The notes under the pieces: generated by a model
Told to the model about the DNA's origin: nothing
The model's input: the letters and a program-made list of their open reading frames with translations, nothing else
The model's database searches: none
Assembly: GCA_020740775.1 (NCBI GenBank)
Contig: JAHEWK010000017.1
Span: 930,001-994,000, forward strand
Length of the DNA: 64,000 nucleotides
Direction of reading: 5' to 3'
From: Ilyonectria destructans
Lineage: Eukaryota > Ascomycota > Sordariomycetes > Hypocreales > Nectriaceae
Shown: positions 1 through 64,000 of the stretch, one piece after another
How the letters are laid out: every line of letters starts with the position of its first letter
Numbering within the stretch: the first letter of the stretch is position 1
Made by a program: the position numbers and the translations under genes

Positions 1-178
1 TTGACATACCAGCCCTGATTGACTTCCCTATACAACGACTGTCCTTGATAACGTCAGGGCGCCATATCACGAATTGATCATCTATGGTCTTCGTGAGACC
101 GCCACAATTCTTGCGATGCCACTGCATGAAACAGCGGCCCATAGTCTCCCGCGCCACAGCATCATCATGTGCCTCAGT
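1..178 (-). other. Conserved minus-strand ORF fragment upstream of Rep gene (unit A)
   Basis: Read on the - strand, bases 178 to about 40 give an open frame with DDAVAR, RCF, WHRK and CGG. The same residues recur in the matching place upstream of Helitron B (9908-10162). The nucleotide match between the two copies is weak, yet the protein pattern DDAVAR...RCF..WHRK.CG is kept. This suggests a real coding exon transcribed away from the Rep gene and continuing out of the window. Function not recognised. Confidence 0.35.
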
Positions 179-411
179 ATAGGGGGATACGGTTCGTGGA
201 CACTTCATCTCCTCCACGCACTGCGTCGTCTCGGCCATACTCCGTCTCATGGCCTGACCGGATCTTCTACATCCGCTTTACATCCTGGAAGGTTGGCTTA
301 GGCGGAACGCCCTCTTCTGTCCGACGCTCCTCTTGACTCGGTCCACTTCTGATAGCCACCTTCGCAGGTTTTCTTCGACTCCAACACAACCTGCCAAACC
401 AAATTATCGCC

Positions 412-3400
412 ATGCCCGAGAAAGATATCATCCGTGTCCCCTATGAGGAGATTCGTCGTACAATAGAGAGCCTGGACAGCCGACGCGTACTCAACCGGGC
501 CCGGCCACCACAACGGACATTGCGGCCGGCCATCCCGAGATCCCCAACACTCGAGGAAGCCATGCAGCCACGAAAAGAGCCGATCAAGGTTTCTCCTGAA
601 GAGATACACCGCACATTGGAAGGCATAAATCGTCGGCGTGCCGAAGAAAGAGCTCCGCAAAGACAAGACCCCGTTATGGTTCCACCCGACGAGATGCAGC
701 GAACATTGCGAGATATAAATCGCCGGCATGCACATGAAACAGCACTGCGAAGACAAACAGCGGCCAGGGTTCGACGAGAAGAGGTGGACCGTACACTGGA
801 AGATATGGTTCGCCGCCATGCTCAGGAACAGACTCAACAAAGAAAAGAACCACCCAGGGTTCCACCTGCTGAGCTGCGCCGTACATTGGAAGAAATAAAC
901 AGCCGGCGTGCACAAGACAGACCGCAAGAACGACAGCTTGCCGAGTCAACTCAGCGTCGCAATATGCCGGTGACGGTCTCCCCAGACGAGATCCACCGTA
1001 CCATAGAGGACCTGGCACGCCAGCGTAGGGACGAACGAAATCGTCGGAGGGCATCCAACGCTGCACGAGCACAGCGGCTGACGACACCCGACCAGATACA
1101 GCTTCCCCCCCGAACGCCTCCCTTGGGCACACGAGTGCCGCGGCTAAGCAGACCCGACGAGAGACAGCGTCCCCCGAGGACGCCTTCCTCAAAACGCCCA
1201 AGAGAAGGAGAGGGCCTCTTGACCCCGCCACCCACGCGGCCGGTTCGCCGCCCTAAGAGGCCGCGTCCGTTAGGTGAGGTCACGGAGCTCCAACGAAAGT
1301 CGATCGAGTCTATTCTGCAACACTATGAGACTTGCTTTCGCGATAAAGAGGAGGCGTCGGTATCAAGATCCTGGTGCAACGAGGTCCCGCTTGCCGTCCA
1401 AGTGGAGGCGGCCAAGTCATTCTACCGAGCATTCACGGATGAGAAGACCCTACCGATTGCTCATTGCGTCTTCTGTTATAGGAAATCAGCTCCTGGGGAA
1501 CTCTCAACGGTCCAGTGGCATAGCCAGTTGACCCCGTCCTTGATGCAAGCAACGAGGGCTCTTCAGCTGTGCGCAAAGTGCCTGCCACAAGACGGCGAGT
1601 GTTGGGTTGGCGTATGCCGCGAGTGTCGCACTGGTCTACAGAACGGAAAACTACCCAAGGCCTGTTCAGTCAACAACATGCATATCGGATGCGAGCACCG
1701 GTACCCAAAAGAGCTTGATGACCTCTCCCCCGTCGAGGAAAGACTGATCGCCCTGCAGGCTCCTTTCGGGTACATTACAAAGTTCACTGTCAACAACAAG
1801 GCTCCCTCCGGCCTGAATTATAGGAAACACGTGAAAGGTCACATCGTCGTGTTTCCGAATAAGGTCGATGACCTTGTTGCGACAGTACTTCCCCATCCGT
1901 TACTGGAGGCAATCGAAAACATCCACGTCTCCTGGAGCGGTTCCAGCAAGCCCAGCCCAACAGACGTCGGCCATCTCCTTCAAGTCCGCAAGACCATTGT
2001 GAGGAATGCTCTGGTATGGCTTCAGAAGAACAACCCCCTCTACGAGCATGTCGCAATCAACCATGACGAGATAGACGGTTGGCGGTACGAGGGTAGCTCT
2101 AACGTTCCTACCGACATCTTTGAGATGATGCGACGAGAAGAGCCCTTGGTTGCTGAAAAGACGCAGACGGACCACATCGTCCCGGCCACAGACAGGGGGT
2201 TGCCGGAAAACCAGTCAACAAGTATTGAAGAACTCCTCAACTCAGCGCGAGTTGATCCTGGAGAGGAGCGCCACCCGCCTGGAGAACTCGACACTTCTGT
2301 TCTTGGCCAAGACCAAACCGATGCTAACAGCGACGTCGTCTATGAGACGTCGTCATCCGGCATGTTTCCTCTTGACGAGCCTGCCACATTCTCGGAGGCC
2401 GATAAGCTATCCTTCCTAGCAGATGCTATGCAAAAAAGCGGAAGCCGAGGTGACGGGGTCCCTCAGCCATGTGGCATGAATATAGAAACTACGGGAGAAC
2501 AGCCGTTCATCCGCGTGGAGCGGGGCTCCGACTTCGCCGACAATCTGCACGAGGACTTCTTTCCAAGGACGTTCCCTAAGCTTTTCCCGTGGGGAAAGGG
2601 GGGCCCGAAGGCGACGACCGACACGGAAAGCCGCCAACAACATGCCTCGGAGCCTGTCTACAACACTCCTTCAAACCACTCACTCACCTACTGGGCCAAG
2701 TATGTGCTCCAGCGACACGGGGGTCGGTTTGCCACGCATCCGGTATTCTGTTTCCTCGTCTTCAACATCCTCCTCCGATCCTCCAACCGCCGCATCAGTA
2801 TGGTCCGGATGACAAAGAATTCTTTCAACAGAGCTGAGCAAGTCTATCAAAGTCTGACGGCAGACCAACTGGGGAGAGCCGAGGAGGAGATGCGCCAGAA
2901 CAAGACGACGACAGATGATGACGTATCGTTCTTGCTTCGCGAGCTATCCATCTTTGGTCACGCCCAGCCGCTCTCAAACGAGACTCGGCTGCTGATGCGG
3001 AGAAAGATACAGTCACTCATCGTTTGGGCGGGCACACCTGCCATTTGGTTCACCATCAACCCTAACGACATCAACAACCCGGTCAAGATGAGACTGTCGA
3101 TCCACAGGCTTCATGATTATGACATGGCGAAGGAACTGCTGGCCGACCTTCAGGGGCGGTATGACAGGATTGCCCTCAGCACCCTGGATCCGGTCAGCTC
3201 CGTCATCTTCTTCCATCGCGAGATTTCCCTGTTTTTCGACCACTATGTCAAAGCAGGTAAGGAATCGGTTTTTGGAAAAATCAGTCACTATTATGCAACA
3301 GTAGAAACCAACGACCGAGGCAGCCTACACCTGCATGGACTGCTCTGGCTCCATGGTAATCTGCAGTTGCCATCGCTCTGCAACGACATGGCCGATCCCC

Positions 3401-6400
3401 AGCAAGAGGAGTACCGAGCCCGAGTGATTCGTTATGTTGACTCTGTCTTTCACGAATGCCTAGATGAGAAGGCTGGACGGGCGGTCCGGAAGGAAAGAAA
3501 ACCAATCCAGCCTGTCGAGGAGATGATGAAGAGCACCGAAGCTCTTACCACGGCCTTCGAGGACGAGTCCAACTACATTGCCTACTGCAGCCAGGTTCAT
3601 TCCCACACATTTACCTGCGTCAAGTATTCCCTAAAGGGGCTGACTGAACAGGGTGCGGACAAGTACAGACGGACAGCTTGTCGATTCAAAGCGCCGTGGA
3701 AGATCGTCGACATGACGGGTTTCTCTGAGGACGGCCTGCTCAAGACCCGCCGCAACCACCCGCTGGTGAACCGGCACAACAAGGCCATGGCGGTCGGGCT
3801 CCGCCACAACCACGACATCTCGATGATCTTGACGAGGACCAAGGGGCTGGCCATGGTCTTTTACATCACGAACTACGCCACCAAGTTGGATACGCCGATG
3901 TGGAAACGCATCGTCATCGCAGGCGAAGTCCTGGGACAGCTACACCAGTCGGCTGATGGTACGCGTCAGGCATCCGCTCCAGAGCGTGACGCGCAAGCCT
4001 CAGCCGTCCTCAACCAAACTCGACAGTTTTTAATGAGAACGGCCAATCGAATATTTTCGGATAGACAGCTCTCAGCCGTCGAGGTCTGTTATCACCTGCT
4101 CGGCTATCACACTGACTTTACCAACGTGCCACGGTGGTCTTTCATAAACCTGACCGCCTTGTATTGGTCCATCTTCCGACGGTGGCTGCATCTTCGCCAC
4201 CAGTCCGGAGAAGACGCGGACATTGACGAACCCCCTGAGACGATAGGCCTCAGAGAGAGCGGTCGGACGCTGTTGTCTCTGGATGCCTACGCCTACCGAG
4301 GTCCGCTTCTCAGAGGTCTATGCCTCTATGACTATATGTCCATGATTAGCCTGGAGCGTCGCCGCGACCGAGAAGAGGACGGCACACACTTTGCACTTGA
4401 CGGTGTCTCTCAGCAATCTAATAATTGGATCCAGAAGCTTCGAAAACCCCTCGAGTACGCGGTGCCAATCCTCCAGGGATACATCAGCGACGATCACAAA
4501 GATGAGCACCCAGTCTACTTTAGGCGGTATCCTCGAAGCCTGCCATGCTGATTTCAAGCCAGTGCTGACGTGCCTAGAAACTCCGTCCTCCATCTGGCCT
4601 TGTTCGTGCCCTGGGATGACTTCCTCTCCAACACTCACGGGGACATCACCGACATATGGACGAACCACGCCGCCGCACTCCCACCCCGTTTGCGATCCCA
4701 CGCCTCCCACATCTCCCTTCTGAGAAGATCGGCGGAGGATGCGCGAAAAGACGCAAAGCTCTGGGCCAGCAGGTCGGAAGGTAATGATACGATCGACGTA
4801 GAGTTCCCTCTTGACGAGGGCGACTATCGTGAAGAGCCTGCAACAACGGCCGAACATCAACAAAACTACGCAGCGCTCCTCCAGGCCATACATAACGCTG
4901 TGCGAAACTCAGAAGCCACGAGGGACTCGCCAGCACTACAGGACCTGGTCCGAGATCTACGCCATAAAAACCCTGCAGAAGAGCAGCAACCTTTCGTGCA
5001 GCGTCATCAGGACTTCTATCAGCAAATTCGCCGTTCCCAGGATAGCGCTCTATCCCAATACCCGACTCTTGCTCATGAAGATGTGCAAGCCGCGGCAAAG
5101 GCCCAGGGTATGCTGCATCTCCGCATGCTAGATGAGATCGAGACTGGTTCTTAGGGCGCCGCTCCCGGCACGAGTAACGACGACCTGGACGACATCCTTG
5201 TTCGCCACTGTGATACGGACATTGCCATGCCACGTCAGCGTCTAGAGCCGGTAGAACGGGGCCCTCGAATACTGGTCGACGTCAACCATGCAACGGGCTT
5301 CGCGGAACTAGGACGCCTTGCCGCGTCAGGCTTTACCCTCAACCCCCTACAGACAATGGCCCTCCAACTTGTGTGCGAGTTCTTGGATAAGTACTCCGCC
5401 GACCCCGATTCGGCGGGTCAACATCTCCAGTACACCGGAGGCCCTGGAGGTACTGGAAAATCCAGGGTCATCGATGCCTTAAAATGGGTATTTTTGACGA
5501 GAGGCCAATCACATCTTCTTCAGATCACGGGGACGTCAGGGAGCGCGGCCGCCCAGATCGGCGGCACAACCTTACATTCTGCCTGCGGACTGGACACCCA
5601 CCGCTCCCCCCAAACACAACTCCCAGTTTTCTCCGAGGCGAAAAGTGGACGTGGAAACAGAAACTGGTTCTCGTGACAGATGAGGTCAGCATGCTCGGAG
5701 GCGCCACCCTTTATGAGGTCAGCCGCAACCTCCAGTCACTCCGAGACTGTGCCGATAAGCCGTTCGGCGGGATTCCCGTCGTGCTCCTGATGGGGGACTT
5801 CTACCAGTTCGCTCCAGTTCGAGAGACGAGTCTCCTGGTGAACAAGACGATGAACCCTTTTTCCATCCCACTGGGACAGGGAACCATTTCTCACCATCGC
5901 GGCTTCAGTTTGTGGCAGATGTTCAAAACGGTAGTACTTCTCGAAGAGCAGGTTCGTGCGCGAGATGATCCTCAGCTGAGCGCTCTTCTCGATAGAGTAC
6001 GGGCTGGAGCCCAGACACAGCAGGACCTACTCATGCTCAACACAAAACTCGTCGACCGCGCCCAAATCACCTTCAGTGCGGGCTTACGTGCCATAACCCC
6101 GCTGAACCGGAACCGCTGGTCACTCAACATGGAAGCCGTCGTCGACTGGGCTCGCTCTCGCAAGAGACATATCTCCATCTTCATCTCCGCACATACGTGG
6201 CGAAGTGGCACGCTGTCGAAAGATCAAATCGCCCGGACTATCGAGCAAGGGAATAACTCCACCTGCAAGGTTCCTGGTGTCCTTTTCTATGCCCAAGGCA
6301 TGCCCGTGGTTGTGAACCAGAACATCTACACCGGCCTGAAGGTCGTAAACGGGGCAGAGTTTGCCGCCGCCGACTTCATACCCGACCCAAAGTACCCAGG

Positions 6401-6950
6401 ATACCACCTTGCCGACGACGTGACTCTCCACTTCGGGCCACCACTCGGCATACTCTTACAGTCTAAAGATACCAAGAGCTTGTCTATCCCCGCCCTGCCA
6501 CCAGAAACGATCCTTGTCCGCTCGGTCTCACAAACCCTCGATCCGTCCAACCGCAACTTCAGGTTCCTGTCTGCAAAATGCAGCCGCCGTGGCTTGCCCG
6601 TCGTTCCCGCATTTGTGCTCACCGACTATAAGGCGCAGGGCAAGACATTCGCGGAAGTCCTCCTCGAGCTGCGAGGGAATCGTATCATCAATGGCGAGCC
6701 TTCCAAGTGTGACTTCACCAATCTTTATGTACAGCTATCCAGGTGCACGACACTTCGGGGCATTAAACTTCTCAGTCCTGTACGACACCAGGATTTCATC
6801 GGAAATAAACTAGATCACACCATCGTTCAGGCCATGCAGAGACTCACGAAGCTGGCCGCAGAAACGAAACGGCACTACGAGGCCAGAATCGTCAGAAATA
6901 GGCAATATCATTCCGAGAATTGCTCCACCCCGGCCAAGGCTGAAAACTGA
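412..6950 (+). pseudogene. Helitron Rep-helicase gene, copy A (nonsense + frameshift)
   Basis: Encodes the rolling-circle transposase/helicase of unit A. Order of parts: about six Arg/Glu-rich repeats of 30-40 aa (residues 1-215); a Pro/Arg-rich linker; a Cys-rich DUF6570-like region (about 300-560, with CVFC, CAKC, CREC and later WLQKNNPLY); a Helitron_like_N Rep domain with the HUH motif HLHGLLWLHG near residue 975 and the two-Tyr motif YITNY near 1150; then a Pif1-type helicase with Walker A GGPGGTGKS (nt 5438), Walker B VTDEVS, GDFYQF and VQLSRCTTLRG near the C-terminus. Lesions: TAG at 5152-5154 where copy B has CAG, and a one-base loss in an A-run at 5641-5644 (four A against five in B). 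The TGA at 4549-4551 lies inside a candidate 36-nt intron and may be harmless. The start ATG at 412 heads the first repeat. Confidence 0.88.
4527..4562 (+). other. Candidate 36-nt mini-intron in Rep-helicase copy A
   Basis: It begins GTATCC, contains a branch-like TGCTGAT and ends GCCAG. Removing it joins CG|T in frame (…YFRR then ADVPRNS…) and eliminates the TGA at 4549-4551. The matching segment in copy B is 37 nt, and its removal restores the equivalent frame there (RR-TDVPRNS). Agreement of two copies that differ by an indel within the segment supports splicing. At 36-37 nt it is short even for fungi. Confidence 0.55.
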
Positions 6951-6979
6951 AATCGCTCCAACAACGATACACGACCCTC

Positions 6980-7654
6980 TTACATATCATAAGGTGAACT
7001 TACTGCCCGCCAGGCATCCGCATCCTCTTCGCCTCCCTTCCCCGGCCGGAACTGCTTCTGTTCCTCGCAATAACCCGTCCACCAATCTTCAAAGGCCTTT
7101 CGGCTGTACAGCATTCGCGGCGCGCCTTCACCCTCACCAAAGAGGTCCAGAATGCAATCGCAGTACATCCACACGCCCTCAAGATGCTGCGGCAGCAGCG
7201 ACTTCCTGTCCTTACGTGCGACGACAATAGTGCCGACATGTGACTGCCACTCCGGGAGCGCAAACCCGGAATCGGCATCGATGTTGAGGTATATAGCAAT
7301 CTGATTATCAAGGTCGGCCTGGTTTCTGGACTGAGTGCCTAGCCGGTATAGGACTACCGGAACCTCAATAAGCCTTAGGACGTCAGGCACAGGCTGCAAG
7401 AAGACAGAGTGATCTTCTGTAATCCTGATAGTAGACCAAGGCGTAAATTTGCGTTTCTCAACCTCATACCGCACGATGACGGCTTGGATAGACCCTGACG
7501 CGCTCTGTGCCGTCGTTAAGGGTGACGCAGCCGACCCCGGGACGACTGGATCAACTGATCGACTTGCTTTCACCATAGGCGCCTGCTGCTGCGAGGCTTC
7601 TGGCTCGGAATCAGTATCTATGTTCTCCCATTTCGAATAATCAATAGGCACCAT
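6980..7654 (-). CDS. Unrecognised 224-aa Helitron-borne protein (unit A)
   Basis: Single open frame on the - strand, ending 29 bp from the stop of the Rep-helicase gene and convergent with it. It starts at ATG 7654 (MVPIDYSKWENIDTDSEPE) and has an acidic/Gln-rich N-terminus followed by a compact region with VPVVLYRLGTQ, DLDNQIAIYLNID and GTIVVARKDRK. No domain is recognised and no signal peptide or membrane segment is apparent. The reading frame is conserved in part in unit B (16763-17300) and in the relic at 18.4-18.62 kb, so it travels with the element and is probably an accessory gene rather than a captured host fragment. Confidence 0.6.
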   Translation of the reverse strand: MVPIDYSKWENIDTDSEPEASQQQAPMVKASRSVDPVVPGSAASPLTTAQSASGSIQAVIVRYEVEKRKFTPWSTIRITEDHSVFLQPVPDVLRLIEVPVVLYRLGTQSRNQADLDNQIAIYLNIDADSGFALPEWQSHVGTIVVARKDRKSLLPQHLEGVWMYCDCILDLFGEGEGAPRMLYSRKAFEDWWTGYCEEQKQFRPGKGGEEDADAWRAVSSPYDM

Positions 7655-7924
7655 GGAGAGGCGTGCAATTGATGCGCAAGTTTCTTAAGGAATCCTCGAC
7701 GTTGAATGAAGGTTGCTGAATTCAAATCGAACATGACGATCAATCTGTGGTCATAAGGACGGATACAAGGTCCGTGCGCTGCATCCCAAACACCCAGGTC
7801 AATCCTCCAAACGCTCGGGCAACTAGACGATCTGTGCTGTTCTTTACCCCAGACACGATGCCCGTTTCGTCTCTGTTGACACCCAAAAGCCATCATAGAG
7901 CTTCATCCATCTCGCGATCTGAAA

Positions 7925-7974
7925 GACTCGTTCCGAAAAGTCTGTTGGCGGGCCCGTAGGGACCGGTCTCCTGT
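7925..7974 (+). repeat. Probable Helitron right-end block, unit A
   Basis: Contains GACTCGTTCCGAAA, then GGCGGGCCCGTAGGGACCGG and TCTCCTGT. It includes the palindromes CGGGCCCG and GACCGGTC, which could form a terminal hairpin. The same block ends at 17611 and 18619. Beyond 7974 there is a 13-bp segment absent from B, then a few bases of shared TCTTCCTTCCGC, so the exact border is uncertain by about 25 bp. Confidence 0.55.
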
Positions 7975-8284
7975 CGGAACGAAAGGATCTTCCTTCCGCC
8001 CCCTCGGGAACCACCACCCCTAACGCCACACTAACACCGCCACAGACTGCGCCGCAATTTCACTGCCACACAAGCCCCATCTGAAGAGCCTTAAATCGAT
8101 AAGCAGAACTTATCGTGGGGTCGTTTTGCGGAGTAATTTCAAACTGATGGTCCACAACCCGGAGAGCCTCATCAACCACAGTCAAAGCCGACGTCTTCCC
8201 TCCCGATTTTTCCTCCCGATTCCCATTTTCCATGAATTATCTTTGCCACGACCGAATACTGCCACGGAAAGAACCATTCTGTCT

Positions 8285-9770
8285 TCAAGTGCCCTGGGCG
8301 TTCTGAACCTTCCACGAGCTCACCCTCTTCCTCGGTGTCCCTTCTCTGCCCGCACCAGCGCCTCGTTTCAGGGGGTTCCTGCCTTGACTCGGCGCCTCGT
8401 GTTCTTCAGACTCTGTCGACACCGTCACCGACTCCTCTGTATCTGCCAGTGAGAGTAAGTCTCACGCCGTGGGACTGTTTCTCATTGTGACCACATACCT
8501 GCGCAAACCACCTCTGTCTCATCCAATGTAGAACCTGCTCAATCCCTAATTAGACAGATCGTTTCTTGTCCTTCGTCTTCAGAAACACAAACCGGATAAA
8601 TCCCGTTGCGATACGAAGAGCCGCTTCGTTATTGCTGAGCAATCCGCCTCTTCTGTTGCCTTTCCCCCTGACCTCTCCCTCCCCGCTCCCGTTCCAGCAC
8701 TGGTTGGCACTGACGGTCGTCTCAAAGACGGGCCGACCGGGCTGCTGCTGAAGGGGCTTCGATCTTTGCCCGGCTCTTGCCTTGGTTTCTGCGGAGAAAG
8801 GCCGCTTCCGTTACTGCCGCCGCCGTCGAACGTCGCCCTGGAGGTAAAACCAAACTCATCAACGAGCACGACCAAGATGTCCTGTCCGGGTTCAGGCTCC
8901 TTCTCGAGCAGTGCGACATTCAGCACGCCGATGATGCTTCCCCTTCCGTACATCCACTTTCTGGACACAAAGCCACCCTCTGCCGAAGCTTTCATCCAGC
9001 CGATCCGACTCTTCCAAGGTTGTTGATCGTACGGCATGTACGCCAATATGTGGAATGCCTGGCCTCCCTTGAAAGGCGGGTCATTGTCACGGGGTGGTGC
9101 TAGGTACGTCTGGCATTGGACAAAGCCGCAGCACTTTAGTTGGTTTTCTGACAACGAGCCGGCTTTGAACCTGAAGGTCGTCGTGTCGATGGGTCCTTGA
9201 AAGCTAGCGCGCGGCGCGATGGTGGGGAAGCAACCGCCCGCGTGCCTCAGGGACCTTTCTGCAACACTGAGGCATTGATTAGTGCGTAAAGTGATGAGAC
9301 CCTTAAACGGACTACATAGATGAAGGCCATACGCACGATTGGAGACACATCTGTCCACGGACCTGTGCCAGCTTTCCATACAAGTCTTCCCACGACCCGA
9401 CGACCGACTCGTCGCCATCCACGATTTTGCGACGAAAGTGCAGTTGGTAAGGATGCAGCTGCACGTCAAAGAAGAAACATTGATTATCCCACTCTTCAAT
9501 GTCTGGGAAAGGGTATACGTGCATTGACAATGGTATGTCGAGGTCACTTTTACCATCAAGGAGCCCTGCATGCTCTCCCCCTTGGTCGTCAAAGTACGCC
9601 GGCCTAACGAACTGCAGGCGAACCGCCCCGACAAGGTTCTGACCTCGGATGAATTGCCTATCGGTGGACGTGATAAGCTCGAGCCCTTCCAGGCTGGAGA
9701 AGAATTGTACGCCGAGAGGGTTCAGGGAAGGCTGCCCCTGGCTCTGACCTGACGGTGGTGGTCCTGCCAT
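8285..9770 (-). CDS. Intact four-exon gene of unknown function (433 aa) between the Helitrons
   Basis: Read as four - strand exons: 9770-9337, 9266-8593, 8534-8499 and 8442-8285, with introns of 70, 58 and 56 nt (GTGCGT..CTCAG; GTTTGT..CTAAT..GCAG; GTATGT..GGCAG). All joins keep frame, giving 433 aa. The N-terminus is MAGPPPSGQSQGQ. The folded part (about 20-300) has conserved-looking blocks such as FVQCQTYLAPPRDND, KWMYGRGSIIGVLN and GQDILVVLVDEF. The C-terminal 130 residues are Ser/Pro/Arg/Glu-rich and look disordered. I recognise no domain. It may be Helitron cargo (the left part of unit B or right flank of unit A) or a host gene trapped between them. An OB-fold ssDNA-binding role, known for some Helitron accessory proteins, is only a guess. 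Confidence 0.68.
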
Positions 9771-9907
9771 ACTGGAAGGGTAATGGACACGGATATCGCA
9801 CTCGTCTGTCAGATCAATCAGAGTTGACGAAGAGCTGTTTCACTTCCCGATTCGATAATAACTGGAAACGATAGCGACAAGCGAACCAGCGCCTGTATCA
9901 CTCTTTT
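9771..9907. other. Short spacer / promoter of the 433-aa gene
   Basis: Contains the 5' flank of the - strand four-exon gene. No repeat or RNA gene is seen. Confidence 0.3.
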
Positions 9908-10162
9908 TCATATGTGAGAAGTGAGAAAAGAGAAGAGAGAAGAGGGAATTTTAAATGCAAAGACCGACTTGAGACACCGACATCGGCTGCCTTTTTCATA
10001 CAACAACTGACCTGGGCTAAATGAGGACACCATTGCGATTTGATCTTCCCATGATTCCATGCGGCAGCCACACATCTTGCGATGCCACCGTATGAAACAG
10101 CGGCATATGATGGCCCGCGCCACTGCATCATCGCCTGCCTCAGGGTAGGACGCCGCGTTCAT
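9908..10162 (-). other. Conserved minus-strand ORF upstream of Rep gene (unit B)
   Basis: An 84-aa frame (start near 10162) containing EAGDDAVAR, RCFIRWHRKMCG and SWEDQIAMV. The pattern DDAVAR...RCF..WHRK.CG matches the - strand of bases 40-178 in unit A, so a coding exon divergent from the Rep gene is likely. Its downstream splice partner was not identified. Confidence 0.35.
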
Positions 10163-10444
10163 ATGCTACTTGGGTTCATGGACGTTTCCACGCCTCTGCG
10201 TGCTGCATCGTACCGACGGTACTGGCCGTCATCACCTGGCTAGTATTGCTTCATCTGCTTGTAAGGTACGTTTTACTTTTCCCAGCCAGGGGGGCAACGC
10301 GCGTTGAGCGGCTTCGTCTCAGACGCAATTCTCTTCTGTCTCCAGCTGCCCTCATTTCAGTCTGTTCTTAACAGTGACCTTCTTCGCCTCCTTCTCGCCG
10401 GTTTTTTTTTGGGGGCCCTAACCTGAGAAATACAGTTCGTCATC

Positions 10445-13400
10445 ATGCCCAAAAAAGACATCATCCGCGTCCCTCAGGAGGAGATCCGTCGTACGCTGGA
10501 AGCTCTCGATGGCAGACGCGTACGAAAAGACCTGGTCAATGTTTCGCCTGATGAGGTGCGCCGCACATTGGCAGACATAGACCGCCGGCGTGCCGAAGAG
10601 CGAGCCATTCGACGTGAACGAGCGAGTCAACGGGCTGCTATTCAAGCGGAGCCGCGAGAGCGACAGCTTGCTGAATCTTCTCAAGAGAGGAGCGATGAAT
10701 TTCAGGCGCCTTCGCATTCTGCCACCGCCACTGAAACCCGAAGTAGACTCGTCACCGTCTCGTCCGAAGAGATGCGTCGTACCTTGGAGGGCCTGGCACG
10801 CCAGCGCAAGGAAGAACGAATCCGTCAGAGGGCAGCCAACGCTGCACGAGCTCCGCGGTCACCAACACCCGACCAGATCCAGCCTTCCCCCCAAACGCCA
10901 TCCTCGACTGCGCGAGTGTCGCGGACGACCAGACCAGACCAGATACAACGTACCCCCCGAACGCCTTCTTCAAAACGACCAAGAGAAGCAGAGGACCTTT
11001 TGACCCCACCACCCACGCGGCCGGACCGCCGCCCTAAGAGGCCGCGTCCGTTAGGTGAGGTCACGGAGCTACAACGAAAGTCGATCGAGTCTATTCTGCA
11101 ACACTATGAGACTTGCTTTCGCGATAAAGAGGAGGCGTCGGTATCAAGATCCTGGTGCAATGAGGTCCCGCTTGCCGTCCAAGTGGAGGCGGCCAAGTCA
11201 TTCTACCGAGCATTCACGGATGAGAAGACCTTACCGATTGCTCATTGCGTCTTCTGTTATAGGAAGTCAGCTCCTGGGGAACTCTCGACGGTCCAGTGGC
11301 AGAGCCAGTTGACCCCGTCCTTGATGCAAGCAACGAGGGCTCTTCAGCTGTGCGCAAAGTGCCTGCCACAAGACGGCGAGTGTTGGGTTGGCGTATGCCG
11401 CGAGTGTCGCGCTGGTCTACAGAACGGAAAACTACCCAAGGCCTGTTCAGTTAACAACATGCATATCGGATGCGAGCACCGGTACCCAAAAGAGCTTGAT
11501 GACCTCTCCCCCGTCGAGGAAAGACTGATCGCCCTCCAGGCTCCTTTCGGGTACATTACAAAGTTCACCGTCGGCAACAAGGCTCCTTCCGGCCTGAATT
11601 ATAGGAAACACGTCAAGGGTCACATCGTTGTGTTTCCGAATAAGGTCGATGACCTTGTCGCGACAGTACTTCCCCATCCGTTACTGGATACGATCGAAAA
11701 CATCCACGTCTCCTGGAGCGGCTCAAGCAAGCCCAGCCCTACAGACGTCGGCCATCTTCTTCAAGTCCGCAAGACCGTTGTGAGGGATGCTCTGGTATGG
11801 CTTCAGAAGAACAACCCCCTCTACGATCACATCGCAATCAACTATGACGAGATAGACGGTTGGCGGTACGAGGGTAGCTCCAACGTCCCTACCGACATCC
11901 TTGAGATGATGCGACGAGAAGAGCCCTCGATTGCTGAAAAGACGCAGACGGACCACATCGTCCCGCCCACGGACAGGGGGCTGCCAGAAAACCAGTCAAC
12001 AAGTATTGAAGAACTCCTTAACTCAGCGCGAGTTGACCCGGGCGAGGAGCGCCACCCGCATGGAGAGCTCGGCGCTTCTGTTCTTGACCAAGACCAACTC
12101 GATTCTAACGGCGATGTCGTCTATGAGACGTCGTCTTCCGGCATGTTTCCTCTTGACGAGCCTGCCACATTCTCGGAGGCCGATAAGCTATCCTTCCTAG
12201 AAGATGCTATGCAAACAGACAGAAGTCGAGGTGACGGGGTCCCTCAGCCATGTGGCATGAACATGGAAACTACGGGAGAACAGCCGTTCATCCGCGTGGA
12301 GCGGGGCTCCGACTTCGCCGACAATCTGCATGAAGACTTCTTTCCAAGGACGTTCCCTAAGCTTTTCCCGTGGGGCAAGGGGGGCCCGAAAGCGACGACG
12401 GACACGGAGAGCCGCCAACAACATGCCTCGGAGCCTGTCCACAACCCTCCTTCAAACCACTCGCTCACCTACTGGGCCAAATATGTGCTCCAGCGACACG
12501 GGGGTCGATTTGCCACGCATCCGGTATTCTGTTTCCTCGTCTTCAACATCCTCCTCCGATCCTCCAACCGCCGCATCAGCATGGTCCGAATGACAAAGAA
12601 TTCTTTCAACAGAGCTGAGCAAGTCTATCAAAGTCTGACGGCAGACCAACTGAGGAGAGCCGAGGAGGAGATGCGCCAGAACAAGACGACGACAGATGAT
12701 GACGTATCGTTCTTGCTTCGCGAGCTATCCATCTTTGGCCACGCCCAGCCGCTCTCAAATGAGACTCGGCTTCTGATGCGGAGAAAGATACAGTCACTCA
12801 TCGTTTGGGCGGGCACGCCTGTGATATGGTTCACCATCAACCCTAACGACATCAACAATCCCGTGAAGATGAGGCTCTCGATCCACAGGCTACATGATTA
12901 CGACATGGCGAAGGAACTGCTGGCCGATCTCCAGGGACGGTACGACAGGATCGCTCTCAGCACCCTGGACCCAGTCAGCTCCGTCATCTTCTTCCACCGC
13001 GAGATTTCCCTGTTCTTCGACAACTATGTAAAGGTAGGCCAAGAATCAGTTTTCGGGAAAATTAGTCATTATTATGCAACGGTAGAAACGAACGACTGAG
13101 GCAGCCTACACCTGCATGGACTACTCTGGCTCCACGGAAATCTGCAGTTGCCATCCCTCAGCAACGACATGGCCGACCCCCAGGAAGAAGAGTACCGAGC
13201 CCGAGTGATTCGTTATGCTGACTCTGTCTTTCACGAATGCCTGGATGAGAAGGCGGGAAAGACGATCCGGAAGGAAAGAAAACCAATCCAGCCTGTCGAG
13301 GAGATGATGAAGAGCACCGAAGCTCTTACTACGGCCTTCGAGGACGAGTCCAACTACATTGCCTACTGCAGCCAGGTTCATTCCCACACATTTACCTGCA

Positions 13401-16400
13401 TCAAGTATTCCCTAAAGGGGCTGACTGAACAGGATGCGGATAAATACAGGCGGACAGCTTGTCGATTCAAAGCGCCGTGGAAGATCGTCGACATGACGGG
13501 TTTCTCTGAGGACGGCCTGCTCAAGACCCGCAGGAACCACGCTCTGGTCAACCGATACAACAAGGCAATGGCGGTCGGCCTCCGCCACAACCACGACATC
13601 TCGATGATCCTGACGAGGACTAAGGGGCTGGCCATGGTATTTTACATCACTAACTACGCCACGAAGTTGGATACGCCGATGTGGAAACGCATCGTCATCG
13701 CAGGCGAAGTCCTGGGACAGCTACATCAGTCGGCTGATGGTACGCGTCAGGCATCTGCTCCAGAGCGTGACGCGCAAGCCTCAGCCGTCCTCAACCAAAC
13801 TCGACAGTTTTTAATGAGAACGGCCAATCGAATATTTTCGGATAGACAGCTCTCAGCCGTGGAGGTCTGTTACCACCTGCTCGGCTATCACACTGACTTT
13901 ACCAACGTGCCACGGTGGTCTTTCATAAACCTAACCGCCCTGTATTGGTCCATCTTCCGACGATGGCTGCATCTTCGCCGCCAGTCCGGAGAAGACGCGG
14001 ACGCTGACGAACCCCCTGAGACGATAGGCCTCAGAGAGAGCGGTCGGACGTTGTTGTCTCTAGATGCCTACGCCTACCGAGGTCCGCTTCTCAGAGGTCT
14101 ATGCCTGTATGACTACATGTCCATGATTAGCCTCGAGCGTCGTCGCGACCGAGAAGAGGATGAGACCCACTTTGCTCTTCACGGTCCCTCTCAAGAATCT
14201 GAGAATTGGATCCAGAAGCTTCGAAAACCCCTCGAGTACGCGGTGCCAATCTTCCAGGGATACATCAGCGACGATCACAAAGACGAGCACCCAGTCTACT
14301 TTAGGCGGTATCCTCCGAACCCCGCCATGCTGATTCCAAGCCAGTACTGACGTGCCTAGAAACTCCGTCCTCCATCTGGCCTTGTTCGTGCCCTGGGATG
14401 ACTTCCTCTCCAAGACTCACGGGGACATCACCGACATATGGACGAACCACGCCGCCGCACTCCCACCCCGTTTGCGATCCCACGCCTCCCACATCTCCCT
14501 TCTGAGAAGATCGGCGGAGGATGCGCGGAAAGACGCAAAGCTCTGGGCCAGCAGGTCGGAAGGTGATGATACGGTCGACGTGGAGTTCCCTCTTGATGAG
14601 GGCGACTATCGTGAAGAGCCTGCAACAACGGCCGAACATCAACAAAACTACGCAGCGCTCCTCCAGGCCATACATAACGCTGTGCGAAACTCAGAATCCA
14701 CGAGGGACTCGCCAGTACTACAGGACCTGGTCCGAGATCTACGCCATGAAAACCCTGCAGAAGAGCAGCGGCCTTTCGTGCAGCGTCATCAGGACTTCTA
14801 TCAGCAAATTCGCCGTTCCCAGGATAGCGCTCTATCCCAATACCCGACTCTTTCTCATGAAGATGTGCAAGCCGCGGCAAAGGCCCAGGGTATGCTGCAT
14901 CTCCGCATGCTAGATGAGATCGAGACCGGTTCTCAGGGCGCCGCTCCCGGCACGAGTAACGACGACCTGGACGACATCCTTGTTCGCCACTGTGATACGG
15001 ACATTGCCATGCCACGTCAGCGTCTAGAGCCGGTAGAACGGGGCCCTCGAATACTGGTCGACGTCAACCATGCAACGGGCTTCGCGGAACTAGGACGCCT
15101 TGCCGCGTCAGGCTTCACCCTCAACCCCCTACAGACAATGGCCCTCCAACTTGTGTGCGAGTTCTTGGATAAGTACTCCGCCGACCCCGATTCGGCGGGT
15201 CAACATCTCCAGTACACCGGAGGCCCTGGAGGTACGGGCAAATCCAGGGTCATCGATGCCTTAAAATGGGTATTTTTGACGAGAGGCCAATCACATCTTC
15301 TTCAGATCACGGGGACGTCAGGGAGCGCGGCCGCCCAGATCGGCGGCACAACCTTACATTCTGCCTGCGGACTGGACACCCACCGCTCCCCCCAAACACA
15401 ACTCCCAGTTTTCTCCGAGGCGAAAAAGTGGACGTGGAAACAGAAGCTGGTTCTCGTGACAGATGAGGTCAGCATGCTCGGAGGCGCCACCCTTTATGAG
15501 GTCAGCCGCAACCTCCAGTCACTCCGAGACTATGCCGATAAGCCGTTCGGCGGGATTCCCGTCGTGCTCCTGATGGGGGACTTCTATCAGTTCGCTTCAG
15601 TTCGAGAGATAAGTCTTCTGGTGAATAAGATAATGAACCCTTCTTCTATCTCACTGGGATAGAGAACTATTTCTTATTATTGCAGCTTCAGTTTGTAGCA
15701 GATATTCAAAATGGTAGTACTTCTCGAAGAGCAGGTTCGTGCACGAGATAATCCTCAACTGAGCGCTCTTCTCGATAGAGTACGGGCTGGAACCCAGACA
15801 CAGCAGGACCTACTCATACTCAATATAAAACTCGTCGACCGCACCCAAATTACCTTCAGTATGGGCTTACGTGCTATAACTCCGCTGAACTGAAACTGCT
15901 GGTCACTCAATATAGAAGCTGTCGTCGACTGGGCTCGCTCTCACAAGAGATATATCTCCATCTTTATCTCCACACATATATGGCGAAGTAGCAAGCTGTC
16001 ACAAGATCAAATCGCCAGAACTATCGAGCAAGGGGATAACTCCACGTATAAGGTTCCTAGTGTCTTTTTCTATACCTAAGGCATGCCCGTAATTATAAAC
16101 CAGAATATCTATACCGGCCTGAAGGTCGTAAATAGGGCTGAGTTTATTGCCGCTAACTTTATACCCGACCCAAAGTACCCAGGATACCACCTTGCTGATA
16201 ATATAACTATCTACTTCGGGCCACCACTTAGTATCCTCTTACAGTCTAAAGATACTAAGGGCTTATCTATTCCCACCCTGCCACTAGAAATAATCCTTGT
16301 CCGCTCGGTCTTATAAACTCTCGATCCGTCTAACTGCAACTTCAGGTTCTTGTCTGCAAAATGCAGCCGCCGCGGCTTGCCCGTCGTCCCTGCGTTTGTA

Positions 16401-16727
16401 CTCACTGACTATAAGGCGTAGGGTAAGATATTTGCGGAAGTCCTCCTCGAGCTGCAAGGGAATCGTATTATTAATAGCGAGCCTTCTAAGTGTGACTTCA
16501 CCAGTCTTTATGTATAGCTATCCAGGTGCACGACACTTTAGGGTATTAAACTTCTCAGTCCTATATAATACTAGGATTTCATCGGAAATAAACTAGATTA
16601 CACTATCGTTCAGGCCATATAGAGACTCAAGAAGCTGGCCATAGAAACGAAACAGCACTATGAGGCCAGAACCGTTAGAAATAGGCAATATTATTCCGAG
16701 AATTGCTCCACCCCGGCTAATACTGAA
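10445..16727 (+). pseudogene. Helitron Rep-helicase gene, copy B (nonsense + RIP-degraded 3' half)
   Basis: Homologue of the 412-6950 gene with the same domain order but only about three N-terminal Arg/Glu repeats instead of six. The DUF6570-like region, Helitron_like_N domain and YITNY motif are conserved. The frame is cut by TGA at 13097-13099, where copy A has CGA, exactly before the HUH stretch (SLHLHGLLWLHG follows in frame). It continues in frame from there to a 37-nt candidate intron (14308-14344). It is then intact through Walker A and Walker B, including the five-A run that copy A lost. From about 15585 many stops appear, the first at 15660-15662, from dense C-to-T/G-to-A change. Copies A and B therefore carry different lesions. 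Confidence 0.85.
14308..14344 (+). other. Candidate 37-nt mini-intron in Rep-helicase copy B
   Basis: GTATCC…TGCTGAT…GCCAG, one base longer than its counterpart in copy A. Without splicing the frame shifts here; with splicing, RR-TDVPRNSVLHL continues in frame. It replaces an apparent frameshift between the two open frames on either side. Confidence 0.55.
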
Positions 16728-16890
16728 ATCTGAAATCACTCTAATAACAATACACAACCCTCTTATATATTATAAGGTGACCTTACTGCCCGCCAGTTAT
16801 CCGCATCCCTTTGCCTCCCTTCCCCAGCCGGAACTGCTTCTGTTCCTCGCAATAACCCGTCCATCAATCTTCAAAGGCCTTTCAGCTGTA
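15585..16890. other. RIP-like hypermutated segment in Helitron B
   Basis: Compared with copy A (about 5805-7110), nearly all differences here are C to T or G to A, with CpA-to-TpA and TpG-to-TpA prominent, for example CACCATCGCGG becoming TATTATTGCAG. Upstream (11.0-15.58 kb) the copies differ only sparsely and without this bias. The change in density is abrupt at about 15585 and fades at about 16890. RIP is the known process giving this pattern in ascomycetes; here it covers only part of the duplicated length. Confidence 0.8.
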
Positions 16891-17300
16891 CAGCATTCGC
16901 GGCGCGCCTTCACCCTCACCAAAGAGGTCCAGAATGCGATTGCAGTACATCCACACGCCCTCAAGATGCTGCAGCAGCAGCAACTTCCTGTCCTTACGTG
17001 CAACGACAATAGTGCCGATATGTGACTGCCACTCCGGGAGCGCAAACCCGGAATCGGCATCGATGTTGAGGTACGTGGCAATCTGATTGTCAAGGTCGGC
17101 CTGGTTGCTGGACTGAGTGCCTACCCGGTATAGGACCACTGGAACCTCAATGAGCCTTGGGACGTCAGGCACAGGCCGCGAGAAGACAGGGTGATCTTCG
17201 GTGATCGGCTTGCTTTCACCATGGGCGCCTGCTGCTGTGAGGTTTCTGGCTCGAAATCGGTATCTATGTTCTCCCATTTCGAATAATCAATAGGCGCCAT
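16763..17300 (-). pseudogene. Degraded copy of the 224-aa Helitron-borne gene (unit B)
   Basis: Counterpart of 6980-7654. The start ATG at 17300 (MAPIDYSKWENIDTD) is kept. About 140 bp is missing near 17200, where copy A has the stretch from ITEDHS back towards MVKASRS, and the C-terminal end lies in the RIP-like segment. GATC repeats at the deletion edges suggest loss by short direct repeats. Confidence 0.6.
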
Positions 17301-17561
17301 GGAGAGGCGTGTAATTCATGCGCAAGTTTCTTAAGGAATCCTCGACGTTGAATGAAGGTTGCTGAATTCAAAACGATCAATACAATACAATAAAAACGGA
17401 TGCAAGGTCCGTGCGCTGCATCCCAAACACCCAGGTCAATCCTCCAAACGCTCGGGCAACTAGACGATCTGTGCTGTTCTCTACCCCAGACACGATGCCC
17501 GTTTCGTCTCTATTGACACCCAAAAGCCATCATAGAGCTTCATCCATCTCGCGATCTGAAA

Positions 17562-17611
17562 GACTCGTTCCGAAAGGTCTGTTGGCGGGCCCGTAGGGAC
17601 CGGTCTCCTGT
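17562..17611 (+). repeat. Probable Helitron right-end block, unit B
   Basis: Same block as at 7925-7974, with GGCGGGCCCGTAGGGACCGG followed by TCTCCTGT. The sequence diverges after TCTTCCTTCCGC just beyond it. Confidence 0.55.
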
Positions 17612-18399
17612 TCTTCCTTCCGCGTCCTCTCTCCGACCCAACGCTCGGACCGCATAGCGCCCCGAACGAGCTTCGCCACTCTGCGCCACCCTGCGCCACT
17701 TTACCGCGCCACCTACAAATTTATACATACAAACTCTTGTGAATCAGGTGTATATATAAGACAGGATCAGAGCGGACAATTCGTCGAGTTCTCCAGGCCC
17801 ATTGGAAGCGCAAATGGAAATCCCAGAAGAGAATAAAACTATATAAGGAATCTGCAAAAGTCAGGCTTGCTTTGGTGTCAAGCTTGGTTGCCGGATGTTG
17901 AAGAATTGGCTGAGACATGTGATTTTGAAGTTGGTGCGAGCTTGCATTCTTGCCCGGGGGTGGTATACAAAATATTAATTGCCGGAAAACCAGGGCTTCA
18001 TTTTCATATACATCTCGTCTCAATTGAATTTAAATTAGCTGCACAATGCGCTTTTGAACTTTGACGTTGAAAATGTAGTTGTGGGGCCCTACCGGAACCC
18101 CGCGGTGTTCCGTATCTGTGCATCCACCTATCCAACTCCTGGACCCCCACCTACTGGACCCGAAACCACCCTCGGCCGAGCTCTTCATCCTATCCTAAAA
18201 TATTTACTCTGACGATTTGGAAGACAGGGAGGATATTGATGGATATAGAATAGAGCCTTATTGGCTTACTGTTGTGTTCCTTATCCTGTTATCCTGTTGT
18301 CTTATCCTGTATCCTGTAATCTGTATTTTTCTTATCTTGTTCTGTTCAATATGTTCAGGGATTTCTTAACATGTTATACAGGTTGCCCATGTATGCAGG
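17612..18399. other. Spacer between Helitron B and right-end relic
   Basis: No gene recognised. It holds a TATATATAAG near 17750 and a run of TTATCCTGT-like words (18280-18325) that forms an imperfect short tandem repeat. The short open frames have no coding character. Confidence 0.3.
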
Positions 18400-18619
18400 G
18401 GCATGAAGCCAGAGTCAGGGTTGATGTTAAGGTACGTAGCGATCTGGTTGTCCAGGTCGGCCCGGTCGGCAGACTGAGTGCCTATGCGGTAAAGGAAGAG
18501 TGGGATCTCGATGAGCCCTGCCTGGGATGGGAGGCGTCATCGAAGAGCCATAGGGAAATCAGAGGATTCGAGGGACGTTCCGAAAGGCATTGGCGGGCCC
18601 GCAGGGACCGGTCTCCTGT
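18400..18619 (+). repeat. Third Helitron right-end relic
   Basis: Matches part of the - strand 224-aa gene (GTTGATGTTAAGGTACGTAG… aligns with GTTGAGGTACGTGG… of unit B near 17065) and then jumps to the terminal block GACGTTCCGAAAGGC…GGGACCGG-TCTCCTGT ending at 18619. It is a strongly shortened, diverged right end of the same or a related Helitron family. Confidence 0.6.
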
Positions 18620-19230
18620 ATAAAGCATCCGATCGGGTGGTCACGTGGTGACCTCCAGGGTCGAGAACCCCACTTTTAGTCGACAGACATACACTCAAGC
18701 GATCACAATAGGGGCAACGGGGAGAACACACAAGACACACAATCAAGTCATCTGAAGTGCCACACGAGCTTTCCGACACTTACGGCCTGGAATAGCCTCC
18801 CCTAGCTAGCCTAGTCAACTTAACCTATTTTATATCGTTGACCTTATAATAAAATTAAACCTAAACCCGAACTTAAAGAGCTTTCTATTCCTTAAAATAA
18901 AAGAGAAAATCGTTACAATCTAACAATAGCGGTCTGGATTCTTATGTTTAATAAGCAATTAAACCAGTAATATAACTATAATTTTTTTTTTAAAAAAAAA
19001 AATACATATCTATATCTGCTAGGTATGAAAACTCTAGAGACGACTATATAAAATAAGAAACTTTAGTTATGGCCCTGAAGACCCTAGTTGTAATTACTTA
19101 CTAGATATATATAGCAGCCCGAGGAAGGCAGTTAGGAGTATTTAGCGGACTCATCCGTAACCACCCTAAAACACTATTTATACGTTGCTTGCTTGCCATC
19201 TAATCACTCTTTATGAGAATCAGAATGTCT
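18620..19230. other. AT-rich gene-free spacer
   Basis: From about 18800 to 19150 the sequence is AT-rich with long A/T runs (AATTTTTTTTTTAAAAAAAAAA near 18980), compatible with an old RIP-degraded repeat. No gene seen. Confidence 0.4.
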
Positions 19231-21242
19231 TCATGCCTTGCGAGACCCGTTGATTTCAACTTGTTCAACTCTGTCCCCGAGCATTGCCTTAGGGGTCGCC
19301 TCGGTCTCGGAATGGAAATTACTCTTTCCAAAGTGAGAGTCAATCTCCTCCAAGGTGAGTCCCTTCGTCTCGGGATACATGGTATACACCAGAACGATGG
19401 AAAAGACGTTGATGGCTGTAAAGACAAAGTAGGTCCTCGCGCCAATGCCAGCAACTGCAACAGGCCATACCTGGCCAACAATGATGCCTCCGAGCGAGGC
19501 CCCGGAGGCGGCAATGCCCAGTCCCCTGGCACGAACATGCGCAGGGAAAATCTATCAAACAAGCAATTAGTTCTTGAATGGAGCAGGCCTAGACAGGGGT
19601 GGAACGTGGTGTTTTGTACTTCAGCAGCATAAGTCCATGCCGTCGGCCCAAACCCAATAGAGTATCCGAGTGAAAAGAAGAATATGAAGAAGATGCTGCA
19701 GTTGTTGGCTGCAACATTTGACTGATTAGGGTACCGCGTCTGTAATGCTCCGTTCATCTGTTTGAAGTGGTGCGTGAGAAGCCAGAATCTCCATATCCTT
19801 TGCACAAGACTACTAACCAACATGCTCAATGCCATGATTGCAGCGCCGATACCAAGGGAGTGGCGACGACCGATCCGATCGACAAGCAAGATTGCGGCGA
19901 TTGTGCAAGCTGCCATGACCGTACCGTCGATGCCACTGGCAAGAAGGCTCAGGGATTCAGAGGCCCCTGCTCCGCGGAAGTTGGACGGCAAGTAGTAGCT
20001 TAGCGGTTGCGCATTAGCTCAGGGGAACGATGATAAGCAGTCATAATGAGGACGCGAGACTGACCGAATGCCACCTGCACCACTCAACTGCTGCAGAAAC
20101 TGGAGGGCCCACGCTCTCCATAGACGAGCCCAGAGTGCCCTGTCCTTGATGAAGACTTTAGCATCGGAGATAGAGTTCTCCTTATGCCAGAGAATACTCG
20201 CGCGGATTTCCTCCAATTCGGCCTGGACGACCTCGGGGCGATCACTTCCACGCAAATGAGTAAGTGCCTTGGCAGCAGCTTCAAGCTGATCATGTTCGAG
20301 CAACCAACGAGGACTTGAAGAGGCATAGGTCAGCAGGGAGGTCAGAGGTGGCGGATTGACAATTTGGGACAGAACCAGGAGCTCGAACCTTTCGCAAAGG
20401 AATGGAGCGCCAACACAGAATATGACAGCTGGGACGTATTGAATGAGGATGCTCAGGCGCCACCCCAAACTCTCGCCATTGCCTGCTCTCCAAAAGCTGA
20501 AGCCGTACCCTATCCAGAAGGCGATGGAGATACTTGGCAAAGTCAGTGACAGAATATGAGTTTTCCAAGTGGAGGAAATCCTACCCTAACGACTGAAGGC
20601 TTGGTAAGCAAATTTAGACTCTTTTGTGGTAGCGGAGAACAAGGCGTCGTACAATACCAACTTGATTTAACGTGATAATCGCACCTCGATGGCGCGCTGG
20701 GCTGGTCTCGGAGAGATACAGCGGCACCGCAGTGGCCACAATGCCGGTTCCAACTCCAGCAATGAAGCGACCGATGACCATCATTGCAAGGTGAACGGCG
20801 CCAGCCTGAAGCCCAGCGCCAACGCAGAGCACAGCAACACCAGTAACACCAGACCAGCGTCGACCTAGACGGTCATTGACCGGACCAGCCACGAACGCAT
20901 ACGATAACCAGCTACCTAATATAACAGGTCAGCGGTGAGACATCAGACGCACAGACTAGACTAGCCGTACCAACTGAAAAGATGGCCACGATGAGCCCCG
21001 ATTCGCCGGAACTGGGATTCTTGAGCGCTGTTAAATACCCAGGGGCAACAAGTACCGTAGAGAGAATTCCGATGTCGTAGCTATATGTACGAAAGTCAGC
21101 CCTATCTCGTCTGTATCCGCCGAATTAAGGGAGAGGGAATCGTCACGCACCCCCAGAAGATAGCTCCCATGGAGAAGCAGGAGACTGCGAGGATATTGTA
21201 CCAAGTGAGACCTCGAGTGTCGGAGGCGTTTCGGGTCGACAT
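19231..21242 (-). CDS. MFS sugar transporter
   Basis: Twelve-helix proton-coupled hexose/sugar carrier of the plasma membrane (sugar porter family). The multi-exon - strand gene starts at ATG 21242 (MSTRNASDTRGLTWYN) and stops at 19231-19233. Family signatures in order: YDIGILSTVLVAPGY (TM1), NDRLGRRWSG, VGRFIAG-type GRFIAGVGTG, PLYLSETSPARHRGA, SPRWLLEHDQ, QFLQQLSGAGG, a second VDRIGRRHSLG, GFGPTAWTYAAEV, FPAHVRARGLGIAASG and PETKGLTLEEID near the end. About six to eight short introns with GT..AG ends, for example 21150 onward GTGCGT..ATATAG. All hallmarks are present and no lesion was seen, so the gene looks functional. Substrate cannot be told from sequence. Confidence 0.85.
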
Positions 21243-23220
21243 CGTAGAGAGTTGGTTCGAGCTGTGCAGTGAGTAAGTAGTAGTAAAGAAGCTGTAATGA
21301 AATATGACAATGATTATCTGTCGTCTCTACAAAGGCAAACCCGAGGGCAATTTAGCTCGATATATATTTTATCATCAGATACGCCCAGCCCCTTCATCGG
21401 CAAACAACACTCCACGCCGTCCCAGCTGAGGATGGATGGCTGATCCGGGGCAAAGCGGGGTAGCGGTAACAAGCGGTGGTTCCGCGTATTACCTCCTCTG
21501 TGACAAGAAAAACCCGCATGGGAATGCTCATTGGCTGTCGGTGGTCCCGTCTGCTTTTTAGTCGACAGGGGTCTTCAGACGGGACTAGGAAATAGCTGGC
21601 TTGGTATTTAGGTTCCCTAATTATCTAGTAGGTTGCTATCTATTAACTTACTAGTTTCTTCCCTAGTTCTCCGTTCCCAGTCCTCCACCGGTTGTTCCGG
21701 GTCCAGGATCATCGGGTCTTCCCTCGGCGCGCGTCTGGGGTAGCGAGGGGTTCTCGGACGTCAACTCCTCCGCGTAGACGTTGGAATGGTGCTAAAATAA
21801 TAGTTCTTGCTTGGATCTCTAATTGGAAGTTCATCATTGACATTACTCATACACTGGCGAATAACACAAAGAAGAAAACTGTAGATGAGCTTAATCCCCA
21901 CTTTGCAAAGCTCAACGTTCATTCCGAGGCTGTAGTGTCTTTGAAGTGGACATTAAATTGGGCTCGTGGGTGCACCGGGACGGACCATGTGACAGTCAGG
22001 ACATGATTCCTCATGAACGACGTCGTAGCACATGGTTGTTTTCCGTTGCACTTCCGACGGCAGACTTATTAATGTCATGGATGGTCGAAACTGTAATACG
22101 GCTGATATCTTTATGCGGCGTGCATCGCATGTAACCAATGAAGATTTTCTGCACTGCGGAAGCGACTGACGCATCTGAGCGAAAGCAGAAAAGTTGACGG
22201 GACGAGCAGCAGGATGCATGGTGCCAGCTGGGGCCTCTTGTTGCCAGGGTCTATAGCAATGGCCCAAGAGATTGACTTCCAAGTAAGTTGCATTCGGAGG
22301 CCCGATAATTAACTGTCCCCGCTCGGCTGGACCTATATCGACAGATACAAGGACCAGTCGGTGGTTCCGTCAGTCTGTATTGGTTGCTTGAGGATGCTAT
22401 TGGAGGTCTCAAATGAAATGACGGTAACATCGAATCAACCCTTTCATCGTCTTTACGAGCCTTCCATGGAAGTTTCGAGATGGGATGTATTTCTTCGAAA
22501 TAACACACCCTATGTGCGCGCCTATGGAGACACATTCCCGTTGATGCGGTGTGCGGCATGCTTTCAACTATATGAAAGCGATAAGCTGCATTGGTGAAAC
22601 TATATGGGAAGTGAATCAATAATTTCTTTGACTAGTGACGGGCTTCTGATTGAGGCAGTTCCCTTCCTTGCAAATTTCTTTAACCAAGGTGCCCAAGCAA
22701 CACACCCAAACTGTTCCAGCACTATGAAAACGCCCACTTCAATGTTTACTTTTCACTTCCTGCCTAGAATATCAAGGCCATGATACATAAAGAAGCGAGG
22801 TCAAGGTTTTAATCCCGGAGTTGCGAGACCTCAAACGGAGCCACCGAAATAGATTGCCGTCACGTGTGGCTCTGTATATGTTGAATATGTGCTGAAAGAG
22901 GAAGTGTCGCATATCCAGCCCTGGCCCCACTAGAGCAGCTACCTTGCCTAGAACAGGCAACTCTTTCATTTGTGTATAAAGAGCTGCACAGCTCAGTGCA
23001 TCTTGTGATGGAGTTCGGGCTCCTCAGACAATTTCCATCAATCGACTGGTGCAACCAAAAATACACACACAATTCATCTCAATATCTGACAGTATGCGTC
23101 TTTAGCCAGAGTGCATACCCACCGGCATTCGTGCTTATTTCCCACAGCTCGCTCTTAAAGAGCACATTTTTGATAATACCTTAAACGACTTCTCTAAAGA
23201 CCTTTCGTTTCCTTTAAACC
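21243..23220. other. 2-kb intergenic stretch
   Basis: Upstream regions of the divergent sugar transporter and hydrolase genes. The stretch around 21580-21700 is rich in CTAGT words and the rest is unremarkable. Several short open frames exist (22251-22619, 21692-22006), none with recognisable protein features. No RNA gene seen. Confidence 0.3.
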
Positions 23221-24234
23221 ATGGCGTTTCCTGATCCTGAACTCGAGGCATTTGCCTTCAAGACCGCGCCCCCGTTGGACCCCGCATGGCTGGAGTATGA
23301 GGAAGAGGTCAAGAAGAGAGGGCCTCCCCAGACCTTCAGCTCTGTCTTGGAGAGACAGCGCGTTTATTCCCAAGAGTGCCGTGACTTTCAAGCACGGATG
23401 ATGGCACCCGGAGCACGAGATTACGAGTTATCCCAAGGAATCTCTAGGAAAAGGTTCACGATTACGGCTTCTCTGGATAGGTTCAACATTCCTGTTCTTC
23501 AGCTGGAACTTGCTGAACATCAGAGTCGAGATCCCGAGATCGTCATCATTTACTATCACGGAGGTGGTCTTAGACTCGGCGAAGCGGATAGCGAAGAACT
23601 CTCTTGTCGACACCTTGTCAAATCTGGCGTGGGGAGATTCCGCCTGTACTCCGTCGGCTATCGACTCTTACCCTTGAATCCTGCTAGTACATGCCTTTCG
23701 GACTGTATGGATGGATTCAAAGCGTTCCACACGCACGCAAAAAGAGTCATTGTTGCGGGGAGCTCGAGTGGCGGGCAGATGGCTACGGCGATAGCTCAAG
23801 CGGCACCTAAGGGTTCCATCCATGGACTCTTACTGAGATGCCCTGTTACGGCTGATGTGCCTACTGGCATGGAATTTATCCCGGAGCGACTACGGCCATA
23901 TCACACCAGCGTGTCACCTACTTTCATCACATCACTGAATGGCTACCATCGACGAGATGTTCCAAGGGATGGCCTCGATCGACTACCACTCGAAGTTACA
24001 AAGGAGGAACTGGAGGGCCAACCTCGAACTTGGGTACAGCTCTGTTCAAACGACACGATATACTCGGATGGACTTTGTTATGCATTGGCCTTAAGAGAAT
24101 CCGGCGTTGAGGCTCAAGTGGAGATTGAAGTGGGCTGGCCTCACACATACTGGTTGAAGGCTCCACACTTACCTCAGGCTTTAGCCGCCGAGAAGAAGAT
24201 GATAGACGGGCTGAGGTGGCTGCTTCAAGGATGA
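23221..24234 (+). CDS. Alpha/beta hydrolase (HSL-like esterase/lipase)
   Basis: Single-exon 337-aa hydrolase of the alpha/beta-hydrolase_3 (hormone-sensitive-lipase-like) type, expected to cleave carboxylic esters. HGGG oxyanion-hole motif at residues 113-116; nucleophile elbow GSSSGG with catalytic Ser near 182; acid residue in CSNDTIYSDG near 277; catalytic His in GWPHTYW near 306. The order and spacing fit the family. No signal peptide, so probably cytosolic. The start is supported by the context AAACCATGG. It stands alone, with no neighbour sharing its direction within 3 kb. Substrate unknown. Confidence 0.85.
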   Translation: MAFPDPELEAFAFKTAPPLDPAWLEYEEEVKKRGPPQTFSSVLERQRVYSQECRDFQARMMAPGARDYELSQGISRKRFTITASLDRFNIPVLQLELAEHQSRDPEIVIIYYHGGGLRLGEADSEELSCRHLVKSGVGRFRLYSVGYRLLPLNPASTCLSDCMDGFKAFHTHAKRVIVAGSSSGGQMATAIAQAAPKGSIHGLLLRCPVTADVPTGMEFIPERLRPYHTSVSPTFITSLNGYHRRDVPRDGLDRLPLEVTKEELEGQPRTWVQLCSNDTIYSDGLCYALALRESGVEAQVEIEVGWPHTYWLKAPHLPQALAAEKKMIDGLRWLLQG

Positions 24235-24549
24235 GTTACCTAGCAGTTCCTGCGAACTATAGACAAGTCTGTTTGCTTTCTCTCACTGCTTTGCGGTCAC
24301 CATTTTTGATTCTCGCCTGACTGACCGTAGATATTCCACTGCTCCTGAACCAGTCGCAAGAGGGCCCAGTCTCTGAAATCGAAACCACTCTTCCTATAAG
24401 CCTCACCAACACATCGAAGCTCCACGATGTTGGCATCCGAAACAGCTATGGTAGGCTATTAAAGGCGCGTCTCGTCCCCCTCACATCATACCGCCGTGCG
24501 AGCGTTCAAATCCACCGATCGATACCACCGATCGCAGGCACGCTGAATG

Positions 24550-25060
24550 TGTTACTCAGGAGAACTGGTCTTCCTTCCCTGTTGGTTGCTGTCCTCTGCC
24601 ATTCGGCGGCTCGAAAGTGGTGTCTCCCGGGTTGTTGTCCAGTTCTGGTGGCCTTGATAGGATACAGGATCGCCCCAGCCATTAGAAATAGCGTTTGGCC
24701 TACATGGAGATATTCCATCCCAAAAAGTGTCTGGGATTCTGACAACCTCGACGCGGTCCTGAGAGCCTTCCGTGGTGACATCCCAATCATGAACTCCACG
24801 GCGGGAAATTGTCGGAATGGCCCGGTGTGGAACCCGGGTCGGCTGCTTCGACTTGTCTGAGGATGGTTCCTTGACCTTGGCCATGTTGGTTGGGACCTCT
24901 CAGAAAGTCTCATCACGAGTAGTGTTGGAGCTTGGGTGACTTTTTCCAGCGCTCTGCTTGCTCTCGAGCTGCGTGACAGAGGCCGTCAAGTCCAGGACGA
25001 GGGTGGTAAGTTCATCAATCCTGGACTGAAGCTTGACGTTCTCGTTCCCCCGAGCAAAAC
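24550..25060 (-). pseudogene. Possible LTR-retrotransposon gag relic
   Basis: The - strand reads a coiled-coil-like segment (NVKLQSRIDELTTLVLDL, TASVTQLESKQ), then a stop, then a Pro/Ser/Lys-rich stretch with PNAISNGWGDP. Such a short coiled coil before a basic tail resembles the N-terminus of some fungal Gag proteins, but no zinc knuckle, protease or reverse transcriptase is present. This is a weak assignment. Confidence 0.2.
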
Positions 25061-27374
25061 CCTACCGTTAGGAACCGCTTTGCTCTGATGCTCGCATGTC
25101 TAGCTAGCCGCAGACTCGACTTCTTCGCCAGCGGCCATATGGAGAGCAAGGTTAGTCGACTGTAGGATGGTGAGATCCATTGCCACAGCAACCGGGATAT
25201 CTTCAGGCAAGGTTGTGATTTAGTAACTAACAGTGTAACTTAGTCGTAGTAACGTACTTGCTAATCGAGTCGGTTTGTTACAACTTGGTCCCCGTAAGCG
25301 ATAGGCTCTGTAGGGCAGCTGGTCCACCTAATTGACGACAACTATTGCGACCAAGGCCCAGATCTTTTGCCCTATGGCGCAACGGAATAGGTGCCCGTGA
25401 CACGTATCACATACCTTATGACTAACTTATTGGTTTTTTTTAGTAATTAATGAGTTGCTAAAATGCTAGTTGTATCTATCACAACCTGGCTGTCCTCCTT
25501 GGCCAGCCACTTTTACTCGTTTCTCGATCAGGGGCCCCAGAGTTGTCTCAAGCGTGATCTATATTTGAAAGGCTTGTATAAACCCGACCGGTTGAAGCCT
25601 GCACCTTACCCAGAGGGTGCTAGTTCCAGGCTTGTCGGTTGTCATTGTAAGTAAGTACGGTCTGTACGTAAGTATATTTCCGGTAGGCAGGTCCCTTATT
25701 AGGACACAGGGCATGCGGAGCTGAGCTGTTCGAAGTTGCTGCCACCTCACGGCTTATCTAGTCCATCTTGCAACGCCTTATGGTTTCGCCGAGGAGCTGG
25801 ACTCATAACCCTCCATATATAGGCACTCTCCTCCCGCAGCTCGCCCTACGATAGTGTTCGCTAAAACACGTCTCGCAAGACGTCAAACAAGTATTCTTAG
25901 CTTTGCATCCCGCAGCTGCATCTCCTCCAGCTCATCCAGCATGGCATCGGCTCAAAGGCGTTCTGTGTCAAGCCTGTTAGGTGCCCCATCAGCGGGATGT
26001 GCAAGCGTGGGTGGTCAACCCATGGTTTTCAACTGATCAAAATTCTCTCACATTTTGTCAAAGCTGCAGACGCAGTCTATCCCCCAGTAACCGAGTAATA
26101 GAAATGACCAACGTGCGGCGGTAGGGAAAATCCGTCAGAAAGGATCAGAGCCTGGCGTGCAGCTTGCCTTCAGGGAGAAAAACATCTGCAACCAGGGTCA
26201 TTGTTTGGAGGGCGTTGCACGCCCTCCAATATCTCGGTCTACCTTGGTTCTGAACGCAGTTGCGCGGTCCGACTGTGTGTTGAAACCAGCTTTGCAGAGG
26301 AAAATGAACTCTCCCAAGGTCTTGCTCTGTGCCTGTTAAAGCCCAGATGGGACCCTGAAGGCAAAAGCGTGGTCGGCCTAGAACATGCCCCTCCACTAGC
26401 AAAATGCCAACAGCTGCGGGGAAAGAAGAACTTTTACGGGGGAGAGTTGGTCGGTTGTCATTGGAAATGATAAAACTCTGCTCAAAGGTATTGTCGCACT
26501 TATTAGCGTGCTCAAGGGCCGAAGGTCAAGTAAACGATAATGAGCTGCATCAATGTGTTGATTGATTGATGTCTCAAGTGTGGGGTACTCCAGCCCACAG
26601 ACAGTACTTGAAGCACACAGCTTAATTACTACCAAGTGCTGCCGTTTCCTGAGGCTCATTGAGATCATGCCTGCCCTTCAATAGGTATGACTGATGATCA
26701 TATTGCCGCCACCGCGCTTACCGATGCAGCGGAACGAGCAACTCAGTCCGGTACGAAAAGCGCTGGTTGTGGGGACCGATGGAAGAAGGGGCGGATTTGG
26801 GTTGATTGCAGGGGAGCGACGTACCACCAGTGAGGTCCTGATCACAAATCATCCGACAACACCCAAGCTCCAAGGTGAACACGAGGAGACTACATCTTCC
26901 AACACCGAAGGAACTTCCGCTGTGTCCAGTGGCCAAGCAGCAGATTCTCAAGAGGCCCTTGTCCGGTGGGGCTGAACTAGGAAGTTTGTGGCCTGACATC
27001 AGACGTAGTGAGTTGGCAGGCTGAAGTTTTCGTGGAGACCGCACATGCTGGACTACATATTGGCACTAATGTTACGATTTGCCCTATTTGGCGAACCCCA
27101 ATATTTCCTTCCTTCTGTAAACAGTCTAGTTTCCATCTCCCTGGCTTCAGGGGGGTTGGATCGCTTGGATAAATTCCGTGTGGTGTGTACTAGCTCGCTG
27201 TTTGGCCATCCCACGACTGTTTAGATGGAAAACGGACCCGCCGCCCGCAAAACCGCTGCAGCCGGGACCGCCGTTGACTCTTCTGCGGTGATACTTCCCC
27301 AGAAGGCTCCATTGCCCCGGATCGACAAGCTTGCCAATCCCCGCACAACATCCTGGCTAGACCCCGAATGCCCT

Positions 27375-27387
27375 TATATATATATAT
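27375..27387 (+). promoter_or_regulatory. TATA-like tract upstream of GH16 gene
   Basis: Alternating TATATATATATAT about 100 bp before the start ATG at 27486. The position fits a fungal core promoter, but an alternating AT tract may simply be a microsatellite. Confidence 0.35.
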
Positions 27388-27485
27388 CTGGCATCTTCGT
27401 TCACAGGAGGCACGATTGCAACGACAAGCGAAGGGAGCAAGTACGTAGCACTGCATTAGGAAACAAGTCGTGTTTCTCTTCCGCA

Positions 27486-28865
27486 ATGTTTTCCTCCACG
27501 ATCTTTCTATCTCTTCTTTTTCCTCTCACGATTACCGCCCAGTCATGTGGTACCCGCTGTGCGTTGTACACTTTGGCGTGGTCCGATCAGTTTGATGGCA
27601 ACGCTGTCGATACTTCTATGTGGAATTATCGCACAGGCCCGAGATTGGCGAGCTACCAACGTAAGGAGAATGTTGAGCAGATAGATGGCGAACTCATCAT
27701 CACTCAGAAGAAGGAAAGCTACCAGGGTTTAAATTAGTATGTATCCATGTGAATATGTGGCTTGCACGACGCTGTCTGACGAAGTCTACTCTCTGTACAG
27801 CACTGCCGGTGGTTTAATCTCGGTTCCCAACTTTCATTACGGCTATTTTGAAGCCTATGTGAAGCTGAACAAGGGCGGCGGCTGGCACAATGCCTTTTGG
27901 CTAATGTGCGGAAAGTACGTCTTCCATCTTCCTGTCCCACACAATGCATCACGTATTAATGAGAGCGACTAGTGGCTCGAAAACAGTATACACGAACACT
28001 CATACTGAAATTGACATTTTCGAAATTGAAACAAGCAAGCCCAGGGAAATGACTAACGGTATGAATTTCTGGCTTGGGAATGGCAACCGGGCCCGTGGGT
28101 TTGGTTCTGCTCATCGGCCCGGCAAGGATATAACTGAATGGAACCTTCACTCTGCACTCTGGACCGAGGAAAGGGTCGTGTTCTTTGAGAATGGAAAACT
28201 AGTCTGGGACTACACCTTCGGGCCACAAGCATGGACGCATAACTACATAAATATTTGGCTCACAACCGTTGCAAACGCGGCTTTTGGTACCGACGATTCT
28301 GCATTGCCATCCTCCATAAGAGTAGGCAATGTCAGCTATTATCAGAAGGACTATGTAAGTTTCTTTCCTCAGTTGGTCCGCATGGATATGAATTCACTGA
28401 CGCCTCATAAACCAGTATCTCACTTCGAGTACCCTCTGCTTCTTTGACAATCCCAGTAGTGCGAATTGTCCTTCCAATGCTGGGTATTCGGAGACAGGCA
28501 GTGGTTGGACGACGTCGAGTCTCAGCGGCTATACAAAAAAGCTCTCGACGCGCTACGTCACTGGATCTTCCAATGCGGCGGCCACATGGTCCCTTTCATC
28601 GCTCAAAGTTTCTGGCACCTATGACGTCTCGGCATTCATCGTCGTGTATTCAAACTCTGATCCCAAAGCCAAGTATCAGCTACTGAAGAACGGGCAAGTG
28701 GTTCAAGAGGATATTGAGATTGATCAAACAACGGGGGTTAATCGCTGGGCAGTCATTGCATCCAATGTCACGATGAATGCTGGCGAAAATTGGGCTGTGC
28801 GAGTCAAGGCTTCTGGTGTTGGGTCCATCCGGGCAGATACCGTAAAGTTTATACGAACAGCTTGA
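27486..28865 (+). CDS. Secreted GH16 family glycosidase with C-terminal Golvesin/CBM-like domain
   Basis: Endo-beta-glucan hydrolase or transglycosylase of family GH16. Start ATG 27486 gives a signal peptide (MFSSTIFLSLLFPLTITAQS). Three introns: GTATGT at 27737 to CAG 27800, GTACGT at 27913 to TAG near 27970, GTAAGT near 28357 to CAG near 28414; each join stays in frame. Catalytic signature EIDIFEIE (ExDxxE) lies just after the second intron; an upstream FEAYVKL and GGGWHNAFWL fit the substrate cleft. After the third intron comes a separate 150-aa domain (SSTLCFFDNP…, TYDVSAFIVVYSNSDP, NRWAVIASNVTMN, SIRADTVKFIRTA) resembling the Golvesin/Xly CBM-like beta-sandwich seen on bacterial and fungal secreted enzymes. 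No lesion seen. Probably acts on cell-wall or environmental beta-glucans. Confidence 0.82.
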
Positions 28866-29653
28866 TTGATTTGCTAGGAGAAACAGAGGACTATAGCCTA
28901 TCCCTGGCATCTTCTCGTTGATATTATCGCTATGGGGAAAGATTAATCATAGGCTTGCTAAACTCTCTTATTGAGCGGGGATCTCATCTCATCAACTGTT
29001 TGCGGCAATTTTGCTGCAGTAACATGACCCTCAAGGCCTAAATAACAACGGTTATGTCTAAAAGCCCATAACTCCGAAGTGGAGACAGGCATGGCTCCTA
29101 CTACACACTAAGGGGGAGCTTGATTCAGCCGAAGGCTGACTATATTAATCTATAAGTTTTCCTAATAATGCGCCTTTTGTCAAACCCGAGGGCCTCTATT
29201 GTGCACTGCGGATAAATAATAGCGCAGCCCGAATGCTAGGAACGAAGCTCGTAAGTCAGGAATGACGAGTTTATTATACTGTGTATCTAGAACAGGCCTA
29301 GTGCTCATATCCTTGCCATTTAACCACGAAAAATGAGGGGTTAAGGCAGGGATGAAGAAGGACAATACAATCACACAATTGCGGTTCAACAGATCCACAT
29401 TATGACGTAGAGTAATTCCTATGCCGACGAGCGGACCCGGTGGTTAAATTTAGCCACCGGTTGCGTCCCTTAGACGCCGAGGGTTCCACTTCGCAACTCC
29501 CAGGATGCTGAAGAAACATGGCCGGGTCATATGCATGTCATGGCCCAACTATAAAGAAAAAAAAACAAGATTAAATATCGCCTGTGATCTGTTGATATTG
29601 GCGGAGGTCTTAACAGATTGCTTTTATCGAAACAATTGGATTCATCATTGACA
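28866..29653. other. Intergenic spacer
   Basis: Holds the 3' flank of the GH16 gene and the promoter of the FAD-binding gene. No gene, RNA or clear repeat recognised. Confidence 0.3.
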
Positions 29654-31443
29654 ATGGAAACTATCAAAGTTGACGTCCTTATTTGTGGTGGAGGCATGTC
29701 CGGCATGTCTTGCGCCAACCATGCGACTGGAGCTGGCGCCAAGGTGCTTGTCGTAGAGAAGCAGGGCCATGTCGGTGGCTCATCCGCCTATTCGGCCGGG
29801 ATGTTGTAAGTGTCGAGGACAACTGACAAAGCTGTGCTGTAGACTGAGCTGACAATCCTCTAGCTGGGGACCGGAGACGTATGAGAAGCTGCGTTCCTGG
29901 GTTCCAGACGGCGATGCCAACTTGCAGCGCGCATGGCTCGATGACTATCCCAAGGCTGTGCAGTGGATGCGAGATTCTGGAATCCCTACTGCGGACAAGT
30001 TTGCTCCCATCATGACGATTGGTAACTTGACATATCCCCTTCTGTCCACTCGATGCTGGAGAACACCGAGTAATGTTGAATGCAGGCATTGGATACCCAA
30101 TTAAAATTCCCGACTTGTATCGCCTGCATGCGAAACGAATTGACGAGAGCTCGACTGGGTCCAAAGTTTGGATTAACACCAAAGTCATCAAGCTCCTACA
30201 GCAAGAGCCTGGAGTCCCCGGTTCTCGCATTACTGGCGCCATACTAGAGCGTACATCTTCCGACGGAACACAAACGAAACTAGTCCAAGTTCATACCAGA
30301 TGGGTGGTTTTGGCCACAGGAGGATTTCAAGGATCGTCTGAGCTCAAGGCGAGATACCTTAGCCCCGGTCAAGACAACTTATTTGTGCGGTCCAATAGTG
30401 GGTCTGTGGGAGATGGCCTAAGGCTTGCAACATCTGTTGGTGCTAACACGAGCCGTGGCATGGCGACTTACTACGGGCACCTCTTGGCTGCTCCTCTGCG
30501 GCACGAGGATGTTTCCCCAAAGGAGTATCTTCCTTTGGCACAGTTTCGTCAGTATCCCTTTAAAGGAAACGGCCGTTGCAATGTTTCGGGCTAACTCTTC
30601 TACAGAGAGCCGCCGGTGTCTTTTACTCAACGAGCGTGGTAAGCGGTTTGCCGACGAGACGACCGGCGATGAGATCATCAATCAGCATTTAGCCAAGCAA
30701 GAAAATCGCCGAGGCTTCCTTATTTTCAAGTAAGAGACAACCTAGGTGGGAGGGGAAGCCACGGATTCCGAACTCGGCACCACTAACCAGCTGCGATGTA
30801 GTGAGGAAACGAGACTCAAGTATACCACCAAGGCCCTCTTCCCCAATAGCGGAGACATTGACCGAGTCGAGAAAGCTCGCCAAAGGGGATGTAATGTTGC
30901 ACAATCGCAGTCATTGGAAGGAATACTCCAAGCTCTGGGTCAATGGGGCGTGGATGTTGCACAAGCACGGCAAACAATCGAGCAATACAACCGCCGCGTT
31001 GGCCTCGGCGACCGGTCTGTCATCCTCGATGCTTCTGTAGGCCGCGGAGGCGAGCCACCCAGGCCACTCATTGAAGGAGATGGGCCTTTTTGTGCCATGG
31101 AAGTCCAGCCATCGTGAGTCTGCGGAGCTACTAAAGTTGAGCAGAAGTCACTAACGCGACGCGTAGCATCACGTTCACCTACGGTGGCATTGAAATTGAT
31201 TCCTTGGGTCGCGCTCTGGGCCCTGACAAAGCTCCTATTCCTGGACTGCTTGTTGCTGGTGTCGATGCTGGAGGTTTCAGCAACCTCGGATATGCTGGTG
31301 GCCTTGCTCTTGCCTTTGTAACTGGTTACTGGGCAGCTCGTGAAATCTGTGCCGAGCTCAAGCTACCTATGCCTCTGTTGCCAAAGGCGGCTTCGACAGA
31401 CCACGCCGTATTGTTATCAGGATCGTCGCGGAGTAATCTGTGA
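29654..31443 (+). CDS. FAD-binding-2 flavoprotein (fumarate reductase / 3-ketosteroid dehydrogenase-like)
   Basis: FAD-dependent dehydrogenase or reductase of the FAD_binding_2 superfamily. Start at ATG 29654; six exons with introns beginning at about 29806 (GTAAGT), 30021 (GTAACT), 30550, 30731 and 31113, all with AG ends and in-frame joins. The N-terminal dinucleotide-binding loop is VLICGGGMSGMSCA, followed by VVEKQGHVGGSSAYSAG. The core has RWVVLATGGFQGS (second FAD motif), LLLNERGKRFADET, and the C-terminal ITFTYGGIEID with GLLVAGVDAGGFSNLGYAGG, the usual closing FAD contacts. No membrane segment or leader is evident. Likely reduces or dehydrogenates a carboxylate or steroid-like substrate; the exact one is unknown. 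Confidence 0.82.
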
Positions 31444-32870
31444 CAATGCCTGGCTTAAGGAGTCCGTGTTCGTCGAGATTCGTTGATACAAAACGAATCA
31501 ATGCATGTAGATAATGGGTCTATCGCCAATAGTATAGATATAGTGTCTAGACAAAGATATTGAGATGATGGGACATAAAGGCCTTGTCGGACATGACTTA
31601 ATAAAGCTGCCAACGTAGGCGACGGCCATTCAAGCTTTGACTTCGGCTCCTAAATAGGAACAAAGCCAAAGGCGATAACTAATTTATATTCATAGACGAA
31701 CCACACATTGCGCTGCGATCGTACTATCCCTTCGACTGTCAGGAGGCTCTAGTTAGGTCACTACAGGGATGTCTAGCCAAATCAAATATGAGAGCATGAA
31801 AGGTATATTATTCTCCGCCTAAATTACTCTGTGATAGGGGTCCTTATAATATTTTGACTTACAAATCGCGACATCACACTGCTTATATCCCCCCTTGATT
31901 AATAACGCATATTTAGGTTTCCCGTATGTACTTCTTATGTGACAGAGGTAATGTGGGGCGAGCTACCTATTGGGGCCTCCTGGCAATCGAAGGGATAGTC
32001 CAATCTTATTTGTAATTATATCAAGAAAGGAAAAGGAGGAAGAAAAAGACCAAGTCACTCAGCGACATAAGCGAAGAACCCAAACTTTGTTGTCGAAAAA
32101 ATCCAGGGATCCCCCTTCTCTTCAGAATTGAGACGACAGTCTAAAAGATGCTAAAAGTAAATATACGAAATTTTAGATGTCAGTACTTAGGGACAGAAGC
32201 CCGGAAGGGACTCTCATGCCAAAATCAGCAATCAAGTTCTATAAACATTATTCTCTCATTCAGTACCCCTGTGTAACGCAAACAACATTTGCCTGCTCCA
32301 GGGTCTCATTTTCTGCATTTTCAGTGGAACATAACAGGATCTTGCTTTCCATCGTACTCAGCTACTTTCAGATTATAAAATACAAAGCTGCTGAACGCTA
32401 AGCGCACGGAGACCTACCCTCAGGTCTGGAGGTCACTGCATTTTCTTCTCCTCTCGTTCTTCTCTCATGTCTTCGGACGCGCTCTTTACTCTGCTGCGTG
32501 TCTTGTGATGATCCCCAGGCAGCGTTTGACCCACGCATCATCGTCAGTATCTAATACCTAAGTAATGAATGCGGTAGGATCATCCATCAATGACAACAAT
32601 TTCGTTCGAAGCTATAAAAGATGCTCATCTGGGCAAAGATCCAGTTCATAGTTCCGTGGGTTTTCCCGATGCCGGTACTTTGGCAAACGAGTAACCAACC
32701 AAGTTTACAGGATATACAATTAGGGATTCCTCTGTGCTCTGTAAAGGTTGTAAGTATGAAATCATTGGACAATCCAGGATCGCTATCTCACCCATTGACT
32801 TCGTCATCTCGGGTATCCTGAGAATCATGCCATCGTCCTCGTCCCAAGGAAAACATTCCAGGTAAAGAAA
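31444..32870. other. Gene-poor AT-rich spacer
   Basis: AT-rich with small frames only (32177-32401, 32587-32828). Nothing recognisable. Confidence 0.3.
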
Positions 32871-34060
32871 CTAAAGCATTTTGGTCATTAGTGTCACCGC
32901 TAGGAGATGTCTGTTTCGCCTAGGACCAGGCTCGAGGTTATCTTTGTTGCGTGGCAATGTTGGTGAGGCTGTAGACGATGTGAAAGTCGATACTATTATT
33001 AATAGAAGATTACAAAGAGGGTCTCCGAGGGCTTTCTCGAGGCAGTTACGAGCATTCTCGTAGTGAGCTAGGACTTTTGCGTGACTTGAGACATATAAGT
33101 CATAGGTAAGCTCCATGCCCCTTGCGATGCACGGTGGGACTTCGGTGAATGGAATAGAACATCCAAAATCGATCGCAAAAGTATCCGGCCTCATCACTGT
33201 AGCATCATCCTCGTCGTTGATCCCGAAGCCAATTTCATCATCCGTTAAGAGAGTGGTAGGGAATCTGGCCATGTGGTAGTTACCACCTAGTAGCCAACGA
33301 CCTTCCCTGCAAAATTCAATGTCACCTCACCAATTCTCCATTGATGTAGGCCAGAAATGAACGGACAAGTGGGATTAAGCTGACCAGCAACCCTGGGTTG
33401 TCTGATGAACAAGCTATGCTTGTTGTAATGTGGGATCATCCAGGAATGCGGCAAGGCGCATCTTCCTAAGGAACCTTTCCAGCTCTCTGCATCAGCGGAA
33501 CCAAGGTACGTTTCGATGGACGAGTGAAACCTCCGAGCCAGCTGACGGTAGTAGCAGTGATCCCAGAGTGTACGAGGGAGACCATTGTCCCAGTCAAAAA
33601 GCCCCTATACTCTATCATAGTAAGCTCGCCCCAAGTCGTGCAGTCCTTTATGCGAATAAGATAAATAAGGCGGTTCGCCAGCTAATCTGTGGACAATGTC
33701 AAAGCTCAGTCCTTGGTAACCCTCCCGGGCTGATTGGAGCTCGTTTTCAAGCTCTGAATCGAAGATAACATTGTTGCAGGTTTGTCGAATGACCTGAAGC
33801 GCAAAGTGCCAGTAAACCATCTTCCGCATACGGTCTAGAATATCAGGACGAGTACTCGGTTCGCTCGCTCGTAGATGATCTTCTAACTCTCTGGTTTTGC
33901 AATACTCCTTGCTTACAGAATGCACATTTTTCCAGTTGCGAAACACTCCTTGAAGTCCATTAAAAGTAAACGTGGTTGATGCTACAAGGTCGTCTTGTAG
34001 GTGGATATCAGACCAATCGAAAAGATCACGGGGTAGCCAGGCAAGACCTGTGTGGCGCAT
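32871..34060 (-). pseudogene. Broken gene of unknown function
   Basis: The - strand frame opens at ATG 34060 (MRHTGLAWLPRDLFDWSDIH) and runs 151 codons to a TAG at 33605-33607. The same frame then continues with coding-like sequence (GLFDWDNGLPRTLWDHCYYR, RRFHSSIETYLGSADAESWK). A shift is needed near 33320 to reach GRWLLGGNYHMARFPTT and the 133-aa C-terminal part (ending at 32871) with DDEIGFGINDEDD and IDFGCSIPF. The TAG would be CAG before a C-to-T change. An unrecognised intron could explain the shift but not the nonsense codon. I do not recognise the family. Confidence 0.45.
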
Positions 34061-35619
34061 ACTACTCTTAAAATCTAGGCCTCAAAGGGGTTTGCCCTTC
34101 CTATTTTTATAAGTGTCTTTGAATATCTGCGAGCGTCTTACAATGTGATAACAATTGACACTAGCCTTTAATAAACGAAGAAGAATAGTGACCATAATCA
34201 TGTTTCCTTAATAATCTTCCCAATTAGCATCTTGACGACTTCCTCGAGATCTAACGAACTCGATCGCAGAGAGCCACCGGTTAAACTCCCAACGCATGAA
34301 TTCATTAACGTGGGTAGTTAACAATACCCAAAAGGAGCGATGTTAGCTATAAAGGATCGAAGTGGCAGGATTCACAGTTATAAATGGTTCCCAAAAGATT
34401 CGATATTCTTCTCGTACACTAAAGCTTGTATTCACGGAACTATCTAATGCAAATCCTATTCGAGCCTTCATAGCTAGAAAGACTTTACGAAGCCGTTTTA
34501 ATTTTAACGCCGATTTAGTTAAGGTCGCCAATCCAGCATTACAGTATTATCGAGCAGCTACAATCCAGGCGTCGAGTAGCAAAGGCGGGCATATCAGCCC
34601 CTCCAGATTTAGCTCACTTAACAGTCCGCTGTCCCGCTTCGATGCTGTCGAGAAGAGATCCTTGTTCACGTTATACCGTGGAGCATAAGCAATGCCTCCT
34701 TTAAGCGCAGCAGGTGTAAACGGCGGGTCTCCACTCTAGCGCTCCAGGCTTAACCGGTAAGATCCCAATTAAAGCATTCCGACAACATCAACAGTTTGTC
34801 AGCACACTGTCTCATCGAATGGGCCCTGACTTCAAGCATCCACTCTTGAACAGGAACGTGCACTTTTCTAAGGCAGCAGTATCTTCAATGCCAACATCTA
34901 CTGATGTGTTAGACAAATCGGCTTTTGACCAATCCAAGACTTAATAAAAGTGAGCAATGATCTTAGCACAGCATTTCTATAACGTTAGTAACCTTGCTCA
35001 TCCCGGCTGACGTGTGCTACTTCGTTTTCCTCCTCCTCTTCTTCGAAAACCGCTAAAATCTGATTCGTCCGTCCAATATGCGCTAAGGATTTAAAAGGCT
35101 AGCTCATTGACCGCAAAACTCAGAAGAGTAATTTCTGCTAACCCGATCGTTTTATTTAGTAGGTACATCACGGGGTGTAGAATGAAGTCCTAAGTGGAGT
35201 AGAGTGGATAAGCATTCGCTCGAGGACCGCTGATCTTTGTGCTACGGTTCACATACAACGGTGTCAAATCCAATATGCGGCGCAGACCTGAGGGCCGAGC
35301 CTTGGCACCCCTAAGACCGGCCGGAAGTGGAGCTCCAGTGCCCAAATTTATGCTCCGGGTCCGGCCTATTTTCTCTGCTGACGCTTTCTTAGCGACCTCC
35401 TTTGGCCTGGGGCCGGGGGGCCGGAATTCTCCGTCTAATCTGGGGCCCCGCAAATGCCCAGAATCCAAGTGGGACAAAAAACGTGCGAGGCAGTTCTCTC
35501 AAGCTCAGGAAGGGGACGAATAAATAGGTCAAGTCATCTCTCAGTATTATAAGCTTCAACAACATCTCACCATTCACCTAGTAAACTTCTCTTCTCCCCC
35601 AATATTATCTTTGCACGAC
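34061..35619. other. Intergenic stretch with GC-rich promoter-proximal part
   Basis: 34.1-35.2 kb is AT-rich without genes. 35.24-35.52 kb is GC-rich with an accidental open frame of basic/Pro composition. The last 100 bp is the CT-rich leader of the Dal5-like gene. Confidence 0.3.
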
Positions 35620-38148
35620 ATGGCTGTCGCGGAACAGGATCCCAAAACGCTTCGAGAATCCAAAGTCGAGATGGTTGAGAACGCGCGGGATGGTGGGGAC
35701 GTCCGCTCCACTCAGGACAAGAGCGATCTCCAAATGAGCCATGTCCAGTACACCGATAAAGGTAGAGATCATGCACCTTGCGTCACATGTTGGTAGGCCA
35801 GGGGGCTGACAAAAGACAGAGAAGTCAGCCGTTCGCCGCAAGATTGACTGGCGCATTATGCCTCTTGCCGCTTGGGCGTGCGGCCTGCAGTTCGTCGACA
35901 AGGTTTGAGCCCCGTGGCCGACGCTGTATTCTCCCCTGTAGATGGTCAGCATCTCGCTAATTGCCGATCCATCACCAGTCTGCCCTTGGTGCTGCCGCAA
36001 CCTATGGTCTCCGAGATGACCTCAATCTTCACGGCCAGGAATATTCTTGGTGCGTTTCGGTATGTCCTTCCGTCGATAGCCAACACGAGTGACTCAAGCT
36101 CAAATAAGCTTAACCTACCGTATTAGATGTTCTACTTCGGCTATCTCGTTGGGTCCTTTGTCTCCGGTCGCGGTCTCCAGTACTTCCACTGTGGCCGATT
36201 CATTGGAGCTGCATACTTCATATGGGGCGGAACGTTGCTCGGATGCATAGGCGCCAATGGTTTCGCCAGCCTGATGGTGCTTCGATTCCTTCTTGGGTAT
36301 GGCAGCTTTTATTAATGACCCAGGGGTCACTGACTAATATGGAAAACAGAATCGCCGAGTCTTGTCTCGTCCCCGGACTTCTACTCATGTGAGCCCCCTG
36401 AATGGATCTTAACCCTGGAATAACGCCCTTTTCTGACCCCCCATCGCAGCACAACCATGTGGTATTTCGATTTGCCCTACGCCTCTCTGTACAGACTAAG
36501 AAATATCTGATGCAGCTGGCAGGTACACTCAAAAGGAGCAGCCGCTGCGTTTCGGCTTATGGACTGCACTGAACGGATTCTTGCCCGTCCCCTTCCTCAT
36601 CATTTACTATGGTAAAGGCGTCATAATTTCGCAATGGAAGACACGATCTAACGTTCATAGGTCTTGGGCATGTCACCAGCGGCCCTCTCGTGAGTACATC
36701 ATTGTCGCCTTCGTCCCAGATACCTAGTTTCATAACCAATTTCGCCTAGGTATCTTGGAAATTAATCTTCCTGCTTCTTGGAATCCTTAGTTGCATCACG
36801 GGTATCCTCCTTGTAAGTTCTGCGGCATGAAGAATGTGAGATATCCTGTACTGACCCAGAACTAACAGTGGCTTATTATGCCCGACTCTCCTGAGACCGC
36901 TACATGGCTGACCGAGAAGGAACGAGCTATTGCTGTAGCACGAATGGCTGAAGACCAACTTGGTGTCAAAAATGGTAAGCTTTCCTGTCCCACATGCCTT
37001 ATATGGGCCCTGGACACTGATGCTGCGTGTAAGATACGTTCAAATGGGACCAGGTTTGTCTTGCACCGTTGCAATTCCAACACATTAGCTTACCAAGCAA
37101 ACCAGCTCAAGGAGGCTCTTCTCGATTATCGTTGCTGGATGATCGTGCTGCAGATGTTCTTTTCCCAGGCCATGGGGAACGTGACGACAAACTTTTTGGG
37201 TATCATCATCAAGGTGAGAGCTTAGAAAACCAGGTGCCTTGAGTGCCAACCCCTCAGCAGATGGCAGTACGACTAACAATACTCCAACGGTGTAGGGTTT
37301 CGGTTACTCCCAACTCAAGGCCCAGTTGTTCACGGCACCCAATTACGCCTGCCAGGTAAGGCCTTCGCCCCATAGGTGCCCTGAAATACTTGGGCCCAGC
37401 GGCCACTTACGCCGTGGTTCCTGTAAACTCCGAACTCACATCCCGTAGGGTATCACGCAACTTATTGTTTCCGGCCTGCCCACTTATTCGAAACGTTTTC
37501 GCAACATGAAACAGCCTCTCACGGCAGTTGCAAGTATCATATCTCTCATTGGAGTTATCATCTTGCATATTACGCCTCCAGAAACCGAATATCAAAATCG
37601 CCGACTGGGCGCCTGCATTCTTCTGTCATGTGCCGGTGTTAACTATACCGTCATCATGTCTGTGATTGGAAGCAACATCACTGGATTTACTAAGAAGCAG
37701 CTTGTAACCTCCATGTCTTTCTCTCTGTACTGTGTTGTCAACATTATCACGCCTCAGACCTTTATCGGTACCGAGTCGCCTCGATATCCTACTGGCATGA
37801 TCTTTGTTATGACGTGAGTCTCGTGTTCTGCTTTTCTTGATCGTCACGACCATGGCATGATCTAACCACGTATTTTGGCGCAGATTTATCTCGATCTTCA
37901 TTGCCCTGACTCTTTCTACATGGATGGCGATGAGACTGGAGAACGCGCGAAGGAATAAGAAGGCCAAGGCCGATCCCAGCTATGCCCCTCTACGTTCCGA
38001 AGAATACACGAGCAACATTACGTAAGAAGACCCTCCGGAAGCGTCCGATCGGACGCATCCCTGCCTTTATGCAGCAAGTCACGCTACTAATATGGCCTTC
38101 AGGGATGACACCGATAAGCAGAACAAACGATTCCGATACTCGCCGTAA
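35620..38148 (+). CDS. MFS anion:cation symporter, Dal5/allantoate permease-like
   Basis: Plasma-membrane carrier of the ACS (Dal5/TNA1) branch of the MFS, which moves small organic anions such as allantoate, nicotinate or related compounds. ATG at 35620 (MAVAEQDPKTLRESK); stop TAA 38146-38148; about ten short introns. Recognisable pieces in order: VRRKIDWRIMPLAAWACGLQF and VDK|SALGAATYGLRDDL across an intron, FYFGYLVGS, GRFIGAAYFIWG, IAESCLVPG, MWYTQKEQPLRFGLWTALNG, WKLIFLLLGILSCITGI, PDSPETATWLTEKER, LKEALLDYRCWMIVLQMFFSQ, FGYSQLKAQLFTAPNYACQ, TPPETEYQNRRLG, and ITGFTKKQLVTSMSF with ITPQTF near the end. Every expected motif of the family is present and joined by plausible splice sites. Substrate not predictable. 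Confidence 0.82.
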
Positions 38149-38382
38149 TTAGTATTCAAGGACCAAGGAAATTATTATGAAGTAAGCTATGGAGCATTTG
38201 TTGGATTACCTAACAGGCAGTTGTGGGAAGGCTTAGTACTGACTGAAGGCATTTATGACTTTAAGTAGTACTAATGACGAGCCCCTTTTTAACTAGTTGG
38301 TGGTATAAGGACTTAAGCTGTTTGGGAGAGTGTGTACTTGTTTTTTTCTGTGTATTTAAGCTTTATTTTCACTATAAGTTAT

Positions 38383-38434
38383 ATAACGTACATGATAAGC
38401 ATGCGCCGCATCCAAGTATGCGCCGCACTTTTCC
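38383..38434 (+). repeat. Left TIR of pogo-like element
   Basis: 52 bp, exact reverse complement of 40200-40251. An internal direct repeat ATGCGCCGCA (38401 and 38418) may be the transposase-binding site. Confidence 0.9.
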
Positions 38435-38483
38435 CTCAAACACATAACTCTCTATATTATCAATTCAATTTCAACCACCAAAC

Positions 38484-40141
38484 ATGCCACAGCAAACTAC
38501 TGAAGCTAGAACCCTTCTTGCCCTTCAAGCCCTTCAAAACGACCCAAAATTAAGTATCCGACGCGCCGCATTGATATACGAAATAGATGAGCGAAGGCTA
38601 CGTCGCCGACAGAATGGCATTCAATCTCGACGCGATTGGATCCCGAAATCGCGTCGCCTATCTGATCTAGAGGAACAGATCATTGTTCAGTTCATTATCG
38701 ACCTGGATTCGCGAGGATTTCCCCCGCGACTGCGTGGTGTTGAATAAATGGCCAACCGACTGCTCGCTGACCGCGACGCGTCACCTGTCGGCAAGCGCTG
38801 GGCTTCTAACTTCGTCAGGCGACAACCAGAGCTTAAGACGCGTTTTTTTTTCGTAAATACGACTATCAGAGGGCCAAATGCGAAGATCCAACCATTATTC
38901 GCAATTGGTTCCGGCTCGTGGAGAATACAATCGCGAAATATGGTATCGACCTAGCCGATATCTACAACTTTGATGAGACCGGCTTTATGATGGGCATAAT
39001 CGCAAGCGGGATGGTCATCACAGGCGCAGATAGGCGTGGAAACCCGAAATCAGTCCAGCCTGGAAACCGGGAATGGGTTACAGTCATTCAGGCGATTAAT
39101 GCGGAAGGCTGGGCAATCCAGCCATTTATCGTGGTTGCGGGCCAATATCACCTCGCCAACTGGTACCAAGAAAGCAACCTCCCGGGCGATTGGGCTATTG
39201 CAACAACTCAAAATGGCTGGACCAATAATGAGACAGGTCTTAAGTGGCTCAAGCACTTTAATCGGCATACAAAGGATCGATCGACCGGTCGCTATCGTCT
39301 TCTAATCCTCGATGGGCATGAAAGTCACCACTCCGTCGACTTTGAGAAATATTGTGAAGAGAACGACATCATTACGCTTTGTATGCCGCCTCATTCATCT
39401 CATATGCTCCAGCCTCTTGATGTCGGGTGCTTTGGGCCGCTTAAAATAGCCTATGGTCAAGCAATTGAGCAATTGATCAGATGCTCCATAACTCACGTTT
39501 CGAAGACCGAGTTCTTCCCAGCCTTCTACGCTGCCCACGAAGCCGCCATGACAAGGAGTAATATTGAGGGAGGTTTTCGAGGGGCCGGACTTGTTCCCTT
39601 GAACCCAGAAAATGTCATATCGAAGCTTGATGTGCAGCTACGGACTCCAACACCGGTGAGGGAGGAGATCAGCCTCTCCGACCCTTGGGTCTCGAAGACC
39701 CCAAAGACCGTGCTTGAGGCTAGCTCTCAGTCTGAATACCTCGAAAGACGAATGAAAAGGCATCAGAGCAGCTCTCCAGCATCAATTCTTGAGGCGCTTA
39801 AGTCACTTTCAAAAGGAACAAAGGCAATAATGCATCAGAATGCCCTATTGAAAGCTGAGATCCAGATCCTTCAACAGGCGAATGAGACTCTTAGTAAGCG
39901 GCGTAGAGCAAAAAGAACCCGGCTACAAAAAGGAGGGAATATGGCTCTAGATGAGGGAAGGGATGCGATAGATCAGAGAGACGTTGATGCGCAGGTAGTG
40001 GCTGAATCGTCGAGAAGTGGTGGTCGACGGAGGTTGGCGCTACCGAAGGAAAGGCGCTGTGGAACTTGTGGAAAGGCTGGTCATAATGCAAGGACTTGTC
40101 AGGCTGTAATTGAGACCTCTGGAGAAGAGTATAGTGATTAG
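38484..40141 (+). pseudogene. Pogo-like DDE transposase, inactivated, with C-terminal zinc knuckle
   Basis: Reads HTH-psq-like (LLALQALQNDPKLSIRRAA), CENP-B/Tc5-type DNA-binding region, then the DDE_1 core with the three acids in NFDETGFMMG, LLILDGHESHHS and LQPLDVGCFGPLK. The C-terminus carries a CCHC knuckle CGTCGKAGHNARTC. Two lesions: an in-frame TAA at 38745-38747 (probably from CAA) and a frameshift in a nine-T run near 38842-38850, after which the correct frame restarts as RKYDYQRAKCEDP. The last 407 codons are open. As read, it cannot make a full transposase. Confidence 0.85.
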
Positions 40142-40199
40142 TTTTAATTGATTGGATGCTTTGTTGTGTTTTTATTGAAGTTTTAATCTTAAAGGGTTA

Positions 40200-40251
40200 G
40201 GAAAAGTGCGGCGCATACTTGGATGCGGCGCATGCTTATCATGTACGTTAT
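40200..40251 (-). repeat. Right TIR of pogo-like element
   Basis: 52 bp, exact reverse complement of 38383-38434. Confidence 0.9.
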
Positions 40252-40997
40252 CTCGTTTTACCTTATTTATACTTATATGCCTCCTTCAGTCCTTGTTCGA
40301 TGTATCAAGATCAATAAACTCAAGTTACAATAGGCTCAACACGTTGGGAGCAAATCGGAAAAGACGAGGTTCCGGTCGTCATGGTGTACATCCAAAAGGG
40401 GAAATATAATGGGGCCCAAGATACCCATTCTGGTCTCGACTCTACAAGACGCCAGCTGCACACAAGCTTCCTTTTCAGGGATGTTAACCGTCTGGTTTCA
40501 ATGCTAACGGCGATGGGCTACGTTTGAAGTTCGGGTTGATGAATGTGGCCGATTGATTGATGATATTGCTAGTTCAGGACGACTCGTCAGTCGTTGCTGC
40601 AATGTACGCGACCGCCCACGTTTCTCACTGCAACCAGAGATGATGATACCGTAGTCAATCATCCGCAATGGCCTTGTCAGGCCAGCAGAGTACAGTGAAA
40701 GGCATTGGGTGTCGATCTCATCGGACATTCTATGAGGTGCGTTAAACGCAACCGCAAATTGAGGAAATGAACTGCGTTGTTCTATTCAATCTCGCGCTCG
40801 TGCCCGTCTTCGCGCCGCTTCGACGCCTCGCTGATGTCCCAGGCGCAAGATCACAACTTGTAGATTGTATTGTCTCGCCGGACACTTTCAAGTCGCCGTT
40901 CAGCCCTACCAAGCCGTATGGCTGGATGTTGGCGTTCGGCCATCACTGGAAATAAGGCCCATTGAACCATTGCAGGCGACCAAACTCCTCCATAAGC
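40252..40997. other. Intergenic spacer
   Basis: No gene recognised. Contains the 3' flank of the HNH gene. Confidence 0.3.
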
Positions 40998-42527
40998 TCA
41001 TATTGTATGAAGACTGACCCGTTTCGTTCCCTTGTACTCATCACCAGCCTCAAATGCTCCCGAATAACTCGCCAGATGCTTGCGTTTTCTTGTGCGCCCG
41101 CGCTCTGGTTCTTCTTCCTCCGGACTCGGGGTATCCAGCCCCAGGTCGTCTACTTCGTAATGATACAGTTTGCCGTGGTAACCACTGTCAATATCCGAAG
41201 AAGCACCCTTGTAGTGGTCTCGAGGCTCGTCGAACCCTTCACTCCAATTGTCCTCGTCTTGACCCGCATCACTCGCCGGCCTTTGCCTCTTTGTTGGGCT
41301 TTCACTTCTAGCTCTTGCCGCTTTTAGAGTCAATTTACACTTCGCAGGTTCTGCCCTTTCAATGCCGTATTGTCCTGAATCCTCATCCCACACGAGGAGC
41401 AACCGGGGCTCCTTGGTCATGAGAAGAAAATCGCGGAAAACATTTGGAGAGAAGATGGTCCACGCAAATCGAGCAAATAAACATTCCAAGGATGCCGCAT
41501 AGACGCCAGGGTACGCCTCCCGGTTATGCCAGAGTTTTTGTAATTCGCCGCCTTGTATTGAATTGAAGACGTGTCCGACGACAAGGACGTCTTCTTGTGT
41601 TTTCGATGTAGTCGCCGAATCTGCATTGGATTGTTGTTCTGTCCGAGATGCTTCATCGTGGTCCTCGTAGTGATCCTGGTCCGTCTCTAGACTTTCATTC
41701 CCAGAGTGGTCCATACGCGCAACATTGTCATCGCCTCCCCGGGTGCGGAACGCCAAAGCCTTTCCATCCCGGTGATCCGGCTTTGGGACAAAGCAAAAGT
41801 TCCGTTCGTCAAACATTCTATGGACGTCTGTCCGCAGGGGAACAACATTCGTGGATGCATTGACTGCGTCTGTCGAGAATGATGGAGCCTTGCCGTAACT
41901 GGTCGAGATGCGTTAGTTCAAGCGTCTGCGATGAAGCACTCTATTGGACACTTACTCCACCATTCCGTTATCGTCGTACCAGCTCGATTCCTTCACGGGC
42001 ACAAGGTGGGCGGCGTCCAGGCTTAAACCACAATCCGTAAAGATGCAACGTCTCACGCTCCCATGTGCGCCCTCGCGGAAACGAGGTCTCAATCTTTCCC
42101 AGCAGGGCGGAAGATTACGATGAGGAAATCGCCAGTCGCGAAAGCGAGCAACAATGGGGTATGGGTCGGTCGAGGTCGAAGGATCGGAGGACGGAGGGAG
42201 ACAAAAGAAGTACGCCCTCTCTCGAAGAATGCCGTCTGCTGGCGGCTGGACCCTCGTCCTACTGTCTCTGTCGAGCGAGAAGTAGCCGTCCCACCGGTTT
42301 CCGGCTAGGACACCGCAAGTCGTATGGGCGGTATCGTAATGAATGCCTCCATCGTCGAACGCGGGCAGGGAAATCAGAGCATCGCGGATGGGCGGCTGGG
42401 CATTGGTTGAAATCAGTGTTTTTCCATAGCCGGGATGGAAAAACCTGATGGCATTCGGAGATTCGATGGAATTTTCATCGCCGCAGCGACTCACATCGCC
42501 GAAGCGCCGGCGCACATTCAAAGGCAT
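40998..42527 (-). CDS. HNH_2-domain nuclease-like protein
   Basis: Two-exon - strand gene: 42527-41956 and 41898-40998, intron GTAAGT..CTAAC..CCAG (57 nt), about 490 aa. It starts MPLNVRRRFGDVSR. The HNH_2 core has CIFTDCGLSLDAAHLVPVKE, WYDDNGMV|DYGK across the intron, NASTNVVPLRTDVHRMFD and RNFCFVPK, so the three HNH-type positions (H of AHLVP, N of TNVVPL, H of DVHRMFD) are present. The C-terminal half is acidic and Ser-rich with a basic cluster (RGRTRKRKH), possibly a nuclear signal. This fungal family is widespread and its biological role is generally unknown; it need not be a homing nuclease. It sits between a dead pogo element and the helicase transposons. Confidence 0.75.
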
Positions 42528-42737
42528 ATCGTCCAGTCGTGATCTTCGAAGTTTAGTTGTGGTGGGTTTTGTTTGTTTACCGCAATGACGTTGCTCAGGA
42601 CGACACCCCGCGCTGACGGCACGTGACCCCTTAGCCACCCACACATGTTGCCTAAGCTTGCTGGGGTAACCACACATGGCATCTCGACTACCCACAAGTA
42701 GGAAGGATGCTACAGAGCTATTCCCTTCTTGGGTTTT

Positions 42738-42805
42738 TCTGAGCCAAGACTTTCCAGCGGGTCACCGCCTTTCCTATTTAGAATTTATCTGAGCCAAGAC
42801 TTTCC
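42738..42805. repeat. Short direct repeat pair
   Basis: TCTGAGCCAAGACTTTCC occurs at 42738 and 42788, spaced 50 bp, between the HNH gene and the first helicase element. Significance unknown. Confidence 0.5.
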
Positions 42806-43365
42806 TTATGTCAGCGACCCACTTGGCAAAGGTCTTGATACATGCACCATCGATGTTACCTCAGGCACTCAGGCTCACACACTAGCCGAATAGACGCAAG
42901 CGCTAAGCGCACGTGATTCTGTGTGTGGGCCTGAGAGATTTTTGGCACAATTTGGTGGCTCATCCCTCAGGATACATACATTTTGTATGTGTCCTCAGTT
43001 GTAAATTATGTATCCCCATCTGTTACGCCAGACCGATTTCAACAAGAGAATTACAACGCCTCGTATCACCTTTAATGCAACAGAAAACATCAAAATAGCT
43101 GTGCGCAGAAGATCGATAAAGTCTCAGCTACCGATTGAATTGAGTCTCATTTGGATATGATGCTTCATTGTTGAGATATCGCGGTCGATGCTGGGCGTGC
43201 TGCGCAACTTGCTCCTGGTAGTCGACGACGAAGTGTGGTTACTTCCATGAACGGCGTCTTGCGATTATATGTACGATTCCCCAGACGTATTTTAACTCTC
43301 TGGCAAGCTCCAACTGACGATTCAATCTGGCTAGGTCGCGTCTAGGTCAAATTGCCACCTTGGCC

Positions 43366-43838
43366 ATGGATAGGACGCAATTGGCATCGAGGATTGAAAG
43401 TACAGTAGGGTTCAGGCCGCGACCTGGACAAGTGGAGGCGGTATACAAGCTCGTGGTGGATCAGAAAGATCTAATCCTGATTGCGCCTACTGGCTGGGGC
43501 AAGAGTGTCGTCTTTCAGGCAGTTCCAGCTCTAAGCGGTGGAATTTGCATCATGATTATGCCACTGACCCTCCTAGAAGAAGACCAGGTCAGTCTACCTA
43601 TTCTTGATAGCTATTGGGATAGCTTACCAGACATATTTTATGCAGGCAAGATCAATATCTAAGATTCCAGGTTGCAATCCATGTATTCTCAACGCAACCA
43701 CGAACTCGCCAACATTGCTTGAAGACATCAGGAATGGTACTTACACTCATGGTGAGCGCAAGCTTTGAAGAACTAGGAACCTCAACTACATGCTGATTCT
43801 GCAGTTCTTCTCGGTCCAGAGCTTGCGTTATCTGAAGC
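43366..43838 (+). pseudogene. Truncated RecQ-like helicase (unit 1)
   Basis: N-terminal quarter of a helicase related to 45440-47400. ATG 43366 (MDRTQLASRIE), then RPGQVEAVYKLVVDQKDLIL, Walker A APTGWGKS and IMIMPLTLLEEDQ. Two introns (about 43588-43646 and 43751-43802) sit at the same places as in the intact gene, followed by SKIPGCNPCILNA and LLGPELALSEAL. Sequence then runs into the tail-less DUF6589 gene on the other strand. Motifs II-VI are absent. Confidence 0.8.
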
Positions 43839-44709
43839 GTTGTTCTTTGACATGCTCCATCTGTTCGAAGTTGTCGTATGCAGTGACAGCGGTTGGCTGT
43901 TGCCCCCTCAGAGTTACCGCTTCTGCTGCTGCCTCTGACTGTCTCTTGATCACTTGCAGTGTCTTGTGATATGAGCAGCAAAGCCCAAGGCGGTGTAGAG
44001 CCTCTATCTGCCGTCGCTTAACGCCTTTGGAATGGAGATATACACTCAGCTGCAGCTGAAATCCAGAAGACTCATTCCGCCGCTGTGATCCACACATCAC
44101 TGCCAAAATGTTGACCAGAACCCCGTCGACTTGTGGTGGTAGATTGTCGTAGCCCCCTCGGACTTGGCTGTGAGGCTGTAACACACCACGGAGTGTCCGC
44201 AGGAGCAAGGGGCATGTTTTCTCTGCAGTCTCGATGAGTTTGCGCATGTCCAGTCGCTCGAACCCGCCATCTTCAGCCTCTTGTGACCTGTGGAAGGGTT
44301 TGAACCTGGCCAGGCTCGCAATTTCCTTCCGCAGCTCTATGGCACCGATATCTAAATATTCAATTAAATGTCCTCGAGATTCCGCCGTACCTGGACCCCC
44401 AGAGCGTCCTATGCATGCGTCCAGAACAGCCAAATCTTGATATGCGACTCTGGCAAACGCGGTCTTCCTCCGCGTATTCGCTTGACCCTCAGAGGTGCAT
44501 AGAGTATGAACGAATTCGCCAATAGACCAGTTCATTTCGTCAACAATATATCGCCAGACCAGGTTAAGCTTCTCTGGGCCATTTCGCCGCTCCCTTCCTA
44601 TACCGGTATCGGTACTCGCCTGGAGCTCTGGCGAAGGTGACGGCGTGTTGAAGGCCGACAGGTCGCTCATAGAACGGACGGACGAAAGCGGTGATGTAGA
44701 TGTTTCCAT
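43828..44709 (-). pseudogene. Truncated DUF6589-like gene (unit 1)
   Basis: The - strand frame from ATG 44709 (METSTSPLSSVRSM) to near 43835 is 293 codons. It aligns throughout with the first 270 residues of the intact protein of unit 2: LNLVWRYIVDEMNWSIGEF, NTRRKTAFARVAYQD, YLHSKGVKRRQIEALHRLGL, TAYDNFEQMEHVKEQR. It stops just after VKEQR at the internal deletion. Confidence 0.78.
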
Positions 44710-44966
44710 TGTACGTCTCGGCTTAGTTGAATTGTATAGGGACGCTGATGTTACGTTGTATGATGCTGCACACGGTGTGGTGAGCTCATTAGGAAGTTGG
44801 GGGATGGCCCACCAAATCGTGTCAAAAATCTCTCAGGCCCTCTGGGAGCCATTACCCCTTTAGGGAAGGCGTCGCGCTAGTAAGCGCGCCCAGTGGGCCT
44901 GAGTGCCTGAGGTAACCATCGATGGTGCAAATATCCTCACGTGACTCGTGCACCCAACTATCATCC

Positions 44967-45111
44967 TTACCTCAGTTCCTCAGGCCCTCTGTACCGGTGG
45001 CGGCTATGCGCGCTTACCAAAGCGCGCTAACCCGAACGGGTAACACCTACACAGAGGGCCTGAGCCCAATTTCCACATTTTTGGTGGCGTTGTCGTTCGC
45101 GGCTTTGTAAT
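44967..45111 (+). repeat. Left 145-bp TIR of unit 2, with internal hairpin
   Basis: Exact reverse complement of 50027-50171. Within it CTCAGGCCCTCTGT and ACAGAGGGCCTGAG are inverted arms enclosing GCGCGCTTaccaAAGCGCGC and CCCGAACGGG, so each end can fold into a branched stem-loop. Confidence 0.92.
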
Positions 45112-45439
45112 TTGCGAAACGCACTACCATTCACCATCTTCAATATCTGTTTCATCGACTGATTACTCGTACGCCTGACATGTAAGGGGCACGGGGCTTA
45201 TTCAGCCGGAAGCGTGCTTGGAAACCAACAAGTTGCTCGCGTGGAGCTGGCACCTAGCTACATACTCGAGCTCAGGGGTTGCGAAGAGCTTTGCCTTCAT
45301 TTAGTGGCGTCGAGGGTATCGACATTAGCCGAATACATATCAACGGCCCAGCCCGTTACATGACAACAGCAAAAGATGCCCTCAATTATTCTTGAAAATT
45401 ACAGTTGGGGATACATAGAAGCCTCCGCTACTGATCGTG

Positions 45440-47400
45440 ATGCTACATACCCCATTGTGTTGCCCTGATCCTGAGTCATTGCCCTCGACATTGGCAACCC
45501 TCCTCAACTTCCCTCCCCGGGACGGCCAGGTAGAAGCAATACGAAGACTCGCTGTCGACCAGCAGGACCTAATCCTGATTGCACCTACCGGATGGGGCAA
45601 GAGTGCCGTATTCCAAGCGATTCCGGCATTACGAGGCGGCATTTGTCTCATGATTATGCCCTTGAATCTGCTTGAAGAGGGCCAGGTCAGTCGGTGGCGA
45701 GACACACAGACAATTATGGGAAAACAATGAAATAACTGATCTTCACCGCAGGCCAAGTCCATTGCTCGAATACCCAACTGCAGGCCTTGCGTATTAAACG
45801 GCCAGTCAAATAAAGCCGCGTTGCTTAATGAGATCCGAATCGGCAAATACACGCACGGTAGGAATTCCATGTTGACAGTTGCCAACCGAACATCACGGCT
45901 GAACAGAGGGGCCCAGTGCTTTTGAGTCCAGAAATTGCATTGTCAGAGAGGTTCAAGACGGAGGTCCTATACGACCAGGCCTTTCAAGATCATCTCGTAT
46001 TGGTGGCCATCGACGAATTACACGTGGTCAGCGAGTGGGGTCTGCGTTGGAGGAGTTCATACAGCGGATTGGCTTTGCTGCGAGATCTGATTAGCAGGTC
46101 TGTGCCTTGGCTGGGATGTTCTGCAACGCTTGATCCAGTTACGCTGGCTGAGGTTCGAGATCTCAGCGGATTCGACCCTTCCGTTCGCATTCAACGAACC
46201 TCCATTGACAGACCCAACATAACATTCGAAATTCAGGCAATTCAGTATCGGATGGACGGTTTCCGCGATCTAGAGTTCCTTGTTAAACCGGTGCAGGCGG
46301 CAATCGAGAAGGCTGTTAAGGAGAGAAGGGAGAGTATGGCAAGAGAGGCATTCAAAAGCGGCGGTACAGCTGCTGCTCAAGCACTCTTCACAAGAACTCG
46401 ACATCAACGGATGGGAGCAGGATCTGACAGTCGTGCCTGTTGCAAGACAATTCCGAAGACCATAGTCTATCTTGACTCGATAACGCGGATCATGAAGGCG
46501 GTCGGGGCACTGAGAACGCTACTCATTCGGGCAGGTTGTTCAAAGACGGCAGCCATCAATACCGTCCAGGCATATCATTCACAGCTTGCAGAACCTGATA
46601 AGAGGCGTATATCCACAGAGTTCGAAAAGCCTGACACAGAGAGCGTCTTGGATAGCTCAATGCATCGCATCATCGTCGCCACAGATGCCATGGGAATGGG
46701 TATTGATAATCCAGATATCCGACTCGTCGTTCAGTGGGGGGTCCCACCCAGCATGGGGGCTTTATTGCAGCGGGCCGGCCGAGCTGCACGGGGTAAGGCA
46801 ATCTGCGGTAAGTTCGTCTGGTTAGTTCCTGCCTGGTGTTTTGGGGAGAGTATGGAACACTTGCCGCTTCGATCCTTCAAAAAGGGGATGACGGAGCGCG
46901 AGAAGCGATCCGCCTTACCACGAGGCATATGGGAATTAATCAATAGTTCAACTTGCATCCGGCGAGGCATACTCAGGTTCTTCGGCGAAAACCGCGCATT
47001 ATGCACTCGTCCGACAGAGGCAGTTTCCTGCTGTAGCAAATGCGCAGGGGACGACGTCAAGATACCTTCCAGCAAGGCTGGGCGGCCTGTCAGGATTGTT
47101 CAATCTCAAAAGCACATCACCGAAGCGGTGAAGTTGGCTTTGGTCGAGTGGCGAGATGCAAAGGCAGCATGCACCTTGTTTCCGACTTTTATCACAGCTG
47201 CACCAGCTGAGCTTATCCTTCCAGATAAAGCTGTAAACATGATATCAAGAACGGGTGCAACGGTTACTTCTATTAGTTCATTAGCACACGCAGTCAACGG
47301 GGAATGGGGTGATCTGGCTTCGTACGGCAAGGAGGTCCTCGAGGTGATACAGGACGCATGCCTTCAAGCAACGCTCCGAAAGCTCAAACTCGATAGATAA
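45440..47400 (+). CDS. RecQ-like DEAH helicase of unit 2
   Basis: Predicted 611-aa superfamily-2 3'-5' DNA helicase. Exons 45440-45685, 45752-45857 and 45917-47400; introns GTCAGT..GCAG and GTAGGA..CCCAG keep frame and match intron positions in the truncated cousin. Motif I APTGWGKS (near residue 50), motif II IDELHVVSEWG (a DELH variant of DEAH), motif III LGCSATLDP, motif V MGMGIDNPDIR and motif VI QRAGRAARG (RecQ-type QxxGRAGR variant). A Cys cluster CCSKC (near residue 490) may replace the RecQ zinc module. No HRDC domain seen. ATG 45440 is chosen as the first in frame; the frame call three bases earlier is GTG. Probable role: unwinding element ends or repair intermediates during transposition. 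Confidence 0.85.
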
Positions 47401-47421
47401 ATCAGGAGACATCAGTCCCTT

Positions 47422-49930
47422 CTACTCCTCGTCGGCATGATCAACTGCAAAAAAATGGCCAAGTTCCTCGTCGATTTCATCTTCGTCTTCCTGTCCATCG
47501 TCTAGTTCATCTTCATCTCCTTCCAAGTAATCATAGTCGACGCTGCATGCCATTCTGTTGAACTTGGCTATCGCTTTGCCGGCAATGCACATTGCCCCTG
47601 CTGCCAACACATCGGTAGCTTTATGCTTAACCGTCCGTCCACTGTGCAGAGCGATTGACCTGCTGTGCGATAAGCGTTGAGCCATCACCCTAATATCACG
47701 TTCCGCTGATTTCTCTGGATGTTTGCTACTCCGATGAATGCCGTAAAAGGATTCTGTCTGCTTGGCAAGAGTGGCAAAGAAGTCGGTATTTAGAGCACAG
47801 TGCTCGAAGAGATAATCCAGCGTAAGAGAAGATCCACGTTTGGCGTTGAGTAGCTTCCTGAGAGTGCCATTGTGGAATTTCACGAGCCTGTCTGTCTCAT
47901 ACCAGCTATCCGCCTTGCCCTGACGATTTACAAGTCCGTTTGCAAGTATCGCGCGTTGTAATTCCGGGGTGGCAGCACGCGTTGACGTGAGACGCTGAAG
48001 GTACAGCATCTCAAACGCATATCTCGATTGCCCTGAGCCATGGAAATACACGCAGCAGCGGTCAATGGCTCGGCGCAAGAGGCCGAGATCCGCATGCTTG
48101 ATTGAGTACTTCAGGAGCAGGTAGGTCTGAGTGTGCTGCAAGAACAGAATGTGGTTCCGAAGCTCCTCGTCATCAGTCGAGCGGGCATATTTGCCGTAAG
48201 AATCGACGATCCTATCCAAGAGTTGTGAGAAGGTTCCAGCATCGTGAATAGCCAGCATTCGAGCGATGTCTTCGAACTCGAGGCCTATCCCCTGCCCAGA
48301 CTGAGCAAGCATATTCCAGAGCAAAGCGCACACTCTAGCCTGGAAGCTATGGATGATCAGCTGCTCTAGGGCGTAGAAATCAGCGCTGGATTTGCTGATC
48401 CTTTTCCTTGTCCAGAAGTTCATGGCGTCATATAACGTGGATTGATCGCTGCCAGGACCGCCAAAGTGGAGTCTGGATATCATGTAGAGGTAGTTCATAC
48501 GGAGGTGGAAGAGCGCCGGTACTGGTAGCGCCCATTGTAGCCTGTCGCAAGGCCGCTGAGCTTCTTCCCTGCGTTGCTTAATCGAACGAATCCGCTGCGT
48601 GGTCTTCTGGTCACCGTAGATGAGGAATAAACGCTGCTCAAAGGCGGAATCGGGTAGGTGATATTGATGTTGAAAGATATTCTCAAGAATCAGGATATTA
48701 CCAGCATTACTGCTCTCGTCATGAGGAATAGGACCAAGGGAGCAATGGACAGTCTTGACAGGTTCGAGAACATCGACAACGGGCATTGCTGGACGTTGCT
48801 TCCTTGCAGCGTCCGGGATGGCGTTCGAGAAGATCGTGTTGATAGCTTCGTAGGAAAAGTATCGTGATATCTACTGAAGACGGTTCAACACCAAGCCATG
48901 GGCATGAAGGATCAATACATACCTGACGATTAATATCGTCATCCCGATTCCCGGGGGCCAGGAAGACGTCACTGGCGCATATTTCCGCCCGAGAATCAAG
49001 CATATCTTGTCGCAGTCCACCAGACGGTATTTCAATGCCTTGAATGACCTGGCCCGTCGTCACCGAATGGAAGGTACCTTGATGATCAACCCGCTGCTCC
49101 TTGACGCCTTCCATTACCTCGAAATTATCGTACGACGTCACGGACTCGTCACTCTGCCCCATTCTTTCTACTCGTGCCGCAGCCCGAGTTGATTGTTCTT
49201 TGATGGCTCGGATGACGGTGTTGTAACTGACGACAAGTCCGAGTTGACCAAGGAGCTCCAGCTGTTGGCGCTTCACACCTTGAGAATGGAGGTAGAGGCC
49301 TAGGGTCGTCTGAAAGCCGGTACAGGTGTTTTGGCGCTGCGAGAAGCAGAGGATTGATATGATGGCGACAATTCGAGCAGCTGGTTCTTTTTGGCGCTGA
49401 TACTTCCGCCGGGATTCAGGAGCCATGATGCCTCTGATAAGCTGTAGTAACAGAGGTGCCTCATTGTGTATCGTATTTAGGGTTTGGTCCATGTCGAGCG
49501 CGTCGAAGTCTCCATTCTTGGAAGTTGGATCGAACTTGTTAAATGGTGCTATAGTTCCTAGTTTTTCCACCTCTCTCCGTAGCTCATTGTCGCCCAGATC
49601 CAATGTCTCGATGATAGACTGCCTGCCGTCACCCCACAGTTGATCCGCATCGCGAAAGTAGGACCTCAGGACCTCAGAGTCCTTGTAGGCCGCTGCTACG
49701 AATGCAGCCTTTCGACGAGTATTATTAGAACCTTCAGAGGAAGCTAATGCCGTGACAAGGTCGGCAACACCCCAACGGAGCTCGTTTCGCATAAAATTGC
49801 ATACAATATCGAGCTTCTCAGCATCTGAGCGGGGTGATCGTCTGCGGTTGTTGTTGACGGGTGGCAGCAGCGAAGAGCCAGACGTGCTGCCTTCAGGTGT
49901 GGCCGTAGTGGACGAAGCTTCGGATGTCAT
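47422..49930 (-). CDS. DUF6589-like protein, candidate transposase of unit 2 (818 aa)
   Basis: Two exons, 49930-48923 and 48870-47422, intron GTATGT..CAGTAG (52 nt, phase 0). The start MTSEASSTT fits the homologous start in unit 1; an ATG further up (49996) is only 30 bp from the TIR. The N-terminal 260 residues are mostly helical (DAEKLDIVCNFMRNELRWG, YLHSQGVKRQQLELLGQLGL). Then come SYDNFEVMEGVKEQR (D near 268) with TFHSVTTG, IYGDQKTTQRIRS (D near 423), VPALFHLRMNYLYMISRLHFG, RCCVYFHGSGQSRYAFEM, WYETDRLVKFHNGTL, and an acidic tail. These blocks match my recollection of DUF6589. The two Asp in beta-strand-like contexts, followed by later acids, are compatible with an RNase-H-like DD(E/D) nuclease, but this is inference. 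Intact, with no lesion seen. Confidence 0.75.
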
Positions 49931-50026
49931 ATCCAGAGTGGTATGTAGATGTATTAATGGTGGCGCAAATTGACAATTGACTGCAAACGCATGCAAATTT
50001 TCTGTTGAGCAAGAACGAATGGCATG

Positions 50027-50171
50027 ATTACAAAGCCGCGAACGACAACGCCACCAAAAATGTGGAAATTGGGCTCAGGCCCTCTGTGTAGGTGTTACCC
50101 GTTCGGGTTAGCGCGCTTTGGTAAGCGCGCATAGCCGCCACCGGTACAGAGGGCCTGAGGAACTGAGGTAA
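50027..50171 (-). repeat. Right 145-bp TIR of unit 2, with internal hairpin
   Basis: Exact reverse complement of 44967-45111, with the same internal palindromes. Confidence 0.92.
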
Positions 50172-50309
50172 CCCCCGCGGTGCAGGTACTGCTTGCCCCG
50201 AAAGCACGGACTACAACTCTCACATGGGAGAGAATGACCAGTGACCAGTCCCTCTCCTTTGCGTAACGTCTCGATTAGCTCGGCCTCATCAGTGCTTAAC
50301 AGGAGAAGA

Positions 50310-50939
50310 TTATATCTTGGACTTGAAGATGGCGATGCAATCGACGACGGTTTTGTAGGTGGGGGCCGGGCACGCCGAGACAGGTTCAGTAGAGCTCAAA
50401 TCGAGTTTCGCTTCAAGCCGAGCAAGGCGATCCCGGAGTGTAGCGATCTCGGCGATAACGCTTTCCCAGCTGTCGGTAGCGACCATGGTAGTATCGAGTG
50501 CACTGGGAGCGTCGGTATCGTCGTTCGGATCGAAGTTGATGGCTTCATTGTCCATGCTTGCGTCATCGGTGACGGGCTTTTGGTCTGTTTCCCCTTCATC
50601 GTCATTCGGGTTCCGATCACCCACATTCTCACCAGAGGCATCGTCGAGGGGTGCGTTGTCAGGGACATCATATTCGTCCCTCGTCCCACAATCGCTCGCA
50701 CCTCTAGGTTGAAATTCGTTGTCGCTTGTGTCGGGGTCGGTGCTGGCATCGTCATTGTCGCTAGCCCGCTCGTCTCTGATCTCGTCATCGCCAATCTCCT
50801 TGTTGTTGGCCTTGCCATCGCCGCCTCCGCCAACACTGGCTCTGAAAACACCTTCAAACTCGCAGTCTTGTACTATAAGCTTTAACCAGTCGCACACCTC
50901 GGAACAGACCCCGGTTCCATTCCATCCCTCCACCGTCAT
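50310..50939 (-). CDS. Possible small acidic coiled-coil protein
   Basis: A 209-codon - strand frame from ATG 50939 (MTVEGWNGTG). The middle is Asp/Glu/Asn-rich and repetitive (DDEIRDERASDNDDAS and similar), followed by a heptad-like segment ESVIAEIATLRDRLARLEAK with leucines at zipper spacing. No known family. The opposite strand is also open for over 200 codons, as expected of biased composition, so the coding call is uncertain. It lies 139 bp outside unit 2's right TIR. Confidence 0.35.
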   Translation of the reverse strand: MTVEGWNGTGVCSEVCDWLKLIVQDCEFEGVFRASVGGGGDGKANNKEIGDDEIRDERASDNDDASTDPDTSDNEFQPRGASDCGTRDEYDVPDNAPLDDASGENVGDRNPNDDEGETDQKPVTDDASMDNEAINFDPNDDTDAPSALDTTMVATDSWESVIAEIATLRDRLARLEAKLDLSSTEPVSACPAPTYKTVVDCIAIFKSKI

Positions 50940-51211
50940 CCAGACAGAACAAGTAATGTTAATGTCGCAATATAGCGTCCTATATCGTACGAACCACAGT
51001 CTCCTGCTCCTAAGACTCTATCTAGCTAAGACGCACTTTCTTTCTAAACCCATAGCTTAAGATTCGCAGCAGCGGGAAAGCTAAAGGTTTCTTTACAATC
51101 AGAATCTTCTTTATAACAACATATCAACAATTCAGAGAATAGTATAAGCGCGGCCAATATAAGTACGTGCATTAAGCGAGTGTGCAGCCATCAGCACGCT
51201 GTGCGAACTAA

Positions 51212-52477
51212 CTAAAGGTTAGGTGTTATCGCTAGTCTTTGGCCGCTTACTTTCCCCTCTTTAAGCAGATTCCATGCCTCTTGCACCTTATCTAGGCCAC
51301 CGAGAATTTGAACAGGCACTTGCTGCAGCCGCCCAGATGCGAGCTCGCTTTCCAAGAAATCCCACCACACCCACTGGGTGAACTCCCGTTTCTTGGGGTC
51401 CAGATAGGCGTCCAGAAACGGCGCAAAGGTCCCATTCACTCCTGGCGGCAGCTCCACACCCGCCCGCACACCCATTGTCGACAGAAAAGTACCCCCTCCG
51501 TGCGCAGCCAAGACAGCCCCCAACACGTCCTGATCCTGGGCCGAGTCAGCAGCTGCTAAGACGGCTTCGAAAGGGCCTATATCTATAAGCTCTTGCGTCA
51601 CTGTTGGCGATCTCCTGTCGATAAAGTGCATAGCACCGAAGGACTTCACAAGCTGGGCATTCTTAGAAGACGCAACGCCCACCACTGTGTAACCTGCTCG
51701 AGCAGCCATCTGGCTAGCATAGGCACCGAAAGAAGAAGAAGCGCCCCAGATAAGCACCTTCTTGTTCTTGTTCTCGGGATTGGGATGGTCTGTTGGTTTT
51801 TCAAGGTGCAGGTGTTGGATGAGTGCACTAGCAGGATAGCACAGGCTGGAGACGGACACCGCAGCTTCGAAGGAGGCTTCTCCAATCTACAAGGCCATGG
51901 TGTCAGCAGACAGTTGGTTTCATCTCTTGATCTCATTGCAACGAGACTCAAGCTGGAGATATCGTCCGCTCACCTTCGCTGTCATCTCTTGCGTGGTAAG
52001 CGCGTATCGCTGGTATGCTCCAAATCGGGCATCATTGCGGATACTTCCACAGCTGTTGGTGACAATGCGGTCGCCCTGCTTGAAGCGGCTGACCTCCGTG
52101 CCGACTTTGACGATCGTGCCAGAAAATGATACTGCACACTCGGCTTAGCAACCATATTCTATAGCGGAGGCCCCCTGCTGGAAACGGATACTAACATCCA
52201 ATGATGGTGGGGTACTTCAGGGCATACGGGAGTGTCCCCTCTTGGATCTTGTATTCTGCTGGCTGGACAGCGACGACTCCGACCTGTTGTCATGTCGGTT
52301 GTTAGAGACCCTGCGCAGAGACGTAAATGCGAGCAAAAAGGGGCCGGCTTCCTTGTTCACATTCCTTACCTCGATGAGAAGCTCCCCTGGGCCCGGGTCT
52401 GGAGTATTGGCAGGGCCGATTTCGACCTGCTCCCCTACACCTGGTAGCCATGCCGCTATGTTCTGATATGCCGCCAT
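51212..52477 (-). CDS. Medium-chain dehydrogenase/reductase (zinc-type ADH/enoyl-reductase-like)
   Basis: NAD(P)H-dependent oxidoreductase of the MDR superfamily. Starts at ATG 52477 (MAAYQNIAAWLPG) and reads through four exons with introns at about 52357-52437 (GTAAGG), 52138-52200 (GTTAGT), 51892-51972 (GTGAGC); all joins are in frame. GroES-like N-terminal part has EVGVVAVQPAEYKIQEG, YPTIIG and FSGTIVKVGTEVSRFKQGDR. The Rossmann part has KVLIWGASSSFGAYASQMA with VVGVASSKNAQLVKSFGA. It ends in LLKEGKVSGQRLAITP. The catalytic-zinc Cys/His pattern of classical ADHs is not evident, so a zinc-free enoyl reductase or quinone-reductase-like enzyme is more likely. It is divergent from the SDR at 53343. 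Confidence 0.8.
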
Positions 52478-52870
52478 TGAGATTTTGGTAGAAGTGATTA
52501 GAGATTGTTGGAGAGGTGTTGAGTATGAGTTTCTTTGTTTGTGTATTGTGAGGTGGTAGAGTCTTTATATACCCTATCTGAAGACATAATCAGGAACCAT
52601 TCGTACAATACATGCCCCGCACCTCCAGTGCTTCCGCAACCAGCTTTGTAATACTACTAGCTTAGCAATCGCGAGAAGAGGCTTTACTATAATGATGGTG
52701 CCAAGATACGGCCGAATCAATGCTAGTGTCTAATGTATGTCCTTGGGGAGAAAGGCCGAATGAGGCCACATTCCGCAGACATTCGTACTCCGTACTCCGT
52801 AAACATTTGGTAAGTTCCGCAATGTGCCATTTGTCATGTTCGGACCGACCACTAGTCTGCTTCCGATCCG

Positions 52871-52906
52871 CCGACCGGTCCGACCGGTCCGACCGGTCCG
52901 GCCGGC
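52871..52906. promoter_or_regulatory. CCGACCGGT tandem repeat in divergent promoter
   Basis: Three 9-bp units CCGACCGGT plus a fourth CCGGCCGGC between the MDR gene (start 52477, -) and the SDR gene (start 53343, +). Repeated CCG/CGG triplets are the core of Zn2Cys6 factor sites, so a shared regulator is possible. It could equally be a neutral microsatellite. Confidence 0.35.
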
Positions 52907-53342
52907 GAGGAGGATCATGCAAGCCACGCTGGTCATTCAAGCATGCAACGGGCCAATTTTTCTTGTAGTTCGACGCTTGGGACGCACAGGGCGTAATTTC
53001 TTGTATCATGGCATGTTACAGGTGGTAATTGGTACAGCAGTAGTAGGAGTAGTACAGTAGTACTGTACCTCACTTGAGGGTTTGTCTCATACTTGGGTAT
53101 CCCACTCAGGCGCCGAACAGGTCACTAAGCGGCTATCTCAGGCCGTGCATCCATTCGTCCGACATGCACGAAGTAGTGCTGCGTGTTGGGCGATTTATCA
53201 TCAACCGTTGTCATTGTCTGGTATTCGCAACCTTCCACATGCGCACACAACGGAATCGCGTGCTACCGTTTAGGTTATATAGTGAACACCATCTGCTGTT
53301 GGTAGTTTGGCCAGAGCTGTACACAACAACTTCATCTTCATC

Positions 53343-54115
53343 ATGACTTCTCAAACTAAAATATTGCTAGTCCTCGGAGCAGGAAAAAACATCGGCCATG
53401 GTGTTACAGAGAAGTTCAGGTCTGCTGGTTATCGAGTCGCTCTCGTGTCTCGAAGTGCAAAGGACGGAGAGACAACTCCTGAAGGCGATTTGACTCTACG
53501 AGCAGACCTGAGCGACCCTTCTTCAGTCCCACCCGTCTTTGCAGCTGTCAGGAAGACACTTGGCGGACCTCCCAACGTTGTACTTTATAATGCAGCGGCC
53601 TTGACCCCGCCATCCGATCCGCAGAACCCCTTCACAATTCCACTTGAGAAATTTGAGCAAGATCTCGCAGTGCTCAATACCAGCGCATATATCGCCGCGG
53701 GGGAAGCCGTCGCCGGATTTGAAGAAGCGAAAGCAGATGTTCCCAAGGCATTCATCTATACCGGCAACCTCCTCGCTGGTGCCACAGCCCCTCTTCCCAT
53801 CCTCGTTGGTTTAGGCACGGGTAAGAGTGCGGCGAGCTACTGGATTGGCTCGGCTTCCGGCTTCTACAAAGAGAAGGGTTACAAGTAAGTCTTGTTGAGA
53901 TCTCCTCCTCTTGTGACGTCACTGATATCCGTAGATTCTATTTCGCCGATGAACGTTTACCTGAGGGGCATGGCGTGCCGCTAGATCTGCTTTCCGGTCC
54001 TGGAGCTGGCGAATTTTACTGGGAACTTGCTGAGAAGGAGCATGACATTCCATGGTTTGCGACATTTGTTACTGGAAAGGGTTATGTTCAATTTCCTGAG
54101 TCTAGCAGAACATAG
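53343..54115 (+). CDS. Short-chain dehydrogenase/reductase (SDR)
   Basis: NAD(P)-dependent oxidoreductase with a Rossmann fold. Start ATG 53343 (MTSQTKILLVLGAGKNIGHG, cofactor loop GAGKNIG), VALVSRSAK, RADLSDPSSVPPVF, NVVLYNAAALTPP (NNAG-like). One intron 53885-53933 (GTAAGT..CGTAG) joins KEKGYK to FYFADERLPEGHG; stop TAG 54113-54115. About 240 aa. The classical YxxxK is not clear; GKSAASYWIGSASGFYKEKG sits where it would be expected, which suggests a divergent or atypical SDR. Divergent partner of the MDR gene. Confidence 0.75.
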
Positions 54116-54120
54116 TTAGC

Positions 54121-56440
54121 GTTACCAAATTTGGTAACATTGTGATTTACAGTACCCGTTGGTATTGTGGGGCAAGCCGCCTACCAACCTCGGGACGAGG
54201 TTGGTCCCAAAAACCCTCGTCATCCCCAAAAATCGTTGTCACCCACTTTTTGCCTCACCGTTACCAAAACACATCTAAAAATACGCCCAAATTGACGATT
54301 TTCAAGTAATCATCGCGCAACCTCAAAATGCCCCTCGACACACTGATTCTGGGCATAAACAGCCTCTCAAGAACGCACCGGATAAATCACGGGCCGAGCT
54401 AAGAAGGAACGTACTTGCAGCAGTCAATCCAAATGTGCCTTACAACACAGGAAGAGCTGCAAAAGCTGTGTTATCAACACCCTCAGCGACTCAATTGCCT
54501 ACTTCAAGAGAGACCATTCGAAAGATCATCAATTCAGCTTCCACATCCTACAATTCCCCCCTCCGCCGCGGCCGGCCAACGACTCTGACTGCCGCTGAAG
54601 ATGCGGCTCTAGTTGCCTTCATCGTGTGGCTAGAAAAGTCCGGCTTTCCAGCCGAGAAGTCACAAGTTGAAGATGATGCCCTAGGTTTCCTGCATTCTAG
54701 AGGCATTGAAAAGACTCATTTATCGAAGAATTGGTATCCTCGATTCCGTGCCCATCATCCAGAGTTTCGAAAGACATTCCTTAAGGCTGTGGATAAGGCG
54801 CGTAAAGCATTCGAAGCATCTGATGTTGAAGACATCGAGAAATTCTTCTCTGATCTTAAGGATGTTATCTACGATCATGATATCGGCCCTTCAGAGATAT
54901 GGAATGAAGACGAATGTGGTATTCACATTGGATGCCTTCGAGAAAGCATCCAGGTCCTCTGCCGCACAGCCCGCTCTCAACGCCCTGAAGTCATCGATCC
55001 ATCGAACCGCGAGTCCTGTACGCAAATTGGGGCCGCGAATGCCCTCGGAACTAGCATCCCTCCTTGGCTTATCTTCAAGGCGTTGCCAACAGAGTCCTGG
55101 GCCTCAATTGACGCTATTCCAGGCATGCGGTTTACACAGTCAGACACCGGCTTCAGCAACCAACAGATCACCTTTGAATGGCTTCATTCCTTTAACGTAT
55201 TTTCCTGGCTTTCTTCTACAACAGTCAAAGAAAAAGGGATCTCTCTTGCTGGCTGGTTTGGCTGTGATGAGTGGCTTCGTGATGCTATCTACCCACATCC
55301 TCAGTTAACTGCGCCTCCAGCGATTCACGAGGAATCTGAGAAGATATATCGCCTTCTTGTTGTCGATGGCTTCTCTGGTCATCTAGGGTTCGAGTTTATT
55401 GAATATTGTGTTCAATTTGACATCGTGGTCTGCATCCTGCCGTCACATTCAACACACCTTACGCAGCCGCTTGATGTTAGTGTTTTTCAGCCCCTCAAGA
55501 ATGCACATCAAAAGGAACTTCGAGCATCTGTTCAGGAAGGCAACCTAGGATTCAACCGCTTGCAATTTGCAACTGCATTCAAGCCAGTATACAGAGCTAG
55601 CTTTACGAGACATAACATCATGTCAGGATTCGAAAAGTCCGGTATTTGGCCAACGTCATCAGCGCCTGTGATCAGCCGCATCCTGAGCAAGCAGCGGCAA
55701 CAGCGAAAAGCAATCCATCCCTCTATCATAAAGCTGCTGCCTAGGGAGACTCGCTTCCAAGATGCACAGGATCAGATGGAACGCATCTTTGAGCGTTACC
55801 AGCAGGTCATGAGCTCACCGACTCTAGAAGCTATCACCAACGTCCGCAACGTCATTGCCGAGGCAGCCCTTATGGACCGAGAACGTGAGGTCATCAGGGT
55901 AGACAGTCTTAGCCGCATAGAGAAATATGGCAAGAGGAAGAGACCCGGCGCCCGGGTTCGGCCACGCGGTGATTTCATCGCAAGTGTTGGATTTCCTGAT
56001 ATTCAGGCTCAACACGAGGCAGCATTAGCAGCCGCAGAGGTCAAGGAACAGCGTTCACAGTACGATCAACCCGGACTATCATTCTTCAAGAGATGAAGGC
56101 GCTGAAGGCGCGCTGGAGAGAAGAAAACGAGTCACGTGTATCCTCAAAGCTGCTAAGACTAACCTGGAATCAGTGGCTTGATAAGACCGAAAACCGCTCC
56201 CGATTTCTAGACCTCGAGACTCGAAGGAAGGAACATAACGATGTTCTCAGTCAAACACCAAAGAGGGCATTTCTCGAAGCCCAAGAACAGGCCCAACGGG
56301 CTTCAAGACCGATCATCGCGATGGATCAACGTGCGTGGCCGGACAGCGACGATGAGGTCACATTTCGAGGCCTCGGGCCGTTCCAAGACGATGATGATGA
56401 TATCGATCCATGTGCAAAGCGTGATTGATGCTAGATTTGC
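54121..56440 (+). mobile_element. Truncated pogo/Tc1-like element
   Basis: Begins five bases after the SDR stop at the 18-bp palindrome GTTACCAAATTTGGTAAC (54121-54138), followed by a 9-bp-stem inverted repeat CCAACCTCGggaCGAGGTTGG near 54193. It carries a DDE_1 transposase. No matching right end is found before the kinase-like pseudogene begins near 56461, so the right end has been lost. Confidence 0.6.
54329..56428 (+). pseudogene. Pogo-like DDE transposase (large ORF, damaged ends)
   Basis: The central 553-codon frame (54435-56096) has RETIRKIINSAST and RRGRPTTLTAAED (HTH), a Tc5-type DNA-binding part (LSKNWYPRFRAHHPEFRKT), and the DDE core in IWNEDECGIHIG, RLLVVDGFSGHLG and LTQPLDVSVFQPLKNAH. 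That frame has no ATG at its 5' end. The ATG at 54329 lies in another frame and an N-terminal frameshift is likely, as PLKNAPDKSRAELRRN reads on in the main frame. At the 3' end, TGA 56094-56096 overlaps an ATG of a second frame to 56428 (WREENESRVSSKLLRLTW, ending acidic), probably the shifted C-terminus. It may be a pseudogene or a two-ORF version. Confidence 0.7.
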
Positions 56441-56460
56441 TATTAAGGAGCTCTCGCAAC

Positions 56461-58560
56461 TCATATCCCTCGGAGAGTATTCCACTCCAAGAACGCCGTC
56501 CTTGCCAACCAAATATCCTCAGAAAAGCTTTGACTGGACCGAATTCGCTTGCTTGAATCACCAGTCACCTTCTTGACATCCATCGTCTCCGACTTCCACG
56601 CTCGCTTGTTCGGCACCAGCTGCGCCAATGGACGCCGAGGCGGCTTGAGTAACAAAGCGCGTTCAAAGTCAATCACCATAACCCCGTTGGTCTCAGGATT
56701 GAATAACATGTTTGCAAGCCGCACGTCTTTGTGGATGACGCCCTCTTGATGCATGGCTCTCAAGGACTGAATGGCCTTATCTTTGAGTAACCTATTTTTG
56801 TCGCCAACCTTCTGTGCTGCGTCCATACTGCACCCACCCCAGGACAAAAATGTCATATGTACCACGTAGACTCGATGGTCATAGTAGAAAATCTTGTTCA
56901 TCGATCGGAGGTCAATAGCACCCAGGAAGACAGGCACGTAGACGCCTTGAATCGATTTGAGACGCTCGTAAACAGCAGCCTCATGCTCGAGATCTTTGAT
57001 GAAAGCCCGCACCGTGCCCTTGCAGACAAAGGTGTAGCCATGCGCAAGTAGGGTCACTTGGAAAAGCACACCCCGCGCACCACCCTCCCCCAATAGCCTC
57101 ATCCCGTCGTCAAGAGACTGCACCAGCTGCTTCCAGAGTAGGCAAAGTCACTCCTCATAATTAACAGGATAACGTACACAGATGGAAACACAGCTCTTGC
57201 GGTGAAGTGCCACGTTCGGGCACTTTAGGTCGAGAAAACCACCCTTAACCATCCCGAGAAGACATTTCTGTATACAGTACTGCCGACCCTGCTCACCGCC
57301 TCCTCCGCGCGGCCGTACCGCCAGTCGCTGGCTCCGCCTAGTTCCTTATCTTGTATTTCGTCCGGTTGGCGTAGGCGTATCCGGTGGCTTGGGCGCCGAC
57401 TCGTCATCGGATGGTTCCCGCCTGTCGTCCTTCCTCAACGACCCCTCACCAATCTGGCTCTCAGCAGTTCGACGTGTCCTTTTGCGGGGCAAGGCCGGCG
57501 ACCGATCCACGCCCTTGTAGGTGGTAGGTTCATAACCAGGTGAGGCGTCCGATGACGCCGATCGTTCATTTTCTGGGATGGAACGCAATGTCGATTCGAA
57601 GTCCTCAGCCCACGTCTTCAAGTTCTCCATAGCTTTTAGACGTTCCTCCTGCCTATTCTCCCGTCGTTCTCCAGGCGAACCGAGAGCCATAAGGGTAAAC
57701 GCTAGATATTGACCAACAGCCGTACAGACATAGAGGTTGTTTGGATGAGCTGACACCTCCAGACCAGGCTCTACTAGATAATAGTACAGCATCTCAGGCT
57801 CATCCCAGTCAACTTTGAGAAACACAATAGCCACGCCTGTAGTAAGAAGACCATATTCAAAGCCACTTTCAATCATATAATAATATATCTGCGTGATGGC
57901 AGATGCCGTCACCTTCTCTGCGTGGTACTGGAAACGCACGTCAGGGTCTACAGAAGTTAGAATCATCTTTCAGTTCACAACTTCCTTGTGGATATCCATA
58001 GCGCGGAGACCGAGACGAAGATGCAGAGCGGTCAACTTGTGAGGCAGCTTATACTCGGAAACGTAAACCATAGTGCGCCGGGAAGACAGGATATTGTCCG
58101 ATCGATAGACGCAGATTTGATCCGGTCGCAGCTAGTTGAGGTCCCTTCGATGATCTGGCGTCCGTGGTGGTGTCGATGGGGTCTCCCTGTCCACAACTTC
58201 CTCGGCGACGTCGCTGAGGGCATGGGGATGGTTCTCAAAGACAACACCATCTCCGATCTGAAAGGCCCTCCTGACCTCTTCGACCTCTTTAAGCTATTAT
58301 ATAATAGCTCTGACCGGATCTTCCACGCTATTATACAGGAAATATTCGAGGGTCTTCTCGTCTGCTATCGGCCGTTAAGAGATCCAATTCCCCAAGCCGG
58401 CCAGGAAATTTTGGTTCTCGAAAACGCGGATTTCGGTAGGGAATAAATCGTAGAGTGTTCCGAAGGTGAGCTTCTGTTGATCAAGGAAGTCGGGCCATAA
58501 CCTCGGATTTTTGGGACACCACTTGTCACGCGGGTTTGTGATGGAGCCCCTCGAGGTCAG
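56461..58560 (-). pseudogene. Decayed fungal kinase-like gene
   Basis: Member of a large, fungal-specific kinase-like family often seen near repeats. C-terminal 220 aa (57123-56461) keeps the catalytic-loop-like MHQEGVIHKDVRLANMLFNP and IDFERALLL. Upstream, 57966-57346 gives the family's middle part (FQYHAEKVTASAITQIYYYM, GVAIVFLKVDWDEPEMLYYY, VSAHPNNLYVCTAVGQYLAF). The N-terminal part is recognisable in pieces up to about 58560 (NPRDKWCPKNPRLWPDF). Lesions: TGA at about 57990 inside EVVN*KM, a frameshift after TPTGRNTR near 57346, and TGA near 57147 where Trp is expected (EE*LCLLWKQL). The changes are consistent with C-to-T/G-to-A mutation. Its 5' end abuts a LINE fragment. Confidence 0.7.
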
Positions 58561-59740
58561 TTTTGGATCTGTTTGCCATGGGCGGCGTCGTGAGCAGCGC
58601 CGCCAGGGAAGGAGCGGACGACGTCGTAGCAAAGTACTCCGTCACTCTTGGCCCGAGAGACGAGCAGAACGCATACACGGCCGAATTGGAGGCGATGGCG
58701 ATGGTCCTAAGGTGTATGCCTGATGGGCTCCGACGTCGAGACATAACCGTCGTAACAAGAAATCGATCAGCGCTGGAGGCGATCGTGAAACCTCGACAGC
58801 AATCAGGACAAAGCACTATCCGGGAGATCTACAAACAAGCCGATCGACTTCGAAAGGACGGAAACGTTATTAAAATGCGATGGATATCGCCTATCCATGA
58901 ATCCTCTGGACTCGGACTGAAGGCAAAGGTGGAAGCGCGAAGAGCAACAGAACCCGAATGCACACCAAGGAAGCCGTCATATCAGGCCCGATCGACCCGG
59001 CTCAGAGTACTGTTAGCACAACGTCAGCAACATCTGGTCCTACCCGAGGGCGTGGGCGGCTACTCGAAACGGCTCGACAAGGCGCTCCCCGGCAAACACG
59101 TGTGCGAACTCTATGACTCCCTCAAGAGGCGCGAAGCCGACACCCTGGCACAGCTACGAACGGGGATGGCGCGGGTCAACAAATACCTGTACAGAATAGG
59201 CGCGGCAGAGTCAGATATATGCGAATGCGGAGAAGAGGAGGAAAGCATAGAACATTTCCTGTTCAAATGCAGGAAGTGGGAGACGCAACGGGAGGATATG
59301 CGGAGAATTGACCAAACAAAGATGGGGGATCTCTCGTTCTTTTTAGGCGGCAAGACGGCGGCGGACGGAGACAAGTGGAGACCGAACTTACAAGCGGTGC
59401 GAGCAGCGATCAAGTTTGCGATAAGAACGGGAAGATTGGATACTACACAGCCATGAAAACTTACTAACAACACAAGAACAGCAAAAACTGGCACTACGGC
59501 CTCTCACAGACAGATCAGGCTTCAGCCGCTGAGGATAGGACGCTGAACACTTGGAGAATCTGGCCTTCAAGCAGGCCTGTCGCATAGGAATAAGAGGGGC
59601 TAGAAATGGGAAGAACAAGGACTTTGGGGGTGGACGGCTAGAAAACAGGGCATCAGAAAAACAATGTAACGAGGGTTAGCGTTGTGGGCCCTATGAGGCT
59701 TATCCTCCCGGGCGGAATAAATTCATTCATTCGTAGTAGT
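58560..59740 (+). mobile_element. 5'-truncated LINE (Tad-like non-LTR retrotransposon) 3' end
   Basis: The 297-codon frame 58563-59456 is the C-terminus of a LINE ORF2. It contains an RNase-H-like stretch (NAYTAELEAMAMVLRCMP, DITVVTRNRSALEAI), then a long basic region, and the terminal CCHC-like zf-RVT motif CECGEEEESIEHFLFKC. Reverse transcriptase and endonuclease are absent, as usual for 5'-truncated insertions. The 3' region ends near GGAATAAATTCATTCATTCG (59715-59735), a short ATTC-repeat tail. The fragment abuts the 5' end of the kinase-like pseudogene at about 58560. Confidence 0.75.
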
Positions 59741-59987
59741 ATGTACTGTTCTGCTTATCTGGCCTGTCCAAAGATTCGGGTGATAATGGAGGTCAACGGT
59801 CATAGGTGGCGATAAAGGTTTCCCAACTGGGTAGTCAAGGTAGTCAATCAATGTGGTTTGATGCTAGTGGGCGGGGTCACAGTGGATCGTCTCGGATTGA
59901 TGCCGTAAACTAAGCCGATTCTCGCGTCCGAATACGAGAAGGAATGAATCTTGATTTGTAAGGTAGTGAAAACTTTCGAGGCTAATA
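59741..59987. other. Short spacer
   Basis: No feature recognised between the LINE tail and the pogo-like element. Confidence 0.3.
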
Positions 59988-60036
59988 GGTAAGTCGCCCA
60001 CCCTAATTTTGGCCCACCCCTGGCTTTGGCCCGCTC
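59988..60036 (+). repeat. Left TIR of intact pogo-like element
   Basis: GGTAAGTCGCCCACCCTA then TTTTGGCCCACCCCTGGCTT and TGGCCCGC; pairs with 61886-61934 with about five mismatches. Confidence 0.85.
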
Positions 60037-60135
60037 TATTTAGCCTCATTGCGCAGCGGGTACATCGACGCAACTAGGTCGCAACAAAGTCAAATTAAAT
60101 GGTAAAAATACAAGGAAAATTGCATTTGGCGCTCT

Positions 60136-61767
60136 TTAGTCGCTTTCTTCGTCTGCACTTGAATCTTGCTCCATATAGCGTTTTGTTGGTCGCCGATTGC
60201 GTGCCGACAGTCGAGCCAGTACCGGCTCCTCTTCCGACTCAGAGCTACTCTCCCCCTCCACGATAATGACCTCTTGTACCGCATTTCTTGCCTTCCGAAC
60301 ACGTTGTTGAGGCTCTCGATTAGCTTGCGCAAGTATCTGCGTAAGGATTGCAAAGCGCTCGTTCGGATCTTGGACGATTTTACGACGTTTATCCGATTTT
60401 GCCTGGGCAAGTTGCAACCGCAAGCGTTCGATCTCACGGTCCCTTAGTATAACCTCCATCGCAACCTTATCCAACGCCGCAGCGGCTTTTCGAATAGACA
60501 GTCGTGAAGTGGGAGAGCCGCTCTTCTCAGCAAATAGCTTTACGACGTCGCCGCCGCGTTTTGGTGTTGAAATATCCGAGGTGACACGTATTGGTATAGC
60601 TGACCGTTTGGCTACCACGACCCATCGAGAATCCAGAGGTTTGGCCACGTTTTTAGGGTAGAAGCCTGTCGCCTTCCACCCAGATTGAATGTTTTCCTTT
60701 CGAAGACCAATTTCTCGAGCTTTCACATAAAATTCGAGAAAGTTTGCCTTTCCAACCTTTGTCGTATCTGTCAAAGCCGTATGCTCGCTAACTGGCCTAC
60801 GATAGGCCACCTTTAAACTGGAAAAGCAGCCGAGATCCAAGGGCTGGAGGACATGGGAAGTATGAGCAGGGAAAAAGAGTAAGTGAACATTGTTTAGGTA
60901 ACACATAGTCATAAATTCGTCCGAGGTATGACTGCCGTGACCGTCGACGATGAGTAGGCGAGCATCAGCTGGATTCTCAGGTTGCGTTTGGGGTAAAAAG
61001 GCCTTCTCTAGCCACTCGACAGCAATATCATTGCTTGTCCACCCGTTTTCCGAAAAGGTAACATGCCAGCCAGGATGCTTAGCTAGAAAATCCTTCTTGA
61101 ACCATTGTTCTTGGATACTTTTGGCCTTGAAGATGACCAGGGGGTCAAAAGCGACCCCGAGCGACGAGATGCACTCCACAATGGACGTCCAAGTCCGGGC
61201 ATTTATCGTTTTGACTGGTACCGCGTTAGGGCTCTCTTGCGAGGAGCCGACAACAAGCCCGTTGATGCCTTGGCCCTCCATAATGCCGCCCTCGTCGGCG
61301 TTGTACCTCCGCCGGGGAGGGATCCAGCTCACAGTCTCGTATAGGTTGAACAAGTGCCTGATATTATCCGGAGTGGCCGCATTTATACGTTTCCAGTCAG
61401 TTCGACAGCCTAACTTTGTCTTTTCGGCCAAATGGCGCTTCACGAAGTGACTGGACCACTTCCTCCCTAGAGGCTTGTGGTCAGCTTCTTGTTTAAGCAC
61501 GCTGCTAGCGATTGCTCGCACTTGTGCGTGTGTTGGCGCGTAACCGAGGGCCTCCTGCCGCAAAATCCATTGCTTAAGATGTTCTTCCTGGTTGGCCGTG
61601 AGCCGCTGTTGGTCGTCGTGTGCCATACGTTGAGGTTGGGCACCATTAAGGCGGGCACGAAGTGTCCCTCTTGGTACTCCATGGTGTGTGACAGCGGTCC
61701 TGACGGCGATCCCATTCCCGACGTCCACTATGGCGTTTTGTAGGTCCTGTTCAGTATATTCAGGCAT
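60136..61767 (-). CDS. Pogo/Fot1-like DDE transposase
   Basis: Uninterrupted 543-546 aa frame. ATG at 61767 (MPEYTEQDLQNAIVDVGNG) is the family-typical start; another in-frame ATG lies three codons upstream. HTH-psq (IAVRTAVTHHGVPRGTLRAR), CENP-B/Tc5 HTH (LGYAPTHAQVRAIASSVL, RKWSSHFVKRH), DDE_1 core: first Asp in YNADEGGIMEG, second in LLIVDGHGSHTSDEF, third in LQPLDLGCFSSLK. The C-terminal part has a heptad-like EVILRDREIERLRLQLAQAK and an acidic Ser-rich end. The usual F or M before the first DE is Ala here, which is unusual but the catalytic acids are kept. Probably functional: cut-and-paste transposition at TA. Confidence 0.87.
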   Translation of the reverse strand: MPEYTEQDLQNAIVDVGNGIAVRTAVTHHGVPRGTLRARLNGAQPQRMAHDDQQRLTANQEEHLKQWILRQEALGYAPTHAQVRAIASSVLKQEADHKPLGRKWSSHFVKRHLAEKTKLGCRTDWKRINAATPDNIRHLFNLYETVSWIPPRRRYNADEGGIMEGQGINGLVVGSSQESPNAVPVKTINARTWTSIVECISSLGVAFDPLVIFKAKSIQEQWFKKDFLAKHPGWHVTFSENGWTSNDIAVEWLEKAFLPQTQPENPADARLLIVDGHGSHTSDEFMTMCYLNNVHLLFFPAHTSHVLQPLDLGCFSSLKVAYRRPVSEHTALTDTTKVGKANFLEFYVKAREIGLRKENIQSGWKATGFYPKNVAKPLDSRWVVVAKRSAIPIRVTSDISTPKRGGDVVKLFAEKSGSPTSRLSIRKAAAALDKVAMEVILRDREIERLRLQLAQAKSDKRRKIVQDPNERFAILTQILAQANREPQQRVRKARNAVQEVIIVEGESSSESEEEPVLARLSARNRRPTKRYMEQDSSADEESD

Positions 61768-61885
61768 TTCGAACACAGAGAAGAAAATGCAAAAGAAAGT
61801 AAGTCAATTGGAGAAACAGTCGATTTTTAACAATTTATCGTAGGTGGTAGCGCGGATCTGACGCGTGCGCCGGAGCGCGTTTTTG

Positions 61886-61934
61886 GGGCGGACCAAAGCC
61901 AGGGGTGGGCCATAACTAGGGTGGGTGACTTACC
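61886..61934 (-). repeat. Right TIR of intact pogo-like element
   Basis: Reverse complement reads GGTAAGTCACCCACCCTA, then TTATGGCCCACCCCTGGCTT and TGGTCCGC; followed by target TA. Confidence 0.85.
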
Positions 61935-62135
61935 TATACTACTGAAGCAAATACGTAGTTGAGGATGTTCTCTTTTGCCTGGTCAAGTGGGTTACCTTGA
62001 CCAAAACCAAGGATCTACTACGTAGTGTGGCTTTCTAATTTCGGCTGTATCCGTAAACAGCCACATTTCTCTCGCGCTTCTTCAGTCTTTGGATCTGCTG
62101 GCTCATCAATCTCCCCAGGCAGCGACAAGTCAACA

Positions 62136-63044
62136 ATGTCCACTAGAAGAGAGCTTTCTGGCGGCTCATTTACAGCCAAGCATCACTCCACGACCTACGA
62201 CTTCATTTCCCCATTGAAGATAGACTTGGCTGGCAAACATGTTCTGGTCACAGGCGCAGCTTGGGAGGACGGAGTCGGCTATGCCACAGCTACAGCTTTT
62301 GCTCGTGCAGGAGCGTCTTCCATTGCAGTAGTCGATCTACACGGCGTGTCAGATGATCTTGTAGAGAAGTTGAAGTTGGCTGCGACGCAAGCCGGACGCC
62401 CAGAGCCTATGGTGCTTAGCTGCACGGTAGATATCGCGAATCAAGACAGCGTCCAAGGCATATACGACATCGTGTCACAGGCCTTTAGTGGACGTCTGGA
62501 CATTGTCGTCAACAATGCGGCCCACCAGGAACCATATAAGCTAATCCTCGATTCAGACCCAGATGTTTACTGGCGAACGTGGGAAGTAAATGTGCGCGGC
62601 CTCTTCAATATGGTGCGCGCATTCCTTCCCATGCAACTCTCGGCGCGGGCTAGCACCGGCGGTTTATGCACCATGATCAACGTCTCTTCTTCAGGCGCAT
62701 TGACTGCCCGCCCTGGGAGTGGAAGTTATCGAAGTTCGAAACTTGCGATACTGAGATGGACCGAGACTTTGCAGATCGAATATGCAGACCAAGGGCTTTT
62801 GACATTTTGTGTGAACCCGGGGGCAATTAAAACGCAGATGAGCAAGGAGTTGTCCGAGAAGATGCGGAATCTATTGCCCGATCGTCCGGAGATAGCTGGT
62901 GATACAATTGTTTGGTTGGGCGCGGAGCGTAAGGAGTGGTTAGGTGGCAGATACGTGAGCTGCCCATGGGATATGCAGGAGCTTTTGGAAAAGAAAGATG
63001 AGATCATCGAGAAGGACAAGCTGAAAATGAGAATGTTATTTTGA
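62136..63044 (+). CDS. Short-chain dehydrogenase/reductase (classical SDR)
   Basis: Single-exon oxidoreductase of about 302 aa. ATG 62136 (MSTRRELSGGSF) is chosen; the open frame extends upstream only without ATG. Cofactor loop VLVTGAAWEDGVGYATA, SIAVVDLHG, VDIANQDSV, IVVNNAAHQEPYK (NNAG-type), catalytic Ser in INVSSSGAL and YRSSK (YxxxK), then VNPGAIKTQM. All classical SDR positions are present, so an NAD(P)-linked alcohol/ketone oxidoreductase is likely. No leader or membrane segment. It ends 74 bp from the convergent transcription-factor gene, so the two might belong together, but nothing else supports a cluster. Confidence 0.85.
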   Translation: MSTRRELSGGSFTAKHHSTTYDFISPLKIDLAGKHVLVTGAAWEDGVGYATATAFARAGASSIAVVDLHGVSDDLVEKLKLAATQAGRPEPMVLSCTVDIANQDSVQGIYDIVSQAFSGRLDIVVNNAAHQEPYKLILDSDPDVYWRTWEVNVRGLFNMVRAFLPMQLSARASTGGLCTMINVSSSGALTARPGSGSYRSSKLAILRWTETLQIEYADQGLLTFCVNPGAIKTQMSKELSEKMRNLLPDRPEIAGDTIVWLGAERKEWLGGRYVSCPWDMQELLEKKDEIIEKDKLKMRMLF

Positions 63045-63117
63045 TCTTTGTTGAATGGAACACTCTATCTAGCGGAGTGCTTGAAGTGACCTAGAGACTT
63101 GTAGCACTTGTGCTGAG

Positions 63118-64000
63118 CTATAGTACATCTTCGTGGACCCCGGAGGATAAAGATCCCATGTCGATGCATGGCGCTTCGGGAAAATTGAGACGCGACGGCG
63201 CCCCCATCTGGTTAACGCTATCGGGGGCTACATCAACAGGGAATGTGCCAAACAAATCGAACCACGTAGATTGCATTGCACCCCACTGATCCAGCTTAGT
63301 ACTGGCCTGCTGGTCAGACTCGGTCGAGTTTGATATAGTGCTGTAGTCAACAAGGAACCACATGAAATCTTCCTTAGCTTGGCTGAGGCCAATAATTTGC
63401 GGTTCTTCGGATGCTAGTTGAGAGTAGGCTATGCGCAGGTCGGAGAATCGCTGTAGGAATATAGCCTGGATTGATATAGTCTTAGTACTAAACCAAATGT
63501 CTGTAATTGAAGAGTCCTTAAATTCGATCAAGGCAAAAGATGAGCCGTGAGGGCCCTTGATTCGATGACATACCATAGTCGCTACATTCTTCCAGTATAG
63601 GCCAATGTCTTGCGCAGTCTCTATGCTCTCAGAAAGTAGACGAGCCGAGTGGTTTGCCCTCCAGGGCTGGTCACTATGGCATTGGAGACCGACGATGGAG
63701 CCAGCCATAACCATACAGTAGCCGTAGATGGACGCCTGGACAACGACGCCCAGACGGCGAGCCTCCTGCAGAAGCTCAATCATAGCTCGGGCATGTTCCC
63801 ATGCTGATGCAAACGAGCGTGAGAGGAAACATGACGGGACAGCAGGTAAGAAAGAGGAAATTCGTCGCCGAAGCAGAAAGGGATGGTAGAGAATGCAATG
63901 GCATAGGTGAAACAAGGCCCTGGAGAAAATTGCAGGCCCAGCGCTAGGCTGGTCGATGGATCCGTCGGGGAGGCGATGGGAACTCACAATTTCCGCGGCC
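63118..64000 (-). CDS. Fungal-specific transcription factor, C-terminal part (runs off the window)
   Basis: A 289-codon frame open to the window edge on the - strand, ending at 63118-63120. Contents fit the Fungal_trans middle-homology region and C-terminus of Zn2Cys6 regulators: ALFHLCHCILYHPFLLRRR, ASAWEHARAMIELLQEARR, IYGYCMVMAGSIVGLQCHSD, SARLLSESIETAQDIGLYWK, and a C-terminal segment with LDQWGAMQSTWFDLFGTFP. The DNA-binding N-terminus lies beyond the right edge. GTGAGT at 63987-63982 could be an intron donor, so the first codons shown may be intronic. Confidence 0.7.
   Translation of the reverse strand, partial: AAEIVSSHRLPDGSIDQPSAGPAIFSRALFHLCHCILYHPFLLRRRISSFLPAVPSCFLSRSFASAWEHARAMIELLQEARRLGVVVQASIYGYCMVMAGSIVGLQCHSDQPWRANHSARLLSESIETAQDIGLYWKNVATMVCHRIKGPHGSSFALIEFKDSSITDIWFSTKTISIQAIFLQRFSDLRIAYSQLASEEPQIIGLSQAKEDFMWFLVDYSTISNSTESDQQASTKLDQWGAMQSTWFDLFGTFPVDVAPDSVNQMGAPSRLNFPEAPCIDMGSLSSGVHEDVL

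Follow-up and report, generated by a model that had tools for sequence, protein, structure and literature searches.

How does a transposon-like unit that encodes a helicase and a protein of the DUF6589 family move, and what determines where it lands? The question is raised by a window of 64,000 nucleotides from the fungus Ilyonectria destructans, in which a 5205-bp unit (44967..50171) consists of two convergent, intron-containing genes between terminal inverted repeats (TIRs) of 145 bp. The left (44967..45111, forward strand) and right (50027..50171, reverse strand) TIRs are 145 nt each, 100 per cent complementary and separated by 4915 nt, which bears out the perfect repeats and unit length given in the initial annotation. 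The left TIR starts with TTACCTCAG and holds an internal inverted repeat (44979-44999 and 45044-45064; 86 per cent), while the last bases of the right TIR are CTGAGGTAA; the element termini are TTACC...GGTAA, that is, 5'-TT...AA-3'. On the forward strand lies a gene for a RecQ-type superfamily II DNA helicase (45440..47400; 612 aa; predicted exons 45440-45685, 45752-45857 and 45917-47400), and on the reverse strand a DUF6589 gene (PF20231; 47422..49930; 818 aa; predicted exons 49930-48923 and 48870-47422, intron 48871-48922). A gap of 21 bp separates the stops of the two genes (47400 and 47422). The predicted splice junctions of both genes match those of the annotated proteins P0158 and P0001 wherever these overlap.

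Copies were searched for in the 71.7-Mb genome (74 contigs), where the window element is the copy on C9. The TIR query gave 18 matches, 10 of them at 145/145 positions, and the interior query recovered four complete copies (C9, C24, C32 and C16) and one split copy (C31), the latter in two pieces of opposite orientation that are ~30 kb apart and have 7 bp in common. The unit, for which a search for further copies had been advised, is hence not single-copy. The C24 copy is identical to the window copy across 5205 bp. The C32 and C16 copies differ from it at four common positions, and two substitutions in the helicase also distinguish the two sequence types, which are told apart by residue 667 of the DUF6589 protein (below).

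Insertions are flanked by target duplications, such as AGGACTGGG at C24, GTGCGGCAT at C32 and the 8-bp TGCGGCAT at C16. Counting related elements described below, exact duplications of 9 bp are present at six loci (C24, C32, a relic in the window, C26_634, C36_714 and C14a) and of 8 bp at four (C16, C26m133, C26_90 and C14c), with two further 8-bp duplications (L086 and L093) reached through the CACGTG pattern discussed below. Empty sites, the second check proposed for this unit, also exist. The target shared by the C32 and C16 insertions is found uninterrupted, as a perfect match, at seven places and lies within an LTR-type repeat of ~1022 bp that is bounded by 195-bp direct repeats; the C24 target spans the insertion point uninterrupted at three places, with part of the query aligned. 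C32 and C16 are hosted by two different copies of this repeat (97–98 per cent and 100 per cent identical to the reference copy); outside the repeat, the flanks compared do not match, and the two elements are therefore separate insertions at one position. Given its multiple copies, the 8–9-bp target duplications and the uninterrupted targets, the unit is therefore a recently mobile TIR transposon, in agreement with the recent movement originally proposed for it. An immobile pair of host genes is ruled out by the multiple copies and uninterrupted target sites.

The window element's own left and right flanks do not duplicate each other. Its left end adjoins CTATCATCC (44958..44966), one half of a 9-bp target duplication. 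The other half, the right copy, is found not at the right end of the window element but at that of the split element on C31; past the C31 right end, CTATCATCC is followed by the remainder of the target repeat. Because both the partner and the continuation of the repeat are located there, the simplest reading of the flanking sequences would be that the C9 and C31 copies have exchanged, with an additional inversion on C31. The other flank pair (C31 left and C9 right) has only CCCCC in common, and CACGTG is absent within 150 bp of it. The perfect TIRs and open reading frames of the window element, which mark it as young, could instead be taken to indicate that the insertion is original and that its right target duplication merely decayed, and no rearrangement of the site would then be required. 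We consider this unlikely, as the CTATCATCC partner and the repeat continuation on C31 suit an exchange between C9 and C31 better.

Several relatives of the element are present in the same genome. Immediately to its left in the window is the 2060-bp relic of a related element (42856..44915), which has matching termini (TTACCTCAGGCACTCAGGC), a helicase remnant and a 9-bp target duplication, CCATCGATG (left copy 42847..42855, right copy 44916-44924). A 293-aa reverse open reading frame in the relic has no Pfam match; by eye, it resembles the N-terminal part of DUF6589. A second family, on C14, is represented by a 3363-bp element bounded by 192-bp TIRs; its three copies are nearly identical and have target duplications of 9, 8 (of 9) and 8 bp. 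Its DUF6589 product is 88 per cent identical to that of the window element (93 per cent of the query covered), and a search of the C14 element for a helicase match found none, leaving DUF6589 only. The left end of the C14 locus at 531-542 kb was not found in the sequence examined. The TTACCTCAG ends are also common to many short elements, including forms of 90, 133, 137, 619, 634 and 714 bp.

Beyond this genome, DUF6589 and the helicase co-occur on six metagenome contigs (against a background of 0.14 per offset), where co-occurrence is inferred from equal length and source of contigs of at least 2500 bp. This comparison covered 86 of 103 DUF6589 hits and 71 of 92 helicase hits, with long-contig rows, rows without a length and a few others left aside. 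One further pair, P0007 and P0163, both on contigs of 1974 bp, falls below the length floor and looks like a coincidence. In Sclerophora amabilis, the DUF6589 and helicase genes have adjacent locus tags.

The helicase assignment is supported by the motifs APTGWGKS, IDELH, CSATLD, ATDAMGMGID, QRAGRAARG and CCSKC, and by DEAD and Helicase_C domains above the Pfam cut-off. The third exon alone matches the NCBIfam model recQ_fam with an E-value of 5e-29, although this falls short of that model's own cut-off.

The initial annotation held that neither gene encodes a standard transposase. This view is at best incomplete given the modelled fold of DUF6589, which predicts a DDE transposase. Specifically, the confident AlphaFold model has an RNase-H/DDE fold interrupted by a helical insertion, and the solved structures that best match it are those of the P element, Hermes and RAG1. 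In the model, two Asp residues lie on strands and a Glu position on the following helix, with the helical insertion between them, as is characteristic of the P/hAT/RAG type; the presumed triad is D268, D423 and position 667. A PDB sequence search with the DUF6589 profile gave no match, and the profile search returned DUF6589-family proteins only among the 120 of 228 matches listed. We conclude from the modelled fold that DUF6589 is probably the DDE transposase of the element and would catalyze its transposition. It resembles the P element, hAT (Hermes) and RAG1-Transib transposases in having a DDE core with an inserted helical domain, and differs from them in the absence of a PDB sequence match and in having a helicase partner. 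P element and hAT target duplications are 8 bp long, and the termini of the P element, hAT and RAG1-Transib differ from those of the element described here.

The window copy may nonetheless be defective. Residue 667 is Lys in the window and C24 copies and Glu in the C16, C32 and C31 copies, and it is Glu in 68 of 71 aligned sequences. Judging from this alignment, one catalytic residue of the window copy is probably damaged. If Glu667 is catalytic, the window copy needs a transposase from another copy, and the identical C9 and C24 elements would have moved in trans. Thus, of the claim that the element holds two convergent intact genes with stops 21 bp apart, the arrangement and the open frames stand, but 'intact' is doubtful because of this Lys.

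Helicases drive known rolling-circle elements, and Pfam names no function for DUF6589, both of which would fit an element moved by its helicase, in a Helitron-like or replicative manner, with DUF6589 as an accessory. We give this explanation very little credence: long perfect TIRs and 8–9-bp duplications are not features of Helitrons, the C14 family has reached three near-identical copies with DUF6589 alone, and DUF6589 itself models as a DDE transposase. A Pfam scan of five open reading frames found no HUH Rep domain, and Helitron identity is ruled out by the perfect TIRs, the 8–9-bp duplications and the lack of a Rep domain in the five frames scanned.

With DUF6589 as the probable transposase, the element can be compared with known helicase-bearing transposons. 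The initial annotation had found the pairing of a helicase with TIRs unfamiliar, but helicase-bearing TIR transposons have already been described as AcademH and KolobokH (in the accessible parts of PMC10045372, PMC10799480 and PMC9587614), and the pairing is therefore not new. According to the accessible parts of their descriptions, AcademH (Kojima 2020) is a helicase-bearing lineage of Academ in animals and fungi with target duplications of 9 or 10 bp (PMC10045372) and is present at low copy number in Basidiomycota, Ascomycota and Mucoromycota (PMC10799480), whereas KolobokH elements are RecQ helicase-carrying Kolobok elements of fungi (PMC9587614, PMC10989895), Kolobok being characterized by 4-bp TTAA duplications and 5'-RR...YY-3' ends (PMC9587614). 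Fungi do harbour Kolobok elements that carry a RecQ helicase (PMC9587614, PMC10989895), which speaks for KolobokH, a group recorded from fungi alone. On the evidence of the insertion sites and ends, we regard this identity as extremely improbable: the duplications here are 8–9 bp long and of varied sequence rather than TTAA, and the ends are 5'-TT...AA-3' rather than 5'-RR...YY-3' (compared with the portion of PMC9587614 available). In addition, no C/DxxH motif, a feature common to Kolobok, hAT, P, MuDR and Dada, was seen in P0001 from D167 to E411. The target duplications and termini rule out KolobokH identity.

As the Kolobok duplications and ends are lacking and AcademH combines a helicase with 9–10-bp duplications, we place the element as AcademH-like; AcademH is the best-fitting known group and the element probably belongs to it, the likeness being drawn from the accessible descriptions and not from transposase sequence. 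The shared features are a transposase with a helicase of superfamily II/RecQ type, TIRs, occurrence in fungi including Ascomycota and low copy number; the duplications are 9–10 bp long in AcademH and 8 or 9 bp here. The accessible portions of the AcademH descriptions (PMC10045372, PMC10799480) do not mention a fixed CACGTG spacing, and that of PMC12730594 does not mention Academ. PMC4522978, retrieved by a search for fungal RecQ helicase, TIR and target duplication, concerns telomeric helicases in the part available.

What remains is the choice of target, for which the word CACGTG appears to be the guide. Element ends were located by TIR or terminus sequence with the flanks disregarded, and the test set comprised 10 insertions (C24, C32, the relic, C26_634, C36_714, C26m133, C26_90, C14a, C14c and C14b), nine with exact duplications of 8–9 bp and one (C14b) with one mismatch in nine. 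Left out were C16, whose target is the same as that of C32, and the composite site of the window element's left end and the C31 right end, where the word is at 23 bp. In nine of the 10 insertions, the exception being C36_714, the distance between CACGTG and the element edge is 21, 22 or 23 bp, with the duplication counted in. Among control positions, the word is so placed at 54 of 63,800 in the window and at 207 of 53,632 from 16 other loci (0.08–0.4 per cent), the latter control being high because it includes copies of the target repeats. When target repeats, grouped by eye, are collapsed, seven of eight follow the 21–23-bp spacing (binomial, 1e-16 at the higher control rate), although the first few sites, from which the word emerged, are not a blind test.

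Less complete elements conform in part. Two of seven paired elements without a recognisable duplication (representing one duplicated site) show CACGTG at 22 bp, as do two of 14 one-ended matches with one side viewable, a third having it at 19 bp. L046, initially a non-follower, belongs to a 287-bp element (L086), of which it forms the far end; this element has an 8-bp duplication and CACGTG 19 bp away on the other side. Genome-wide, the pattern of CACGTG, 10–40 bases and TTACCTCAG has 39 matches, including elements already in the test set, versus two for the reversed pattern. Among distinct pattern strings, the spacing is 18–23 bp in 29 of 32 (exactly 19 in 12, and 21–23 in 14), and the spacing peaks genome-wide are 19 and 22 bp. 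The terminus TTACCTCAGCAAGCTCAG is found at seven of 13 loci with a spacing of 18–20 bp and a near variant at several others; one such end is on C14, close to an additional DUF6589 gene. Outside Ilyonectria destructans, 13 viral-contig and six genome-contig matches to the pattern include no confirmed case.

Could the spacing simply arise because the elements land in a small number of repeats in which CACGTG happens to occur, or in promoters or open chromatin, without recognition of the word? Several targets are indeed repeats, such as the LTR-type repeat with 195-bp direct repeats and the one common to C24 and C14b, which belong to different families and are inserted at the identical nucleotide of that identical repeat. 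Yet there are eight distinct verified targets, with the word at 21–23 bp in seven, and the distances bunch at 19 and 22 bp instead of spreading over 10–40 bp. Moreover, one CACGTG (44938..44943) has the window element on one side, its left edge 23 bp away, and the relic on the other, its right edge 22 bp away. We therefore think it improbable that the targets were hit without recognition of the word. On balance, we lean towards DUF6589 transposons, with or without a RecQ helicase, integrating at a family-specific fixed distance (~19 or ~22 bp) on either side of CACGTG while tethered to a CACGTG-binding protein. With a 9-bp duplication, the centres of the insertion and of the palindrome are ~20 bp (two helical turns) apart, a geometry that suggests a CACGTG-bound protein holding the transpososome. 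Basic helix-loop-helix (bHLH) factors bind CACGTG, and such a factor may serve as the tether here.

Taken as a whole, the element is likely an autonomous-type, AcademH-like cut-and-paste transposon with a DUF6589 DDE transposase, an accessory helicase and CACGTG-guided targeting. A helical insertion divides the RNase-H core of the predicted transposase, a layout known from the P element, hAT and RAG enzymes; the protein would bind the inverted repeats (TTACCTCAG...CTGAGGTAA), excise the element and join it to target DNA with an 8–9-bp stagger. CACGTG would select the target, with insertion about two helical turns away on either side, and the complex would be tethered by the transposase itself or by a putative bHLH-type CACGTG-binding host protein. 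The RecQ-type helicase may act in end melting, or in repair or replication at the donor or target.

Most cut-and-paste transposons are thought to pick their targets loosely. When they integrate, the yeast Ty3 and fission-yeast Tf1 elements also keep a preferred distance, in their case from a host protein bound to DNA or from the site of that protein, but they are retrotransposons, unlike the DNA transposon described here. In the open literature, partly among the matches listed, we found no report of CACGTG as a transposon target or of such a spacing rule, and likewise nothing in print on DUF6589 (PF20231) as a DDE transposase. If the CACGTG rule is true, it would represent a targeted, E-box-guided mode of cut-and-paste transposition, and the fixed distance from a transcription-factor word would make the tethering partner and the role of the helicase directly testable. 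DUF6589, a Pfam family without a named function that is found in many fungal proteins, would gain a likely role as a DDE transposase.

The Ilyonectria destructans assembly holds relatives of the window element that differ in gene content. Contig C14 carries three nearly identical 3363-bp elements with perfect 192-bp TIRs (at 285k, 590k and 916k; loci L021, L022 and L015/L050), in which no helicase match was found and DUF6589 is the sole gene of the pair. On the same contig, a further match to a RecQ-like helicase lies approximately 8 kb from a DUF6589 gene (531168-542351; loci L049 and L041); this locus has one TTACCTCAG end, with CACGTG at 19 bp, and its left end was searched for and not found. 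Ends of the form TTACCTCAG also bound MITE-like short elements of 90-714 bp on contigs C20, C26, C33, C40, C18, C36 and C30 (L023-L031).

A repeat of approximately 1022 bp, present in seven nearly identical copies (loci L064-L070; bases 735-1756 of L064), served as an insertion target; it has 195-bp direct terminal repeats and resembles a small LTR-type element. Within the window, a 2060-bp relic of a related element (42856-44915) has its own 9-bp target duplication and shares one CACGTG with the window element. ORF pieces also adjoin the latter (51212-52477, minus strand), and their translation, judged by eye, reads like a zinc-type medium-chain dehydrogenase.

The right flank of the window element (50172 onward), taken together with the left flank of C31:148807, has neither a partner duplication nor a CACGTG within 150 bp. 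On contig C31, a single copy of the element lies in two opposite pieces (113382-114117 and 144332-148807) with 7 bp common to both, an arrangement that suggests an inversion. The flanks of this split copy look exchanged with those of the window copy.
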